DNA of 64,000 bases from Bradyrhizobium sp. (lineage in GTDB: Bacteria; Pseudomonadota; Alphaproteobacteria; Rhizobiales; Xanthobacteraceae): the NCBI RefSeq assembly GCF_022844465.1, contig NZ_JALHLP010000010.1, positions 62,001 through 126,000 on the forward strand. The letters run 5' to 3'. The notes beneath the pieces were generated by a model. That model was not told the DNA's origin. It ran no database searches and was given only the letters and a program-made list of their open reading frames with translations. Shown piece after piece: positions 1 through 64,000 of this stretch. Within the stretch, counting starts at the first letter, position 1. The number at the start of each line of letters is the position of its first letter. A program made the translations under genes and the position numbers.

Positions 1-1244
1 ACGCCATCGAACGGCTGCTTGCAAGGCAAGGTTCGAACGGTTCGTTCGGCCTGTGGTCGGCCGGCGGCGAGGACGCCTGGCTGGACGCCTATGTGGTCGA
101 TTTCCTGACCCGTGCCCGCGAAAAGGGCTTTGCGGTGCCGGACGTGCTGTTCAAGAGCGCGCTCGACCGGATCAGGAATTCGGTGGTCAACGCCAACGAG
201 CCGGAAAAGGACGGCGGTCGCGATCTCGCCTACGGCCTCTACGTTCTGGCCCGTAATGGCGCGGCCCCGATCGGCGACCTGCGCTATCTCGCCGACACCA
301 AGCTCGGCAACCTCGCCACCCCGATCGCCAAATCGCAGCTCGCGGCGGCGTTGGCTCTGGTCGGCGATAAAGCGAGGGCGGAGCGGGTCTACGGCGCGGC
401 GCTCGATGCGCTGTCGCCCAAGCCTGCGATCGAGTTCGGTCGCGTCGATTACGGTTCGGCGCTGCGCGATGCGGCGGCGCTGGTCTCGCTCGCCAGCGAA
501 GGCAATGCGCCGCGGGCGACGCTGACGCAAGCGGTGCAGCGGGTCGAGGCCGCGCGCGGCCTTTCACCCTACACCTCGACGCAGGAGAATGCGTGGCTGG
601 TGCTGGCCGCACGGGCGCTGGCGAAGGAAACGCTGGCGCTCGATATCGACGGATCGCCGGTCAAGGCGGCGGTGTACCGGAGCTATGCGGCGGATGCGCT
701 GACCGGCAAGCCGATCAAGATCACCAATACCGGCGATGCGCCGGTGCAGGCGGTGGTCTCGGTTTCGGGTTCGCCGATCACGCCGGAGCCCGCGGCCTCC
801 AACGGCTTCAAGATCGAGCGCAATTACTTCACGCTCGACGGCAAGCCCGCCGACGTCAGCAAGGCCAGGCAGAACGATCGTTTCGCGGTGGTGTTGAAGA
901 TCACCGAGGCCAAGCCGGAATATGGGCACATCATGGTCGCCGATTATCTCCCGGCGGGGTTCGAGATCGACAATCCGAACCTGGTGTCGTCGGGTGACTC
1001 CGGCACGCTGGACTGGATCGAGGACGGCGAGGAGCCCGAGCATACCGAGTTCCGCGACGACCGCTTCACGGCGGCGATCGATCGCGCCGCCGACGACAAG
1101 TCGGTATTCACGGTGGCCTATGTCGTGCGCGCGGTCTCGCCCGGCAAATACGTGCTGCCGCAGGCCTATGTCGAGGACATGTACAACCCCTCGCGCTACG
1201 GCCGCACCAGCACGGGTTCGGTCGAGGTGCGTCCGGCGAAATGA
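1..1244 (+). CDS. alpha-2-macroglobulin family protein, C-terminal part (5' truncated by window edge)
   Basis: Frame open from base 3 (AIERLLARQGSNGSFGLWSAGGEDAWLDAYVVDFL...), typical bacterial A2M thioester-domain region and C-terminus; stop overlaps the start of pbpC (ATGA). Confidence 0.85.
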   Translation, partial: AIERLLARQGSNGSFGLWSAGGEDAWLDAYVVDFLTRAREKGFAVPDVLFKSALDRIRNSVVNANEPEKDGGRDLAYGLYVLARNGAAPIGDLRYLADTKLGNLATPIAKSQLAAALALVGDKARAERVYGAALDALSPKPAIEFGRVDYGSALRDAAALVSLASEGNAPRATLTQAVQRVEAARGLSPYTSTQENAWLVLAARALAKETLALDIDGSPVKAAVYRSYAADALTGKPIKITNTGDAPVQAVVSVSGSPITPEPAASNGFKIERNYFTLDGKPADVSKARQNDRFAVVLKITEAKPEYGHIMVADYLPAGFEIDNPNLVSSGDSGTLDWIEDGEEPEHTEFRDDRFTAAIDRAADDKSVFTVAYVVRAVSPGKYVLPQAYVEDMYNPSRYGRTSTGSVEVRPAK

Positions 1245-3478
1245 GCGAGCACGGGTCCCATACTTCATCGTCATGGCCGGGCTTGTCACGGCCCTCCACG
1301 TCTCCTCCGTTCGCAGCAAAGGGCGTGGATGCCCGGGCCTTCGCCTCGCCGAAGGGGCTTCGGCCCCGCAGGCGGGACAAGCCCGGGCATGACGGTACGG
1401 GTGGGCGCAGGTGGCGTTTCAAGCGTGTGGCGGCATCCGTGGTTGTCGCATTGCTGGCGGCCGCCGCTTTCGTCGCCTGGGTCGTCTCGCTCGGACCGTT
1501 GCCGCTCGAACAGGCACGAAACGTCTCGGCGACGGTCGTCGACCGCAACGGCAAGCTGCTGCGCGCCTATGCGATGGCCGACGGCCGCTGGCGGCTGCCG
1601 GTCGATGCGAAGACGGCCGTCGATCCCGGCTACATCAAGCTGCTGCTCGCCTATGAAGATCGCCGATTCCGCAGCCATGTCGGCGTCGACCCCCTGGCGT
1701 TGGGGCGAGCGGCGCTGCAACTCGTCACGCGCGGGCATATCGTCTCCGGCGGCTCGACCATCACCATGCAGCTGGCGCGGCTGATCGAACCGCGCCGCGA
1801 GCGCTCGGTCTACGCCAAGCTGCGCCAGATCGTGCGCGCGGTGCAGATCGAGCGGCAGTTCGGCAAGGACGAGATTCTCGACCTCTATCTGACGCTGGCG
1901 CCGTTCGGCGGCAATCTCGAGGGCGTCCGCGCCGCTTCCATCGCCTATTTCGGCAAGGAGCCGAGAAGGCTTTCGCTCGGCGAATCCGCGCTGCTGGTCG
2001 CGCTGCCGCAGTCGCCGGAGCGCCGGCGGCTCGATCGTCACCCGCAGGCCGCCCAAGCCGCACGCGACCGGGTGCTCGGCCGGATGGTCGAGGACGGGGT
2101 TGTATCGCCGGAGGACGCGATTCAGGCGAGGGCGGTCGCCGTGCCGCGGCTGCGCAAGCCGATGCCGATTCTCGCGCCACATTCCTCGGACGCTGCGATG
2201 GCGACGATGAAGGATGTGCGGGTTGTCAGGCTGACGCTGGAGTCGAGCCTGCAAAAGACCCTGGAGACGCTGGCGCGCGATCGCGCGATGGCGCAGGGGC
2301 CGAACCTCTCGGTCGCCATCATGGCGGTCGACAATGAAAGCGGCGACGTGCTGGCCCGCGTCGGCTCATCGGACTATTTCGACGAGCGCTGCGCCGGGCA
2401 GGTCGACATGACCCGCGCGGTGCGCTCGCCCGGATCGACGCTGAAGCCATTCATCTACGGGCTCGCGTTCGAGGACGGTTTTGTCCATCCCGAGAGCCTG
2501 ATAGACGACCGGCCGATCCGCTTCGGCTCGTATGCGCCGGAAAATTTCGACATGACGTTTCAGGGCACGGTGCCGGTGCGCAAGGCGCTGCAACTCTCCC
2601 TGAACGTGCCGGCGATTGCGCTGCTGGATCGCGTCGGCTCCAGCCGGCTGTCGTCGCGCTTGAGGCAGGCCGGCGGCCATCTGGTGTTGCCGAAGGATGA
2701 GGCGCCGGGGCTGGCGATGGGGCTGGGCGGCGTTGGCGTTACCTTGCAGGACCTGACGCAGCTCTATAGCGGACTGGCGCGGCTTGGCACCGCAAAGCCG
2801 CTGCGCGAGATCGTGCTGGCCAGCGACGACCGCGAGCCGTTGCGCCTGATGGATCAGGCGGCCGCCTGGCAGGTCGGCAATTTGCTGCTCGGGACGCCGC
2901 CGCCGGAAAACGGCGTGCATAACAAAATCGCCTTCAAGACCGGCACCAGCTACGGCTATCGCGACGCCTGGTCGATCGGCTTCGATGGCCGCATCACCAT
3001 CGGCGTGTGGGTCGGGCGTCCCGACGGCGCGCCGGTGCCGGGACTGGTTGGCCGAACCGCCGCGGCCCCGATCCTGTTCGACGCCTTCGCCCGCACCGGC
3101 AAGGTCCCGGCGGCGCTGCCGAAGCCGCCGAAGGGAACGCTGCTTGCCAGCAACGCCAAGCTGCCGTTGCCGCTGCGTCGGTTCCGTCCCATCGGCGAAC
3201 TGCTCAGGGTCGGCAACGATCAGTCGCCGCGCATCCAGTTTCCGCTGAACGGTGCGCGAATCGACGTCGATCGTTCGGGCGACAGAAAGGCCGCACTGAT
3301 GCCGGTCAAGGTGGCCGGCGGCGTGCTGCCGCTGACCATGCTGGTCAACGGTGTTTCAGTCGGCGAGATCGACAGCCGGCGCCAGCGGCTGGTCGATCCG
3401 CCGGGGCCGGGTTTTGCCCGGTTGACGGTGATCGATGCGACCGGCGCGGCCGACACCGTCGTGATCCGGGTGCAGTGA
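1241..3478 (+). CDS. pbpC: penicillin-binding protein 1C (start uncertain; GTG at 1427 is an alternative)
   Basis: Transglycosylase region (YEDRRFRSHVGVDPLALGRA...GGSTITMQLARL), transpeptidase STLKPF and KTGTSYGYRDAW motifs; adjacent to A2M as in the yfhM-pbpC pair. Confidence 0.9.
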   Translation: MSEHGSHTSSSWPGLSRPSTSPPFAAKGVDARAFASPKGLRPRRRDKPGHDGTGGRRWRFKRVAASVVVALLAAAAFVAWVVSLGPLPLEQARNVSATVVDRNGKLLRAYAMADGRWRLPVDAKTAVDPGYIKLLLAYEDRRFRSHVGVDPLALGRAALQLVTRGHIVSGGSTITMQLARLIEPRRERSVYAKLRQIVRAVQIERQFGKDEILDLYLTLAPFGGNLEGVRAASIAYFGKEPRRLSLGESALLVALPQSPERRRLDRHPQAAQAARDRVLGRMVEDGVVSPEDAIQARAVAVPRLRKPMPILAPHSSDAAMATMKDVRVVRLTLESSLQKTLETLARDRAMAQGPNLSVAIMAVDNESGDVLARVGSSDYFDERCAGQVDMTRAVRSPGSTLKPFIYGLAFEDGFVHPESLIDDRPIRFGSYAPENFDMTFQGTVPVRKALQLSLNVPAIALLDRVGSSRLSSRLRQAGGHLVLPKDEAPGLAMGLGGVGVTLQDLTQLYSGLARLGTAKPLREIVLASDDREPLRLMDQAAAWQVGNLLLGTPPPENGVHNKIAFKTGTSYGYRDAWSIGFDGRITIGVWVGRPDGAPVPGLVGRTAAAPILFDAFARTGKVPAALPKPPKGTLLASNAKLPLPLRRFRPIGELLRVGNDQSPRIQFPLNGARIDVDRSGDRKAALMPVKVAGGVLPLTMLVNGVSVGEIDSRRQRLVDPPGPGFARLTVIDATGAADTVVIRVQ
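1268..1394. repeat. dispersed palindromic repeat (PGLSRP...DKPGHD type) inside the annotated pbpC 5' end
   Basis: Terminal inverted repeats cgtcatggccgggcttgtc (1269-1287) and gacaagcccgggcatgacg (1376-1394), 18/19 complementary; family recognised from Bradyrhizobiaceae intergenic regions. Confidence 0.8.
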
Positions 3479-3557
3479 CAAAAAAGGACCGGGGGACAGC
3501 CGGATAGGCGGAATTTGTGGTGTTGTTTGCAGTGCGGTTTCATCGTATGCGAACAAG

Positions 3558-5300
3558 ATGGTTGAAACCGTCCAACCCCCGCGCTTTGGAGCAGGCCAAC
3601 AGTCTGTGAAGCCTGCGAATTCGAGCCGCAGGCTGGTCGCCGCGTTCGACCTTGCGACAGCGAACCATCTGCGCGCCATCCTGTTCCTGACGTTGTGCGC
3701 GCTGGTGCTTTTCCTGCCCGGCTTCTTCAACATCCCGGCCATCGACCGCGACGAGGCGCGGTTCGCGCAGGCGACCAAGCAGATGGTCGAAAGCGACGAT
3801 TTCGTCGACATCCGCTTTCAGGACGACGTCCGCTACAAGAAGCCGGTCGGCATCTATTGGATGCAGGCCGCCGTGGTCGAGGGCGCGTCCGCGCTCGGCC
3901 TGCCGCGCGCCCAGCTTCGGATCTGGCTCTACCGCATACCCTCCCTGGTCGGCGCCATCGGCGCGGTGCTGCTGACCTATTGGGCCGCGCTCGCCTTCGT
4001 GACGCGTCGCGGGGCGGCGCTGGCCGCGCTGATGATGGCCAGTTCCGTGCTGCTCGGCGCCGAAGCGCGGCTGGCCAAGACCGACGCGATGCTGCTGTTG
4101 ACCGTGGTCGCGGCAATGGGCGCGATGGCCCGGGTCTATCTGTCGTGGCAGCGCGGCGAGGATCCGGCGCGGCCACCCTGGGGTGCGCCGGCGGTGTTCT
4201 GGACGGCGCTGGCCGGCGGTATCCTGCTCAAGGGGCCGCTGATCCTGCTGTTCGTCGGATTGACCATTCTGGCGCTCGCGATCCTCGACCGTTCGGTGGC
4301 GTGGCTTTCGCGGATGCGCCCGGTCTGGGGACTGATGTGGACGCTGGTGCTGGTGCTGCCGTGGTTCGTCGCGATCTTCTGGCGCGCCGGCGATACGTTC
4401 TTTTCCAACTCGCTCGGCGGCGACATGTTGAGCAAGCTCGGCGCGCAGGAATCCCATGGCGCGCCGCCCGGCCTCTATCTGCTGCTTTTCTGGGTGACGT
4501 TCTGGCCGGGGGCGGCGCTGGCGGGAATGGCGGCGCCGGCGGTGTGGCGCGCGCGGCGGGAGCCCGGCGCGCAGTATCTGCTGGCGTGGCTGGCCCCGTC
4601 TTGGATCGTGTTCGAACTCGTCCTGACCAAGCTTCCGCACTATGTGTTGCCGCTCTATCCGGCGATTGCAATCCTCACTGCCGGGGCGCTGGAACGCCGG
4701 GTCCTGTCGCGATCATGGTTGCGGCGCGGCGCGGCTTGGTGGTTCGCCATTCCGGTGCTGGCGTCGGTAATCGCCGTGGTTGGGGCGATCAAGCTGACCC
4801 ATCAGCCGGCGTTTCCGGCCTGGCCGTTTCTGGCGGGTGCGATGGTCTTCGGCCTGATCGCCTGGTGGATGTTCGAGGACAGCCGCGCCGAGCGTTCGCT
4901 CTTGAACGCCGTGGTCGCCGCGATGTTCCTGTCGGTCGGGATCTACGGCGTGGTCATGCCGTCACTGAAGACGCTGTTCCCGAGCGCCGAGGTCGCGCGC
5001 GCGCTTCGCAACGTCGTCTGCGTCGGGCCCAAGGCCGCCGCCGCGGGCTTTCACGAGCCGAGCCTGGTTTTCATGGTCGGGACCGGCACCTTGCTGACGG
5101 ACGGATCGGGCGCCGCCGATTTCCTTGGGCAGGGCAGTTGCCGTTTCGCGCTGGTGGAATCGCGCTCGGAGCGCGTCTTCGTCCAGCGCGCGGAGGCCAT
5201 CGGGCTGCGCTACAACGCGGCGAAGCGCATCGAAGGTTACAATATCTCGCAGGGCAGGGCGATCTCGATCGCCATTTTCCGCTCGGAAGGCACGGAGTAA
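3558..5300 (+). CDS. GT39/ArnT-type glycosyltransferase, polytopic membrane protein
   Basis: FFNIPAIDRDEARFAQATKQMVES...RYKKPVGIYWMQ motif typical of ArnT/PMT-like transferases, many TM segments. Confidence 0.85.
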   Translation: MVETVQPPRFGAGQQSVKPANSSRRLVAAFDLATANHLRAILFLTLCALVLFLPGFFNIPAIDRDEARFAQATKQMVESDDFVDIRFQDDVRYKKPVGIYWMQAAVVEGASALGLPRAQLRIWLYRIPSLVGAIGAVLLTYWAALAFVTRRGAALAALMMASSVLLGAEARLAKTDAMLLLTVVAAMGAMARVYLSWQRGEDPARPPWGAPAVFWTALAGGILLKGPLILLFVGLTILALAILDRSVAWLSRMRPVWGLMWTLVLVLPWFVAIFWRAGDTFFSNSLGGDMLSKLGAQESHGAPPGLYLLLFWVTFWPGAALAGMAAPAVWRARREPGAQYLLAWLAPSWIVFELVLTKLPHYVLPLYPAIAILTAGALERRVLSRSWLRRGAAWWFAIPVLASVIAVVGAIKLTHQPAFPAWPFLAGAMVFGLIAWWMFEDSRAERSLLNAVVAAMFLSVGIYGVVMPSLKTLFPSAEVARALRNVVCVGPKAAAAGFHEPSLVFMVGTGTLLTDGSGAADFLGQGSCRFALVESRSERVFVQRAEAIGLRYNAAKRIEGYNISQGRAISIAIFRSEGTE

Positions 5301-5301
5301 G

Positions 5302-6147
5302 ATGTCCGCGAACTCCGCCGGCGGCGAAGCCGGGAATTATGCTTCGCGGTTCGTGAAGCTGGCGTGGTTGTCGCTGGCTCAGCTGGTGCGCCGGCCGTCG
5401 CATTCGCGGCGGGCGGAGGCCGCGCGCCGCGCGGCGCGACATGTCTTGTGGCTGGCGGCCGGTCTTGGCGTCGCGATCATCGTGCTGATGTTCATGCTCG
5501 ATGCGTGGGGAATCGGCCTGATGCCGACACGAGGCTCTCCTTCGCTGTGGTGGGTCCGGATTCTCACCGATCTCGCCAAGGAGAAGTACGTGCTGTGGAC
5601 GCTGGCCGGATTGCTGCTCGCAATCGCCTTCGTCGCACCGGCCTTGCGAGGATCGTCGCGATCGCTGCTGCTCGGTCTGGGGACGCGGCTGCAGTTCCTC
5701 TTTCTCGCGGTAGGGATTTCCAATCTCGTGACCGACGTTCTGAAATGGGGCGTCGGTCGCGGCCGGCCGTTTGTCGGCGGTGAGGCCAACGCCTTCAACT
5801 TCTCTCACTTTGCCTGGGATAGGGCCTATTACAGTTTCCCTTCCGGGCACGCCACGACCGCCTTTGCGCTTGCTTTCGCCGTGTCCGCCCTGTGGCCGAA
5901 GGCGCGCATGGTCATGGCCGTTTATGCCTTGATCATTGCCGCGACCCGCCTGGTGCTGCTTTCCCATCATCCGAGCGACGTCGTGGCCGGCGCGCTGGTC
6001 GGGATCATCTGCGCGATGTTCGTGCGATACTGGTTTGCGGCCCGTCGCCTCGGATTTGCGATCCAGCGCGACGGCAGCATTGTGTCGCTTGCAGGGCCTT
6101 CCGCGGCGCGCTTCAAAAGGGTTGCCCGCGGCGCTTCAGCCCCATAA
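5302..6147 (+). CDS. PAP2-family phosphatase
   Basis: KWGVGRGRP...SFPSGHATTAFALAF...SHHPSDVVAGALVG PAP2 signature; ATG at 5302 just after the upstream stop. Confidence 0.88.
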   Translation: MSANSAGGEAGNYASRFVKLAWLSLAQLVRRPSHSRRAEAARRAARHVLWLAAGLGVAIIVLMFMLDAWGIGLMPTRGSPSLWWVRILTDLAKEKYVLWTLAGLLLAIAFVAPALRGSSRSLLLGLGTRLQFLFLAVGISNLVTDVLKWGVGRGRPFVGGEANAFNFSHFAWDRAYYSFPSGHATTAFALAFAVSALWPKARMVMAVYALIIAATRLVLLSHHPSDVVAGALVGIICAMFVRYWFAARRLGFAIQRDGSIVSLAGPSAARFKRVARGASAP

Positions 6148-6217
6148 AAGCGGACGCCGCCAGGCGGCCGGATGCCCCGGCGCCAGGCCCGTCCAAACCA
6201 GCCAGACGAGTTCCGAT

Positions 6218-6961
6218 TTGACTACTGCCGACAATGATGCGGTCGCCGTTTCCATCGTTGTGCCGGTGCGCAACGAAGCGGACAATGTTGCGCCGCTGAT
6301 CGCGGAAATCGTCCGCGCGCTCGAGGGCCGATGGGTCTACGAGATCATCTTTGTCGATGACGGCTCAACCGATGCGACCTGCGAGCGGCTGATGGCGCTG
6401 ATGAAGCAGCATCGCCAGCTTCGGCAACTGAAACACGCCAGATCCTCCGGGCAGTCGGCGGCGGTACGCAGCGGCGTGCGCGCCGCGCGTGGCGCCATTG
6501 TGGCTACGCTCGACGGCGATGGGCAGAACGATCCGGCGTTCCTGCCGGACCTGATCTCGGCGGTTGAGGGTGGAAACGGCCGGGTGGGTCTTGCGGCGGG
6601 CCAGCGGGTCAGACGCCAGGACACCGGCTTCAAGAAGTTGCAGTCGAAGATCGCCAACGGCGTGCGCAAGGCGATCTTGAGCGACGGTACCCGGGACACC
6701 GGCTGCGGACTGAAAGCGTTCCGACGCGAGGTGTTCCTCTCGATGCCTTACTTCGACGGGCTGCATCGCTTTCTGCCGGCGCTGGTGCGGCGGGAAGGCT
6801 TCGATATTGCCTATGTCGACGTGATCGACCGTCCTCGCCATTCCGGCGCCTCGAATTATGGCTTCTTCGACCGGCTCTGGATCGGCATCCTGGATCTCGC
6901 CGGCGTGTGGTGGCTGATCCGTCGCAAGAAGCCCACCCCCGCCGTCACCGAGGTTTGCTGA
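6218..6961 (+). CDS. GT2 family glycosyltransferase (polyprenyl-phosphate sugar synthase-like)
   Basis: VSIVVPVRNEADNVAPLIAEIVRAL...IIFVDDGSTDAT...LDGDGQNDP; probable TTG start at 6218. Confidence 0.85.
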   Translation: MTTADNDAVAVSIVVPVRNEADNVAPLIAEIVRALEGRWVYEIIFVDDGSTDATCERLMALMKQHRQLRQLKHARSSGQSAAVRSGVRAARGAIVATLDGDGQNDPAFLPDLISAVEGGNGRVGLAAGQRVRRQDTGFKKLQSKIANGVRKAILSDGTRDTGCGLKAFRREVFLSMPYFDGLHRFLPALVRREGFDIAYVDVIDRPRHSGASNYGFFDRLWIGILDLAGVWWLIRRKKPTPAVTEVC

Positions 6962-7299
6962 TGTTCATCCAGTTCGGGCAGGCGTTCGGCGATTATCTCT
7001 ACGACGTCTTCGTGGCCAAGTTCGATTTCTGGCTGGCGTTCGGGCTGGTCGCGCAACTGCTGTTCACGGCGCGCTTCCTGGTGCAATGGATATCGAGCGA
7101 ACGCGCCGGACGCAGCGTGGTGCCGATGGCGTTCTGGTTCTTCTCGATGGCGGGCGGGGTGATGACGCTGGTCTACGGCATCGCCAAGCGCGAACCCGTG
7201 ATCATCATCGGCCAGTCGCTGGCCACGATCATCTACATCAGAAACATCATGCTGATCGTCAAGAACCGCGGCACCGCCTCGAAAACGCTGGACCGCTGA
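6961..7299 (+). CDS. lipid-A-disaccharide synthase N-terminal-like (LABNT) small membrane protein
   Basis: LLFTARFLVQWISSERAGRSVVPMAFWFFSMAGGVMTLVYGIAKREPVIIIGQSLATIIYIRNI; start overlaps GT2 stop. Confidence 0.85.
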   Translation: MFIQFGQAFGDYLYDVFVAKFDFWLAFGLVAQLLFTARFLVQWISSERAGRSVVPMAFWFFSMAGGVMTLVYGIAKREPVIIIGQSLATIIYIRNIMLIVKNRGTASKTLDR

Positions 7300-7302
7300 T
7301 TG

Positions 7303-7317
7303 GTAAACGGAGCTTAA
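7303..7317 (+). promoter_or_regulatory. candidate CtrA-like site (GTAA-N7-TTAA)
   Basis: gtaaacggagcttaa, one mismatch to TTAA-N7-TTAA, upstream of the PilZ gene. Confidence 0.35.
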
Positions 7318-7424
7318 CCAAAGTCGTTACATTGCGAGGTGTTGCGATAGGCCAATTCCAACAATTCTTCGCTAAAGCTGATGCACCATCGGGTGAATCA
7401 TATCGACCAGGGCCAGGGATCAAC

Positions 7425-7670
7425 ATGTTAGCGAATCGCCGCAGAAGCGAACGTCGTATGTGCAGCAACTTTGCCAAGATACAATTCGGCACCGGCGGCT
7501 TGCCGCGCGATTGCATGATCTCGGACATGTCGGATGGCGGGGTCAAGATCATCGCTGAGTATCCGGAGATCCCGACGGAATTTACGGTGATTTTCTCTGA
7601 AGGTCGGCCCCGGCAGTGCAAGCTGGCCTGGCGAATCGGTTGCGAACTGGGCGCGCAGTTCGTCGACTAG
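7425..7670 (+). CDS. PilZ domain protein
   Basis: ANRRRSERRMCSNFAKIQF...CMISDMSDGGVKIIAEYPEIPTEFTVIFSEG...CKLAWRIGCELGAQFVD; RRxxR and DxSxxG motifs. Confidence 0.85.
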   Translation: MLANRRRSERRMCSNFAKIQFGTGGLPRDCMISDMSDGGVKIIAEYPEIPTEFTVIFSEGRPRQCKLAWRIGCELGAQFVD

Positions 7671-7775
7671 GCGGATCCGGCGAACGCGGTTTCGCCGGGA
7701 TCGGCGCCAAATCGCGGGCTATGTGCCCACAAAGCCCGCTGATGCGGTCGCTGACCGCCGTCAAGGTCCGACGGC

Positions 7776-7796
7776 TTAACCTGAATTTAGGGTTAA
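7776..7796. promoter_or_regulatory. TTAACC-N9-GGTTAA inverted repeat, candidate CtrA-type operator
   Basis: ttaacctgaatttagggttaa; also reads TTAA-N7-TTAG; about 42 bp upstream of the tadD-like ATG. Confidence 0.4.
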
Positions 7797-7838
7797 TCTG
7801 TGAGGGTCGCGGACAGTTGCCTCTGCGAGTACCCGCCG

Positions 7839-8663
7839 ATGTTTCCCAAGCCGCCTCCGCCGTTCCGTCGCGCGCGACTTCTGGCGTGCACCGCTACCCT
7901 AATCGCAGCCTTCGGGCTCGGCGGCTGCCAGACTGCGGGGCTGGACATCACGGGCTCGCTCGGCGAGAGCGCCGAACCGGGGCGCGCCGCCGATCCGCGG
8001 CGTGAGGTCGAACTCTATCAGGAGCGCTACCGCGCCAACCCAAAGGACGCCGAGGCAGCGCTGAAATACGGTAAGGCTCTTCGCGTGGCGGGACAACGGG
8101 CGCAGGCGGTCGCGGTGCTCGAGCAGGCCACCATCGCCCATCCCAGCAACAAGGCGCTGCTCGCCGGCTATGGCCGGGCCCTGGCGGATGCAGGCAATTT
8201 CCAGCAGGCCTTCGACGTGCTTGGACGCGCCCACAGCCCCGACGATCCTGACTGGCGGTTGCTCTCGGCCCAGGGTGCGACGCTGGATCAGCTCGGACGA
8301 TATGAGGAGGCGCGGCAGTACTATACGAGCGCCCTGAAGATCGCGCCGGAGGAGCCGTCGGTGCTGTCCAATCTCGGGCTCTCCTATGTGCTCTCCAAGG
8401 AACTGCCCCGTGCGGAGGAGACGCTGCGCCGCGCCCATGATCGGGCGGGGACGGATCCGCGGGTGAGAGCCAACCTGGCGCTGGCCGTCGGCCTGCAGGG
8501 GCGTTTCGCCGAAGCCGAAAAAATCGTGAGGGCAGACCTGCCGGCCGAGGAAGCCGCCGTGAAGGTCACGCAGTTGAAACGCATGCTGTCGCGCAAGGAA
8601 AATGAGAACGCGCGCGCCGAGGTCCAGAAGATGCCCATTGCGCCTACGGGTCGCGCCAACTGA
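7839..8663 (+). CDS. tadD: TadD-like tetratricopeptide-repeat lipoprotein
   Basis: Lipobox LGGCQ, TPR repeats (AALKYGKALR..., AEETLRRAHD...), adjacent to Tad genes. Confidence 0.75.
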   Translation: MFPKPPPPFRRARLLACTATLIAAFGLGGCQTAGLDITGSLGESAEPGRAADPRREVELYQERYRANPKDAEAALKYGKALRVAGQRAQAVAVLEQATIAHPSNKALLAGYGRALADAGNFQQAFDVLGRAHSPDDPDWRLLSAQGATLDQLGRYEEARQYYTSALKIAPEEPSVLSNLGLSYVLSKELPRAEETLRRAHDRAGTDPRVRANLALAVGLQGRFAEAEKIVRADLPAEEAAVKVTQLKRMLSRKENENARAEVQKMPIAPTGRAN

Positions 8664-8698
8664 CGTCCGCCGACGCTTCGTGCCGGTCAGTGCACATC

Positions 8699-9985
8699 CT
8701 ACGCCTTGCGGGCTGTTGCTCCCTGCAAACTCCGGATGAGCGGCTTCAGAAACTCAGTTCGCGACCGTTTCGTCACGGCGTGACCGGTCAGCCGCTGCGC
8801 CATTTGCAGGAACATCGTGGTCGTGCGGTGATTGGCGGCGACCTGCGCGATCATCTGACCGTTGTTGGCGGCGGTACCGAACATTTTCGAATCGAAGGGA
8901 ATCGTCGCGATCGGCTGGCTCTCGATCGCCTTGGCAAACTCGCGCGTCGTGATTTCCGGGCGCTTGTGCATGCCGACCTGGTTGAGGCAGTAAAGCGGCG
9001 GCCGGTCGTTGGGCCGCGCGGCTTTGAGAACCGTCAACATGTTCTTGGCGTTGCGCATGTTCGCAAGATCCGGCTCGGCGACGATCAGGATGTCGTCGGC
9101 GCCAACCAGCGCCCGCTTGGTCCACGCCGACCATTGATGGGGAACGTCGAGCACGATGCATGGTGTCGTCATGCGCAGCGTATCGAAGATCGCGTCGAAC
9201 GCATCGGCGCCGAAGTCGTACACCTGGTCGAGGGTTGCCGGCGCCGCCAGCAGGCTGAGCCGGTCGGTACATTTCGACAGCAGGCGCTCCATGAAGGCGG
9301 TGTCCGGTCGTTCCGGCTGCATGACCGCGTTGGCGATCCCCTGCACCGGATCCTGGTTGTAGTCGAGGCCAGCGGTGCCGAAGGCGAGGTCGAGATCGAT
9401 CACGACGGAATCCAGCGCAAGATCACGCGCGATCGCCCAGGCTACGTTGTGCGCGACGGTCGATGAGCCGACCCCGCCCTTGGCGCCGACGACGGCGATG
9501 ATGCGGCCGACGGCCACGGCCTCGGAGGCCGAGTAGAGGCCGCAAATCGCGCGCACGACGTCGATCGGCTGGACCGGGCCGATGACATAGTCACTGACGC
9601 CGCGCCGCACCAGTTCGCGATACGGCGCGACATCGCTGGCGCCGCCGATGACGACAACGCGGGTCCCGGCATCGCAGACAGTCGCGAGCTCATCCAGTCC
9701 TTCCAGGATGTCGCTGCCGACTTCGGTCTCCAGCAAGATGACGTTCGGCGTCGGCGCGGTATGGTAGGCCTCGATCGCCGCAGCGGTGCCGCCCATGTGG
9801 ACCGAGAGATGAGCCTTGCCGAGGCGACGGTCTTCGCTCGCGGCGCGTACCGCCGTTGCGACCGCGACGCTCGCGCAGAAGGCCTGAACCGATACGCGCG
9901 GCGCCGGCGAGATATGGGTCTCGACCCGATCGGGCATATCGTCCGGGTGATGTTCGTCGGAATCTTGGAAGACGCGGCTGATCAT
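8699..9985 (-). CDS. cpaE: Tad pilus assembly protein CpaE/TadZ (MinD/ParA-like ATPase)
   Basis: IIAVVGAKGGVGSSTVAHNVAWAIA deviant Walker A with receiver-like N-terminus. Confidence 0.9.
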   Translation of the reverse strand: MISRVFQDSDEHHPDDMPDRVETHISPAPRVSVQAFCASVAVATAVRAASEDRRLGKAHLSVHMGGTAAAIEAYHTAPTPNVILLETEVGSDILEGLDELATVCDAGTRVVVIGGASDVAPYRELVRRGVSDYVIGPVQPIDVVRAICGLYSASEAVAVGRIIAVVGAKGGVGSSTVAHNVAWAIARDLALDSVVIDLDLAFGTAGLDYNQDPVQGIANAVMQPERPDTAFMERLLSKCTDRLSLLAAPATLDQVYDFGADAFDAIFDTLRMTTPCIVLDVPHQWSAWTKRALVGADDILIVAEPDLANMRNAKNMLTVLKAARPNDRPPLYCLNQVGMHKRPEITTREFAKAIESQPIATIPFDSKMFGTAANNGQMIAQVAANHRTTTMFLQMAQRLTGHAVTKRSRTEFLKPLIRSLQGATARKA

Positions 9986-10719
9986 TTTCCTGTATCGCTC
10001 AGTTTGGCCTTGTCGGCTTCGGGATACGCGGTCGCGGTCGACGTGCCCTTGCGGTATTTGTCAAAGGCAATGCTGCGCCGCGCCGTATAGGCCGGCGCTT
10101 CGGGGCGCGGCTGCTCGAGGTCTGCCGGATTGTCGATCATGGCGGCGAGGTTGCGTTGGGTGGCGCAACCAAAATTGTGGTAGGGCCGATTTTCATTGTA
10201 GCCCGAATTGTCGATGTTGGGACCGAGGTCCTCGGGCCACAGGCCGCAGGGACCGGCCACTGCCGAAATCTTCGGATAGCTCAGTTTGATCGTCGGCAAG
10301 GTTCGAGGGTCGTCGGGACGATAGTGTCGCACCGTGATGGCGCGGGAGGGGACACCACCGGCCATCAGCACCGACTGAATTTCCCGGAACGAGGCCGCAG
10401 CAGCCCGCGCGTTTGCAGTATCGACCGGCACGTCGGCGACGATTGCCCCGGTACCTTCGCGAACCCAGACCTGCGCCAAGCCCATGATGTCGGTGCGCTG
10501 CGGCGCGGAGAGGCCGCCGCGGGCATGACCGACGAACACGACGATGGAGCGGTTGGCTTCGGTAATGGCGATCGGATGGCGCTGGCGATAGTCGTCGGGC
10601 ACACTCGCGGTGACCACTTCCGCGGTCTGCGTGCAGGCGACAAGCGCCGCCGAAAGGCCAAGCATCACGCCGAGCAACCGCAGGGCCCCAATGCAATGTT
10701 CCGGTTTCTTGCTGGTCAT
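9982..10719 (-). CDS. cpaD: Tad pilus assembly protein CpaD (lipoprotein)
   Basis: LVACTQ lipobox, GCATQRNLAAMIDNPADLEQPRPE signature; 4-nt overlap with cpaE. Confidence 0.9.
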   Translation of the reverse strand: MTSKKPEHCIGALRLLGVMLGLSAALVACTQTAEVVTASVPDDYRQRHPIAITEANRSIVVFVGHARGGLSAPQRTDIMGLAQVWVREGTGAIVADVPVDTANARAAAASFREIQSVLMAGGVPSRAITVRHYRPDDPRTLPTIKLSYPKISAVAGPCGLWPEDLGPNIDNSGYNENRPYHNFGCATQRNLAAMIDNPADLEQPRPEAPAYTARRSIAFDKYRKGTSTATAYPEADKAKLSDTGK

Positions 10720-10758
10720 TTTTCTGTACCTGTCCCGGCTCGCTGGATCGCTTTCGTC

Positions 10759-12216
10759 TCAGTCAATGATGAAGCCATAGTTGCCCTGCGGGGTGCCGAC
10801 GGCTTCGACGCGGGCGACGAGGCCATAGATCCGGTTGATGCGCGCGAGCAGCGTGGACTGCGAATCCGACGCCGGCGCGAAGCCGTCATCGGGACGGGAT
10901 AGTTCCTTCTGCGCGACGGCGCGCACCACATAGGGGGTGACCAGGACCATGAGCTCGGTCTGGTTGTTGACGAAGTCCTGGCTGCGGAACAACGCGCCCA
11001 GAACCGGCAATTGGTCGAGCCCGGGCAGCCCGTTGATCGCCTGCTTGGTCTGCTCCTGGATCAGCCCGGCCATCGCCATCGAGCCGCCGGAGGGAATCTC
11101 CAGCGTGGTCTCGGCGCGGCGGGTCTTGATCGAGGGAACCGTCAGCGAACTGCCGCCCTGGTTGAGCGTGATGGAATTCTCGGTGGAGAGTTCGGAGACC
11201 TCGGTCATCACCCGCAGGCTGATGCGGCCCTCGGAGAGGACCACCGGGGTGAAGTTGAGCGAGATGCCGAACTTCTTGTACTGGATCTGGGTCGTGCAGA
11301 CGCGCGTGACGGGGTCGCAGGAGTAGCCGGCGGGGATCGGAAATTCACCACCGGCGATGAAGGTCGCGGACTCCCCCGATATCGCGGTCAGGTTTGGCTC
11401 CGCCAGCGTTCGCACCACGCCCGCGCTTTCCATAGCGCGCATGGTCGCGGTGACGGTGGGCAGGCCCTTGAGGACGCTGGATGCACTTATGCCGTTGTCA
11501 GCCAGCGGCCGGCCGTAGGCGGTAAACGGGTTGCTGTTGTTGAAGTTCACGATCGCCGTGCCGTAATTCATGCTGGCGCTGAGATCGACGCCCATCTGCT
11601 TGACGATGTCGCGACGGACCTCCGAGACGTTGACCTTCAGCATCACCTGGTCGCGACCGCGAACGGCGATCGAGTTGACGACCTTCTCGGCCCCTCCGAC
11701 CAGCCGGGCGGCAATGTCGCCGGCCTGCTGGGCTTCGATCGGGCTGGAGACCGAACCCGTGAGCAGCACGCCTTCGCCGACGCCTTCAATCTGAATCCCA
11801 GGCATGGTCTGCCGGAACGCGGCGCGTACTCCGTTGAGGTCGCGTTTGACGGCGATGTCGTAGGATGCGACCTGCTGGCCATCGCCGTCGAAGAACACGA
11901 CATTGGTCTGGCCGACCGCGCCGCCGATAATGTAGGCGCGTTGTGCGGAGCGGACCACGGCATTGGCGATCTTGGGGTCGGCGACCAGCACATCCTTGAC
12001 CTCGCGCGGCAGGTCGATGATCACCGACTTGCCGACGCCTAGCGCAAGAAAGCGCGTCTTTGCCGAGAGGGCGGGAGCACTGGTCGCGGCTTGAATATCC
12101 GATTCCGCGGCGATTGCCGGCAACCGGGCGCCGAGCATCAACGCGGCGGTTGCCGAAAACAACAGGACGCCGGCCGACACGGTTGATATCGCGGGATGTT
12201 TCTTCCCAAACTTCAT
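10759..12216 (-). CDS. cpaC: Tad secretin CpaC/RcpA
   Basis: BON/pilus-secretin N-domain (VIDLPREVKDVLVADPKIANAVV) and secretin domain (GGEFPIPAG...MAGLIQEQTKQAINGLPGLDQLPVLGALFRSQDF). Confidence 0.92.
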   Translation of the reverse strand: MKFGKKHPAISTVSAGVLLFSATAALMLGARLPAIAAESDIQAATSAPALSAKTRFLALGVGKSVIIDLPREVKDVLVADPKIANAVVRSAQRAYIIGGAVGQTNVVFFDGDGQQVASYDIAVKRDLNGVRAAFRQTMPGIQIEGVGEGVLLTGSVSSPIEAQQAGDIAARLVGGAEKVVNSIAVRGRDQVMLKVNVSEVRRDIVKQMGVDLSASMNYGTAIVNFNNSNPFTAYGRPLADNGISASSVLKGLPTVTATMRAMESAGVVRTLAEPNLTAISGESATFIAGGEFPIPAGYSCDPVTRVCTTQIQYKKFGISLNFTPVVLSEGRISLRVMTEVSELSTENSITLNQGGSSLTVPSIKTRRAETTLEIPSGGSMAMAGLIQEQTKQAINGLPGLDQLPVLGALFRSQDFVNNQTELMVLVTPYVVRAVAQKELSRPDDGFAPASDSQSTLLARINRIYGLVARVEAVGTPQGNYGFIID

Positions 12217-12233
12217 CTCGGACGTCCTTTCGG

Positions 12234-13028
12234 TCACTTCTGTGCCGTCGTTGGGTTAGCGACACCGTAGCGAACCACGTTGACGCCTTCGCTTCGCTTC
12301 TGAGCGTGATCGTCGGACCGGTTTTCGACCTTGTTGGCATCGGTGATGCTGCGCAGCGCCAGCGACAGCGTGCCGCTCTGCCTTGAACGCGCCAGGGTCT
12401 CGGCCTGCTCGGGCTTCAGCTCGAGCGTAGCGGTCTTACCGACGAGGGTGTTCAGTCCCTCTTTTTCCTTCGGCGCCTGGTCGATCGCCAGAACGCGGAT
12501 GTTGGTGAGAATGATTTCCGAACTGACGACATCGGGTCCGGCGCGATCCGGATTTTTCTCCCGCTTCGACAGGATCACATCGACCCGATCGTTGGGCAGG
12601 ATGAAACCGCCGGCGCCGGTTTCCGGCGTAATCTCGGTGGAGATAGCCCGCATCCCGCTCGGCAGGATTGCGGCCATGAACCCGGAGCCGTTGGCCTTGA
12701 CCAGCTTCTGCTCGCGGATCGGTTCGCCGGCGATGAACGGCGCACGCGCGATTGAGCCGGCGATTTCATTGATGGCATCGGCCTTGCTGGCGCGGCTGAT
12801 CAGGTTTGCGCCGGCGGTTGTCGTTGGCCAGGCTTGCCATTGCAGATCCTCGGGCTTGACCGCCTGGCCGAGCCCGATATCGGATTTCGCGACCAGTATC
12901 TCCGATGTCGCGATTTGCGCGACCGGTTCGGCTGGGCGTGTTTTCTCTTCCGTCCCCCGGGCGAGATAGGCGGCGACGCCCCCGGCGCTCAGGGCGATGG
13001 TCAGGACGATCACACGTGCGATGTTCAT
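12234..13028 (-). CDS. cpaB: Tad pilus assembly protein CpaB/RcpC
   Basis: SAF-domain protein: EILVAKSDIGLGQAVKPEDLQWQAWP...GFILPNDRVDVILSKRE. Confidence 0.9.
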   Translation of the reverse strand: MNIARVIVLTIALSAGGVAAYLARGTEEKTRPAEPVAQIATSEILVAKSDIGLGQAVKPEDLQWQAWPTTTAGANLISRASKADAINEIAGSIARAPFIAGEPIREQKLVKANGSGFMAAILPSGMRAISTEITPETGAGGFILPNDRVDVILSKREKNPDRAGPDVVSSEIILTNIRVLAIDQAPKEKEGLNTLVGKTATLELKPEQAETLARSRQSGTLSLALRSITDANKVENRSDDHAQKRSEGVNVVRYGVANPTTAQK

Positions 13029-13334
13029 ACGCTTTACGATCTACTCTTGCGCCGGGACGCCCCAACGACACGGCAATGAGGGCCTTCCCCCCGCGGGATG
13101 ACTAGGCACCAGCAAAGGTATAAGGGGTCTTGAGGGGCTATTTGTTTTGGTTGTTTGGACGGCGGGATTAGCCGTCATGGTGAACGGCTGGTTATCATTG
13201 GCGGGAAAGTGCACCATCATGCCCCCGCAGGCGGTTGCGCCTGCAGGGTCGGTCAGATCGGACGTTAAGAGCCTGTGAAAATTTCCCGCGACTAGCCCAG
13301 CGGCGGACTTGTCCTGGGTGGGACGGGTGGTCGC

Positions 13335-14528
13335 CTAGCAGGCGGCTTTTAGCGCGGCAAATCCACGATCAAGATCGGCCTTGAGGTCATCGACGTTCTC
13401 CAGACCGATGTGGAGCCGCAGCGTCGGCCCGCCGGGCGACCATTTCGTCGCCGTGCGATAGGCATTGCAGTCGAACGGGATGACGAGGCTTTCGAAGCCG
13501 CCCCACGAATAGCCCATGCCAAACAGCGTGACGGCGTCGAGCAGCGCGTCGACCGCCGCCTGCGGAACCGGCTTCAGGACAATGCTGAAAAGTCCGGACG
13601 CGCCGGTAAAGTCGCGCTTCCAGATATCGTGGCCTGGATGGGTTTCGAGTGCGGGATGCAGCACCCGCAAGACCTCGGGGCGGGCGGCCAGCCAACGTGC
13701 CATTTCCAGCGCCGAGCGGTGGTGCTGGGCGAGCCGAACCGCCAGCGTGCGTGTGCCGCGCAGCGCCAGGAACACGTCATCGGGGCCGGCGCAAACCCCG
13801 AGCAGGCGGATGCCCTCGGTAAGCAGCGGCCAGGCTTTCGCGTTTGCCGAAATCGTGCCGAACATGATGTCGGAGTGGCCGCCGATATACTTGGTGGCGG
13901 CCTGCATGCTGATATCGACGCCCTGATCGAGCGAGCGGTGAAACAGCGGTGTTGCCCAGGTGTTGTCGTCGATGACGAGCGCGCCCTTCGCATGCGCGAC
14001 CGCGGCGATGGCGGGGATGTCGCTCATTTCGAACGACTGCGAGCCTGGCGCTTCGACCAGCACGGCTCTGGTGTTGGGCTTGAACAGCCTTTCGATGCCG
14101 GCGCCGATCAGCGGATCGAAATAGGTAATCTCGACGCCATAGCGAACGAGCATGCCATTGCAGAAGTTGCGCGATGGCCGATAGACGTTGTCGGTCACCA
14201 GCAAGTGATCGCCGGCCTTGAGCACCGAGAGCAGCGTGGTCGTGATCGCGGCGAGCCCCGATGGCGCCAGGCCGACGCCCGCGCATTGCGGGCCCTCCAG
14301 CGACATCAGCACGTCCTGCAGCGCCCGCGTGGTCGGAGAGCCATGACGCCCGTAGGAGAACTCGGCGCGATGGGCGTGCAGGTCCTCGGCGGTGGGGTAG
14401 AGCACGGTTGAACCGTGGAATACCGGCGGATTGACGAAGCCTCTCTGGCCCTTGGTATCGCGGCCCGCGGTGACCAGCCGGGTTTCGGGTTTCTTCGGGT
14501 TCGACGGTCCGTCGTTTGAAGAACTCAT
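13335..14528 (-). CDS. metC: cystathionine beta-lyase (PLP-dependent)
   Basis: TKGQRGFVNPPVFHGSTVLYPT...AATKYIGGHSDIMFGTI; ATG at 14528 (MSSSNDGPSNPKKPETRLV). Confidence 0.88.
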   Translation of the reverse strand: MSSSNDGPSNPKKPETRLVTAGRDTKGQRGFVNPPVFHGSTVLYPTAEDLHAHRAEFSYGRHGSPTTRALQDVLMSLEGPQCAGVGLAPSGLAAITTTLLSVLKAGDHLLVTDNVYRPSRNFCNGMLVRYGVEITYFDPLIGAGIERLFKPNTRAVLVEAPGSQSFEMSDIPAIAAVAHAKGALVIDDNTWATPLFHRSLDQGVDISMQAATKYIGGHSDIMFGTISANAKAWPLLTEGIRLLGVCAGPDDVFLALRGTRTLAVRLAQHHRSALEMARWLAARPEVLRVLHPALETHPGHDIWKRDFTGASGLFSIVLKPVPQAAVDALLDAVTLFGMGYSWGGFESLVIPFDCNAYRTATKWSPGGPTLRLHIGLENVDDLKADLDRGFAALKAAC

Positions 14529-14867
14529 GCGCTTGCCGTTACCAAGAGGTTGTGCCACAGCCGCAACTTGATCGCAGAAGCACCGCCGGGCGGCGGGTCG
14601 GGACCGGGTGGAGCTAGTAACAGGACACATAACGCGGCAGTCAACCCCTTGACCGCGCCCGCCAGTCGTTCTGTGATACGCTTCAGCTACCAGTCGCCGC
14701 GAGTTGAGGGGCCCGCCGCGACATCAGATTCATGGACTGACCGGGGTCGCACGTTGAACCGCAAGGTCGAAGCGATGCTTTTCAGCGAAGGATCAGAGGG
14801 TTGGGCCCGAGACGTCAGGCGCTGCTCAACAATTGATCTCCGCACGACCCCTTGAAAGGCCTTGCCC

Positions 14868-15884
14868 ATGAAGCGCGTATCTCTGGTTGTTACCCTCGCC
14901 CTCGCTGCCGGTTTCTCGGTCCAGGCCGCCTCGGCGCAAACCCTGAAGACGGTGAGGGATCGCGGCATGTTGTCCTGCGGCGTAAGCCAGGGACTTCCCG
15001 GCTTCTCGTCTCCGGACGACAAGGGCAACTGGACGGGTCTTGATGTTGACATCTGCCGGGCGATCTCGGCCGCGATCTTCAACGACCCGAGCAAGATCAA
15101 ATTCGTGCCGCTGTCGGCCAAGGACCGCTTCACGGCGCTGCAGTCGGGCGAGATCGACGTATTATCGCGCAACACCACCTGGACGCTGTCGCGCGACACG
15201 ACCCTCGGCGCAAGCTTTACCGGCGTGACCTACTATGACGGCCAGGGCTTCATGGTGAAGAAGGCGCTGAAGGTTAATTCGGCGCTGGAATTGAACAGCG
15301 CGTCGGTCTGCGTCCAGCAGGGCACCACCACCGAGCAGAATCTGGCCGACTACTTCAAGGGCAACAACATGAAGTACGAGGTGATCGCTTTCGGCACCAA
15401 CGACGAAACGGTCAAGGCCTATGAGTCCGGGCGCTGTGACGTCTTCACCACCGACGTGTCCGGACTTTATGCCGACCGCCTGAAGCTTGCCAACGCGGCC
15501 GATCACGTTGTGCTTCCGGAGGTGATCTCAAAGGAGCCGCTGGGGCCGATGGTGCGTCATGGCGACGACCAGTGGTTCGATGTCGTGAAATGGACGCTCT
15601 ACGCCATGATCACGGCGGAAGAGCTCGGCATCACCCAGAAGAACCTCGATGAGATGGCGAAATCGGACAAGCCCGAGATGAAGCGGGTCTTCGGGACCGA
15701 TGGCAATCTTGGCGAGCAGCTCGGCCTCACCAAGGATTGGGTGTCGCGGATCGTGAGGGCGGTGGGCAATTACGGCGAGTCGTTCGATCGCAACGTCGGC
15801 GCCGGCTCCAAGCTCGGGATCGCCCGCGGCCTCAACAATCTCTGGAGCAAGGGCGGGATCCAGTACGCGCCGCCGATGCGCTGA
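14868..15884 (+). CDS. aapJ: general L-amino acid ABC transporter substrate-binding protein
   Basis: Signal peptide; LKTVRDRGMLSCGVSQGLPGFSSPDDKGNWTGLDVDICRAISAAIF; followed by two permeases and an ATPase. Confidence 0.92.
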   Translation: MKRVSLVVTLALAAGFSVQAASAQTLKTVRDRGMLSCGVSQGLPGFSSPDDKGNWTGLDVDICRAISAAIFNDPSKIKFVPLSAKDRFTALQSGEIDVLSRNTTWTLSRDTTLGASFTGVTYYDGQGFMVKKALKVNSALELNSASVCVQQGTTTEQNLADYFKGNNMKYEVIAFGTNDETVKAYESGRCDVFTTDVSGLYADRLKLANAADHVVLPEVISKEPLGPMVRHGDDQWFDVVKWTLYAMITAEELGITQKNLDEMAKSDKPEMKRVFGTDGNLGEQLGLTKDWVSRIVRAVGNYGESFDRNVGAGSKLGIARGLNNLWSKGGIQYAPPMR

Positions 15885-15908
15885 TCGCCGGCGCGCGAGG
15901 TCGCTGCG

Positions 15909-17111
15909 ATGGCCATCGAACCCCGAAAACCGCCGTCGCAGCTTCTCTCCAATCTGCAACGGGCGCTTGGCGGCCGGGCGGGCTGGAGCGGCTTCGTACT
16001 CCAGCTCCTGTTCGTCGCCGCGCTTGCCTGGGTTGCTTACGAGATCGTCGCCAATGCCCGCGCCAACCTGCAGGCGCAGCAGATCACCGCGGGTTTCGGA
16101 TTTCTGGCCAATACCGCCGGGTTCGACGTCAGCCAGAGCCTGGTCCCGTATTCCGGGTCCGACAGCTACACCCGCGTGTTTCTGGTCGGCCTGCTCAACA
16201 CGTTGCTGGTGTCGGTGATCGGCATCTTCTTTGCCACCCTGATCGGATTTCTGGTGGCGCTCGGCCGGCTGTCGCCGAACTGGCTGCTGTCGCGAATTTG
16301 CGGCGGTTATGTCGAGCTGATCCGCAACCTGCCGCTGCTGTTCCAGATCCTGTTCTGGTATCTCGCGGTGTTGGCCGCATTGCCCAGTCCGCGGCAAAGC
16401 ATCTCTGTCTTCGACAGTCTGTTTCTCAGTAACCGCGGCCTGGTTATTCCGAAGCCGATCGGCACCGCCGGTTTCGAACCCTTTGCCGTTGCGCTTCTGG
16501 TCGCGATCGTGGCTGCGATTGCGCTCTCGCGCTACGCCCGCCACCAGTTGTTCGAGAGCGGAAGGGTCATTAAGGTCTGGCCCTATGCGCTGGGCATGGT
16601 GATCGGCCTGCCGCTGCTCATTGCGCTGATCTTTGGCGCACCGCTGACGTTTGAAACCCCCGTGCTGCGGGGCTTCAACTTCGCCGGCGGCTCGCGCGTC
16701 ATACCGGAGTTTGTCGCGCTGACGCTGGCGCTGTCGACCTACACCGCCGCCTTTATCGCCGAGATCGTGCGATCTGGTATTCTCGCCGTCCACAAGGGGC
16801 AGATGGAGGCGGGCTCCTCGCTCGGGCTGCAACGGGGTTCGGTGCTGCGGCTGATCGTGATCCCGCAGGCCCTGCGCGTGATCCTGCCGCCGCTGACCAA
16901 CCAGTATCTGAACCTGACCAAGAACTCATCGCTGGCGGTGGCGATCGGCTATCCCGATCTGGTCTCGGTGTTTGCGGGCACGACGCTGAGCCAGACCGGG
17001 CAGGCGATCGAAATCATCGGCATCACCATGGGCGTTTACCTGCTGATCTCGCTGGTCACGAGTGCCTTGATGAGCCTCTATGGCTGGCGGATCGGGCGGA
17101 GCATGGGCTGA
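15909..17111 (+). CDS. aapQ: general L-amino acid ABC transporter permease
   Basis: HisM-like inner-membrane domain: YVELIRNLPLLFQILFWY, EAGSSLGLQRGSVLRLIVIPQALRVILPPLTNQYLNLTKNSSLA. Confidence 0.92.
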   Translation: MAIEPRKPPSQLLSNLQRALGGRAGWSGFVLQLLFVAALAWVAYEIVANARANLQAQQITAGFGFLANTAGFDVSQSLVPYSGSDSYTRVFLVGLLNTLLVSVIGIFFATLIGFLVALGRLSPNWLLSRICGGYVELIRNLPLLFQILFWYLAVLAALPSPRQSISVFDSLFLSNRGLVIPKPIGTAGFEPFAVALLVAIVAAIALSRYARHQLFESGRVIKVWPYALGMVIGLPLLIALIFGAPLTFETPVLRGFNFAGGSRVIPEFVALTLALSTYTAAFIAEIVRSGILAVHKGQMEAGSSLGLQRGSVLRLIVIPQALRVILPPLTNQYLNLTKNSSLAVAIGYPDLVSVFAGTTLSQTGQAIEIIGITMGVYLLISLVTSALMSLYGWRIGRSMG

Positions 17112-18622
17112 TGAGCGACACCCCTTCATCGATTTTCGTTCGCCAGGAGCTGGTGCCCGAACGTTCCGCGCCGGTGAAAACCACCGGCTTTATCGGCTTC
17201 CTGCGCACGCGCCTGTTCAACTCGCCGACCAACATCCTGATCACCATCGTTTGCGCGTTGCTGTTGTGGTTCATCCTCGTGCCGGCGATAAAATTCACGC
17301 TGATCGACGCGGTCTGGACCGGCAAGGACCGCACCGCCTGCCTCCCCAAAAGCCCGAACGAGGTGGTCGGCGCCTGCTGGCCGTTCATCCAGGCGAAGTT
17401 TTCGCAATTCGTCTATGGCTTCTATCCGGAAGCGGAACGCTGGCGGGTCAACCTGACCTTCCTTCTTGCCGCGATCCTGCTGCTGCCGCTGTTGATTCCG
17501 CGTTTGCCGGGTAAGGCTCCCAACGCCATCCTGTTCTTCCTGGCGTTTCCGGTCGTCGCCTTTTTCCTGCTGCATGGCGGCGGACTGGGTGGTTTCGGCG
17601 TGAGCTGGACGGCCGCGCTGCTGTCGGGGTTCAACGACAGCATCGCCGACGGCGGCAGGAAACTGGGCGCCGCCGGCGGTACGACAGCCGTGATCGGGCC
17701 GCTGCTGTGGCTAGTGGGCCAGCTGCTCGTGCTTGTCAGCACGCTGGTCGGCTGGGTGCTGCTGCCATTGACCTGGCTGCGCGAGCAGATCCAGGCCTTT
17801 GACCGGCCGGTGTGGGCCGACCTGGCGGCGACCGCCGTGATCGTGTCCGGCCTGATGCTGTGGCTCGGCGGCGGACTGCGTTCGCTCGCCACCACCCTTG
17901 GGGTGTTTGTCGCCATCGGCGTCGTGATCGCCATCATGGGGCTCGATCGCGGCGGATTTCCCGTTGTCGGCACCAGGCTCTGGGGCGGCCTGCTGGTCAC
18001 GCTGGTGGTGGCGGTCACCGGGATCGTCGCCTCGATGCCGGTCGGCATCGCGCTGGCCCTCGGGCGGCAGTCGACCATTCCCCTGATCCGGATTTTCTCG
18101 ATCGCCTTCATCGAGTTCTGGCGCGGCGTTCCGCTGATCACGGTGCTGTTCTTCGCAACCTATATGCTGCCGCTGTTCGTCCCGACCGGCTTCACCATCG
18201 ACGGGCTGGTGCGCGCCCTGATCGGGATCGCGCTGTTTACCGGGGCCTATCAGGCCGAGAACATCCGCGGCGGCCTGCAGGCTATCCCGCGCGGGCAGGG
18301 CGAGGCGGCGAGCGCGCTCGGCCTGTCCTGGGGGAAGACCACGGCGTTGATCGTGATGCCGCAGGCGCTGCGCCACGTCATCCCGAGCCTCGTCAACAGC
18401 TTCATCGGCCTGTTCAAGGACACCTCGCTGGTATCGATCGTCGCGCTGTTCGATCTGCTGGGTCAGTTGCGCGCGGCATTTGCCGATCCGAACTGGTCGA
18501 CGCCGTCGACGCTGTTCACCGGCTTTGCCTTCACCGGGCTGATCTATTTCGCCTTCTGCTTTGGCATGTCGCGTTACTCGCTGTTCGTCGAGAACCGGCT
18601 GAATGCGCATCGGCGCAACTGA
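17111..18622 (+). CDS. aapM: general L-amino acid ABC transporter permease
   Basis: IEFWRGVPLITVLFFATYMLPLF...GEAASALGLSWGKTTALIVMPQALRHVIPSLVNSFIGLFKDTSLV; overlaps aapQ. Confidence 0.92.
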   Translation: MSDTPSSIFVRQELVPERSAPVKTTGFIGFLRTRLFNSPTNILITIVCALLLWFILVPAIKFTLIDAVWTGKDRTACLPKSPNEVVGACWPFIQAKFSQFVYGFYPEAERWRVNLTFLLAAILLLPLLIPRLPGKAPNAILFFLAFPVVAFFLLHGGGLGGFGVSWTAALLSGFNDSIADGGRKLGAAGGTTAVIGPLLWLVGQLLVLVSTLVGWVLLPLTWLREQIQAFDRPVWADLAATAVIVSGLMLWLGGGLRSLATTLGVFVAIGVVIAIMGLDRGGFPVVGTRLWGGLLVTLVVAVTGIVASMPVGIALALGRQSTIPLIRIFSIAFIEFWRGVPLITVLFFATYMLPLFVPTGFTIDGLVRALIGIALFTGAYQAENIRGGLQAIPRGQGEAASALGLSWGKTTALIVMPQALRHVIPSLVNSFIGLFKDTSLVSIVALFDLLGQLRAAFADPNWSTPSTLFTGFAFTGLIYFAFCFGMSRYSLFVENRLNAHRRN

Positions 18623-18631
18623 GGACCAACC

Positions 18632-19375
18632 ATGGCCGGAAACTCGATCGTCGGCATCAACGGGCTCAACAAATGGTACGGCGATTTCCACGTCCTGCGC
18701 GATATCAACCTCGATGTCGCCAAGGGCGAGCGCATCGTGATCTGCGGGCCGTCGGGCTCCGGCAAGTCGACGCTGATCCGCTGCATCAACGCGCTGGAGG
18801 AATTCCAGGAAGGCAAGATCGTCGTCGACGGCATCGAGCTTGGTCCGAACCTGCGGCGCGTCGACGAGGTCCGGCGCGAAGTCGGCATGGTGTTCCAGAG
18901 CTTCAACCTGTTTCCGCACCTGACCGTGCTGGAAAACTGCACGCTGGCGCCGATCTGGGTGCGCAACATCCCGAAGAAGGACGCCGAGGCCGCCGCCATG
19001 AAATTCCTGGAGCGGGTCAAGATTCCGCATCAGGCCGCCAAGTATCCCGGCCAGATGTCGGGCGGCCAGCAGCAGCGCGTCGCGATCGCCCGCGCGCTGA
19101 CCATGAACCCGAAGGTCATGCTGTTCGACGAGCCGACCTCGGCGCTGGATCCCGAAATGGTCAAGGAGGTGCTCGACACCATGGTCGATCTGGCCGGGGA
19201 GGGCATGACCATGCTGGTGGTCACCCATGAAATGGGTTTCGCCCGCGAGGTCGCCAACCGCGTCGTCTTCATGGACGCCGGCCAGGTGATCGAATCCAAC
19301 ACGCCGGAAAACTTCTTCGCCAATCCGCAGCACGCGCGGACCAAGCTGTTCCTGAGCCAGATCCTGCGGCATTGA
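18632..19375 (+). CDS. aapP: general L-amino acid ABC transporter ATP-binding protein
   Basis: Walker [10 protein letters not shown], signature [15 protein letters not shown], Walker [15 protein letters not shown]. Confidence 0.95.
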
Positions 19376-19381
19376 GATCTG

Positions 19382-19482
19382 TCGTTCCGGGGCGTGTGAA
19401 ATGCGAACCCGGAGCCTCGAGATTCTCGGGTGCGCAATTGCGCACCAAAGTTCGATGCTGCGCATCGCTCCGGAATGACGAT
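19382..19482. repeat. dispersed palindromic repeat (GTCGTTCCGGGGCG...CGCTCCGGAATGAC type)
   Basis: Complementary ends and internal palindromes (gcgcaattgcgc, gatgctgcgcatc); only feature between the convergent aapP and cysK ends. Confidence 0.65.
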
Positions 19483-19489
19483 GCTACCC

Positions 19490-20530
19490 TCACACCTTCA
19501 CGAACGGCAGCTCGACCTGGCTGCGCTTTTCCAGCCATGCCGGCACCGGCAGGTTCTTCGCGCGCATGAATTCCGGGTTGAACAGCTTTGACTGATAGCG
19601 GTGTCCGGAATCGCACAGGATGGTCACGATGGTCTTGCCGGGACCGAGTTGCTTGGCCAGCCGGATGGCGCCGGCGACGTTGATGCCGCTGGAGCCGCCG
19701 AGGCACAGGCCCTCGTGCTGGAGCAGGTCGTAGATCACGGTGACGGCTTCCTCATCCGGGATCAGGAAGGCGTCGTCGACCGTGGCGGTCTCGATCACGG
19801 GCGTGACGCGGCCAAGCCCGATGCCTTCGGTGATGGAATCGCCGGGCGTCGATTTCGCCTTACCGTTCTTGAACAGTTCGTACATCGCGAACCCGCACGG
19901 ATCGGCGCAGGCGTTGACGATGCCAGGGTGTTTCTCCTTCAGATAGCGGCTGGTGCCGGCCAGCGTGCCACCGGTACCGACCGCGCAGATGAAGCCGTCG
20001 ATCCTGCCGCCGGTCTGCTGCCAGATCTCCGGTCCGGTGGATTCATAATGCGCCTTGGCGTTGTCGAGATTGTTCCACTGGTCGGCGAACAGCACGCCGT
20101 GCGGCTCGGTCTTGCGAAGCTGCTCGGCGAGGCGCCTGCCGACGTGCTGGTAGTTGTTCGGATTGGCGTATGGCAGCGCCGGCACTTCGATCAGTTCGGC
20201 GCCGCAGAGCCGCAGCGTGTCCTTTTTTTCCTGGCTCTGGGTTGTCGGGATCAGGATCAAGGTCCGGTAACCGCGGGCATTGGCGACGACGGCAAGACCG
20301 ATTCCGGTATTGCCCGCGGTCGCCTCCACCACCAGGCCGCCGGGCTTGAGGTCGCCGCGCTTCTCGGCCTCCAGGATCATCCACTTGCCCGCGCGATCCT
20401 TGACCGACTGGCCGGGATTCATGAATTCGGCCTTGCCGAGAATGGTGCAGCCCGTGGATTCGGATGCGCGCTTCAGCTTGATCAGAGGCGTGTTGCCGAT
20501 CGCCTCGATAACGTCGTTGTTGAAGGCCAT
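19490..20530 (-). CDS. cysK: cysteine synthase A
   Basis: EAIGNTPLIKLKRASE...NPGQSVKDRAGKWMI...EATAGNTGIGLA...GTGGTLAGTSRYLKE. Confidence 0.92.
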   Translation of the reverse strand: MAFNNDVIEAIGNTPLIKLKRASESTGCTILGKAEFMNPGQSVKDRAGKWMILEAEKRGDLKPGGLVVEATAGNTGIGLAVVANARGYRTLILIPTTQSQEKKDTLRLCGAELIEVPALPYANPNNYQHVGRRLAEQLRKTEPHGVLFADQWNNLDNAKAHYESTGPEIWQQTGGRIDGFICAVGTGGTLAGTSRYLKEKHPGIVNACADPCGFAMYELFKNGKAKSTPGDSITEGIGLGRVTPVIETATVDDAFLIPDEEAVTVIYDLLQHEGLCLGGSSGINVAGAIRLAKQLGPGKTIVTILCDSGHRYQSKLFNPEFMRAKNLPVPAWLEKRSQVELPFVKV

Positions 20531-20638
20531 GTCGTTGAAATCGCCGTCTTTGCTGTTGCCGGGTTACCCGCCCACTTCCTGGGCGAGCCTAGAGGACCGC
20601 CGCAGGGCAGACAAGCCAGCGACGGCGCACCCGCGAGG

Positions 20639-21868
20639 TCAGCCTGATTTGGCGAACACCACCTGGCGCACGTCGATATTGCCGGACAGGAATCCGGCCT
20701 CGCAGTAGGCGAGATAGTACTCCCACAGCCGCCGGAAGCGGTCGTCGAAACCCGATGGCACCAGGTTCGGCCAGGCGGCGCGGAAATTGCTTCGCCAGAT
20801 CGCAAGCGTCTTGGCATAGTCTTGCCCGAAAATACGCTCGCGGATGACGGGAACGCCGAACCGCTCGCCGAGCGCCTTCAGGATCTGCGGCGAGGGCAGC
20901 ATGCCGCCGGGGAAGACGTAGCGCTGGATGAAATCGACTTCGCGGCGATAGCTCTTGAACAGGCTGTCCTGGATGGTGATGGCCTGGATGCCGGCCAGCC
21001 CGCCCGGCAGCAGCCGGTCGCGCAGTTGTGAAAAGTAGTTCGGCCAGAATTGCTCGCCGACCGCCTCGATCATCTCGATCGAGGCGATCCGGTCGTAGCG
21101 GTCTCGCTCGTCGCGATAGTCCTGCAGCCGGATCTCGACCTTGTCGCTGAGCCCGGCGTTGAAGATCCGCGCCTGGGCGAAGTCGCGCTGTTCCCTGCTG
21201 ATGGTGAGCCCGACCACCCTGGTGCCGAATGTCTTGGCGGCATACTCGGCAAATCCGCCCCAGCCGCAGCCGATCTCCAGCAGCTTCTGGCCCGGCCGCA
21301 GGTCGATGGCCTCCGCGAGCCGCCGGTACTTGTTGTGCTGGGCGGCGGTCAGGTCGGGCGTGTGTTCCTCGAACAGCGCGGAGGAATAGGTCATGCTGGG
21401 ATCGAGCCAGGCGGAATAGAAGGCGTTGCCGATGTCGTAATGCGCGTAGATGTTGCGGCGCGCCTGCCGCTTCGTATTGCGGTTGAGCCAGTGCCGCATG
21501 CTCTGGAAGGCGCGCGTGAAGGGGCTACCGGTCAGCATCGTCTGCATCCAGTCCTGGTTGACGCAGAACAGATAGAGGAACTGCGTCAGGTCAGGCGTGT
21601 CCCATTCGCCGCGCAGATAAGCTTCTGCGATACCGATATCGCCGCCGCGCAAGAGGCGGGAGGCGAAGCCGTAATCGTAGATCGTCATGGCGGCGGCCGG
21701 GCCGGGTCCGTTGCCGCCCAACCGGACCAGGCGGCCGTCGGCCAGGGTGACGTCGAGCGTGCCATGCTGCAGCTTCGAACCGAATCCCAGCGCCATCCGG
21801 ACCAGCCGCGGCAGTTCCGGAAACGTCGCGTCTACGGTTTCTGAGGTGACCGAAATAGGCTCGGACAT
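20639..21868 (-). CDS. cfa: cyclopropane-fatty-acyl-phospholipid synthase family protein
   Basis: HYDIGNAFYSAWLDPSMTYSSALF...KLLEIGCGWGGFAEYAAKTFGTRVVGLTISREQ...SIEMIEAVGEQFWP; ATG at 21868. Confidence 0.9.
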   Translation of the reverse strand: MSEPISVTSETVDATFPELPRLVRMALGFGSKLQHGTLDVTLADGRLVRLGGNGPGPAAAMTIYDYGFASRLLRGGDIGIAEAYLRGEWDTPDLTQFLYLFCVNQDWMQTMLTGSPFTRAFQSMRHWLNRNTKRQARRNIYAHYDIGNAFYSAWLDPSMTYSSALFEEHTPDLTAAQHNKYRRLAEAIDLRPGQKLLEIGCGWGGFAEYAAKTFGTRVVGLTISREQRDFAQARIFNAGLSDKVEIRLQDYRDERDRYDRIASIEMIEAVGEQFWPNYFSQLRDRLLPGGLAGIQAITIQDSLFKSYRREVDFIQRYVFPGGMLPSPQILKALGERFGVPVIRERIFGQDYAKTLAIWRSNFRAAWPNLVPSGFDDRFRRLWEYYLAYCEAGFLSGNIDVRQVVFAKSG

Positions 21869-21924
21869 GGGCGATCCATCGAACGGCGCTCCACCCCGGC
21901 TGTGAACGGCCAATGGACCCTGCT

Positions 21925-22794
21925 TCACTTCTTGCCGTGGGTGGACAACGCCGGCGAAGTATAGTCGCTGCCTTTCCCGGCCGCCAAGCCGGTTTTCAGC
22001 GATGCCCCCTGCCGCGGCACCAGCCGCGCGCCCTTGAGCCAGAGCCGCAGCGCTTCCCAGTGGATGGCCGCCATGATCTTCATGGTGACCAGCGGGAAAG
22101 CGACGAAGGCGCGGAGCAACTCTCTGGTGGTGAGAGCCCGGCGGCGGCCATGGAAGGTTGCGGCAAGCAGCGGCCCGTCGGGATCGGTCTCCAGGATCCG
22201 CAGCTTGACCCGCTGGTCCGGGGGCGACACGCGAAAATGGTAGCGCATCGCCATCTCGATGAAGGGCGAGACGTGGAACAGCTTGTCCTGCTGCTGGCGC
22301 ACCCCGGCGTCGCTGATCTGGCCGGGCTTCACGGGCAGTACGTAGGGGTGAATCTCGCCAAAGGTGTTGCGCACCTCGTAGATCAGCAGCGCCAGTTCGC
22401 CGCCGGCGCGATAGCAGAAATACACCGACAGCGGATTGAAGGTGTAGCCGAGCAGGCGAGGATAGCACAGCAGCAGCACCCGGCCGCCGGTCAGGTCGAC
22501 GCCGTGCTCGGCTGCGCAACGCTGCGCATAGGTGCGTAGCGGCTGGCTGCCGCGCTCGCCATGATCGGCCTCGTGGAAACTGTAGAGCGCCGCCCGGTTG
22601 ACGCCAAACAGCGGCGATTGCCGGTCCGCATCCTCCAGCCGGTCCAGATCAATCAGCAGGCTCATGACGCGATAGCTGAAGCGATGGCCCACCGGCTTCA
22701 ACCGGGCATGCATCACCTCGCCGACGTAAAGCGCCGCCGCCGCCGCGCGCTCCGGCGGTTCGGTTTCCCCTGACGTGGCAACGGGCGCGCGCAT
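21925..22794 (-). CDS. DUF1365 domain protein
   Basis: YVGEVMHARLKPVGHRFSYRVMSLLIDLD...LLCYPRLLGYTFNPLSVYFCY; ATG at 22794. Confidence 0.88.
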   Translation of the reverse strand: MRAPVATSGETEPPERAAAAALYVGEVMHARLKPVGHRFSYRVMSLLIDLDRLEDADRQSPLFGVNRAALYSFHEADHGERGSQPLRTYAQRCAAEHGVDLTGGRVLLLCYPRLLGYTFNPLSVYFCYRAGGELALLIYEVRNTFGEIHPYVLPVKPGQISDAGVRQQQDKLFHVSPFIEMAMRYHFRVSPPDQRVKLRILETDPDGPLLAATFHGRRRALTTRELLRAFVAFPLVTMKIMAAIHWEALRLWLKGARLVPRQGASLKTGLAAGKGSDYTSPALSTHGKK

Positions 22795-22796
22795 GG

Positions 22797-24110
22797 TCAC
22801 TCCGCGGCTTCCGCCAGCCCGGGAGGCGGCTCCCGCCACGGCACCCTCGCGCCCAGCGCTTCGGCGACCGCCAGGCCGGACCGCAATCCGTCTTCGTGAA
22901 AGCCGTATCCGGTCCACGCGCCGCAGAACCAGATATGCCGCCGGCCCTGTATTTCGGCCAACCGCTTCTGGGCGGCGAAAGCGTTGGCATTGTACTGCGG
23001 ATGCTCGCACATGAACTTGCCGAAGGTCAACGCGGGGTCGGGCTCGAGCGGCGGGTTGAGGCTGACGAACAGCGGCTTGTCGTCATCGATGCCTTGCAAC
23101 GGGTTCATCCAGTAGGTCACCGAGACGTCGTTGATGACGCTTCCTTCGCGCGGCCAGCGCAGGAAATTCCACGACGCCCAGGCGCGCCGGCGCTTTGGCA
23201 TCAGCCTCGGATCGCGATGAAGGTAGATCGTGTTCGGAGAATAGCCGATCGCTCCCAGGATCGAGCGCTCGCGATCGTCGGCATCCGACAGCATCGCCAG
23301 CGCCTGGTCGCTGTGCGAGGCGACGACGACGTGATCGTAGGTGTTGATGTTCCCCTGGCTGTCACGGATGACGACGCCCTGCGGCGTGCGTTTGATCGAG
23401 GTGACGGCGCAGCCGAGCTTGATGCGGTCGCGGAACGGGGCCGTCAGCTTCTGGACGTAGCGCTGGCTGCCGCCCTTGACGGTGCGCCAGACCGGGCGGT
23501 CGTATTGCAGGAGCCGATGATTGGCGAAGAAGGCGACGAAGTTCTCGGCAGGGAAATCCAGCATCTCATTCGACGGCGCCGACCAGATTGCGGCACCCAT
23601 CGGCGCGAGATAGTCGCTCAGCAGTCGCGGGGCGAAATGCCGGGCGCGGAAGTACTCACCGAGCGTCAGGCCTGCGAGCTTGCCGGCGGCGTAGTCCTCG
23701 ACGCTCTGCTGATTGAAAGTGAGGATGTCGCGCAGCATCCAAAGGTAGGAAGGCGACAGCAGGTTGCGCGGTTGCGCAAACAGCCCCTTTGCGGTTTCCA
23801 ACCAGTTGTGGCCGCCGCCCTTCCACTCGAAGCGACCGGTGTCGGCCGTGACCGCAAAGCTCATGCTGCTTTCAACAGTCTCCACCTCGAGATCGGCAAA
23901 CAGCGCCGTCAGGTCAGGGTAGTTGAGTTCGTTGTAGACGATGAAGCCGATATCGACCGCGATCCCGGTGCCGTCATAATCAACAGTCACCGTATGGCTG
24001 TGCCCGCCGGGCCTCGATTCCCGTTCGTAGACGGTGACCGGATAGTGCTTCGACAAGGCCCAGGCCGCGGCATTGCCGCTGATTCCCGTTCCGACCACCG
24101 CGACTCGCAT
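22797..24110 (-). CDS. NAD(P)/FAD-dependent amine-oxidase-like protein
   Basis: MRVAVVGTGISGNAAAWALSKHYPVTVYERESRPGGHSHTVTVDYDG Rossmann/FAD motif; upstream of DUF1365 and cfa. Confidence 0.88.
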   Translation of the reverse strand: MRVAVVGTGISGNAAAWALSKHYPVTVYERESRPGGHSHTVTVDYDGTGIAVDIGFIVYNELNYPDLTALFADLEVETVESSMSFAVTADTGRFEWKGGGHNWLETAKGLFAQPRNLLSPSYLWMLRDILTFNQQSVEDYAAGKLAGLTLGEYFRARHFAPRLLSDYLAPMGAAIWSAPSNEMLDFPAENFVAFFANHRLLQYDRPVWRTVKGGSQRYVQKLTAPFRDRIKLGCAVTSIKRTPQGVVIRDSQGNINTYDHVVVASHSDQALAMLSDADDRERSILGAIGYSPNTIYLHRDPRLMPKRRRAWASWNFLRWPREGSVINDVSVTYWMNPLQGIDDDKPLFVSLNPPLEPDPALTFGKFMCEHPQYNANAFAAQKRLAEIQGRRHIWFCGAWTGYGFHEDGLRSGLAVAEALGARVPWREPPPGLAEAAE

Positions 24111-24503
24111 TTCTGCCCCTTTGTTCCAATTGCAGTTACGGAAGCGCGATCGCGGAGTTTCAAACCGGCCCTGTGCGCGCCACCGCTGCCCAAGGGCGCT
24201 GATTCGGGTCGTCAGAACAGGGGAAAAGCCCCATGAAACATTGGTAAGATTTCAGCGTTCGCGCCGAGGCCGATATCGATCCAAGGCCTGTGAAATAAGG
24301 GGAAGTCAGCTTTTCGACCGCCGTCGCGGCGGCTGGAACGCATGCCGGTTGGCGGCGGCGCTGGACTGTCCGCGTCCCGATCTCAAGGCTAGTATTCGTC
24401 GTTCTGCCTCCAACGGAAGCATCGCCTGAGTGAACGTGCCGAGGGTTACCAAGGGAAGCGTTGGTCGCGCGCCGGGCCACGATCGGTCCGGCGGAGCGCG
24501 CGG

Positions 24504-25991
24504 GTGACCGGTCGCATAGCAGTCGCGGTGGTCGATAGCTGGCTGGCCAGGATTCCCGCCGGCCAGTCGCTGGCGCGATGGCTTGCGGTGTTTGGTCTCG
24601 TGGCCAGTTCCGCGGGCTGCATCCTGACCAAGGATTTGCCGGATCCTGCGCTGGACGTGCCCGCAGGTTATAAGTCGGCGCGCTTGACGGCCGCCACCGA
24701 TGCGCCCCCCACGCTCGACTGGTGGCGCGGCTTTCGCTCCCGGGAGCTGACGGGGCTGATGGAGGAGGCGCAGACCGTCAATCTCGACATCGCCGCCGCC
24801 ACCGCGCGATTCAAACAGGCGGATGCACAGGCGCGGATCGCGGGCGCGGCGCTGTTGCCTGCTCTGAGCGGCGCCGGTCAGGAAACCTATTCCCGCACCT
24901 CCGGCTCCAGCGCCAGCGGCCTGACCATCGGCGGCCGCGAGGTCGTCAATTTTTCTGCCTCGCTCAGCGCCAGCTACGAGCTGGATTTCTGGGGCAAGAA
25001 CCGCAACGCCGCCCAGGCGGCGGAAGAGACCGCCGCCGCCACCCGCTTTGACCGCGACGTCGTTGCGCTGACCACGCTGACGACGGTCGCCAACGCCTAT
25101 TTTCAGGTGCTGGCCGCGCAGGACCGGATTCGCACCGCGCAGCGAAACATCGCGAGCGCCGAACGCATCCTCAACGCCATCAAGGAGCGCCTCAGGGCCG
25201 GCACCGGCAACGATCTCGATGTCGCGCAGCAGGAAAGCGTGCTGGCCAACCAGCGCGCGCTGGTGCCGCCGCTGCGCCAGACGCTCGACCAGAACATCAA
25301 TGCGCTGGCAACGCTGGTATCGCGACCGCCGGAAGCGGTGCGCGTCGCCGGTGGATCGCTCAACAACATCGCCGCGCCGCGGGTCACGCCCGGTCTGCCC
25401 TCGGAACTGCTGACCCAGCGTCCCGATATCCGCCGCCAGGAAGCGCAGCTCGCCGCGGCGACCGCGAATGTGGGCAGCGCCCGCGCGCAGTTTTTCCCGA
25501 GCATTCAGTTGACGGGGCAGGGCGGCTATCAAAGCTCGGCGCTGGCTTCGCTGTTCCAGCCGCAAGCCGCTTTTTTCAACATGGTCGGCAGTCTGACCCA
25601 GCCGATCTTCGACGGTGGCAGGATCCTCGGAAACTTCGAACTGACCAGGGCGCGCCAGGACGAGTTGCTGCAAACCTACCGAAAGACCGTCGTGCAGGCC
25701 TTTGCCGATGTCGACAATGCGCTGATGTCGATCCGACAGACCACCGAGCGGCTGCGGCTACAGCGCCAGGTGGTGGCGGCGTCACGGCGGGCATTTCAGC
25801 TCTCCGAGCAGCAGTTGCGGGCCGGCACTGCCGACATCGTGACTGTGCTAAATACCCAGCTGACGCTATTCCAGGCGGAAGATTCGCTGCTGCAGGCCCA
25901 ATTGGCCCGGCTGCTTGCGATCGTCAGCCTTTATCAGGCGCTGGGCGGCGGCTGGGAGCCCAGGATGGAGAGGCCGGTTGATGCTCTTTAG
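24504..25991 (+). CDS. efflux outer-membrane factor (OprM/NodT-family lipoprotein)
   Basis: SSAGCILTKDLPDPALDVPAGYKSA...TLDWWRGFRSRELTGLMEEAQTVNLDIAAATARFKQADAQARIAGAALLP. Confidence 0.9.
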   Translation: MTGRIAVAVVDSWLARIPAGQSLARWLAVFGLVASSAGCILTKDLPDPALDVPAGYKSARLTAATDAPPTLDWWRGFRSRELTGLMEEAQTVNLDIAAATARFKQADAQARIAGAALLPALSGAGQETYSRTSGSSASGLTIGGREVVNFSASLSASYELDFWGKNRNAAQAAEETAAATRFDRDVVALTTLTTVANAYFQVLAAQDRIRTAQRNIASAERILNAIKERLRAGTGNDLDVAQQESVLANQRALVPPLRQTLDQNINALATLVSRPPEAVRVAGGSLNNIAAPRVTPGLPSELLTQRPDIRRQEAQLAAATANVGSARAQFFPSIQLTGQGGYQSSALASLFQPQAAFFNMVGSLTQPIFDGGRILGNFELTRARQDELLQTYRKTVVQAFADVDNALMSIRQTTERLRLQRQVVAASRRAFQLSEQQLRAGTADIVTVLNTQLTLFQAEDSLLQAQLARLLAIVSLYQALGGGWEPRMERPVDAL

Positions 25992-27300
25992 GCCGGAGGC
26001 GAACGACGAAACCACGGCGGCCCGAAAGCGCGTTGGCCGCGGCATCGGCCGACGGTTGGTATCTCTGACGATCGCGTTCCTGATTCTGGGCGGGCTCGGC
26101 TATCTCGGCTGGAATGCCTTTCAGCAGAAGCCCGCCGCCACTGGCCGCGGCGGGCCCGGCGCGCGTCCCGATCTTCCGGTGCCCGTGCTGGCCGCGACGC
26201 CCCGTAGGCAGGATGTCCCGGTCTATCTTGACGGGGTCGGCTCGGTCCGTGCGCTGAATACGGTGACGGTGCGCTCGCAGGTCGACGGCAAGCTGATTGC
26301 GGTGAACTTCGTCGAGGGCCAGGACGTCCGGAAGGGCGACGTGCTCGCCGAGATCGATCCGGTGATCTATCAGGCGCAGTACGACCAGGCCGTGGCGAAG
26401 AAGGCGCAGGACGAGGCGTTGCTCGCCAACCAGAAGCTCGACCTCGCGCGCTATCAGCAGCTTGCGGCGTCCAACGCCGGCTCCAAGCAGCAGGCCGACA
26501 CCCAGCGCGCGGTGGTGGCCCAGCAGGAGGCGTTGGTGAATGCCGATCAGGCGGCGATCGACAACGCCAAGGCGATGCTTGGCTATACCCGGATCGTCGC
26601 CCCGATCTCGGGACGCGCCGGCCTGCGCCTGGTCGACCAGGGCAACATCATCCGCGCCGCCGACGCGACCGGCCTCGTCATCATCACCCAGCTACAGCCG
26701 ATCGTCGTCCAATTCAGTCTGCCGCAGCAGCAGATCGTGCGCGTGAACGCTGCGGCGGGCAAAGGCACGTTGGCGGTCGATGTGTTCGGCAATGACGGCG
26801 TCACCGTCGTCGATACCGGCACGCTCAAGGGCATCGACAACCAGGTCGATCCGACGACGGGAACGTTGAAGCTCAGGGCCGAATTTCCCAACGCCTCGTT
26901 CCAGCTTTGGCCCGGACAATTCGTCAACGTGCGGCTGAAGGTCGAGACACTTGAGCAGGCGATCGTGGTGCCGACATCGGCGGTGCAGCGCGGCCCGGCC
27001 GGGACGTTCAGCTACGTGATCGGCCCCGACAACACAGCGACGGCCCGGCCGGTGGCGGTGACGCAGCAGAACGAGAACGACGCCGTGATCGCAAGCGGGC
27101 TCACGACCAGCGACCGTGTCGTCACCACCGGCTTTGCCAACCTGTCCGACGGCGCCAAGGTTCTGATCGGCGCCGATGACCGGCCGCCGACGGCGGATTT
27201 GGCGCCCCGCAAGCGCAACCGCGCTCCCGATGCCAAGGGTGGACAGTCCGGCGGGCAATCGGGCGGGCAGCCTGGTGGCGCAGCGAAGTCGCAGCCTTGA
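25981..27300 (+). CDS. RND efflux periplasmic adaptor (MdtA-like)
   Basis: VPVYLDGVGSVRALNTVTVRSQVDGKLIAVNFVEGQDVRKGDVLAEIDP; ATG 25981 overlaps the OMF stop. Confidence 0.9.
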   Translation: MLFRPEANDETTAARKRVGRGIGRRLVSLTIAFLILGGLGYLGWNAFQQKPAATGRGGPGARPDLPVPVLAATPRRQDVPVYLDGVGSVRALNTVTVRSQVDGKLIAVNFVEGQDVRKGDVLAEIDPVIYQAQYDQAVAKKAQDEALLANQKLDLARYQQLAASNAGSKQQADTQRAVVAQQEALVNADQAAIDNAKAMLGYTRIVAPISGRAGLRLVDQGNIIRAADATGLVIITQLQPIVVQFSLPQQQIVRVNAAAGKGTLAVDVFGNDGVTVVDTGTLKGIDNQVDPTTGTLKLRAEFPNASFQLWPGQFVNVRLKVETLEQAIVVPTSAVQRGPAGTFSYVIGPDNTATARPVAVTQQNENDAVIASGLTTSDRVVTTGFANLSDGAKVLIGADDRPPTADLAPRKRNRAPDAKGGQSGGQSGGQPGGAAKSQP

Positions 27301-27346
27301 CCCCCGACGCCGCGCTCGAAACGACGTCGCGAGCGGTAGCGCGACC

Positions 27347-30300
27347 ATGAGCGTCTCCGAACCGTTCATCCACCGGCCGATCGCGACCTCGCTGTTGGGC
27401 GTCGCGCTCATGATCGGCGGCGCGCTTGGCTATTGGGCGCTGCCGGTTTCGGCGCTGCCGCAGGTCGATTTCCCCACCGTGCAGGTGACGACGCAATTGC
27501 CCGGCGCCAGCCCCGACGTGATCGCGTCGCTGATCACAGCGCCGCTGGAGCGCCAGCTCGGGCAAATTCCTTCGCTGTCGTCGATGCAATCGACGAGTTC
27601 GTTTGGCGTCAGCCAGATCGCGCTGCAATTTGATCTCAACCGCGACATCGACGGCGCGACCCAGGACGTGCAGGCCGCGATCAACGCAGCGGCGGGAATC
27701 CTGCCGAGGAACCTGCCGTATCCCCCAGTTTACGCCAAGGTGAATCCGGCCGACGCGCCGGTCCTGACGCTGGCGTTGACCTCGGAGACGGTTTCGCTGC
27801 GGGCCATGAGCGATATTGCCGACACCGTTCTGGCGCAGCGGCTCAGCCAGATTTCCGGCGTCGGGCGGGTCGCGGTGCTGGGCGGGTTGAAGCCTGCGGT
27901 GCGGGTACAGGCCGATCTGGCGAGGCTGGCTGCCTACGGTCTCTCGATGGAAGATCTGCGCCTGGCCATCGCCGGCGCCAACGTGTCCGGGCCAAAAGGT
28001 TCACTCGACGGCGCGCGGCAGGCCTACACCATTGCCGCCAATGACCAGATCGCGGCGGCGGACGCCTACAAGCCGATCATCATCGCCTATCGCAACGGAT
28101 CGCCCGTCACCATTGGCGACGTTGCCGTCATCGTCGACGGGCTGGAAAACAACCGCACCGGCGGCTGGTACCAGGGCACGCCGGCCGTGATCATCGACAT
28201 CCAGCGCCAACCGGGCGCCAATGTGATCGAGGTGGTCCGGCAGATCCGCGCCGAAATCCCCAAAGTGCAGCGCGCGATCCCCGCCGGCGTCAATCTGACC
28301 ATCGTCTCCGACCGCACCGTCACCATCCGCGCCTCGGTGCGCGACGTGCAATTCACGCTGATCCTGAGCGTGGTTCTGGTCACGCTGGTGGTGCTGTTGT
28401 TCCTGCGGTCGCTGCGCGCGACGCTGATTGCGGGCGTGGCGCTGCCGCTGTCTTTGATCACCAGCTTCGGCATCATGTACTTCGCGGGCTTCAGCCTCGA
28501 CAATCTGTCGCTGATGGCCTTGACGATAGGTACCGGCTTCGTCGTCGACGACGCCATCGTCATGATCGAGAACATCGTCCGCCATATGGAGGACGGCGAA
28601 TCCGTCATGGAGGCGTCGCTGAAGGGCGCCAGCGAAATCGGCTTCACCGTGATCTCGCTGACGGTATCCTTGGTAGCGGTCTTCATTCCCCTCCTGTTCA
28701 TGTCGGGGTTGGTCGGGCGCATGTTCCGCGAATTCGCGCTCACCCTGACGATCGCGGTGGTGACCTCGGCGATCGTCTCGCTGACCCTGACGCCGATGAT
28801 GTGCTCGCGACTGTTGAAGCACGCCGGCGAGGAGATGACGGTTCCGGGGCTCGCCGCCGTCAGCCGCGGTATCGAACGCATGGTCGCGTTCTACCATCGC
28901 ACGCTGCTGATGGTGCTGCAGCGCCAGCGCGCCACGCTGCTGGTGACGTTCGCCACCATCGGCGCCACCATCGGTCTGTACGTGATTGTGCCCAAGGGCT
29001 TTTTGCCGGTGCAGGACACGGCCTCGATCACGGCTGTGACCGAGGCCGGGCCCGACGTTTCGTTCGCGGAGATGCAGAACCGGCAGGCGATCGCGGCGGC
29101 AGCCATTCAGGCCGATCCTGATGTCGTCGGGGTGGTTTCCGTGATCGGCGCAGGAACAGTCAATCCGACCGCCAATGTCGGACGTCTGGTGATGGCGCTA
29201 AGGCCGCGCGGCGAACGCCGCGACGACGTTACGATCGTGATCGACAGGTTGAAACGGCGCACGGCGTCGATCCCCGGCATGACCATCTATTTCCAGCCGG
29301 TGCAGGATGTTCAGATATCGACCAGGTCGAGCCGCTCGCAGTACCAGTACACGCTGACCGGTACCGACGCCGCGGAGGTGACGTCGTGGTCGAAACGGCT
29401 CGTCGCCGAAATGCGTCGTGATCCCTTGTTCCGCGACGTCTCGTCGGAAGCGCAGGAGGAGGGGTTGCGCGCCGCGCTCGACATCGACCGCCAGCGCGCG
29501 GGGCAGCTCGGCGTCAGCATTCAGGCGGTGAACGACGCGCTCAACGACGCTTTTGCGCAACGGCAGATTTCGACGATCTACGGTCAGGCCAATCAGTATC
29601 GCGTGGTGCTGGAGGCGATGCCAATCTACCAGCGCGATCCGTCGGTCCTTTCAAAGATCTATCTGCCCGGCGCTGCCGGGGCCGCCGGCGCGCCGGGCGC
29701 CCAGGTGCCCTTGTCGGCGGTGGCGACGCTGACCCGCACCACCGCGCCGCTGGCGATTTCGCATTACGCGCAATTTCCGGCCGTCTCGCTCAGCTTCAAC
29801 CTCGCGCCCGGCGCAGCGCTGGGCGATGCGGTTGAGGCGGTTAAGGCGATCGAAGGTCGAATCGCCATGCCCGGCAGTATCGTCGGCGTGTTCGCGGGCG
29901 ATGCGGCCGAATTCTCCAGGTCGCTCGCAGGGCAACCATGGCTCATCCTGGCGGCGATCGTCACTGTCTACATCGTGCTCGGCGTACTCTATGAGAGCTA
30001 TATTCATCCGATCACCATTCTCTCGACGCTGCCTTCGGCGGGCGTCGGCGCGATCCTGGCCCTGATGCTGTTCGGCCAGGACCTTTCCGTCATCGGCCTG
30101 ATCGGCATCATTCTCTTGATGGGCATCGTCAAGAAGAACGCGATCATGATGATCGACTTTGCGCTGGACGCGGAGCGCCATCAGGGGATGTCACCCCATG
30201 ACGCCATCGTGCAAGCCTGCCTGCTCCGGTTCCGCCCCATTATGATGACGACGCTGGCCGCGCTGTTCGGAGCGCTGCCGCTGGCGATCGAAGGCGGCAC

Positions 30301-30493
30301 CGGCGCCGAATTGCGTTTTCCGCTCGGCATTTCCATCATCGGCGGGTTGCTGCTGAGCCAGTTGCTGACGCTGTACACGACGCCCGTCATCTATCTCGCA
30401 CTCGACCGCTTCAACCGCAAGATCCAGAACAACGCGCCGGAAGCTGGACCGCGCCTGCCGCCGAACGCCGGCGCCACCGAGGGGATGCAGTAG
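27347..30493 (+). CDS. RND efflux permease (MdtB-like)
   Basis: [58 protein letters not shown]...; about 1048 aa HAE1 family. Confidence 0.93.
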   Translation: [1048 protein letters not shown]

Positions 30494-33400
30494 ATGGCAT
30501 CGATCTCGGGGCCGTTCATCCGCAGGCCGGTCGGCACCACGCTGCTGGCGATCGGGCTGTTTCTGGTCGGCATGGTCGCCTACGTATTCCTGCCGGTGTC
30601 GGCGGTTCCCAATATCGATTTTCCGATGATCCGTGTTTCTGCCAGCCGCCCCGGCGCGGACCCGTCGGTGATGGCGGCGACGGTCGCCGCTCCGCTGGAG
30701 CGGCGGCTCGGCCAGATCGCCGGCGTCGACCAGATCACCTCGACCAGTTCGCTCGGCGTCACCAGCATCCAGCTTCAGTTCGCGATCGGGCGCAATATAG
30801 ATCGCGCCGCGCGCGACGTGCAGGCTGCCATCAACGCCTCGCTGGCCGATCTGCCGACCGATCTGCCGTCGTTGCCGAGGTTCCGCAAGGCCAATCCCGC
30901 GGCCGCGCCGGTGCTGGTGCTGGCGCTGACCTCGAAGACACTCACGACCAGCGCCATGTATGATGTGGCCGATACCGTGGTCGCGCAGCGCATCTCGCAG
31001 GTGCCGGGCGTCGGCGACGTCATCGTCAGCGGCGCGGACCAGCCGGCGGTGCGCATCGCGCTCAACCCGGTCGCGCTTTCGAACGCGGGGATCTCGACCG
31101 ACGACGTGCGGCTCGCGATCATCAACGCCAATCCGCTGGGGCCGGTCGGGATTTTCAACGGCGATCGCCAGAGCGAGACGATCTCGACCAACCTGCAAAT
31201 GCGCGCCGCGGCCGAGTTCCGCGACATCATCGTCAAGAGCTCGGGTGGCAATTTCGTCCGTCTTTCCGACGTCGCCGAGGTCGAGGATTCCGTCCGCAAC
31301 AGCCGCTCGATCGCCTGGTTCAACAAGCAACCGGCGGTGCTGATCCAGATCACCAAGCAGGGCGACGCCAATGTGATCGACACCGTCGACCGGGTGAAGG
31401 CGTTGCTGCCGGAGCTGAAGCAATGGTTGCCCGGCGGCGTCGAGATTTCGACGCTGGTCGACCGCACCGGGACCATTCGCGCCAGTGTGCTCGACATGCA
31501 GTTTACGCTGCTGGCGACCGCCTTCCTGGTGATGGTAGTGGTGTTCGCATTCCTGCGGCGGATGACGCCGACGATCGCGGCCGGCGTCTCGGTGCCGCTG
31601 GCGCTGGCGGGCACCTGCGCCGGCATGTGGCTGGCCGGATTCTCGATCGACAATCTGTCGCTGATGGCGCTCGCGATCTCGGTCGGCTTCGTGGTCGACG
31701 ACGCCATCGTCATGATCGAGAACATGTACCGCAACCTCGAACGGGGCATGGCGCCCTATCCGGCGGCGGTGGAGGGCGCCAAGCAGATCGGCTTTACGGT
31801 GCTCTCGATCAGCCTGTCGCTGGTCGCGGCCTTCACGCCGCTGATCTTCATGGACGGGATCGTCGGCCGGCTGCTGCGCGAGTTCTCGCTGACCTTGACG
31901 TTTGCCATCGTGGTTTCGACCGTGGTGTCGCTCACGGTCACCCCGATGATCTGCGCGCACTACATCAAGCAGGCGACCTCCGACCGGGCGACCTGGTTCG
32001 ACCGCCTGGTCGAGGGCACGCTGTCGCGCATCGTGGCCTTCTACACCTGGACGCTGCGGGCTGTGATGAATTTCCCGTTCCTGACGCTGCTGGTGTTCTT
32101 TGCAACCATCGCGCTGACGGTGGTGCTCTATATCAAGATACCCAAGGGTTATTTTCCGACCGACGACAGCGGCTTCGTCATTGGCGCGACGCGCGCTTCC
32201 CCCGATACGTCGTTCCAGGCGATGTTGGCGCTGCAGCAGCAACTGGCCGACATCGTGATGGCCGATCCGGCCGTGGCCGGCGTCGGTTCTTCCCTCGGCG
32301 GCGTCGGTGGTCCCGGCGGCGGCGGCGCCAACCGCGGCACGATGTTCATCAGCCTGAAGCCGCCGGAGCAGCGGGCGGGCCTGTCGACCGCGCAGGTGAT
32401 CGACCGGCTGCGCCGGAGCCTCTACCGGGTGCCTGGTATCCGCCTGTTCATGTTCGCCGCGCAGGATATCCGCACCGGCGGGCGACAAAGCGATTCCGAC
32501 TATCAATATACGCTGTCGAGCACCGACCTTGATCTGCTGCAGAAGTGGGCGCCGCTGGTCGCCAAGCGTCTGGAAACCGTGGCGGGCATTACCGACATCT
32601 CCAGCGACCGCGATTCCGGCGGGCTGCAATTGTCGCTGGTGATCGATCGCAAGATCGCGTCGAGCCTAGGCGTTCGGGTCCAGGACATCGACAACGCCCT
32701 GAACAACGCCTTCGCGCAGCGCCAGATTTCGATCGTCTATACCCAGCGCAACCAGTACATGGTGGTGCTGGAAATCGACCCCAGGTTCCAGGGCGACCCT
32801 TCCAGCCTGGAGCGCATCTTCGTCGCCGGCGCCAACAACACCGAGATTCCGTTATCGACCATGGTGCGCTACCAGCGCGGCCTGGCTCCGTTGGCCGTAT
32901 TTCACTCGCAATCGTTCCCCTCGACGACGCTCTCGTTCAATCTTCTGCCCGAGGTGCCGCTGGAGGTCGCGACCTCGAACATCCAGCGCGCGGTCGACGA
33001 ACTGCATATGCCGGAAGGCATCCGCGGCAGTTTCGACGGCAGTGCGGGCGATTTCAACCGAACCAGCGGACGCCAACCGCTGCTGATCCTGGGCGCGCTG
33101 GTGGCGATGTACATCGTGCTCGGCGTGCTCTACGAGAGCCTCGCCCACCCGATCACGATCATTTCCACCTTGCCGTCGGCGGGGCTGGGCGCGCTGCTGG
33201 CGCTGCAGCTGACCGATACGCCGCTGACGATGATCGCCTTCGTCGGCATCATTCTCCTGATCGGCATCGTCAAGAAGAACGGCATCATGATGGTCGATTT
33301 CGCGCTGGATGCCGAGCGCAACCGCGGCCTGGCGCCCCGCGATGCGATCTTCGAGGCCTGCCGCGTCCGTTTCCGGCCGATCTTGATGACGACGATGGCG

Positions 33401-33598
33401 GCGGTGTTCGCCGGCATTCCCCTGGTCGTCGCCACCGGCCCCGGCACCGAACTGCGCCGGCCGCTTGGCATCACCATCATCGGCGGATTGCTGGTCTCGC
33501 AGGTCCTGACCCTGTACACGACGCCGGTGATCTATCTCCTGATCGACCGGCTGCGGCGGCGGTTCCGATCATCCCCGGTCGCGGCGCCGGCCGAGTAG
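30494..33598 (+). CDS. RND efflux permease (MdtC-like)
   Basis: [71 protein letters not shown]; directly follows the first permease. Confidence 0.93.
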   Translation: [1034 protein letters not shown]

Positions 33599-33632
33599 TT
33601 GAATTACCGGCCACGAAGCGTATAGCGGGCGG

Positions 33633-34367
33633 ATGTCAGAACAAGCCAGCCCGAAGACCGAGGCTGCCGCGGAGGTGGTCGCCGACTGCGCCCGCTGCGG
33701 CAAGCCGCTCCCGCTATGCGTTTGCGACAGCGTGACGCCCATCCAAAGCCGGATATCGCTGCTGATCCTGCAGCATCCGCAGGAACAGGACCGGACGCTC
33801 GGCACCGCGCGGCTGACCGCGCTCCACTTCGGGGCTAACGCCGTGCTCAAGATCGGCCTGTCCTGGCCCAGCCTGGCGAAGGCGCTGGGGCGGCCGGTCA
33901 ACGATCCCTCGCGCTGGGCCGTGCTCTATCTCGGCTCCGCCAGGGTTGCCGATCTCGACACCGACGCCGAGATCGTCGCCATCAACCGCAAGGGCGAGGT
34001 CGAGCCAGGCCAGCGCGCCATCCTCAGCGGTATCGAAGGTATCGTGCTGCTCGACGGAACCTGGAGCCAGGCCAAGGCGCTGTGGTGGCGCAATGCCTGG
34101 ATGCTGAAATGCCAGCGGGTCATCCTCGGGCCCAAGCTTCCCTCGCGCTACGGCAAGCTGCGCAAGGAGCCGCGCGGCGACGGCCTGTCCACCATCGAGG
34201 CCGCAGCGCTGCTGCTTGCGGGGATCGACAAACGGCCCGATATCGCCGAGACGCTGATCGGGAGTTTTGAGCGGATGCTGGCGCGATACCGGGAAGTGCA
34301 GGCGGAAATGCCCGAACTCGCGCCCAAGCCGAAGAAGAAGGATTACCGCCGCCGCAAGCGCGCCTGA
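33633..34367 (+). CDS. DTW-domain protein (tRNA-uridine aminocarboxypropyltransferase family)
   Basis: CARCGKPLPLCVCDSV...LLDGTWSQAKALWWRNAWMLKC (DGTWSQAK DTW motif). Confidence 0.88.
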   Translation: MSEQASPKTEAAAEVVADCARCGKPLPLCVCDSVTPIQSRISLLILQHPQEQDRTLGTARLTALHFGANAVLKIGLSWPSLAKALGRPVNDPSRWAVLYLGSARVADLDTDAEIVAINRKGEVEPGQRAILSGIEGIVLLDGTWSQAKALWWRNAWMLKCQRVILGPKLPSRYGKLRKEPRGDGLSTIEAAALLLAGIDKRPDIAETLIGSFERMLARYREVQAEMPELAPKPKKKDYRRRKRA

Positions 34368-34415
34368 CCCTCGGTTGCCTATCCCTGGCCGGGCGTATAT
34401 GAGTTCGGCCGATGG

Positions 34416-34489
34416 GGCCACGTGGCGGAGTGGTTACGCAACGGTCTGCAAAACCGTGTACACCAGTTCAATTCTGGTCGTGGCCTCCA
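34416..34489 (+). tRNA. tRNA-Cys (GCA), CCA encoded
   Basis: ggccacg...cgtggcc acceptor, anticodon loop ctGCAaa, T-loop ttcaatt, terminal tCCA. Confidence 0.93.
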
Positions 34490-34548
34490 TCCACATAATC
34501 AATCAGTTGGACCAATCATATCAGGGGCCGCCGCAAGTTCGTCCGCGG

Positions 34549-34728
34549 TCAGGAAGTGGCATACCAGCCCTCCGGAAACGGAACCAGCGGCCAGCGGGTC
34601 AGATTGTCGTTGGCGGCGCGCGGAACCAGGCGATGAGGCGGGGAGCGAACCATCACGTCATCCTCCGGCGCTGGCGCAATGGCCGTCTGCACGGCTTCCA
34701 GCAACAGGTCGAATTCCACTTCGCTCAT
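34549..34728 (-). CDS. small protein, 59 aa (below the ORF-track length cut-off)
   Basis: Own translation: MSEVEFDLLLEAVQTAIAPAPEDDVMVRSPPHRLVPRAANDNLTRWPLVPFPEGWYATS*; the 'NDN..RWPLVPFPEGWY' tail resembles small Rhizobiales proteins. Confidence 0.6.
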   Translation of the reverse strand: MSEVEFDLLLEAVQTAIAPAPEDDVMVRSPPHRLVPRAANDNLTRWPLVPFPEGWYATS

Positions 34729-34885
34729 CGCACTCTCCGGGTTGGAGAGGCAATTTTCGCAAAAGGGTTTTGTTTCCAGATTGAACGGACCGCTCGATTC
34801 TTAGAGATTCGAGCAATCATCGCCAACTTGGTTACTGAAGTGTTGAGTTCAAACTCACCCAAGGTAGCTTTGCGTACCGGGCAAG

Positions 34886-34901
34886 TGTGAGCGGAATCAC
34901 A
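34886..34901. promoter_or_regulatory. CRP-type palindrome TGTGA-N6-TCACA
   Basis: tgtgagcggaatcaca, perfect 5+5 arms with 6-bp spacer, upstream of the small secreted-protein ORF. Confidence 0.4.
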
Positions 34902-35057
34902 TTCTTCAGGAGACAGATCGCGTATCCGGCTAGGTGTCGCTCGCCTTTTCAGGCGAGCCTGTCAGGGAGATGCGGTCATGAAGGCAAGATTTGCACGAAG
35001 TGCGGCGCCACTCAGCCGCGCCGGTCGGGCTCGACGGTCGGTTTCCTGCTCACGCTG

Positions 35058-35231
35058 ATGGCGACTGCATCGGCGACCGCGCAGGGCACCCCGGAGCAAC
35101 GCCGGGCCTGCACGCCTGACGTCTACCGGCTTTGTGCCGGCGAGATTCCCAACGCCCGGGCGATCACATCCTGCCTGCGGCGCCAAAAGGGGAACCTGAG
35201 CCAGGCCTGCGCGGCGGTGTTCGAACAGTGA
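35058..35231 (+). CDS. small secreted cysteine-containing protein; N-terminus uncertain (possible frameshift upstream)
   Basis: GTPEQRRACTPDVYRLCAGEIPNARAITSCLRRQKGNLSQACAAVFEQ; the same frame extends to 34887 without a good start. Confidence 0.55.
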   Translation: MATASATAQGTPEQRRACTPDVYRLCAGEIPNARAITSCLRRQKGNLSQACAAVFEQ

Positions 35232-35304
35232 GGACAGCCTGCGCTTTGGCGGCCGGTCTCGTCCTTACCTGTTTGAAACGGACATGTTTGAAAGCTGAAT
35301 TTGC

Positions 35305-35379
35305 TGGCTCCCCGGGCTGGATTCGAACCAGCGACCATTCGATTAACAGTCGAATGCTCTACCGCTGAGCTACCGAGGA
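35305..35379 (-). tRNA. tRNA-Asn (GTT), CCA encoded
   Basis: Reverse strand tcctcgg...ccgggga acceptor, anticodon loop ctGTTaa, ggttcgaatcc T-arm, terminal gCCA. Confidence 0.94.
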
Positions 35380-35571
35380 ACAGGCGAACCGATGTTCGCG
35401 AGCGGGCAGCGTATAACAAAGCCTTCCGGGCTTGCAAAGGACCAAATGGCCGGCTCGATGCCGCCAGCGTTGCCGTCTTCGGCTGTGTTGCGTTTTGCCG
35501 GAGCTTGGACCAAAGATGGCCCGGTTTCAGCGCTCCCGGCGGCAACGCCGCTTGCTTTCAGGGTTTGGCCA

Positions 35572-36237
35572 ATGTCCGCTTTTGCGATCGCGCGCCAGAA
35601 GATGGTGGATGGGCAGGTGCGTCCCAGCGACGTCACCGATATCAGGATTATCGATGCGATGCTGGCGGTGCCGCGCGAGGCCTTTGTCCCCGAAAAATCC
35701 AGGGCCCTGGCCTATCTGGACCTCGACCTCGAGGTCAGCGAAAGCGCGTCGGCCAGGCGTTTCCTGATCAAGCCGGTGGTGCTGGCGAAAATGCTGCAGG
35801 CCGCCGAAATCAGGCCATCCGACCGTGTGCTGGTGGTGGGCTGCGCCAGTGGCTATGCGGCCGCCGTGATCGCCCGATTCGCCGCAGAGGTGACGGCCAC
35901 CGAGAGCGATCCGGCGATGGCGGCGAAGGCAAGGGACATCCTGGCCCGAATCGGGGCTGAAAACGTCACGGTGCGGATCGCCTCGGCGGCGGATGGCGAT
36001 CCCGCGAACCCGCCCTATGACGTCATCGTGCTGAACGGGGCGACCGAGATCGTGCCGGAGCGGCTCAACCGGCAGCTGCGTGACGGAGGCCGGCTGGTCG
36101 GGGTCTTCGCCATGTCGCAGCCTCCGCGGGCGACCATCGTGACCCGTTCGCACGGGGATTTCGGGCACCGGACGCTGTTCGACGCGACGGCTCCGGTGTT
36201 GCCGGGCATGGTGCGCGCGCCCGCCTTCGTCTTCTAG
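35572..36237 (+). CDS. pcm: protein-L-isoaspartate O-methyltransferase family protein
   Basis: ARQKMVDGQVRPSDVTDIRIIDAMLAVPREAFVPEKSRALAYLD...VLVVGCASGYAAAVIA; located upstream of tolC. Confidence 0.85.
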   Translation: MSAFAIARQKMVDGQVRPSDVTDIRIIDAMLAVPREAFVPEKSRALAYLDLDLEVSESASARRFLIKPVVLAKMLQAAEIRPSDRVLVVGCASGYAAAVIARFAAEVTATESDPAMAAKARDILARIGAENVTVRIASAADGDPANPPYDVIVLNGATEIVPERLNRQLRDGGRLVGVFAMSQPPRATIVTRSHGDFGHRTLFDATAPVLPGMVRAPAFVF

Positions 36238-36431
36238 CCGGTCGGCCGTTCCCACGCCCCGGCCCGGTTCCCCGCGCCCCAAAAATACTATTCGAAATCA
36301 TAGGTGTGGCCGGATTGCCCCACGTGAGGAGTTTCGGCGATGTTTGCCTGCGCAGGTAGTTTCGCCGGGCGCGCGGGCAGACTAAGGTCAGGCGCGACTA
36401 AGGTAGATCAGGGCTTGGTTAGGTCATCTCT

Positions 36432-37880
36432 GTGATGATGTACCGACGAATAAGAATGAACGGATTGCCAGGAATGCTCGGAGTGAAGGCATTAGCCGTG
36501 GCCGCCGCTTCGGTGTTCCTGCCGCTGGCGCTGGGCTCGGTGTCGGCGCTCGCCGATACGATCGAGGCCGCGCTGGTGCGCGCCTACCAGAACAATCCGC
36601 AGCTCAATGCTCAGCGCGCCCAGGTGCGCTTCACCGACGAGAACGTGCCGCAGGCGCTGTCGGGTTATCGCCCGAGGGTTGCGGTCACCGCGAGCGCGGG
36701 CTTTCAATACACGGACACGCTGAGCACCGCTGGCGGCAACGCCAACACGCTGGTGCGCACCATCACCAACGGGACCAATGCGCCGCGCAGCGTCGGCACC
36801 ACCGTCACGCAGACGCTCTTCAACGGACAGCAGACCGCGAACCGGACGCGGGTGGCGGAGAGCCAGGTGTCGGGCGCGCGCGAGGCGCTGCGGGCGCTCG
36901 AACAGACCGTGCTGCTGCAGGCCGCCACTATCTACATGGACTATTTGCGGGACTCCGCCATCGTCGAGGTCCAGAAGAGCAACGTGCGCGTGCTGGAGCA
37001 GACGCTGAAGCAGACGCGCGACCGCTTCAATGTTGGCGAAGTGACGCGTACCGACGTGGCGCAGTCGGAGGCGCAACTGGCTGCGGGCAAGACGCAACTG
37101 CTGACTGCGGAAGCCAACCTGACCACGACGCGATCCAACTTTCGCCGCATCATCGGCAACGAGCCTCAGGCGCTCGCGCCGGGGTCGCCGGTCGATCGTT
37201 ACCTGCCTTCGACCCTGCCAAGCGCCGTCGAACTTGGTCTGACGCAAAATCCCAACGTCACTGCGGCGATGTTCGGCATCGACGTCAGCTACCTCCAGGT
37301 CAAGGTGGCCGAAGGCGCGCTGTTGCCGACCGTGACGCTGCAGGGCTCGGTGCAGCAGACCTATGAAAACACCCTGACAATATATCGCTCGTTCGGCGCC
37401 TCCGCGACCGCGCAGCTTTCGGTGCCGATCTATCAGGGTGGTGCGGAATACGCGCTGATTCGCCAGTCCAAGGAATCGGTGGCGCAGCAACGGCTCGTGC
37501 TCGAACAGACCCGGGATCAAACCCGCGCCAACGTGGTCACGGCATGGGGACAGCTGGTTGCCGGCAAGGCGCAGGTGCAATCGGCGCAGGCGCAGGTGGC
37601 GGCGTCCGAAATCGCGTTGAACGGCGTGCGCGAGGAAGCAAAGGCCGGGCAGCGCACCACGCTCGACGTCCTGAATGCGCAGCAGGCACTGGTGAATGCG
37701 CGCGTTGCGCTGGTCACCGCGCAGCACGGCCGCGTGGTTGCTTCCTATTCTGTGCTGGACAGGGTCGGGCGGTTGTCCCCGACCGTGCTTGGCTTGCCGA
37801 CGGCGGTCTATGATCCGAGTGTGCACTACCATCAGGTGCGCGACAGCTGGGCCGGCGTTCGCACGCCCGACGGCCGCTGA
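36432..37880 (+). CDS. tolC: TolC family outer-membrane protein
   Basis: TIEAALVRAYQNNPQLNAQRAQVRFTDENVPQALSGYRPRV...; OEP repeats. Confidence 0.9.
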   Translation: MMMYRRIRMNGLPGMLGVKALAVAAASVFLPLALGSVSALADTIEAALVRAYQNNPQLNAQRAQVRFTDENVPQALSGYRPRVAVTASAGFQYTDTLSTAGGNANTLVRTITNGTNAPRSVGTTVTQTLFNGQQTANRTRVAESQVSGAREALRALEQTVLLQAATIYMDYLRDSAIVEVQKSNVRVLEQTLKQTRDRFNVGEVTRTDVAQSEAQLAAGKTQLLTAEANLTTTRSNFRRIIGNEPQALAPGSPVDRYLPSTLPSAVELGLTQNPNVTAAMFGIDVSYLQVKVAEGALLPTVTLQGSVQQTYENTLTIYRSFGASATAQLSVPIYQGGAEYALIRQSKESVAQQRLVLEQTRDQTRANVVTAWGQLVAGKAQVQSAQAQVAASEIALNGVREEAKAGQRTTLDVLNAQQALVNARVALVTAQHGRVVASYSVLDRVGRLSPTVLGLPTAVYDPSVHYHQVRDSWAGVRTPDGR

Positions 37881-38189
37881 GGTCTGAACGAATTGCCGCT
37901 TGCGGGGGCGAGCGGCGACGCCAGCGGTGATTCGGGCGCTTTGCTTGCAATCAATTATGGCGATGACGTACCCTTGACGGGGTGGGCTGAGCGATTCGCG
38001 TGGCGTGCTTGCATCTGGCGGGCGTGCGCGGGATTGCGTCGAGGGGAACAGGACCCCCGCGCTGATTGCGCCGGGCGGGCTTGATCTGGGGACAAGTCAG
38101 GCTTGTGCGATGAAAATCCCGGCCTGCATATCCGGAACCAGCGATTCCCCCGTGGCTTTGTGTAAAGTGCTTTCGATGTGGAGTCGGAG

Positions 38190-38939
38190 ATGACGCAACC
38201 TGCAAAGGTCGAAGAGCCCTCGATGGAGGAGATTCTGGCGTCGATCCGTCGTATCATCGCCGACGACGAAGCCAAGCCTGCTGGCGCCGAGAAGCCCGCC
38301 GGTGCCGCTGCCGTCGCCAAGCCGGAGGCTCCGGCCAGGCCGGCGGTGATGAAGGATATTCCGCCTTCGGCCATCGCTCCCGCCGCAAAGCCGGCGGCCG
38401 CGCCGAAGGCTGCGCCGCCCCCGAAGCCCGCTCCGCCGCCTCCACCGCCGCCCGAACCGGCCGCCGTCAGCAACAACCAGGACGATATCGACGCGATGCT
38501 GGCCAACCTCGACGCTGTTGCGCCCGAGGTGGCCATCAGGCCGGCAGTAGAGCCCGACGCCGACGTGTTCGAGCTCACCGACGACATGGCGTTGCCGGAT
38601 CCGCCCCCCGCCGCGCCGACCTTCAGCAAGCCGGAGCCGCGCGCCACCGTCGAATTTCCTGAAGTGAAGGCCTCGCGTCGCGAGCCGGGCTATGAGCCGC
38701 CACCGTTCGAAAGCGCGCAGCCGGCGCGGCAAATCCTGTCGCACTCGACCATTTCGGCCGTCGAATCCGCTTTCAATTCACTGGCCAACACCGTGCTGAG
38801 CAACAATGCGCGGACGCTGGAGGATCTGGTCAAGGAGATGCTGCGCCCGATGCTGAAGTCCTGGCTCGACGACAATCTGCCAGGGCTGGTGGAGCGGATC
38901 GTCAAGGCCGAGATCGAGCGGGTTTCGCGCGGGCGCTAG
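38190..38939 (+). CDS. DUF2497/PopZ-like polar organizing protein
   Basis: EEPSMEEILASIRRIIADDEA N-terminus, Pro/Ala-rich linker, C-terminal TLEDLVKEMLRPMLKSWLDDNLPGLVERIVKAEIERVSRGR; upstream of valS. Confidence 0.85.
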   Translation: MTQPAKVEEPSMEEILASIRRIIADDEAKPAGAEKPAGAAAVAKPEAPARPAVMKDIPPSAIAPAAKPAAAPKAAPPPKPAPPPPPPPEPAAVSNNQDDIDAMLANLDAVAPEVAIRPAVEPDADVFELTDDMALPDPPPAAPTFSKPEPRATVEFPEVKASRREPGYEPPPFESAQPARQILSHSTISAVESAFNSLANTVLSNNARTLEDLVKEMLRPMLKSWLDDNLPGLVERIVKAEIERVSRGR

Positions 38940-39181
38940 CCCGGTTGCAAGCGCAGGTTCGCTCCGAGCAGCAGGGTGCAACCTTGCTTGCCTCTCAGGA
39001 AGAGGCGCTCCACAAACCAACCATGGAGCGCACGTGGTCAGGCGTCATCAAACCCAGGCTATCTCGCGCCCAAATGCGCGCCAGCGGCCGCTGTCAGGTT
39101 GACTTGAGGCGCTGCGGCGGCTTTCTAGGGACCGTCCGGTGCCGATCACATCCGAACCGGGCGCTAGCTCGTTGTTTTGAC

Positions 39182-39225
39182 GCGTTTTCTTTGGGAGAAC
39201 CGGCGACGGATTGGCCCGAAAACGC
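39182..39225. repeat. short dispersed palindromic repeat (GCGTTTTC...GAAAACGC)
   Basis: gcgttttc (39182-39189) / gaaaacgc (39218-39225); resembles the TTTGACGCGTTTTCTT...CGAAAACGC intergenic repeat of Bradyrhizobiaceae. Confidence 0.45.
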
Positions 39226-39243
39226 CCCTAACAGCCCGATTGC

Positions 39244-42111
39244 ATGGCCATGATCGAGAAAAACTACCAGCCCGCCGATATCGAAAGCCGCGTGTCCCGA
39301 CTCTGGGAGGAGAGCGGCGCGTTCAAGGCCGGCCGCGCCGAACGGCGGGACGCGGCGCCCTTCACCATCGTGATCCCGCCGCCGAACGTGACCGGCTCGC
39401 TGCACATGGGCCACGCGCTCAACAACACGCTGCAGGATATTCTCTGCCGCTTCGAGCGGATGCGTGGCCGCGACGTGCTGTGGCAGCCCGGCACCGATCA
39501 CGCCGGGATCGCGACCCAGATGGTGGTCGAGCGGCAGTTGATGGAGCGTCAGGAACCCGGCCGGCGCGACATGGGCCGCGCAAAATTCCTCGAACGCGTC
39601 TGGCAGTGGAAGGCCGAGAGCGGCGGCGTCATTGTCAACCAGTTGAAGCGCCTTGGCGCCTCCTGCGACTGGTCGCGCGAGCGCTTCACCATGGACGAGG
39701 GGCTGTCGCGCGCCGTCGTCAAGGTGTTCGTCGAGTTGCATCGCGCCGGGTTGATCTACAAGGACAAGCGGCTGGTCAACTGGGATCCCAAGCTGCTCAC
39801 CGCGATCTCCGATCTCGAGGTGCAGCAGGTCGAGGTCAAGGGCAGTCTCTGGCACCTGCGCTATCCGATCGAGGGCGCGGCCTTCAACCCCGACGATCCC
39901 GCGACCTTCATCGTGGTCGCGACGACGCGGCCAGAAACCATGCTGGGCGATACCGCAGTCGCCGTACATCCGGACAACGAGCGTCTCGGGCATCTGATCG
40001 GTCGCCACGTAATCCTGCCGCTGGTCGGCCGCCGCATCCCTGTTATTGGCGACGACTACGCCGACCCCGAAAAAGGTTCGGGCGCGGTCAAGATCACGCC
40101 GGCGCACGACTTCAACGATTTCGAGGTCGGCAAGCGTCATGGCTTGCCGCAGATCAACGTCTTCGACCGCGAGGGCTGTCTGGCGCTCAACGAGAACGAG
40201 GACTATCTGCGCGGATTGCCCGAAGGCGCGCTGATGCTCGCGGAAGAGCTGCACGGCGTCGACCGCTTCGTGGCACGCAAGCAGATCGTGGCGCGGTTGG
40301 AAGATTTTGGCTTCCTCGAGAAGATCGAGCCCAACACCCATGTGGTGCCGCATGGCGACCGCTCCAACGTCGTCATCGAGCCCTATCTGACCGACCAGTG
40401 GTACGTCGACGCCGCGACCATGGCGCAGCCGGCGATCGCCGCGGTGCGCTCAGGCGCGACCGCCTTCGTTCCGAAGAACTGGGAAAAGACCTATTTCGAA
40501 TGGATGGAGAACATCCAGCCCTGGTGCATCTCGCGCCAGCTCTGGTGGGGCCACCAGATTCCGGCCTGGTACGGGCCTGACGGCAAGGTCTTCGTCGCCG
40601 AGACCGAGGAGGAGGCCGTCGGCAACGCGCTCGGCTATTACGTCGAGCAGGAAGTCATCACGGAAGAACAGGGCCGCGAGATGGCGCTCGACCCGGCCAG
40701 GCGCGAGGGCTTCATTGTCAGGGACGAGGACGTGCTCGACACCTGGTTTTCCTCCGCCCTGTGGCCCTTCTCGACGCTCGGCTGGCCCGAGAACGAAATT
40801 GACGTCCAACGCTATTACCCGACCAACGTTCTGGTCACGGGATGGGACATTATCTTCTTCTGGGTCGCCCGGATGATGATGATGGGTCTTCATTTCATGA
40901 AGGAGGCGCCGTTCTCGACCGTCTACATCCATCGCCTGGTTCGCGACGAGAAGGGCGCGAAGATGTCGAAGTCGAAGGGCAACGTCATCGACCCGCTCGG
41001 CGTCATCGACGATTTCGGCGCGGACGCGTTGCGCTTTGCGCTGGCGCGCGGCGCGGCCCACAGCCACGACATCAAGCTGTCGCCGCAACTGGTCGAAACC
41101 AACCGCAATTTTGCGACCAAGCTCTGGAATGCCTGCCGCTTCGCCGAGATGAACGGTTGCGAAAAGCCCGGTGGATTTGATCCAGCGGCGGCAACGGAAA
41201 CCCTGAACCGCTGGATCGCGCACGAAACCTCGCGCGCGGCGCGCGAGGTCTCCGAGGCGATCGAGAGCTATCGCTTCAACGACGCCGCCAACGCCATCTA
41301 CCGCTTCGTCTGGAACGTTTATTGCGACTGGTATCTCGAACTCGCCAAGCCGGTGCTGCTGGGCGGGGAAGGCGCGGCCAAGACCGAGACCCGCGCCATG
41401 GTGGCCTGGGCGCGCGACGAGATCCTGAAACTGCTGCATCCGTTCATGCCTTTCATCACCGAGGAACTGTGGGCGGTGACGGCCAGGCGCGAGGGTCTGC
41501 TGGTGCTGGCCGAATGGCCGCGCAAGCCCGGTGCGGTCAGCGCCGAGCAGGTCGCGGCGATGGCGCTGGCCGGATCGGGCGATGCAATGGTGGCGCTGGC
41601 CGCATTCGACGTCGGTGATTTCAGCGACCCTGCGGCCGAAGCTGAAATCGGCTGGGTGGTCGATCTCGTCACCGCCATTCGTTCGCTGCGCTCGGAAATG
41701 AACATTCCGCCGGCGACCCTGATCCCGCTAGCGCTGTCGGGGGCGTCAGCCGAAACCAGGGCGCGCGCGCAGCGCTCGAGCGATACCGTCAAGCGCCTGG
41801 CGCGGCTCTCCGATGTCACCTTTGTCGACCGCCCGCCGGAGGGCGCGGTGCAACTGCTGGTGCGCGGCGACGTCGTAGCGCTGCCGTTGAAAGGCGTGAT
41901 CGACTTTTCCGCGGAAGAAGCCCGGCTCGAGAAGGAAATCGCCAGGGCCGACGCCGACATCAAGCGGGTGGACGCCAAACTATCCAACGAAAAGTTCGTC
42001 GCCAACGCCCCGGACGAGATCGTCGAGGAGGAGAAGGAAAAGCGCGCAGCGGCTGTGGAGCGAAAGGCCAGGGTTCTGGAAGCGCTGGAGCGGCTGAGGA
42101 GCGCGGCGTAA
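39244..42111 (+). CDS. valS: valyl-tRNA synthetase
   Basis: [36 protein letters not shown]-terminal coiled coil. Confidence 0.97.
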
Positions 42112-42238
42112 CCACCAATCCGTCATTGCGACCCGTTGGCTGTCCGCGGTGACGCTCGCCGCGATGCATGCCGGTTTTGTGGTCCGCCGTCAGCGGTCGA
42201 TCTGGAGTATGTCTCAACTCAAATAGGATACTCCGAAA

Positions 42239-43828
42239 ATGTCGACGCTCACCCCGCATGGCGCGAGCTTGCTGTGGAAGCCGGAACTGATCTGGCTGTA
42301 TGCCGTCTCCGACGCCATGCTGGCCATCGCCTTCTTCGCTACCGCGTTCGTCGTCGGGACCTTCGTGTGGCGGCGCCGCGATCTGATGTTCCGCGGCGTG
42401 TTCGGAACATTCGCCATCTTCGCCGCATTCTGCGGGATCAGCCGCCTGCTGGCGATCCTCACTTTGTGGGTACCGGCCTACGAGGTGGAAGGCCTTGCCA
42501 AGGGAGTCCTGGCGCTGATGTCAGTCGGGATCACGGCGGCACTGTTGCTGTCGCTGCCGCGGATCCTGGTGCAGCCGTCACGCACGCAACTTCAGCAGGC
42601 CAATGCGGCGCTCGAGGAGGAAATCCGGCAGCGGCGCAAGGCCGAGGCTCTTGTCAGGCGCTTCCAGGAGAACGAGGCCAACGAGGCCCAGGTCCGGCAA
42701 GCGCAGAAGATGGAGGCCGTCGGCCAACTCACCGGCGGCGTAGCCCACGACTTCAACAACATCCTGACCGTGATCACCGGGACCATCGAAATCCTCGGCG
42801 AAGCGGTCAAGGATCGTCCGCATCTGGTTCAGATCACCGAGATGATTGGTGCCGCCGCGGCGAGGGGGGCCGACCTGACGCGGCGCCTGCTGGCCTTCGC
42901 CCGTCGACAGCCGCTGCAGCCGCGCGACACTGACATCAACACCCTGATCATCGATGCGGTGCAGCTGCTGCGCCCGACCCTTGGCGCGCAGATCGAAATC
43001 GAGTCGATCCTGGCGCACGACTCTGCGCTGGCCCTGGTTGATCCCAGTCAACTCACGACGGCAATCCTCAACCTCGCCCTGAATGCACGTGACGCCATGC
43101 CTGAAGGCGGCAGGCTGACGTTCGAAACCGGGAATGTCGTGCTCGACGAAAACTGTCCCGGCCTGATCGGCGAGCTCAAGCCGGGCAACTACGTCATGAT
43201 CGCGGTGAGCGACACCGGGGAGGGTATCCCCGGCAACCTCCTCGACAAGGTGTTTGAACCGTTCTTCACCACCAAGGAGGTCGGAAAGGGATCGGGGCTG
43301 GGTCTCAGCATGGTCTACGGCTTCGTCAAGCAGTCGAACGGACATGTCAGGATCTACAGCGAGCAGAACCACGGCACCACCGTGAGGCTTTACCTGCCGG
43401 TGGCGGCGGGTGTCGCGGACGCGCTGGCCGCCGATTCTGGCATCCCGGGAAGCGGACATGGCGGCGAATCCATCCTGATTGTCGAGGACGACCCGCTGGT
43501 TCGCGAGTATGTCGTGACCCAGATCAGGCGTTTCGGGTACCACGCCATGGCCGCTGGCAACGCCGCCGAGGCGCTGGCCATCATGGATGGTCCCGAACGC
43601 TTCGATCTGCTGTTCACGGATGTCATAATTCCCGGCGGGCTAAACGGCCGCCAACTCGCGACCGAGGCGCTGAAACGGCGCCCGCAACTTAAGGTGCTCT
43701 ATACGTCGGGTTATAACGAGAACGCCATCGTCCATCATGGCCGGCTCGATGCTGGCGTGCTGCTGTTGCCGAAGCCCTACCTCAATTCCGATCTCGCGCG
43801 GATGATCCGGACCGCGCTGGCATCGTGA
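42239..43828 (+). CDS. hybrid histidine kinase with ethylene-receptor-like N-terminal membrane domain and C-terminal receiver
   Basis: TM region WLYAVSDAMLAIAFF...FAAFCGISRLLAILTLW; GGVAHDFNNIL H-box; ATPase GKGSGLGLSMVYGFVKQSNGH; receiver ILIVEDDPLVREYV...LLFTDVIIPGG. Confidence 0.88.
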   Translation: MSTLTPHGASLLWKPELIWLYAVSDAMLAIAFFATAFVVGTFVWRRRDLMFRGVFGTFAIFAAFCGISRLLAILTLWVPAYEVEGLAKGVLALMSVGITAALLLSLPRILVQPSRTQLQQANAALEEEIRQRRKAEALVRRFQENEANEAQVRQAQKMEAVGQLTGGVAHDFNNILTVITGTIEILGEAVKDRPHLVQITEMIGAAAARGADLTRRLLAFARRQPLQPRDTDINTLIIDAVQLLRPTLGAQIEIESILAHDSALALVDPSQLTTAILNLALNARDAMPEGGRLTFETGNVVLDENCPGLIGELKPGNYVMIAVSDTGEGIPGNLLDKVFEPFFTTKEVGKGSGLGLSMVYGFVKQSNGHVRIYSEQNHGTTVRLYLPVAAGVADALAADSGIPGSGHGGESILIVEDDPLVREYVVTQIRRFGYHAMAAGNAAEALAIMDGPERFDLLFTDVIIPGGLNGRQLATEALKRRPQLKVLYTSGYNENAIVHHGRLDAGVLLLPKPYLNSDLARMIRTALAS

Positions 43829-43924
43829 ATTCGTCCGGGTCGTCAAGACCGCGTTCTGAGGAGCGATTTCGTGCAAGTGATTTGCTCGACGAGGCAAGGA
43901 ATTTGTTGCGCGCTCGCTGTGGCA

Positions 43925-44525
43925 TTCTGACCCGACGGGCAAATCACCAAAAGTCTGTCGAGCCCTCGCGCGAAAAATATTTGGCTTTTCTGATAATCCG
44001 AACTGCCCTATAAGCCGCAGGTCTCTTCCCGGCAAGAGGGGCGATCGCGCGTCGTCACGAACGTGGGAAGGGATGCGGTGGACGCGGGCAGCGCCGGCGC
44101 GCAAGGGATCGCAGGGCGGATTTTCCGTGAGCGGCCCTCAAGCGCGCGATACGAACGGCGGTGCCCTGCGTACGGCAAAAGCGTGTGGTCCTGGCAACCC
44201 GTGGCTGGTGTCAAGCCGGCGGAGATTGCGAGAGCCCAACCGGGCTTTTCGCAATCGTCAATTCGCCGGCGATGGAGGCAAGACGAATTCGTCTCCAGGG
44301 AGAGCGCGCCATAAGCCGTCAACCCATTGCGCAGGGAATGCCGGCGTGCCCCGGCTGTACCTGTATGCTCGTGTGCGCCTCTTCTACCACCATTGCACAC
44401 GAGACCGCGGGTGCAGCAAGCACCCGGCATTCCCTGCTCCCTCTGTTTCGAGGGAGACAAGGTTCAACCACAGCAAACCTCGGGCGCAACACGCCGCGGG
44501 AACGCTACGTCGTGTTTGTCATGAA
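43925..44525. repeat. large dispersed repeat of Bradyrhizobiaceae type with several nested stem-loops; possible structured RNA
   Basis: No convincing CDS; long inverted repeats gcagggaatgccgg/ccggcattccctgc, ctcgtgtgc/gcacacgag, gggtgc/gcaccc, ctccctc/gagggag, gattgcgagagccc/gggcttttcgcaatc. Boundaries approximate. Confidence 0.65.
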
Positions 44526-44541
44526 CGTTTCGGCCTGGCTG

Positions 44542-45147
44542 TCAGAACGGCTTGCTGAGAAATCGCGATCCCTTCAACCCGTAGCGCCACGGCAGATCGA
44601 CCGCTTTGGTGATTCCGATCCGCACGCCGGTGACGATGTCGGGTTTGGCGAACCGCGCATGCAACGTGAACGGTGGAATGTCGAGCGGCACTTCATTGTG
44701 GCTGATGGTGATGCCAAGCGCCTGGCACAGCTTCCCCGGTCCCGAACACAGCGCGCGCTCGTCTTGCAGACCGCGGCGGCGGCGCATCGCGGCAAGGCCG
44801 TGGGTCGGCTGCAGCGCCCGGATCAGCACGGCGCTGGCCGAACCCTTGGCTTCGCAGACGAAGTTCACGCACCAATGGATGCCATAGGAGCGATAGACAT
44901 AGGCAAAGCCAGGCGGGCCGAACATCACGCGGTTGCGCGGCGTCGGCCCGTTGTAGGAATGCGCGGCCGGGTCGGTATGGTGATAGGCTTCGACCTCGAC
45001 AATGATGCCACCGACGTCGCCGACCAGCAGCGTCGCCCCGATCAGGTCGGGCGCGACCTCATGCACGCTGCGGCTGAAAAAGCCGCGTCTCAGCGGCTTG
45101 CCGAGGCGTGGGGCGGGGACTTCGGCCGGCTTGGGATTCTGAACCAT
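44542..45147 (-). CDS. DNA-3-methyladenine glycosylase (AAG/MPG family)
   Basis: [53 protein letters not shown] at 45147. Confidence 0.92.
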
Positions 45148-45303
45148 TTTCAGGTGGGAATCGCGGTAGAAGGGGTGAAAGCCCTCGAGACGTTGCACAT
45201 TTCTGCTAGGGTTTGCGAGCGGGATGGCCGAAGGCCGCAATCGGGTTGCGGCCGAGGGCGGCACGGACTAGCTAAGGCATTCTCGCCAACATTCGGACTT
45301 AAC

Positions 45304-46263
45304 ATGGTCGTCCTCGTCGATACCGTATCCCAGGACCCGGTGCGCCCGCGTCACCCCGAAAAGGTGAACCGGCCGGATGCGGTCTCGCCGCCCAAACCCG
45401 ACTGGATCAGGGTGCGGGCGCCGAACACCCGTGGCTATGCCGACACCCGGAGGATCGTCAAGGAAAACGGTCTTGTTACCGTGTGCGAGGAGGCGGGCTG
45501 CCCCAACATCGGCGAGTGCTGGGACAAGAAGCACGCCACCTTCATGATCATGGGGGATACCTGCACGCGGGCCTGCGCGTTCTGCAACGTCAAGACCGGC
45601 ATGCCCGGCGCGCTTGATGCCGCCGAACCCGCGCATGTCGCGGAAGCGACCTTCAAGCTCGGGCTCGCCCACGTCGTGGTGACCTCGGTTGACCGCGACG
45701 ATCTCGCCGATGGCGGCGCCGAGCATTTTGCGCAGACGATCCGCGCCATCCGCGCGCGCTGCCCGACCACCACTATCGAGATCCTCACCCCGGATTTCCT
45801 GCGCAAGCCAGGCGCGCTCGAACGGGTCGTGGCCGCCAAGCCCGACGTGTTCAACCATAACCTGGAGACTGTGCCGGCGCGTTATCTCACCGTGCGGCCG
45901 GGCGCGCGCTATTTCCATTCGATCCGGCTGCTGCAGCGGGTCAAGGAAATCGATCCGACGATCTTCACCAAGTCCGGCATCATGGTCGGTCTCGGCGAGG
46001 AGCGGCATGAGGTGCAGCAGGTGATGGACGATCTGCGCTCGGCGGAAGTCGATTTTCTCACCATCGGGCAATATTTGCAGCCGACCCGCAAGCATCACGC
46101 TGTCATGCGTTACGTCACGCCCGACGAGTTCGCGGGCTACGAGACCGTGGCCTACGCCAAGGGCTTCCTGATGGTGTCGGCGAGTCCGCTGACCCGCTCG
46201 TCGCACCATGCCGGCGACGATTTTGCGAAACTGAGAGCGGCGCGGGATGCGTTACACCGCTGA
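45304..46263 (+). CDS. lipA: lipoyl synthase
   Basis: [36 protein letters not shown], both Fe-S motifs. Confidence 0.96.
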
Positions 46264-46272
46264 GCGGATCTG

Positions 46273-46731
46273 ATGCCGAAGTTTTCCAGCACGCGCAGGG
46301 TTCGTCATACCGCGCCGCAGATGTTCGATCTGGTCGCCGATGTCGAGCGCTATCCGGAATTCGTGCCCCTGTGCCAATCGCTGAAGATCCGCCAGCGCAC
46401 CTCCAATTCCGACGGCACCGAAATCATCGTCGCCGACATGACAGTGTCGTTCAAGCTGCTGCGGGAATCCTTCACCAGCCGGGTGACGCTGGACCGGCCC
46501 AACCTCAAGATCATGGTCGAGTATTTGAAGGGCCCGTTCAGCAACCTAGAGAACCGGTGGGCTTTCGAGCCGAAATCCGAAACCGACTGCGATGTCGGGT
46601 TTTTCCTGTCCTACGAGTTCAGGAGCCGGATGCTGGCGATGCTGATGGGGACGGTGTTCGACACCGCGTTCCAGCGCTTCGCCGCCGCGTTCGAGAAGCG
46701 CGCGGACGCGGTTTATGGAAAGGCAATCTGA
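46273..46731 (+). CDS. COQ10/RatA-type START-domain protein
   Basis: RRVRHTAPQMFDLVADVERYPEFVPLCQSLKIRQR. Confidence 0.9.
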   Translation: MPKFSSTRRVRHTAPQMFDLVADVERYPEFVPLCQSLKIRQRTSNSDGTEIIVADMTVSFKLLRESFTSRVTLDRPNLKIMVEYLKGPFSNLENRWAFEPKSETDCDVGFFLSYEFRSRMLAMLMGTVFDTAFQRFAAAFEKRADAVYGKAI

Positions 46732-46737
46732 TGTCGG

Positions 46738-47340
46738 TTACGGGCGCGGCGGCCGGCGCCGCTTGACCGCGGTACGGCGGGGCGTTCGCGCCACCCTTGG
46801 GCGCAAGCGGACCATGGTTTCGCGCCGTGATTTGACCGGAGGCTGCGGCCCGCGCGCCAGTTCCATCAGCATGCGCAACGCCTCCACCACCGAGCGCTGG
46901 CGGACGGTGGTGCGGCCGATGGCCCCGAAGCGGAATTCGCGGTGCAGTATCTTTCCGTCGCGCGATGCGACGGCGAAATGCACGAGGCCGACCGGCTTGC
47001 CCGGCGTCGCGCCGCCGGGACCCGCGATGCCCGTGATCGACACCGCCAGATCGACGCCCGCTCGCTCCAGCGCGCCGACCGCCATCGCGGTGGCGGTTTC
47101 CTTGCTGACCGCGCCGAAGGTCGCAAGCGTGGTCGCCTTGACGCCGAGCATGGCGCGCTTGGCGTCGTTTGAATAGGTAACGAAGCCGCGATCGATGACG
47201 TCGGAAGAGCCGGGAATGTCCGTCAGCGCGCCGGCGACCAGGCCGCCGGTGCAGGACTCCGCCGTCGCAATCGTCAGCTTGCGCATCCGGCACAGGTCGA
47301 GCAGCGAGCGGGAGAGGGCGCGGGCGTCGCTGCCGCTCAT
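46738..47340 (-). CDS. CinA C-terminal family nicotinamide-nucleotide amidohydrolase
   Basis: [46 protein letters not shown]...[17 protein letters not shown]; basic C-terminal tail; ATG 47340. Confidence 0.9.
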
Positions 47341-47341
47341 T

Positions 47342-48523
47342 CTATTCGCTCCAGGGCAGGCGGATGGTGGCGCTCGCGGTCGCGGCGATGCCTTCCTCGC
47401 GGCCGGTAAAGCCGAGCCGTTCGCTGGTCGTGGCCTTGACCGCCACGCGCGAGATGTGAATCCCGGCGATCTCGGCAATGCGGGCGCGCATGGTGTCGCG
47501 CAGCGGTCCGATCTTCGGACGCTCGCAGATCAGGGTGACTTCGAGATTGGCGATGCGGCCGCCGCGCGCGCCGACGCGATCCACCGCATATTTCAGAAAA
47601 CGGTCTGAGGCAGCGCCCTTCCACTTGGGATCGCTGGGCGGAAAGTGCGAGCCGATATCGCCGTCCGCCAGCGCGCCGAGAATGGCGTCCACCAGCGCAT
47701 GCAGGCCGACGTCGCCATCGGAGTGGGCAAGGAATCCACGGGTGTGCGGTACCCGCATGCCGCAGATCATCAGGTGGTCGCCGTCGCCGAAGGCATGCAC
47801 GTCGTACCCGGTGCCGGTCCTGATATCGCCGAGCTGGGCGGCGAGGCGGGCTTCCTCGCGGACGAAATCCTCAGGCGTCGTCAGTTTCATGTTGGCAGGA
47901 TCGCCTTCAAAGGTCGCTACCGTCAATCCCGCCCATTCCGCGAGCGCCGCATCGTCGGTGAAATCGCTGCGGCCCTCGCGCGCGGCGCGGCGGTGCGCAT
48001 CGAGGATCAGATCGAAGCGAAACGCCTGCGGCGTTTGCGCGATCCGCAGCCGTGCGCGTTCGGGCGTCGCCTCGACATCGCCGGCAGTGCCGACCTGTTT
48101 GATCGTGTCGGTGACTGGGATCGCTGGGATCGCGGCCCCGGTGCGGCCGGCGGCCTCGATCGCGCGGGAAATTACCGCAGCCGTCACGAACGGCCGCGCG
48201 GCGTCGTGGATCAGAACGATGTCGGGCTTGTCGGCCGCCAGCGCTTCGAGGCCGGCGTGCACCGACGCCTGCCGGGTCGCGCCGCCAGGGGCGGGAGGCT
48301 GATGGCGCAGCCCTGCGACGGCTGCGTTGAAGATGAGGGCGTCATCGGGGTTCACAACCGGCTGCACCGCAAAGATATCCGGGTGGCGGCAGAACGCCGC
48401 CATGGCCCGGAAGATCACGGCCTGCCCGCCGATCTCGCGGTACTGCTTGGGGCCGCCGGCGCCGGCACGAAGCCCGCGCCCGGCGGCGACGAGGATGGCT
48501 GCTGTTCGCTCGGATCTGGGCAT
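47342..48523 (-). CDS. ispDF: bifunctional IspD/IspF
   Basis: IspD part [26 protein letters not shown]; IspF part [51 protein letters not shown] 48523. Confidence 0.93.
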
Positions 48524-48697
48524 GCGGGGTCGGGCTGGAGCAGGTTGTGGTTCAGGACGGGCTTTCGGCCCGCTGGCGCACAGCCCATACCATGCCGTCA
48601 GCAGAAAAAACCGGCGATTCCTCCCGCTGTGGGAAAGCAGCACGTGTGCACTTGCAGGCGTGGTAACTTTGTCTAAACTGTAGGCAAGAGACTTGAC

Positions 48698-48714
48698 TGC
48701 ACAACATTTGTGCT
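48698..48714. promoter_or_regulatory. candidate NtrC-binding site TGCAC-N7-GTGCT
   Basis: tgcacaacatttgtgct with perfect gcacaa/ttgtgc arms, same spacing as enterobacterial glnA NtrC sites; upstream of dusB-ntrBC. Confidence 0.5.
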
Positions 48715-48768
48715 CAAAATGCCCATCGAGGGTTGCAATCGCGCAGCCGCGCCAACAATGAGAACTCC

Positions 48769-49803
48769 GTGCCAGGCTTGGAAAGTTCACGCTCTAAACC
48801 ACTGAAAATAGGCGATATTGCTGTCGCGAACCGGGTTTTTCTGGCGCCGATGTCGGGCGTCACCGATGCTCCCTTTCGGCGCCAGGCCGCCGAGCTAGGC
48901 GCTGGGCTTGTTGTCTCTGAGATGACCGCCAGCGACGAACTCGTGCACGGCCGGCCGATGTCACGGCTGCGCTGCGAGGCCACCGGAGTGGGCCCACATG
49001 TGGTTCAGCTCGCGGGCTGTGAGACGCATTGGATGGCAGAGGGTGCAAAGGTTGCGGAAGCAGCCGGCGCCGACATCATCGACATCAACATGGGTTGCCC
49101 GGCGCGTCATGTCACCGGCGGTCAGTCCGGCTCGGCGTTGATGCGCGATCTCGATCACGCGCTGGCGCTCATTGAGGCAACGATAGCAGCGGTCTCCGTG
49201 CCGGTGACGCTTAAGATGCGGCTCGGCTGGGACGATCAATCGCGCAACGCGCCGGAACTCGCGCGGCGGGCGGAAGCCGCCGGCATTCAGATGATCACCG
49301 TTCATGGGCGGACGCGCTGCCAGTTCTACAAGGGCGAGGCCGACTGGACCGCGGTGCGTGCAGTCAGGGACGCGATCTCGGTCCCGCTCGTCGTCAACGG
49401 CGATGTGACGTCGTTTGAGAAGGCGGTGCGCGCGCTCGAAGTCTCGGGTGCCGACGCCGTGATGATCGGGCGCGGCGCGCAGGGACAGCCGTGGTTGCCC
49501 GGACAGATCGGACGGCGGCTCGAAACCGGGAAGGCCGAAAGCACCCCTGATCTCGTTGAGCAGTTCATCCATATCCGTACGCTCTATGATGAAATCTGTC
49601 GCCATTACGGGCTGCGCATCGGGCTCAAGCATGCGCGCAAGCACCTTGGCTGGGCGCTGGAAATCGCTGCCCGGTGCAGCCGCGCACCCACGACAAAGCT
49701 CAAGACATGGCGGCAAGACATTCTGACGTCGGAAGATCCGCGCCGGGTACACCGATCGCTGCGGGATGCATTCGACGATTTCGCATGGAGTGCCGCCGCA
49801 TGA
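48769..49803 (+). CDS. dusB: tRNA-dihydrouridine synthase (nifR3-type); GTG start assumed
   Basis: [30 protein letters not shown]...[20 protein letters not shown]; followed by ntrBC. Confidence 0.92.
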
Positions 49804-50975
49804 CGTCAGCTGCAGAAAACCGCCGGCCGCAGCCCACAGACGGTGAAGCCATACTCAATGCGCTGCCCAACCCGGTGCTGCTGATCGCGCCCGATGGCCG
49901 TATCATCGACGCCAACATCGCTGCCGAATCCTTCTTTGAGATTTCGACGCAATTCCTGCGACGGCAATCACTGAAGGAACTGGTGCCGTTTGGCAGTCCG
50001 CTGCTGGCGCTGATCGACCAGGTGCGATCGGGCGGCTCGCCGGTGAACGAATACAAGGTCGATCTGGGCACGCCCCGGATCGGCGGCGACCGCCAGGTCG
50101 ATCTGCACGTCGCCCCTCTCACCGAGCGACCGGGCCATATCGTGGTGATGCTGCAGGAACGCACCATCGCCGACAAGATGGACCGGCAATTGACGCATCG
50201 GAGCGCGGCGCGTTCGGTCATCGCGCTGGCGGCGATGCTGGCACATGAGATCAAGAACCCGCTGTCCGGCATCCGCGGCGCGGCGCAATTGCTCGAGCAG
50301 GGGGCATCGTCCGACGACCGCATGCTGACGCGGCTGATCTGCGACGAGGCCGATCGTATCGTCACCCTGGTCGACCGGATGGAAGTGTTCGGCGACGATC
50401 GCCCGGTGGCGCGCGGCCCGGTCAATATCCATTCCGTGCTCGACCACGTCAAGCGGCTGGCGCAGTCCGGCTTCGCCCGCAACGTCCGGTTCATTGAGGA
50501 CTATGATCCGTCGCTGCCGCCGGTGCTGGCCAACCAGGACCAGCTGATTCAGGTGTTTCTCAATCTCGTGAAGAACGCCGCCGAAGCAGTTGCCGACCTT
50601 GGCAGCGATGCGGAAATCCATCTCACAACGGCTTTCCGCCCAGGCGTCCGCCTGTCGGTGCCGGGGAAGAAGTCGCGGGTATCGCTGCCCCTTGAATTTT
50701 GCGTCAAGGACAACGGCTCCGGTGTGCCAGACGACCTGTTGCCGAACCTGTTCGATCCCTTCGTGACGACAAAGCCGACCGGCAGCGGTTTGGGGCTGGC
50801 GCTGGTTGCCAAGATCGTCGGCGATCACGGCGGCATCATCGAATGCGAATCACAGCCGCGCAAGACGACCTTTCGCGTGCTGTTGCCGATGTTCAGCCCA
50901 GCAAAACAGTTGGACCAAAGCAATCGCGACGGCGTGCCGGGTACGCCGCCGCCCGCCTCACAGGCCGCAAGATGA
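49800..50975 (+). CDS. ntrB: nitrogen regulation sensor histidine kinase NtrB
   Basis: PAS plus kinase: [22 protein letters not shown]...; overlaps dusB stop. Confidence 0.93.
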
Positions 50976-50984
50976 GGAGCAACC

Positions 50985-52427
50985 ATGCCCGCAGGTAGCA
51001 TTCTCGTTGCCGATGACGATACCGCCATCCGCACGGTTCTGAATCAGGCGCTTTCGCGCGCCGGATATGAAGTCCGCCTGACCGGCAACGCAGCGACGCT
51101 GTGGCGCTGGGTCAGCCAGGGCGAGGGCGATCTCGTCATCACCGACGTGGTGATGCCGGACGAGAACGCGTTCGACCTGCTGCCACGGATCAAGAAGATG
51201 CGACCGAACCTTCCGGTCATTGTCATGAGCGCGCAGAACACGTTCATGACGGCGATACGGGCTTCGGAGCGCGGCGCTTACGAATACCTGCCGAAGCCGT
51301 TCGATCTCAAGGAGCTCATCACCATCGTCGGTCGCGCGCTTGCCGAGCCGAAGGAGCGGGTGGCAAGCGCGCCCGATGAGTCCGAATTCGATTCCATACC
51401 CTTGGTGGGCCGATCGCCGGCGATGCAGGAAATCTATCGGGTGCTGGCTCGCCTGATGCAAACCGACCTCACGGTGATGATTTCAGGCGAATCCGGCACC
51501 GGCAAGGAACTTGTTGCCCGTGCGCTGCACGACTATGGCAAGCGCCGCAACGGCCCGTTCGTCGCCGTCAACATGGCGGCGATCCCGCGCGACCTCATCG
51601 AATCGGAACTGTTCGGCCATGAACGCGGGGCGTTTACCGGCGCCAATACCCGCGCTTCCGGCCGGTTCGAGCAGGCCGAAGGTGGGACGTTGTTTCTGGA
51701 CGAAATCGGCGACATGCCGATGGAAGCGCAGACGCGGTTGTTGCGCGTGCTGCAGCAGGGCGAATACACGACCGTTGGCGGCCGCACGCCGATCAAGACC
51801 GACGTGCGGATCGTCGCTGCCAGCAACAAGGATCTGCGCATCCTGATTCAGCAAGGCTTGTTTCGGGAGGACCTGTTCTTCCGGCTCAACGTGGTGCCGC
51901 TGCGTTTGCCTCCGCTCCGCGAGCGGATCGAGGATCTGCCCGACCTGATAAGGCATTTTTTTACAATCGCCGAGAAGGACGGCTTGCCGCCGAAGAAGCT
52001 CGATGCCTTGGCGCTCGAGCGTCTCAAGCAACATCGGTGGCCCGGCAACGTCCGCGAACTCGAGAACCTGGCGCGCCGGTTGGCGGCGCTCTATCCGCAG
52101 GAGGTGATCACAGGATCGGTGATCGACGGCGAACTGGCGCCGCCGGCGGTGGTTTCCGGCCTTAACGCGCCATTGGGCGTGGATGATCTCGGCGGCGCCG
52201 TCGAGGCCTATCTGTCCTCGCACTTCTCGGGCTTCCCAAACGGTGTGCCGCCGCCGGGCCTTTATCACCGGATTCTCAAGGAGATCGAGGTTCCACTGCT
52301 CACCGCGGCGCTTGCGGTCACCCGCGGGAATCAAATCCGCGCAGCCGATCTGCTCGGACTCAACCGCAACACCCTGCGCAAGAAGATTCGCGATCTCGAT
52401 ATTCAGGTGTACCGAAGCGGGGGCTGA
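50985..52427 (+). CDS. ntrC: nitrogen regulation response regulator NtrC
   Basis: Receiver, sigma54 AAA+ ([30 protein letters not shown]) and Fis-type HTH. Confidence 0.95.
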
Positions 52428-52639
52428 GGCGTTTCGCCGACCCTCGTTCGATTCCAGCAGAACGGAGGCGCGGCCCGCGCGTGCTGATCCATGGACCAAC
52501 GGGGGGCTGGATCTCTTGGGGATGGCTGGTCTCGTCCGCCGTCGACGCCGTTGAATTGTCGCAATTCGGCAACATTGTGATATGAATACATCAGTCCGCG
52601 CCTGGCGGATCAAATCCTGTTAGTTCACCGATTGTCGGA

Positions 52640-54988
52640 ATGACCACCGCAGAGCCTTCGGCGCCGCCATTCGACCCGTCGCTGACCGAACCCACAGGTG
52701 GAATCCTGCGGAGGTGGGTCGCGCCGTTTGCTGTCGGCGTAGCCCTGCTGTCTGCGTTCCTGACCTTCATGGTGCTGAGCGGCCTGACGCCGATCGAGCC
52801 CACCCGCCAGGTCGTTTACTCGTTCCTGTTGATCAACGCCGCGACCATCCTGCTGCTGGTTGCAATCATCGTCCGCGAAGTCTGGCTGGTGATTCAGGCC
52901 CGGCGGCGCGGCAGGGCGGCTGCGCGCTTGCACGTCCAGATCGTAAGCCTGTTTTCCATCATCGCCGTCCTGCCGGCGGTGCTGGTGGCCATCGTCGCCA
53001 ACGTCACCATTGACCGCGGCCTGGACCGGCTGTTCTCGGGCCCGACGCGCGAGGTGATGCAAAACTCGTTGATCGTCGCGCGGGCCTATACCTATGAACA
53101 CGCGCAACTCATCCGCGGTGACATTCTGGGCATGGCCAGCGACATCGCCCGCGCGCGGCCCTTGTTCGACCAGGACCGCCGGTCCTTTCGGGAACTACTC
53201 ACGAACAGCGCGGCCTCCCGCAATTTGCCCGGCGCCATGTTGATCGACAAGGATCGCACTGTTCTGGAGACAGCGCAAACCGGCATCCAGCAGGAATTCA
53301 CGACGCCACCGCAGGAATTTCTTGGCAACGTCGACGAGAGCGAGCCCCAGATCGCAGTCTTTCCAGAGGCGAACTATGTGGCCGCGGTAATCCGGTTGCG
53401 CGCCTTCAGCGATACCTTCCTTTACGTGGCACGGCTGCTCGATCCCCGCGTGGTGGCGCAACTAAAGCAGACCGAGGCAAGCGTCGCTGAATATGCCCAG
53501 ATCGAGGCCCGCCGGCTCGGCATCCAGGTCGCCTTCGCTTTGATGTTCGCGGTGATTGCGCTCACCATCCTGATGGCGTCGGTGCTGATCGGTTTGAACT
53601 TCGCCAACTGGCTGGTGGCGCCGATCCGCAATCTGATGAGTGCTGCGAATATCGTTTCGACCGGTGACCTGCATGTTCAGGTGCCGGTTCATAAATCCGA
53701 GGGCGATCTCGCGCAGCTCGGCGAAACCTTCAACAAGATGACGGCGGAACTGCGCACCCAGCGCGACGAACTTGTCAGCGCCTCGGACCTGATCGACAGC
53801 CGTCGCCGTTTCATCGAGGCGGTGCTCTCATCGGCCAGCGCCGGCATCATCGGCGTAGACGCCTCCGGCAGCGTCGGAATCTTGAACCGTTCGGCCGAAA
53901 AACTGATCGGACACGCCGAATCGGAGACGCTCGGCCATCCGCTTTCCGACGTTTTGCCCGAGCTCGACGACATGATGAAAACCGCGCGGGAGGGCACACA
54001 GCGTCTTGTGCAGGGTCAGATCACGATTACCCGCGACGGTCACGAGCGCAATTTGTCGGTTCGCGTCAGCGCCGAGCAGACCAGCCAGTCGCGCGACAGC
54101 TATATCATCACGCTCGACGATATTACGGATCTGGTTTCGGCACAGCGGACCTCTGCGTGGGGCGATGTCGCGCGCCGTATCGCGCACGAAATCAAGAATC
54201 CGCTGACCCCGATCCAGCTTTCGGCCGAACGTATCCGCCGCAAATTCGGCAAGGTCATCGTCGAAGACAAGGTCATCTTCGAGCAATGCACCGATACGAT
54301 CGTGCGACAGGTCGACGACATCAGACGGATGGTCGATGAATTCTCCCGCTTTGCCCGGATGCCCAAGCCGGTCATGGAAGGCGAGGACGTGGCGGACACG
54401 GTCCGCCAGGCGGTCTTCCTCATGAAGGTCGGGCATCCCGATCTCGACATCGAGACCGATATCAGACAGGACCCGATGCGGGCGCAGTTCGACCGTCGGC
54501 TGATCTCACAGGCGCTGACCAATATCATCAAGAACGCGACGGAGGCGATCGAGCAGGTGCCGCCGGAAGAGCTTGGCAAAGGGCGCATCGACGTTGTCGC
54601 CGCGCGTGAAGACGACGACATCATTATCGACGTGATCGACAACGGTATCGGCCTGCCCAAGGTCAGCCGTGCGCGCTTGCTGGAACCCTATGTGACGACG
54701 CGCCAGAAGGGCACCGGGCTCGGGCTCGCTATCGTCGGCCGCGTCCTCGAAGACCATGGCGGTCGCATCGAACTCAAGGATGCAGCGGATTTCCGGCCCG
54801 GGCAGCGTGGCGCCTGGATGCGGTTGCGCTTCGCAGTCACCGGCCAGGCGCCGAAGACCGGAGCCAAGGAGCCGCCCCAGCGGGAAAAACAGCCGGGCGA
54901 TCCATCAAGAGCACCGTTTCCCGAAACCAATGAGGCGGTCTCCGCGACCAACCATGAAGCAGATATCGAAGCCGCAACAGGCAACTGA
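52640..54988 (+). CDS. ntrY: sensor histidine kinase NtrY
   Basis: Multi-TM N-terminus, [32 protein letters not shown]. Confidence 0.94.
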   Translation: MTTAEPSAPPFDPSLTEPTGGILRRWVAPFAVGVALLSAFLTFMVLSGLTPIEPTRQVVYSFLLINAATILLLVAIIVREVWLVIQARRRGRAAARLHVQIVSLFSIIAVLPAVLVAIVANVTIDRGLDRLFSGPTREVMQNSLIVARAYTYEHAQLIRGDILGMASDIARARPLFDQDRRSFRELLTNSAASRNLPGAMLIDKDRTVLETAQTGIQQEFTTPPQEFLGNVDESEPQIAVFPEANYVAAVIRLRAFSDTFLYVARLLDPRVVAQLKQTEASVAEYAQIEARRLGIQVAFALMFAVIALTILMASVLIGLNFANWLVAPIRNLMSAANIVSTGDLHVQVPVHKSEGDLAQLGETFNKMTAELRTQRDELVSASDLIDSRRRFIEAVLSSASAGIIGVDASGSVGILNRSAEKLIGHAESETLGHPLSDVLPELDDMMKTAREGTQRLVQGQITITRDGHERNLSVRVSAEQTSQSRDSYIITLDDITDLVSAQRTSAWGDVARRIAHEIKNPLTPIQLSAERIRRKFGKVIVEDKVIFEQCTDTIVRQVDDIRRMVDEFSRFARMPKPVMEGEDVADTVRQAVFLMKVGHPDLDIETDIRQDPMRAQFDRRLISQALTNIIKNATEAIEQVPPEELGKGRIDVVAAREDDDIIIDVIDNGIGLPKVSRARLLEPYVTTRQKGTGLGLAIVGRVLEDHGGRIELKDAADFRPGQRGAWMRLRFAVTGQAPKTGAKEPPQREKQPGDPSRAPFPETNEAVSATNHEADIEAATGN

Positions 54989-55005
54989 CAAGACAGGTGT
55001 AACCC

Positions 55006-56376
55006 ATGGCCAGTGACATTCTGATTGTCGATGACGAGGCAGATATTCGAGATCTCGTCGCCGGCATCCTGGACGACGAGGGCTTCAGCACACGAACGGC
55101 GCGCGACAGCGACTCAGCGTTGGCCGAGATTGCCAGCCGCCGCCCAAATCTCGTGTTCCTCGACATCTGGTTGCAGGGCTCCAAGCTCGACGGTCTGCAA
55201 TTGCTGGAACAGATCAAGAAGGACCACGCCGACATTCCGGTGGTGATGATTTCCGGCCACGGCAACATCGAAACCGCGGTCGCGGCAATCAAACGCGGCG
55301 CCTATGATTTCATCGAAAAGCCGTTCAAGTCGGATCGACTGATTCTGGTGGCGACGCGGGCGCTGGAGACTTCGCGGCTCAAGCGCGAGGTGAAGGAGCT
55401 CAAGCAACTCGCCCCGGCTACCAGCGTTCTCACCGGCCGCTCTGCGTGCATGAACCAGTTGCGCCAGACCATTGACCGGGCTGCCAAGGCCAACAGTCGC
55501 ATTTTGATTGTCGGCCCCTCCGGTTCGGGCAAGGAGCTCGCAGCGCGCATGCTGCACAATGCCTCAAGCCGCGCGGAAGGGCCGTTCGTCGTCATCAATG
55601 CTGCGGCGATCACGCCGGAGCGGATGGAAGTCGAATTGTTCGGGATCGAACAATCGAACGGCGAGCAGGTGCGCAAGGCAGGCGCGCTCGAAGAAGCCCA
55701 TGGCGGCACGCTGTTCATCGACGAGATCGCGGACATGCCGCGGGAAACCCAGAACAAGATTCTGCGCGTGCTGGTCGATCAGACCTTTCAGCGTTCAGGC
55801 GGCACCGCCAAGATTCACGTCGATGTTCGCATCATTTCTTCAACCGCGCGAAATCTCGAGGAGGAGATCGCCGAAGGGCGTTTCCGCGAAGATCTTTATC
55901 ACCGGCTGTCGGTGGTGCCGATTCGCGTCCCCCCGCTGTCTGAACGCCGGGAGGACATTCCTGAATTGATTGACTATTTCATGGATCAGATATCGTCGGC
56001 CACAGGCTTGCCGAAGCGCCAGATCGGGCAGGACGCGATGGCGGTGCTGCAGTCGCATGTTTGGCCCGGCAACGTCCGCCAGCTCCGCAACAATGTCGAG
56101 CGTGTCATGATCCTCGCCGGTGGCGGACCGGAAGTGATCATCACCGCCGACATGCTGCCTCAAGATGTGGGTTCGATGGTGCCGGCGATGCCGACCAGCA
56201 ACAATGGCGAGCACATCATGGGGTTGCCGCTTCGCGAGGCGCGGGAGGTTTTTGAGCGCGACTATCTGATCGCGCAGATCAGCCGGTTCTCCGGCAACAT
56301 CTCGCGGACCGCCGAGTTCGTCGGGATGGAGCGCTCGGCCCTGCACCGCAAGCTAAAGGCGCTGGGAGTGGGCTGA
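55006..56376 (+). CDS. ntrX: response regulator NtrX
   Basis: Receiver ILIVDDEADIRDLVAGILDDEGF, AAA+ GPSGSGKELAARMLH, Fis-type HTH. Confidence 0.94.
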   Translation: MASDILIVDDEADIRDLVAGILDDEGFSTRTARDSDSALAEIASRRPNLVFLDIWLQGSKLDGLQLLEQIKKDHADIPVVMISGHGNIETAVAAIKRGAYDFIEKPFKSDRLILVATRALETSRLKREVKELKQLAPATSVLTGRSACMNQLRQTIDRAAKANSRILIVGPSGSGKELAARMLHNASSRAEGPFVVINAAAITPERMEVELFGIEQSNGEQVRKAGALEEAHGGTLFIDEIADMPRETQNKILRVLVDQTFQRSGGTAKIHVDVRIISSTARNLEEEIAEGRFREDLYHRLSVVPIRVPPLSERREDIPELIDYFMDQISSATGLPKRQIGQDAMAVLQSHVWPGNVRQLRNNVERVMILAGGGPEVIITADMLPQDVGSMVPAMPTSNNGEHIMGLPLREAREVFERDYLIAQISRFSGNISRTAEFVGMERSALHRKLKALGVG

Positions 56377-56457
56377 CGACGCAACCGATCCAGCATTCAG
56401 CCTGAGTGGACCTCCGAACGGCGGGTCGTCAGAGCGGCGCGCCGATCCATGCACTTG

Positions 56458-56484
56458 CTTGAGAATAACTGTGTTTTCCCATAT
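56458..56484 (+). promoter_or_regulatory. candidate sigma32 (RpoH) promoter upstream of hfq
   Basis: cttgag-N13-tcccatat, near the CTTGAA-N13/17-CCCCATNT consensus; about 195 bp upstream of the hfq ATG. Confidence 0.45.
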
Positions 56485-56680
56485 GTTTACAGGCATGCTC
56501 GTCAGGTCGGGGCGAGGGGGGACTCGAACCGGCTTGCCTAACAACCGCCCGTAGCCTCTAATTGTGGGGTCAAGCCGACCGGAGGGGGATCTCAGGGAAA
56601 GCTGGCGAGTCGGCGCAGGCTCCAACAGAGAAGCAATAACCGGCTCAATAAGAAAAGCACGAGACGGCGGGACAAAAACA

Positions 56681-56929
56681 ATGGCGGCAGACCGCGCACA
56701 AAACCTACAAGACACCTTCTTGAATCACGTTCGTAAAACCAAAACGCCACTGACAATCTTTCTGGTCAATGGGGTAAAGCTGCAGGGGATCGTCACCTGG
56801 TTCGACAATTTCTGCTTGCTGCTGCGGCGCGACGGTCACTCGCAACTGGTCTACAAGCACGCGATATCGACCATCATGCCTGGCGCCCCGATCCAGTTGT
56901 TTGAAGGCGGCGAGGATGCTCCGGCTTGA
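56681..56929 (+). CDS. hfq: RNA chaperone Hfq
   Basis: [62 protein letters not shown]. Confidence 0.97.
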
Positions 56930-56940
56930 GAGTGAATTGA

Positions 56941-58317
56941 TTGGAACCCTTCGACCGTGAAGGGAGCGCCGACCGTCCGAGGTCGGCGGGGAACAAACCG
57001 ACCGGGCGGGTGATCGTCATCGGCCCCTATCTGCGCGTGCGCCGCGGCGATGCCGACGCGCAGGCGAGTGAGGGCGTTCGCGATTCCGAGGCCCGGCTGG
57101 AGGAAGCGGCCGGTTTGGCGCGGGCCATTGACCTCACGGTCGCGGACACCCTGATCGCGCCTGTCAGCCAGATCAGGCCAGCGACCTACCTCGGCAAAGG
57201 CAAGGTCGAGGAGATCATCGGCCTCATTGCCGGTCACGACATCGAATTGGTGGTGATGGATTGCGCGCTGTCGCCGATCCAACAACGGAACCTCGAGAAG
57301 GCCTGGAACACCAAGGTTCTCGACCGCACCGGGCTGATCCTGGAAATCTTCGGCCGCCGTGCCAAGACCAAGGAGGGGGCGCTGCAAGTCGAACTCGCGC
57401 ACCTGAACTATCAGCGCAGCCGGTTGGTGCGATCCTGGACCCATCTGGAGCGCCAGCGCGGCGGCTTCGGCTTCATGGGCGGCCCCGGCGAAACCCAGAT
57501 CGAGGCCGACCGCCGCCTGATCGGCGACCGTATCGCGCGGCTGGAGAATGAGATCAAGAAGGTGCAGGCGACGCGACGGCTGCACCGGGCCGGCCGGCAG
57601 CGGGTGCCATATCGGGTGGTCGCGCTGGTCGGCTACACCAACGCCGGCAAGTCGACCCTGTTCAACCGGCTCACGCGCGCGGACGTGCAAGCTGCCGACA
57701 TGCTGTTTGCAACGCTGGACCCGACGCTGCGCTCGCTGAGCCTGCCGCATGGCGGCAAGGCGATGCTTTCCGATACCGTCGGATTCATTTCCAACCTGCC
57801 GACGCAACTGGTGGCCGCCTTTCGCGCCACGCTTGAAGAGGTGCTGCAGGCGGATATCATCCTGCACGTCCGCGACGTATCGCACGAGGACGCGGAGGCG
57901 CAGGAGCGTGACGTTGACGCCGTGCTGCGCCAGCTCGGCATCGATCCCGACGCAGGACAACGCATCCTCGAAGTCTGGAACAAGATTGATCGCTTCGATC
58001 CTGAGCAACGCGAGAACCTGCGCAACATTGCCGCGCGCCGTCCGCCGGAACGGCCGTGCTTCCTGGTCTCGGCCCAGACCGGGGAGGGAATCGAAGCGCT
58101 GTTGATCGCAATCGAGGACCGCCTTGCCGCCAAGCGCACGACGCTCGACCTTTCGATCGATGCTTCCGACGGCGCCGGCATCAGCTGGCTGCACAGGAAT
58201 TCCGAGGTGCTCAACAAGGTGCTTCTTGACGGTCGCTTCGACATGACTGTGCGCGTCGACGAGACCAAACGCGACATCGTGGTGTCTCGATTCGATGCGG
58301 TGCCGCGCGTGGCGTGA
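56941..58317 (+). CDS. hflX: GTPase HflX (TTG start)
   Basis: GPGETQIEADRRLIGDRI, G1 GYTNAGKSTLFNRLT, DTVGFISNLP; downstream of hfq. Confidence 0.94.
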   Translation: MEPFDREGSADRPRSAGNKPTGRVIVIGPYLRVRRGDADAQASEGVRDSEARLEEAAGLARAIDLTVADTLIAPVSQIRPATYLGKGKVEEIIGLIAGHDIELVVMDCALSPIQQRNLEKAWNTKVLDRTGLILEIFGRRAKTKEGALQVELAHLNYQRSRLVRSWTHLERQRGGFGFMGGPGETQIEADRRLIGDRIARLENEIKKVQATRRLHRAGRQRVPYRVVALVGYTNAGKSTLFNRLTRADVQAADMLFATLDPTLRSLSLPHGGKAMLSDTVGFISNLPTQLVAAFRATLEEVLQADIILHVRDVSHEDAEAQERDVDAVLRQLGIDPDAGQRILEVWNKIDRFDPEQRENLRNIAARRPPERPCFLVSAQTGEGIEALLIAIEDRLAAKRTTLDLSIDASDGAGISWLHRNSEVLNKVLLDGRFDMTVRVDETKRDIVVSRFDAVPRVA

Positions 58318-58323
58318 GCGCTG

Positions 58324-59163
58324 TTAATCGCGCGGCATGGTTGCCCGCGGCTCCGCTGCCTTCGCCTCATTCCACAGGGCGTCCATCTCGGCGAGGCTCG
58401 CCTCTTCGAGCGACCGGCCACTGGCGGCGAGCGCGCGCTCGATATGGGCGAAGCGACGCTCGAATTTTGCGTTGGCGCCACGCAGCGCGGCTTCCGGATC
58501 GGCGCCGACATGGCGGGCGAGGTTGACCAGCGCGAACAGCAGGTCGCCGGTCTCGGCGGCGAGTTCCTCCGCATCGCCGCAATCCAGCGCCGCCTCGATC
58601 TCGTCGGCCTCCTCGCGAATCTTGTTGAGTACTGCACGCGGGTCGTTCCAGTCGAAACCGACGGTTGACGCCTGGCGCTGCAGCGCCATCGCACGCGTCA
58701 AGGCGGGCTGGCCGGTCTTGACGCTCGCCAGCAGCGACTTGTGTCCGGTCTCCGGCGAGAGCCGCCGCGCTGCACGTTCGGCCTTCTCCTCGGCCTTGAT
58801 GCGTTCCCAGGCGCTCTTGACCCCGGCAGGCGCAATATGGCCGTCCTTGTCGGCGAACACATGCGGATGCCGGCGGATCATCTTGCATGTGATCGCCTCG
58901 ACCACGTCGCCAAAGGCAAAGGCATTCTGCTCTTCCGCCATGCGGGCGTGGTAGACGACCTGCAGCAGGAGGTCACCCAATTCGTCGCGGAGATCGTCGA
59001 GATCGCCGCGGGCAATGGCATCGACCACCTCATAAGCCTCCTCGATCGTGTAGGGCGCAATCGTCGCAAAGGTCTGCTCGATATCCCACGGGCAACCCGT
59101 CACCGGTGTACGCAGCGCCGCCATGATCTCGAGTAATCGGGCAATATCGCGGGAAGGGGTCAT
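58324..59163 (-). CDS. mazG: nucleoside triphosphate pyrophosphohydrolase MazG
   Basis: CPWDIEQTFATIAPYTIEEAYEVVDAIARGDLDDLRDELGDLLLQVVYHARMAEE; ATG 59163. Confidence 0.94.
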   Translation of the reverse strand: MTPSRDIARLLEIMAALRTPVTGCPWDIEQTFATIAPYTIEEAYEVVDAIARGDLDDLRDELGDLLLQVVYHARMAEEQNAFAFGDVVEAITCKMIRRHPHVFADKDGHIAPAGVKSAWERIKAEEKAERAARRLSPETGHKSLLASVKTGQPALTRAMALQRQASTVGFDWNDPRAVLNKIREEADEIEAALDCGDAEELAAETGDLLFALVNLARHVGADPEAALRGANAKFERRFAHIERALAASGRSLEEASLAEMDALWNEAKAAEPRATMPRD

Positions 59164-59292
59164 GCAGGTTCCATCATCCGGTAGGACATCGGCTTTATGC
59201 CGTAACCCGCGTCCCGATCCCAGCGCGACGGGCCAAAATAAGGGCAGTTTCCACCGATTGGCCTCGCGGCCGGGGGATGCTAATGGCCGTCT

Positions 59293-60021
59293 ATGAGCGA
59301 GCAAGCTTCATCCGAAACCGCGCTGGTGTTGTTTTCCGGCGGACAGGATTCCACGACCTGTCTGGCCTGGGCGTTGCGGCGCTTTGCGCGCGTTGAAATG
59401 CTCGGCTTCCGCTATGGCCAGCGCCACGCGATCGAGCTGGCCTGCCGCGACCGTCTGCTGTCGGGGCTGCGATCATTGCAGCCCGAATGGACGGAGAAAC
59501 TCGGCGAGAGCCACACGCTTGACATCCCCACGCTGGCCGAGATTTCCGACACCGCGCTGACTCGCGATGTTGCCATCGCCATGGGTTCGGATGGCCTTCC
59601 CAATACTTTCGTGCCGGGCCGCAATCTGGTGTTTCTGACCTTCGCGGCAGCGCTGGCGTACCGGCGCGGCATCCGCCATATCATCGGCGGCATGTGCGAA
59701 ACGGATTATTCCGGATATCCAGACTGCCGCAACGAGACCATCAAGGCGCTGCAGTCGGCGCTCAATCTCGGCATGGCCAGGAATTTCGAGCTGCACACCC
59801 CGCTGATGTGGCTCGACAAGGCCTCGACCTGGAGGCTTGCGCGTGAGCTTGGCGGGGCAGGGCTGGTCGACCTGATCCGCGAACACTCCCACACCTGTTA
59901 TCTCGGCGAGCGCGGCGCGCAGCACGAATGGGGCTATGGCTGCGGCGAATGCCCGGCCTGCGCGTTGCGGGCAAAGGGCTGGCGGGAATATGCGGGCACT
60001 CCGTCATTGAAAGGAGCGTAG
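59293..60021 (+). CDS. queC: 7-cyano-7-deazaguanine synthase
   Basis: [19 protein letters not shown]-loop; [17 protein letters not shown] zinc motif. Confidence 0.95.
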
Positions 60022-60085
60022 CGACGAGGCAATCGATTCTTGCGCGCGGCGGCATGGATTGCTTCGCTTCGCTCGCAGTGACGAC
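60002..60085. repeat. dispersed palindromic repeat overlapping the queC 3' end (CGTCATTG...AGCGACGAGGCAATC...GATTGCTTCGCTTCGCTCGCAGTGACG)
   Basis: Near-complementary ends; typical ATTGCTTCGCTTCGCTCGCAATGACG repeat of Bradyrhizobiaceae. Confidence 0.6.
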
Positions 60086-60091
60086 GGAAGC

Positions 60092-60469
60092 CTACTCGAA
60101 GTCTTGAGGCGTCAGCTCGATCGGCGCGCCGTGCGGCGTGCGGTCGGCGGCGTGGTCCCAGGCATCGCGGTAACGGTGCAGAAGTTCCGGCGTCGCGACG
60201 CCTTTGGCGGCGACGAGCGTTTCCAGGGTCGCCATCCAGTGACGGTAGTAGGTCTCGCCGGTGTCGGGATCACCGTCGGCCTGAGCGCGCTTGATTTGAT
60301 CGGCGAGGGTGGCGGCCCACTCGGCCCAGGTGAAAACTCCGCGCTCATGCAAGGCGAGCGCCATCGCGAAGGCCTGCGCTTCCCAGGGCTCACGAAACAC
60401 CGGGCCGTCCTTGTCGCGAGGAATGCCAGGCACATCGGCCGCGGCGCGTGCAGCGGCGGCGTCCATCAT
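60092..60469 (-). CDS. nitrile hydratase accessory protein
   Basis: FREPWEAQAFAMALALHERGVFTWAEWAATLADQIKRA...YYRHWMATLETLVAAKGV; 4-nt overlap with the beta subunit. Confidence 0.85.
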   Translation of the reverse strand: MMDAAAARAAADVPGIPRDKDGPVFREPWEAQAFAMALALHERGVFTWAEWAATLADQIKRAQADGDPDTGETYYRHWMATLETLVAAKGVATPELLHRYRDAWDHAADRTPHGAPIELTPQDFE

Positions 60470-61125
60470 GCCGGCTCCAGATATGGCTCGAACGCGTCGA
60501 TCGAGATCATGACAGTCGGATCGGCGTCATCGCCCCACAATTCGCGCCCCCCGAACACCACGGTGTAGAGCCATTGCGGGTTCTCTCCGGCTTCCATCGC
60601 CGCCGAATCCGGAAACACATGACAGCCGTGATCGCGTTCGATCACGCCGACATGACCGCGCACGTAGCGCGGCAATCTTGTATGTGTCACCGGGTGGATG
60701 TTCTTCGCCCGGACGCGATCGCCCGATTTGAATCGCGGGTCCGCGGCAGGCTTACGCCCGAACTGCCCGCGCACCATGACGCGCTCGACATCCTCAAGGG
60801 CGAACTTGCCGCGCTTGAGCGGCTTCGGCGGCTGCACGGCGTGACCGGCGGCCATGTCTGCGGCGGCGATGAAACCCTTGTCCAACAGCAGGTCCTCAAG
60901 ACCGAGCAGCCATTTCTTGTAGTAGGAGCTGCTGAGATAGACGTGTGGTGGCAGCGCCTCCCGATAGTAGCGCGACGTATCAATGTTGAACGCGCCCGCG
61001 GCACCCATCGCGCGCACCATGGCCAGCACGCGGGCCTCCCATTCGGTGTGGAACATCGGCTCGTTCGGCTCGGGTTCGACCTTGCCAAAACCGTCCATCC
61101 CGCCCATGTCGTGGACGCCGTTCAC
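60466..61125 (-). CDS. nthB: nitrile hydratase beta subunit
   Basis: [74 protein letters not shown]-terminal DSYxPYLEP-like end. Confidence 0.95.
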
Positions 61126-61760
61126 GACGGCGCGCCCGGTGATTTCGGAAAACCGGTGCCGATCATCGAGTCGCGCGTCACCAGCGCGGCGAGCTGCTGT
61201 TCGCTCCAGCCCTCGGTGCCCTCCGGGCGCATCGGCAGTACCAGAAAGCGCGTTTCGGCCGTTGAATCCCAGACCCTGATTTCAGTTTCCTTGGGCAGGC
61301 TAACGCCAAAGTCGGCGAGCACGCCACGCGGATCCTTCACCGCGCGCGAACGGTAGGGCGCCGCCTTGTACCAGACCGGAGGGAGCCCCAACATCTCCCA
61401 AGGGTAACAGGAGCACAGTGTGCACACGACCATGTTATGGCGCTGGGCTGTGTTCTCGACCGCGACGAGATGATCGCCGACCCGGCTGACATGGCCGAGC
61501 GTGCTGACGGCCCTGGTGGCGTCCTCCAGCAAGGCCCGCTTGAAGGCCGGATCGGTCCAGGCTCTGGCGACGACTTGCGCGCCATTGTGCGGCCCGATCC
61601 TGGTTTCGTAAGCCTGGATGATAGCGTCCAGCGCCGCCGGATCGATATAGCCCTTTTCGGTCAGGATGGTTTCGAGCGCGCGCACGCGCAGTTCCATTTC
61701 CGACAGTTCCGAATGGTCATGGTCGTGATGATGCGGGTGGTCGTGCTCATGGTCGCTCAT
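61122..61760 (-). CDS. nthA: nitrile hydratase alpha subunit, cobalt type
   Basis: Metal-claw motif [17 protein letters not shown] (Thr = Co type); His-rich N-terminus [21 protein letters not shown] 61760. Confidence 0.95.
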
Positions 61761-61903
61761 GGAAATAAGGATATTCGCAGAACCCGCACCATGTCGAGGC
61801 CGGGACAGGCCACCGGAACCACCCAACCGCGAAAGATCGCGCTTGGGTCGCGGGCGCATTTCTGGGAAGGTTTCGGAATGTACCGGGCAGGGAGGCCAGG
61901 CGT

Positions 61904-62710
61904 TTGGGCGACTATGTCAAGATTGAGAAGGGACTGGGCCCGGATGGCCGCATCGCGGTGGTGCGTTTCGACCGCGACGACGGCATCAATGCGCTGTCGC
62001 CGGAGGCCCTGCGTCAGCTCACCGAGGCTGCCCGTAGTTTCGAGGACGACGGCGCGACGTCGGTCGTGGTTCTGACCGGGGGCGCCAAATCGTTCAGCGC
62101 CGGCTTTGACCTGAAGGATGCGGAGGGGCGGGCACGAAAGACCATGGATATCGGCGACTTGCGCCGACATTTGAAACTTGGGCCGCGGCTGACGCGGGCC
62201 TGGCAGGAGATGGAGCAGATCACCATCGGCGCCATCGAGGGCTTTTGCATCGGAGGCGGCGTCGCGCTGGCGGTCGCCCTGGATTTCAGGGTCATGGCGC
62301 GCGATGCTCATATGCGCGTGCCCGAGATCGGGCTCGGCATGAACATGAGCTGGCAGAGCGTGCCGCGGATGCTGCACCTGATGGGACCAGCCCGTACCAA
62401 GCAGGCCGTGATCCTGGCCGATCAGCGGATCTCGGCGGCGGAGGCCTACGAATGGCGGCTGGTGGAGGAGGTGGCCGATCCCGGCAAGGCGTTCGACGCC
62501 GCGATGGCGCTCGCTGCCAAGGTCGCCGCGCAACCGCCGCTGTCGGTCGCCATGACCAAGCTGACCGTCAATCGGCTGGCGCATGCGCTTGACGACCTCG
62601 CCAGCCACATGGACATCGACCAGTTCGCGCTCGCGAGCATGACCCAGGATCACAAGGAGGGGGTCGAGGCTTTCCTCGGTCGCCGCAAACCGAAATTCAG
62701 GGGGAGGTGA
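61904..62710 (+). CDS. enoyl-CoA hydratase/isomerase family protein
   Basis: [22 protein letters not shown]...[38 protein letters not shown] crotonase signature. Confidence 0.9.
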
Positions 62711-62781
62711 CGCGCATTGCGCGGGCGTGATCGCAACCTAGATGAAGAGAGCACCCACAAGTGAGCTTTGGAGACGACACC

Positions 62782-63159
62782 ATGAAAACAGTGCAAGCGA
62801 TGCTGGCGGAAGCTGAAGCCGAAGTGCCCCGTATCAGCCCGGAGGAGGCCAAGGGGCTGCTCGGCAGGGCCGATGTCCTGTTCCTGGATGTTCGCGAACC
62901 GGCCGAAGTGGCGACCTCGGGCAAGGTCCCGGGCGCGCTCGCGGTGCCGCGCGGCCTGGTGGAATTCCGGGCCGATCCGGCCTCGGCGCTGCACGACGCG
63001 GCGTTCGATCGGGCCAAGACGGTGGTCGCGTATTGCGCTTCAGGTGGACGTTCAGCGCTCGTCGGTAAGACGCTGAAAGACATGGGATATGGCAACGTGC
63101 GTAACCTCGGCGGCTTCAAGGGCTGGCTGGATGCCGGCGGCGAGGTTGAAAAGGTCTGA
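62782..63159 (+). CDS. rhodanese-like domain protein
   Basis: ADVLFLDVREPAEVATSGKVPGALAVPRGLVEF...VVAYCASGGRSALVGKTLKDMGYGNVRNLGGFKGWLDAG. Confidence 0.92.
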   Translation: MKTVQAMLAEAEAEVPRISPEEAKGLLGRADVLFLDVREPAEVATSGKVPGALAVPRGLVEFRADPASALHDAAFDRAKTVVAYCASGGRSALVGKTLKDMGYGNVRNLGGFKGWLDAGGEVEKV

Positions 63160-63268
63160 TGCACCCTGCGCTACCGCGATCTTCTTGAATATCTCGGCCC
63201 GATGTCGCTTTAGAGTTTAAGAGAGTACCGCGAGCAGGGCGCGCGGGGCGATCTGGGACCGAGACATC

Positions 63269-63835
63269 ATGCCGATCGAAAATGCCGAGCATTTGATCGA
63301 AATCCGTGTTGATCGGCTGGCCCAGCTATTTCACACGCTCGATCCGTTTCCGTTCCGGGAAAAAGATCTCGATCAGGAGGCCGAAGACTACATCGTCAGT
63401 TGGGCGCGCGAACTCCCGGAGAAGCGTCCAATCAGGATTGCCGTCCAGGTCCGTGACGAAGACGTGAAGGCCTCCAACGCCAAAGAGCTGAATGAGGCCT
63501 TTCAGAGCTATTTCGCGGGCCGGGCGGTCGCTGTCCAGCACGAGCTCAATGAGCTGTTCCGGGTCGGCCGTCGCGCACTCGCAATCGGCATTCCGATCCT
63601 GGTGGGATGCTTTCTTTCTGCGCGGTTCGCCGCCGGATATCTGACCGAGAATCCGGCCCAACGGCTGGTCGAGGAAAGCCTCCTGATCCTCGGCTGGGTC
63701 GCGAACTGGCGGCCGCTGGAAATCTTTCTGTACGATTGGTGGCCTGTGGCGCGCCGGCGTGAACTCTACCGTCGCCTGGCGGTCGCCGAGGTCGAGCTGA
63801 AGCCGTACGCCGAGAAGCCATCCCCATATCGATGA
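63269..63835 (+). CDS. conserved hypothetical protein with hydrophobic C-terminal half
   Basis: Single ORF with plausible ATG; hydrophobic segment ALAIGIPILVGCFLSARFAAGYL; no family recognised with confidence. Confidence 0.75.
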   Translation: MPIENAEHLIEIRVDRLAQLFHTLDPFPFREKDLDQEAEDYIVSWARELPEKRPIRIAVQVRDEDVKASNAKELNEAFQSYFAGRAVAVQHELNELFRVGRRALAIGIPILVGCFLSARFAAGYLTENPAQRLVEESLLILGWVANWRPLEIFLYDWWPVARRRELYRRLAVAEVELKPYAEKPSPYR

Positions 63836-63861
63836 TTCGCATAAGGTATATTATGGAATAT
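63834..63861 (+). other. dif: dif-like chromosome dimer resolution site (XerC/XerD target)
   Basis: gattcgcataa|ggtata|ttatggaatat aligns to E. coli dif GGTGCGCATAA|TGTATA|TTATGTTAAAT at 22/28 positions with correct 11-6-11 architecture. Confidence 0.85.
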
Positions 63862-64000
63862 CAATGGGGCTAATCGGAACATGTACTTACGCGGGATTGC
63901 TGCCACGCGAAGTCGCGCGGACGGCCGCGCGACGGCGCTGCTGGCGCCGGTAACCGCGACCCAAGTATCGTGGTAGGATTTGCCGTTGTAGATGGGACAA

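Follow-up and report, generated by a model that had tools for sequence, protein, structure and literature searches.

A 28-bp dif site at a KOPS polarity switch in the chromosome of a Bradyrhizobium-group alphaproteobacterium

Does a 28-bp sequence overlapping the end of an open reading frame (ORF) in a Bradyrhizobium-group genome mark the junction of the two replichores, or does it belong to a mobile element or resemble a dif site by chance? The window, the whole stretch of DNA analysed here (64,000 nt), covers positions 62001–126000 of contig C10 (138,290 bp). From the letters of this stretch, the original prediction had placed a dif site with an 11-6-11 layout at 63834–63861, had counted by hand 22 of 28 positions identical to E. 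coli dif and had noted an overlap with the stop codon of ORF 63269–63835. All three points were reproduced upon recomputation: the 28-mer GATTCGCATAAGGTATATTATGGAATAT lies on the forward strand at exactly these positions, agrees at 22/28 positions with E. coli dif, and shares 2 bp with the ORF. It occurs once in the window, and the number of copies expected from shuffled sequence was 0. The local features, in window coordinates, are as follows.

63834..63861, + strand: dif site of 28 bp, 11-6-11 (GATTCGCATAA-GGTATA-TTATGGAATAT); exact, unique in the window and in the genome, and the same as the published B. japonicum USDA 110 dif
63834..63844, + strand: predicted XerC-binding arm GATTCGCATAA, assigned via alignment to E. 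coli dif
63845..63850, + strand: central hexamer GGTATA, the same in nearly all listed Bradyrhizobium main sites
63851..63861, + strand: predicted XerD-binding arm TTATGGAATAT, assigned via alignment to E. coli dif; this arm is conserved genus-wide
63269..63835, + strand: ORF of 188 aa with no NCBIfam match, whose TGA stop extends 2 bp into dif; this neighbour varies between relatives

The likeness to E. coli dif comprises the 11-6-11 layout, the inner arms and five of the six central bases, whereas the outer arm bases differ and the first central base is T in E. coli and G here.

Copy number and conservation were evaluated across the host assembly and the genus. One copy per replicon had been expected, and a single copy was found in the whole genome (5,008,332 bp in 32 contigs) when up to three arm mismatches and a free centre were allowed; a reversed control pattern was absent from the same genome. 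Among 272 genus genomes, the pattern TTCGCATAA-N6-TTATGGAATRT was present in 259, and a one-mismatch version was recovered in eight of the remaining 13, so that a site with at most one mismatch is carried by 267/272 (in G082, for example, at 4,996,161–4,996,186). The centre of the main site is almost always GGTATA, and the named records bearing the same site are mostly Bradyrhizobium. No dif-like site was seen in G030, G209, G211, G239 and G254 even at three mismatches; these absences could be assembly gaps, with two of the five assemblies less than 90% complete, and G030 and G209 estimated at 99% and 95%. Furthermore, comparison of genus loci, each taken with 1.5 kb of flanking DNA, showed that the genes beside dif often differ among relatives and that few loci share the neighbours found in the window. 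Because the 28 bases are kept while their flanks change, selection probably acts on the 28-bp site itself.

A switch in KOPS polarity at dif is a hallmark of the chromosomes of E. coli and V. cholerae, as it is of large secondary replicons (PMC2533119; PMC13342612). A KOPS inversion near the site had been named as a test of the prediction, and a sharp switch was found both in the host contig and in a complete relative, G021 (7,998,085 bp, with its dif-type site at 5,207,891). Within the host contig, the KOPS octamer GGGNAGGG showed forward/reverse counts of 21/0 left of dif, with no reverse-strand motif on that side, and of 0/3 to its right. Within 200 kb of the G021 site, the corresponding counts were 35/1 and 0/32, the switch falling at the site. 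When every octamer in the dif region of G021 was scanned without bias, GGGCAGGG proved to be the most polarised (45 towards dif vs 1 away). KOPS samples taken along G021 also change sign at ~1–1.8 Mb, roughly opposite dif. The motifs inside the window are listed below.

5127..5134, + strand: KOPS GGGNAGGG pointing towards dif (contig position 67127)
5252..5259, + strand: KOPS towards dif (contig position 67252)
18293..18300, + strand: KOPS towards dif (contig position 80293)
19196..19203, + strand: KOPS towards dif (contig position 81196)
25515..25522, + strand: KOPS towards dif (contig position 87515)
43217..43224, + strand: KOPS towards dif (contig position 105217)
44065..44072, + strand: KOPS towards dif (contig position 106065)
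58081..58088, + strand: KOPS towards dif (contig position 120081)
59151..59158, + strand: KOPS towards dif (contig position 121151)
59855..59862, + strand: KOPS towards dif (contig position 121855)
61885..61892, + strand: KOPS towards dif (contig position 123885)

The proposed location at the replication terminus was assessed in complete relatives, the host assembly being in 32 contigs. The gene mnmG is origin-linked in alphaproteobacteria, and the mnmG–dif distance amounted to 46.9%–50.1% of the chromosome in all seven complete relatives used (G002, G005, G008, G010, G015, G021 and G025), placing the site opposite mnmG, in agreement with the prediction. The alternative origin marker hemE was rejected: it lies 1.9–3.5 Mb from dif in complete relatives and not opposite, and mnmG was therefore taken instead. 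The hemE gene itself was located at G000:C5:41647-42651, and it is no mark of the origin in Bradyrhizobium, unlike in some other alphaproteobacteria. GC skew was likewise dropped as a locator of dif, being weak and noisy in the sampled 20-kb blocks; in G021, the sampled peak lay near 5.4 Mb and a local turn 80–100 kb before the site, and over the samples the shift stood ~100–200 kb from the site. For the USDA 110 chromosome, the published offset between dif and GC skew is 102,766 bp (PMC2731167). The skew offset in G021 fits this ~103-kb value but does not pinpoint dif.

The recombination machinery was sought in the host genome. XerD was recovered at 333.5 bits (above its cut-off of 329.6), a second recombinase had XerC as its best family at 305 bits (below the curated cut-off of 335), and one FtsK gamma domain was found (E=1.2e-26). 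These scores point to a host that encodes XerD, an XerC-like partner and an FtsK gamma domain. Taken together, the sequence, the single copy, conservation across the genus, the KOPS inversion, the position opposite mnmG in relatives and the XerC, XerD and FtsK genes indicate that the 28-mer is almost certainly the chromosomal dif of this Bradyrhizobium-group alphaproteobacterium, at the junction of its two replichores. By analogy with the E. coli and V. cholerae systems, the 28-mer would be bound and cleaved by XerC and XerD under FtsK-dependent activation. Briefly, once sister chromosomes had been fused into a dimer through homologous recombination, the septum-associated translocase FtsK would read KOPS and pump DNA towards dif from both sides; FtsK would then activate XerD, and XerC and XerD would exchange strands over the 6-bp centre to yield two monomers. 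The site shares with V. cholerae dif1 and dif2 (PMC2533119) its XerCD/FtsK type and its place at a switch in KOPS polarity, and differs in that one such site only is present in the genome studied here.

Two other origins of the 28-mer were weighed against chromosomal dif. A chance likeness to dif in an AT-rich palindrome where a gene ends would suit a short motif that overlaps a stop codon; however, across both strands of the contig (276 kb) the score of 22/28 against E. coli dif was reached at this place alone, the runners-up scoring 17 (two places) and 16 (three places). With no other place in the contig above 17/28, the resemblance is not attributable to chance, and neither the absence of the 28-mer from shuffles nor its near-invariance in 267 of the 272 genomes despite differing flanks accords with a coincidence, which we regard as vanishingly unlikely. 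An origin as a dif-like attachment site, whether from a plasmid or from an Xer-dependent mobile element that has integrated, is also highly improbable. Same-arm sites do occur on plasmids and viral contigs of this group, but the centres of those sites differ from the GGTATA seen here, and the host site is single in its genome, has chromosomal neighbours and lies where KOPS polarity inverts.

The neighbouring genes bear on a further suggestion, that the bases beyond the site carry no clear gene and could be where Xer-dependent mobile elements integrate. The first part proved wrong: an ORF that begins 145 bp past dif, at C10:126006 (window position 64006), codes for an acyl-CoA synthetase (PRK08162, 964 bits), and it had escaped notice because the window ends there. 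The second part found no support, since the neighbours are ordinary chromosomal genes and the whole genome yielded no second dif-like copy flanking foreign DNA. In many of the Bradyrhizobium loci checked, the acyl-CoA synthetase gene lies ~3.2 kb from dif, as against 145 bp here. In three of these loci (L129, L166 and L177), the ~3.2-kb stretch between the two resembles TRAP transporter genes, a label given from reading the ORF sequences rather than from a family search; this stretch is absent from the host genome. It was considered as an insertion at dif and rejected, as it reads as ordinary chromosomal genes.

The chromosomal dif identified here also has a direct precedent. A dif site was predicted in 2009 for B. 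japonicum USDA 110 by Carnoy and Roten. That site, at 4,996,172, is identical to the host 28-mer at 28/28 bases (PMC2731167), which lends the identification further support and means that the finding was already known. The dif site here is thus correct, already known and ordinary: with it, the chromosome terminus is located and the contig oriented, and its KOPS polarity confirms a dif sequence earlier predicted for a relative, leaving the understanding of dif systems unchanged.

Beyond the chromosomal site, the genus survey returned same-arm sites with other centres. A centre not starting with G was present in 32/272 genus genomes. One of these, TGTATA in G195, looks chromosomal and is on a 7.4-Mb contig; the remainder are mostly on separate contigs, several of which are second contigs of 130–980 kb in near-complete assemblies. 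Second dif-like sites on plasmid-like contigs were seen in G010:C2, G071:C2, G081:C2 (pBBta01; L173), G172:C2, G228:C2, G230:C2, G233:C2, G247:C2 and G264:C2, with arms as in chromosomal dif and centres that include CATAGA, CCTTCA, CTTACA and TGAAGA, among others. Plasmid pBBta01 carries two dif-like sites, which face opposite ways and differ in their centres. KOPS polarity was weak around the G247:C2 site (16/4 left, 6/8 right), and around the G010:C2 site the motifs were too few for polarity to be assessed.

Dif-like sites with the same arms were also present in 22 viral contigs. In six of these 22 (L293, L294, L295, L304, L309 and L310; IMG/VR), RepC is encoded near the site, within the stretch examined, which suggests that the repC-bearing contigs are phage-plasmids using the XerCD of the host. 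Rhizobium phages, RHEph10 among them, have related RepC proteins. In L291, L297, L299, L301, L303 and L308, the gene near the site is one for a terminase large subunit, and the stretch examined showed no RepC. Chromosomal-type centres mostly end in ATA, whereas this ending is lacking in 21/22 viral centres and in those of the listed C2 plasmids, with the sorting of sites into chromosomal and mobile being partly interpretive. This contrast was not built in, because the search fixed the arms and left the last bases of the centre free.

In V. cholerae, divergent dif centres are thought to prevent replicon fusion (PMC2533119), a parallel to the divergent-centre plasmid sites of the Bradyrhizobium group, and in Enterobacteriaceae dif-like sites occur on all replicons larger than 250 kb (PMC11724359). 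For the Bradyrhizobium group, our judgement is evenly balanced as to whether the 6-bp centre acts as a replicon identity tag, an arrangement in which all replicons would have their dimers resolved by the XerCD of the host and yet be kept from fusing with the chromosome. Such a role of the centre has precedents in V. cholerae and in bacteria with several chromosomes; its application to rhizobial plasmids and phage-plasmids is potentially new. How replicons that share one recombinase pair avoid fusion could be studied with the help of these plasmid and phage centres.

Plasmid-type sites with the centres CCTTCA and TTTTCA adjoin ORF pairs (L317, 9342–9932; L324, 8890–9941), and similar pairs stand beside plasmid-type sites in L318 (8964–9931) and L326 (8886–9937). 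The L324 pair consists of an HTH_17 protein and a PIN-domain protein and is toxin-antitoxin-like, an arrangement of plasmid-type site and gene pair that recalls the pdif modules of Acinetobacter.
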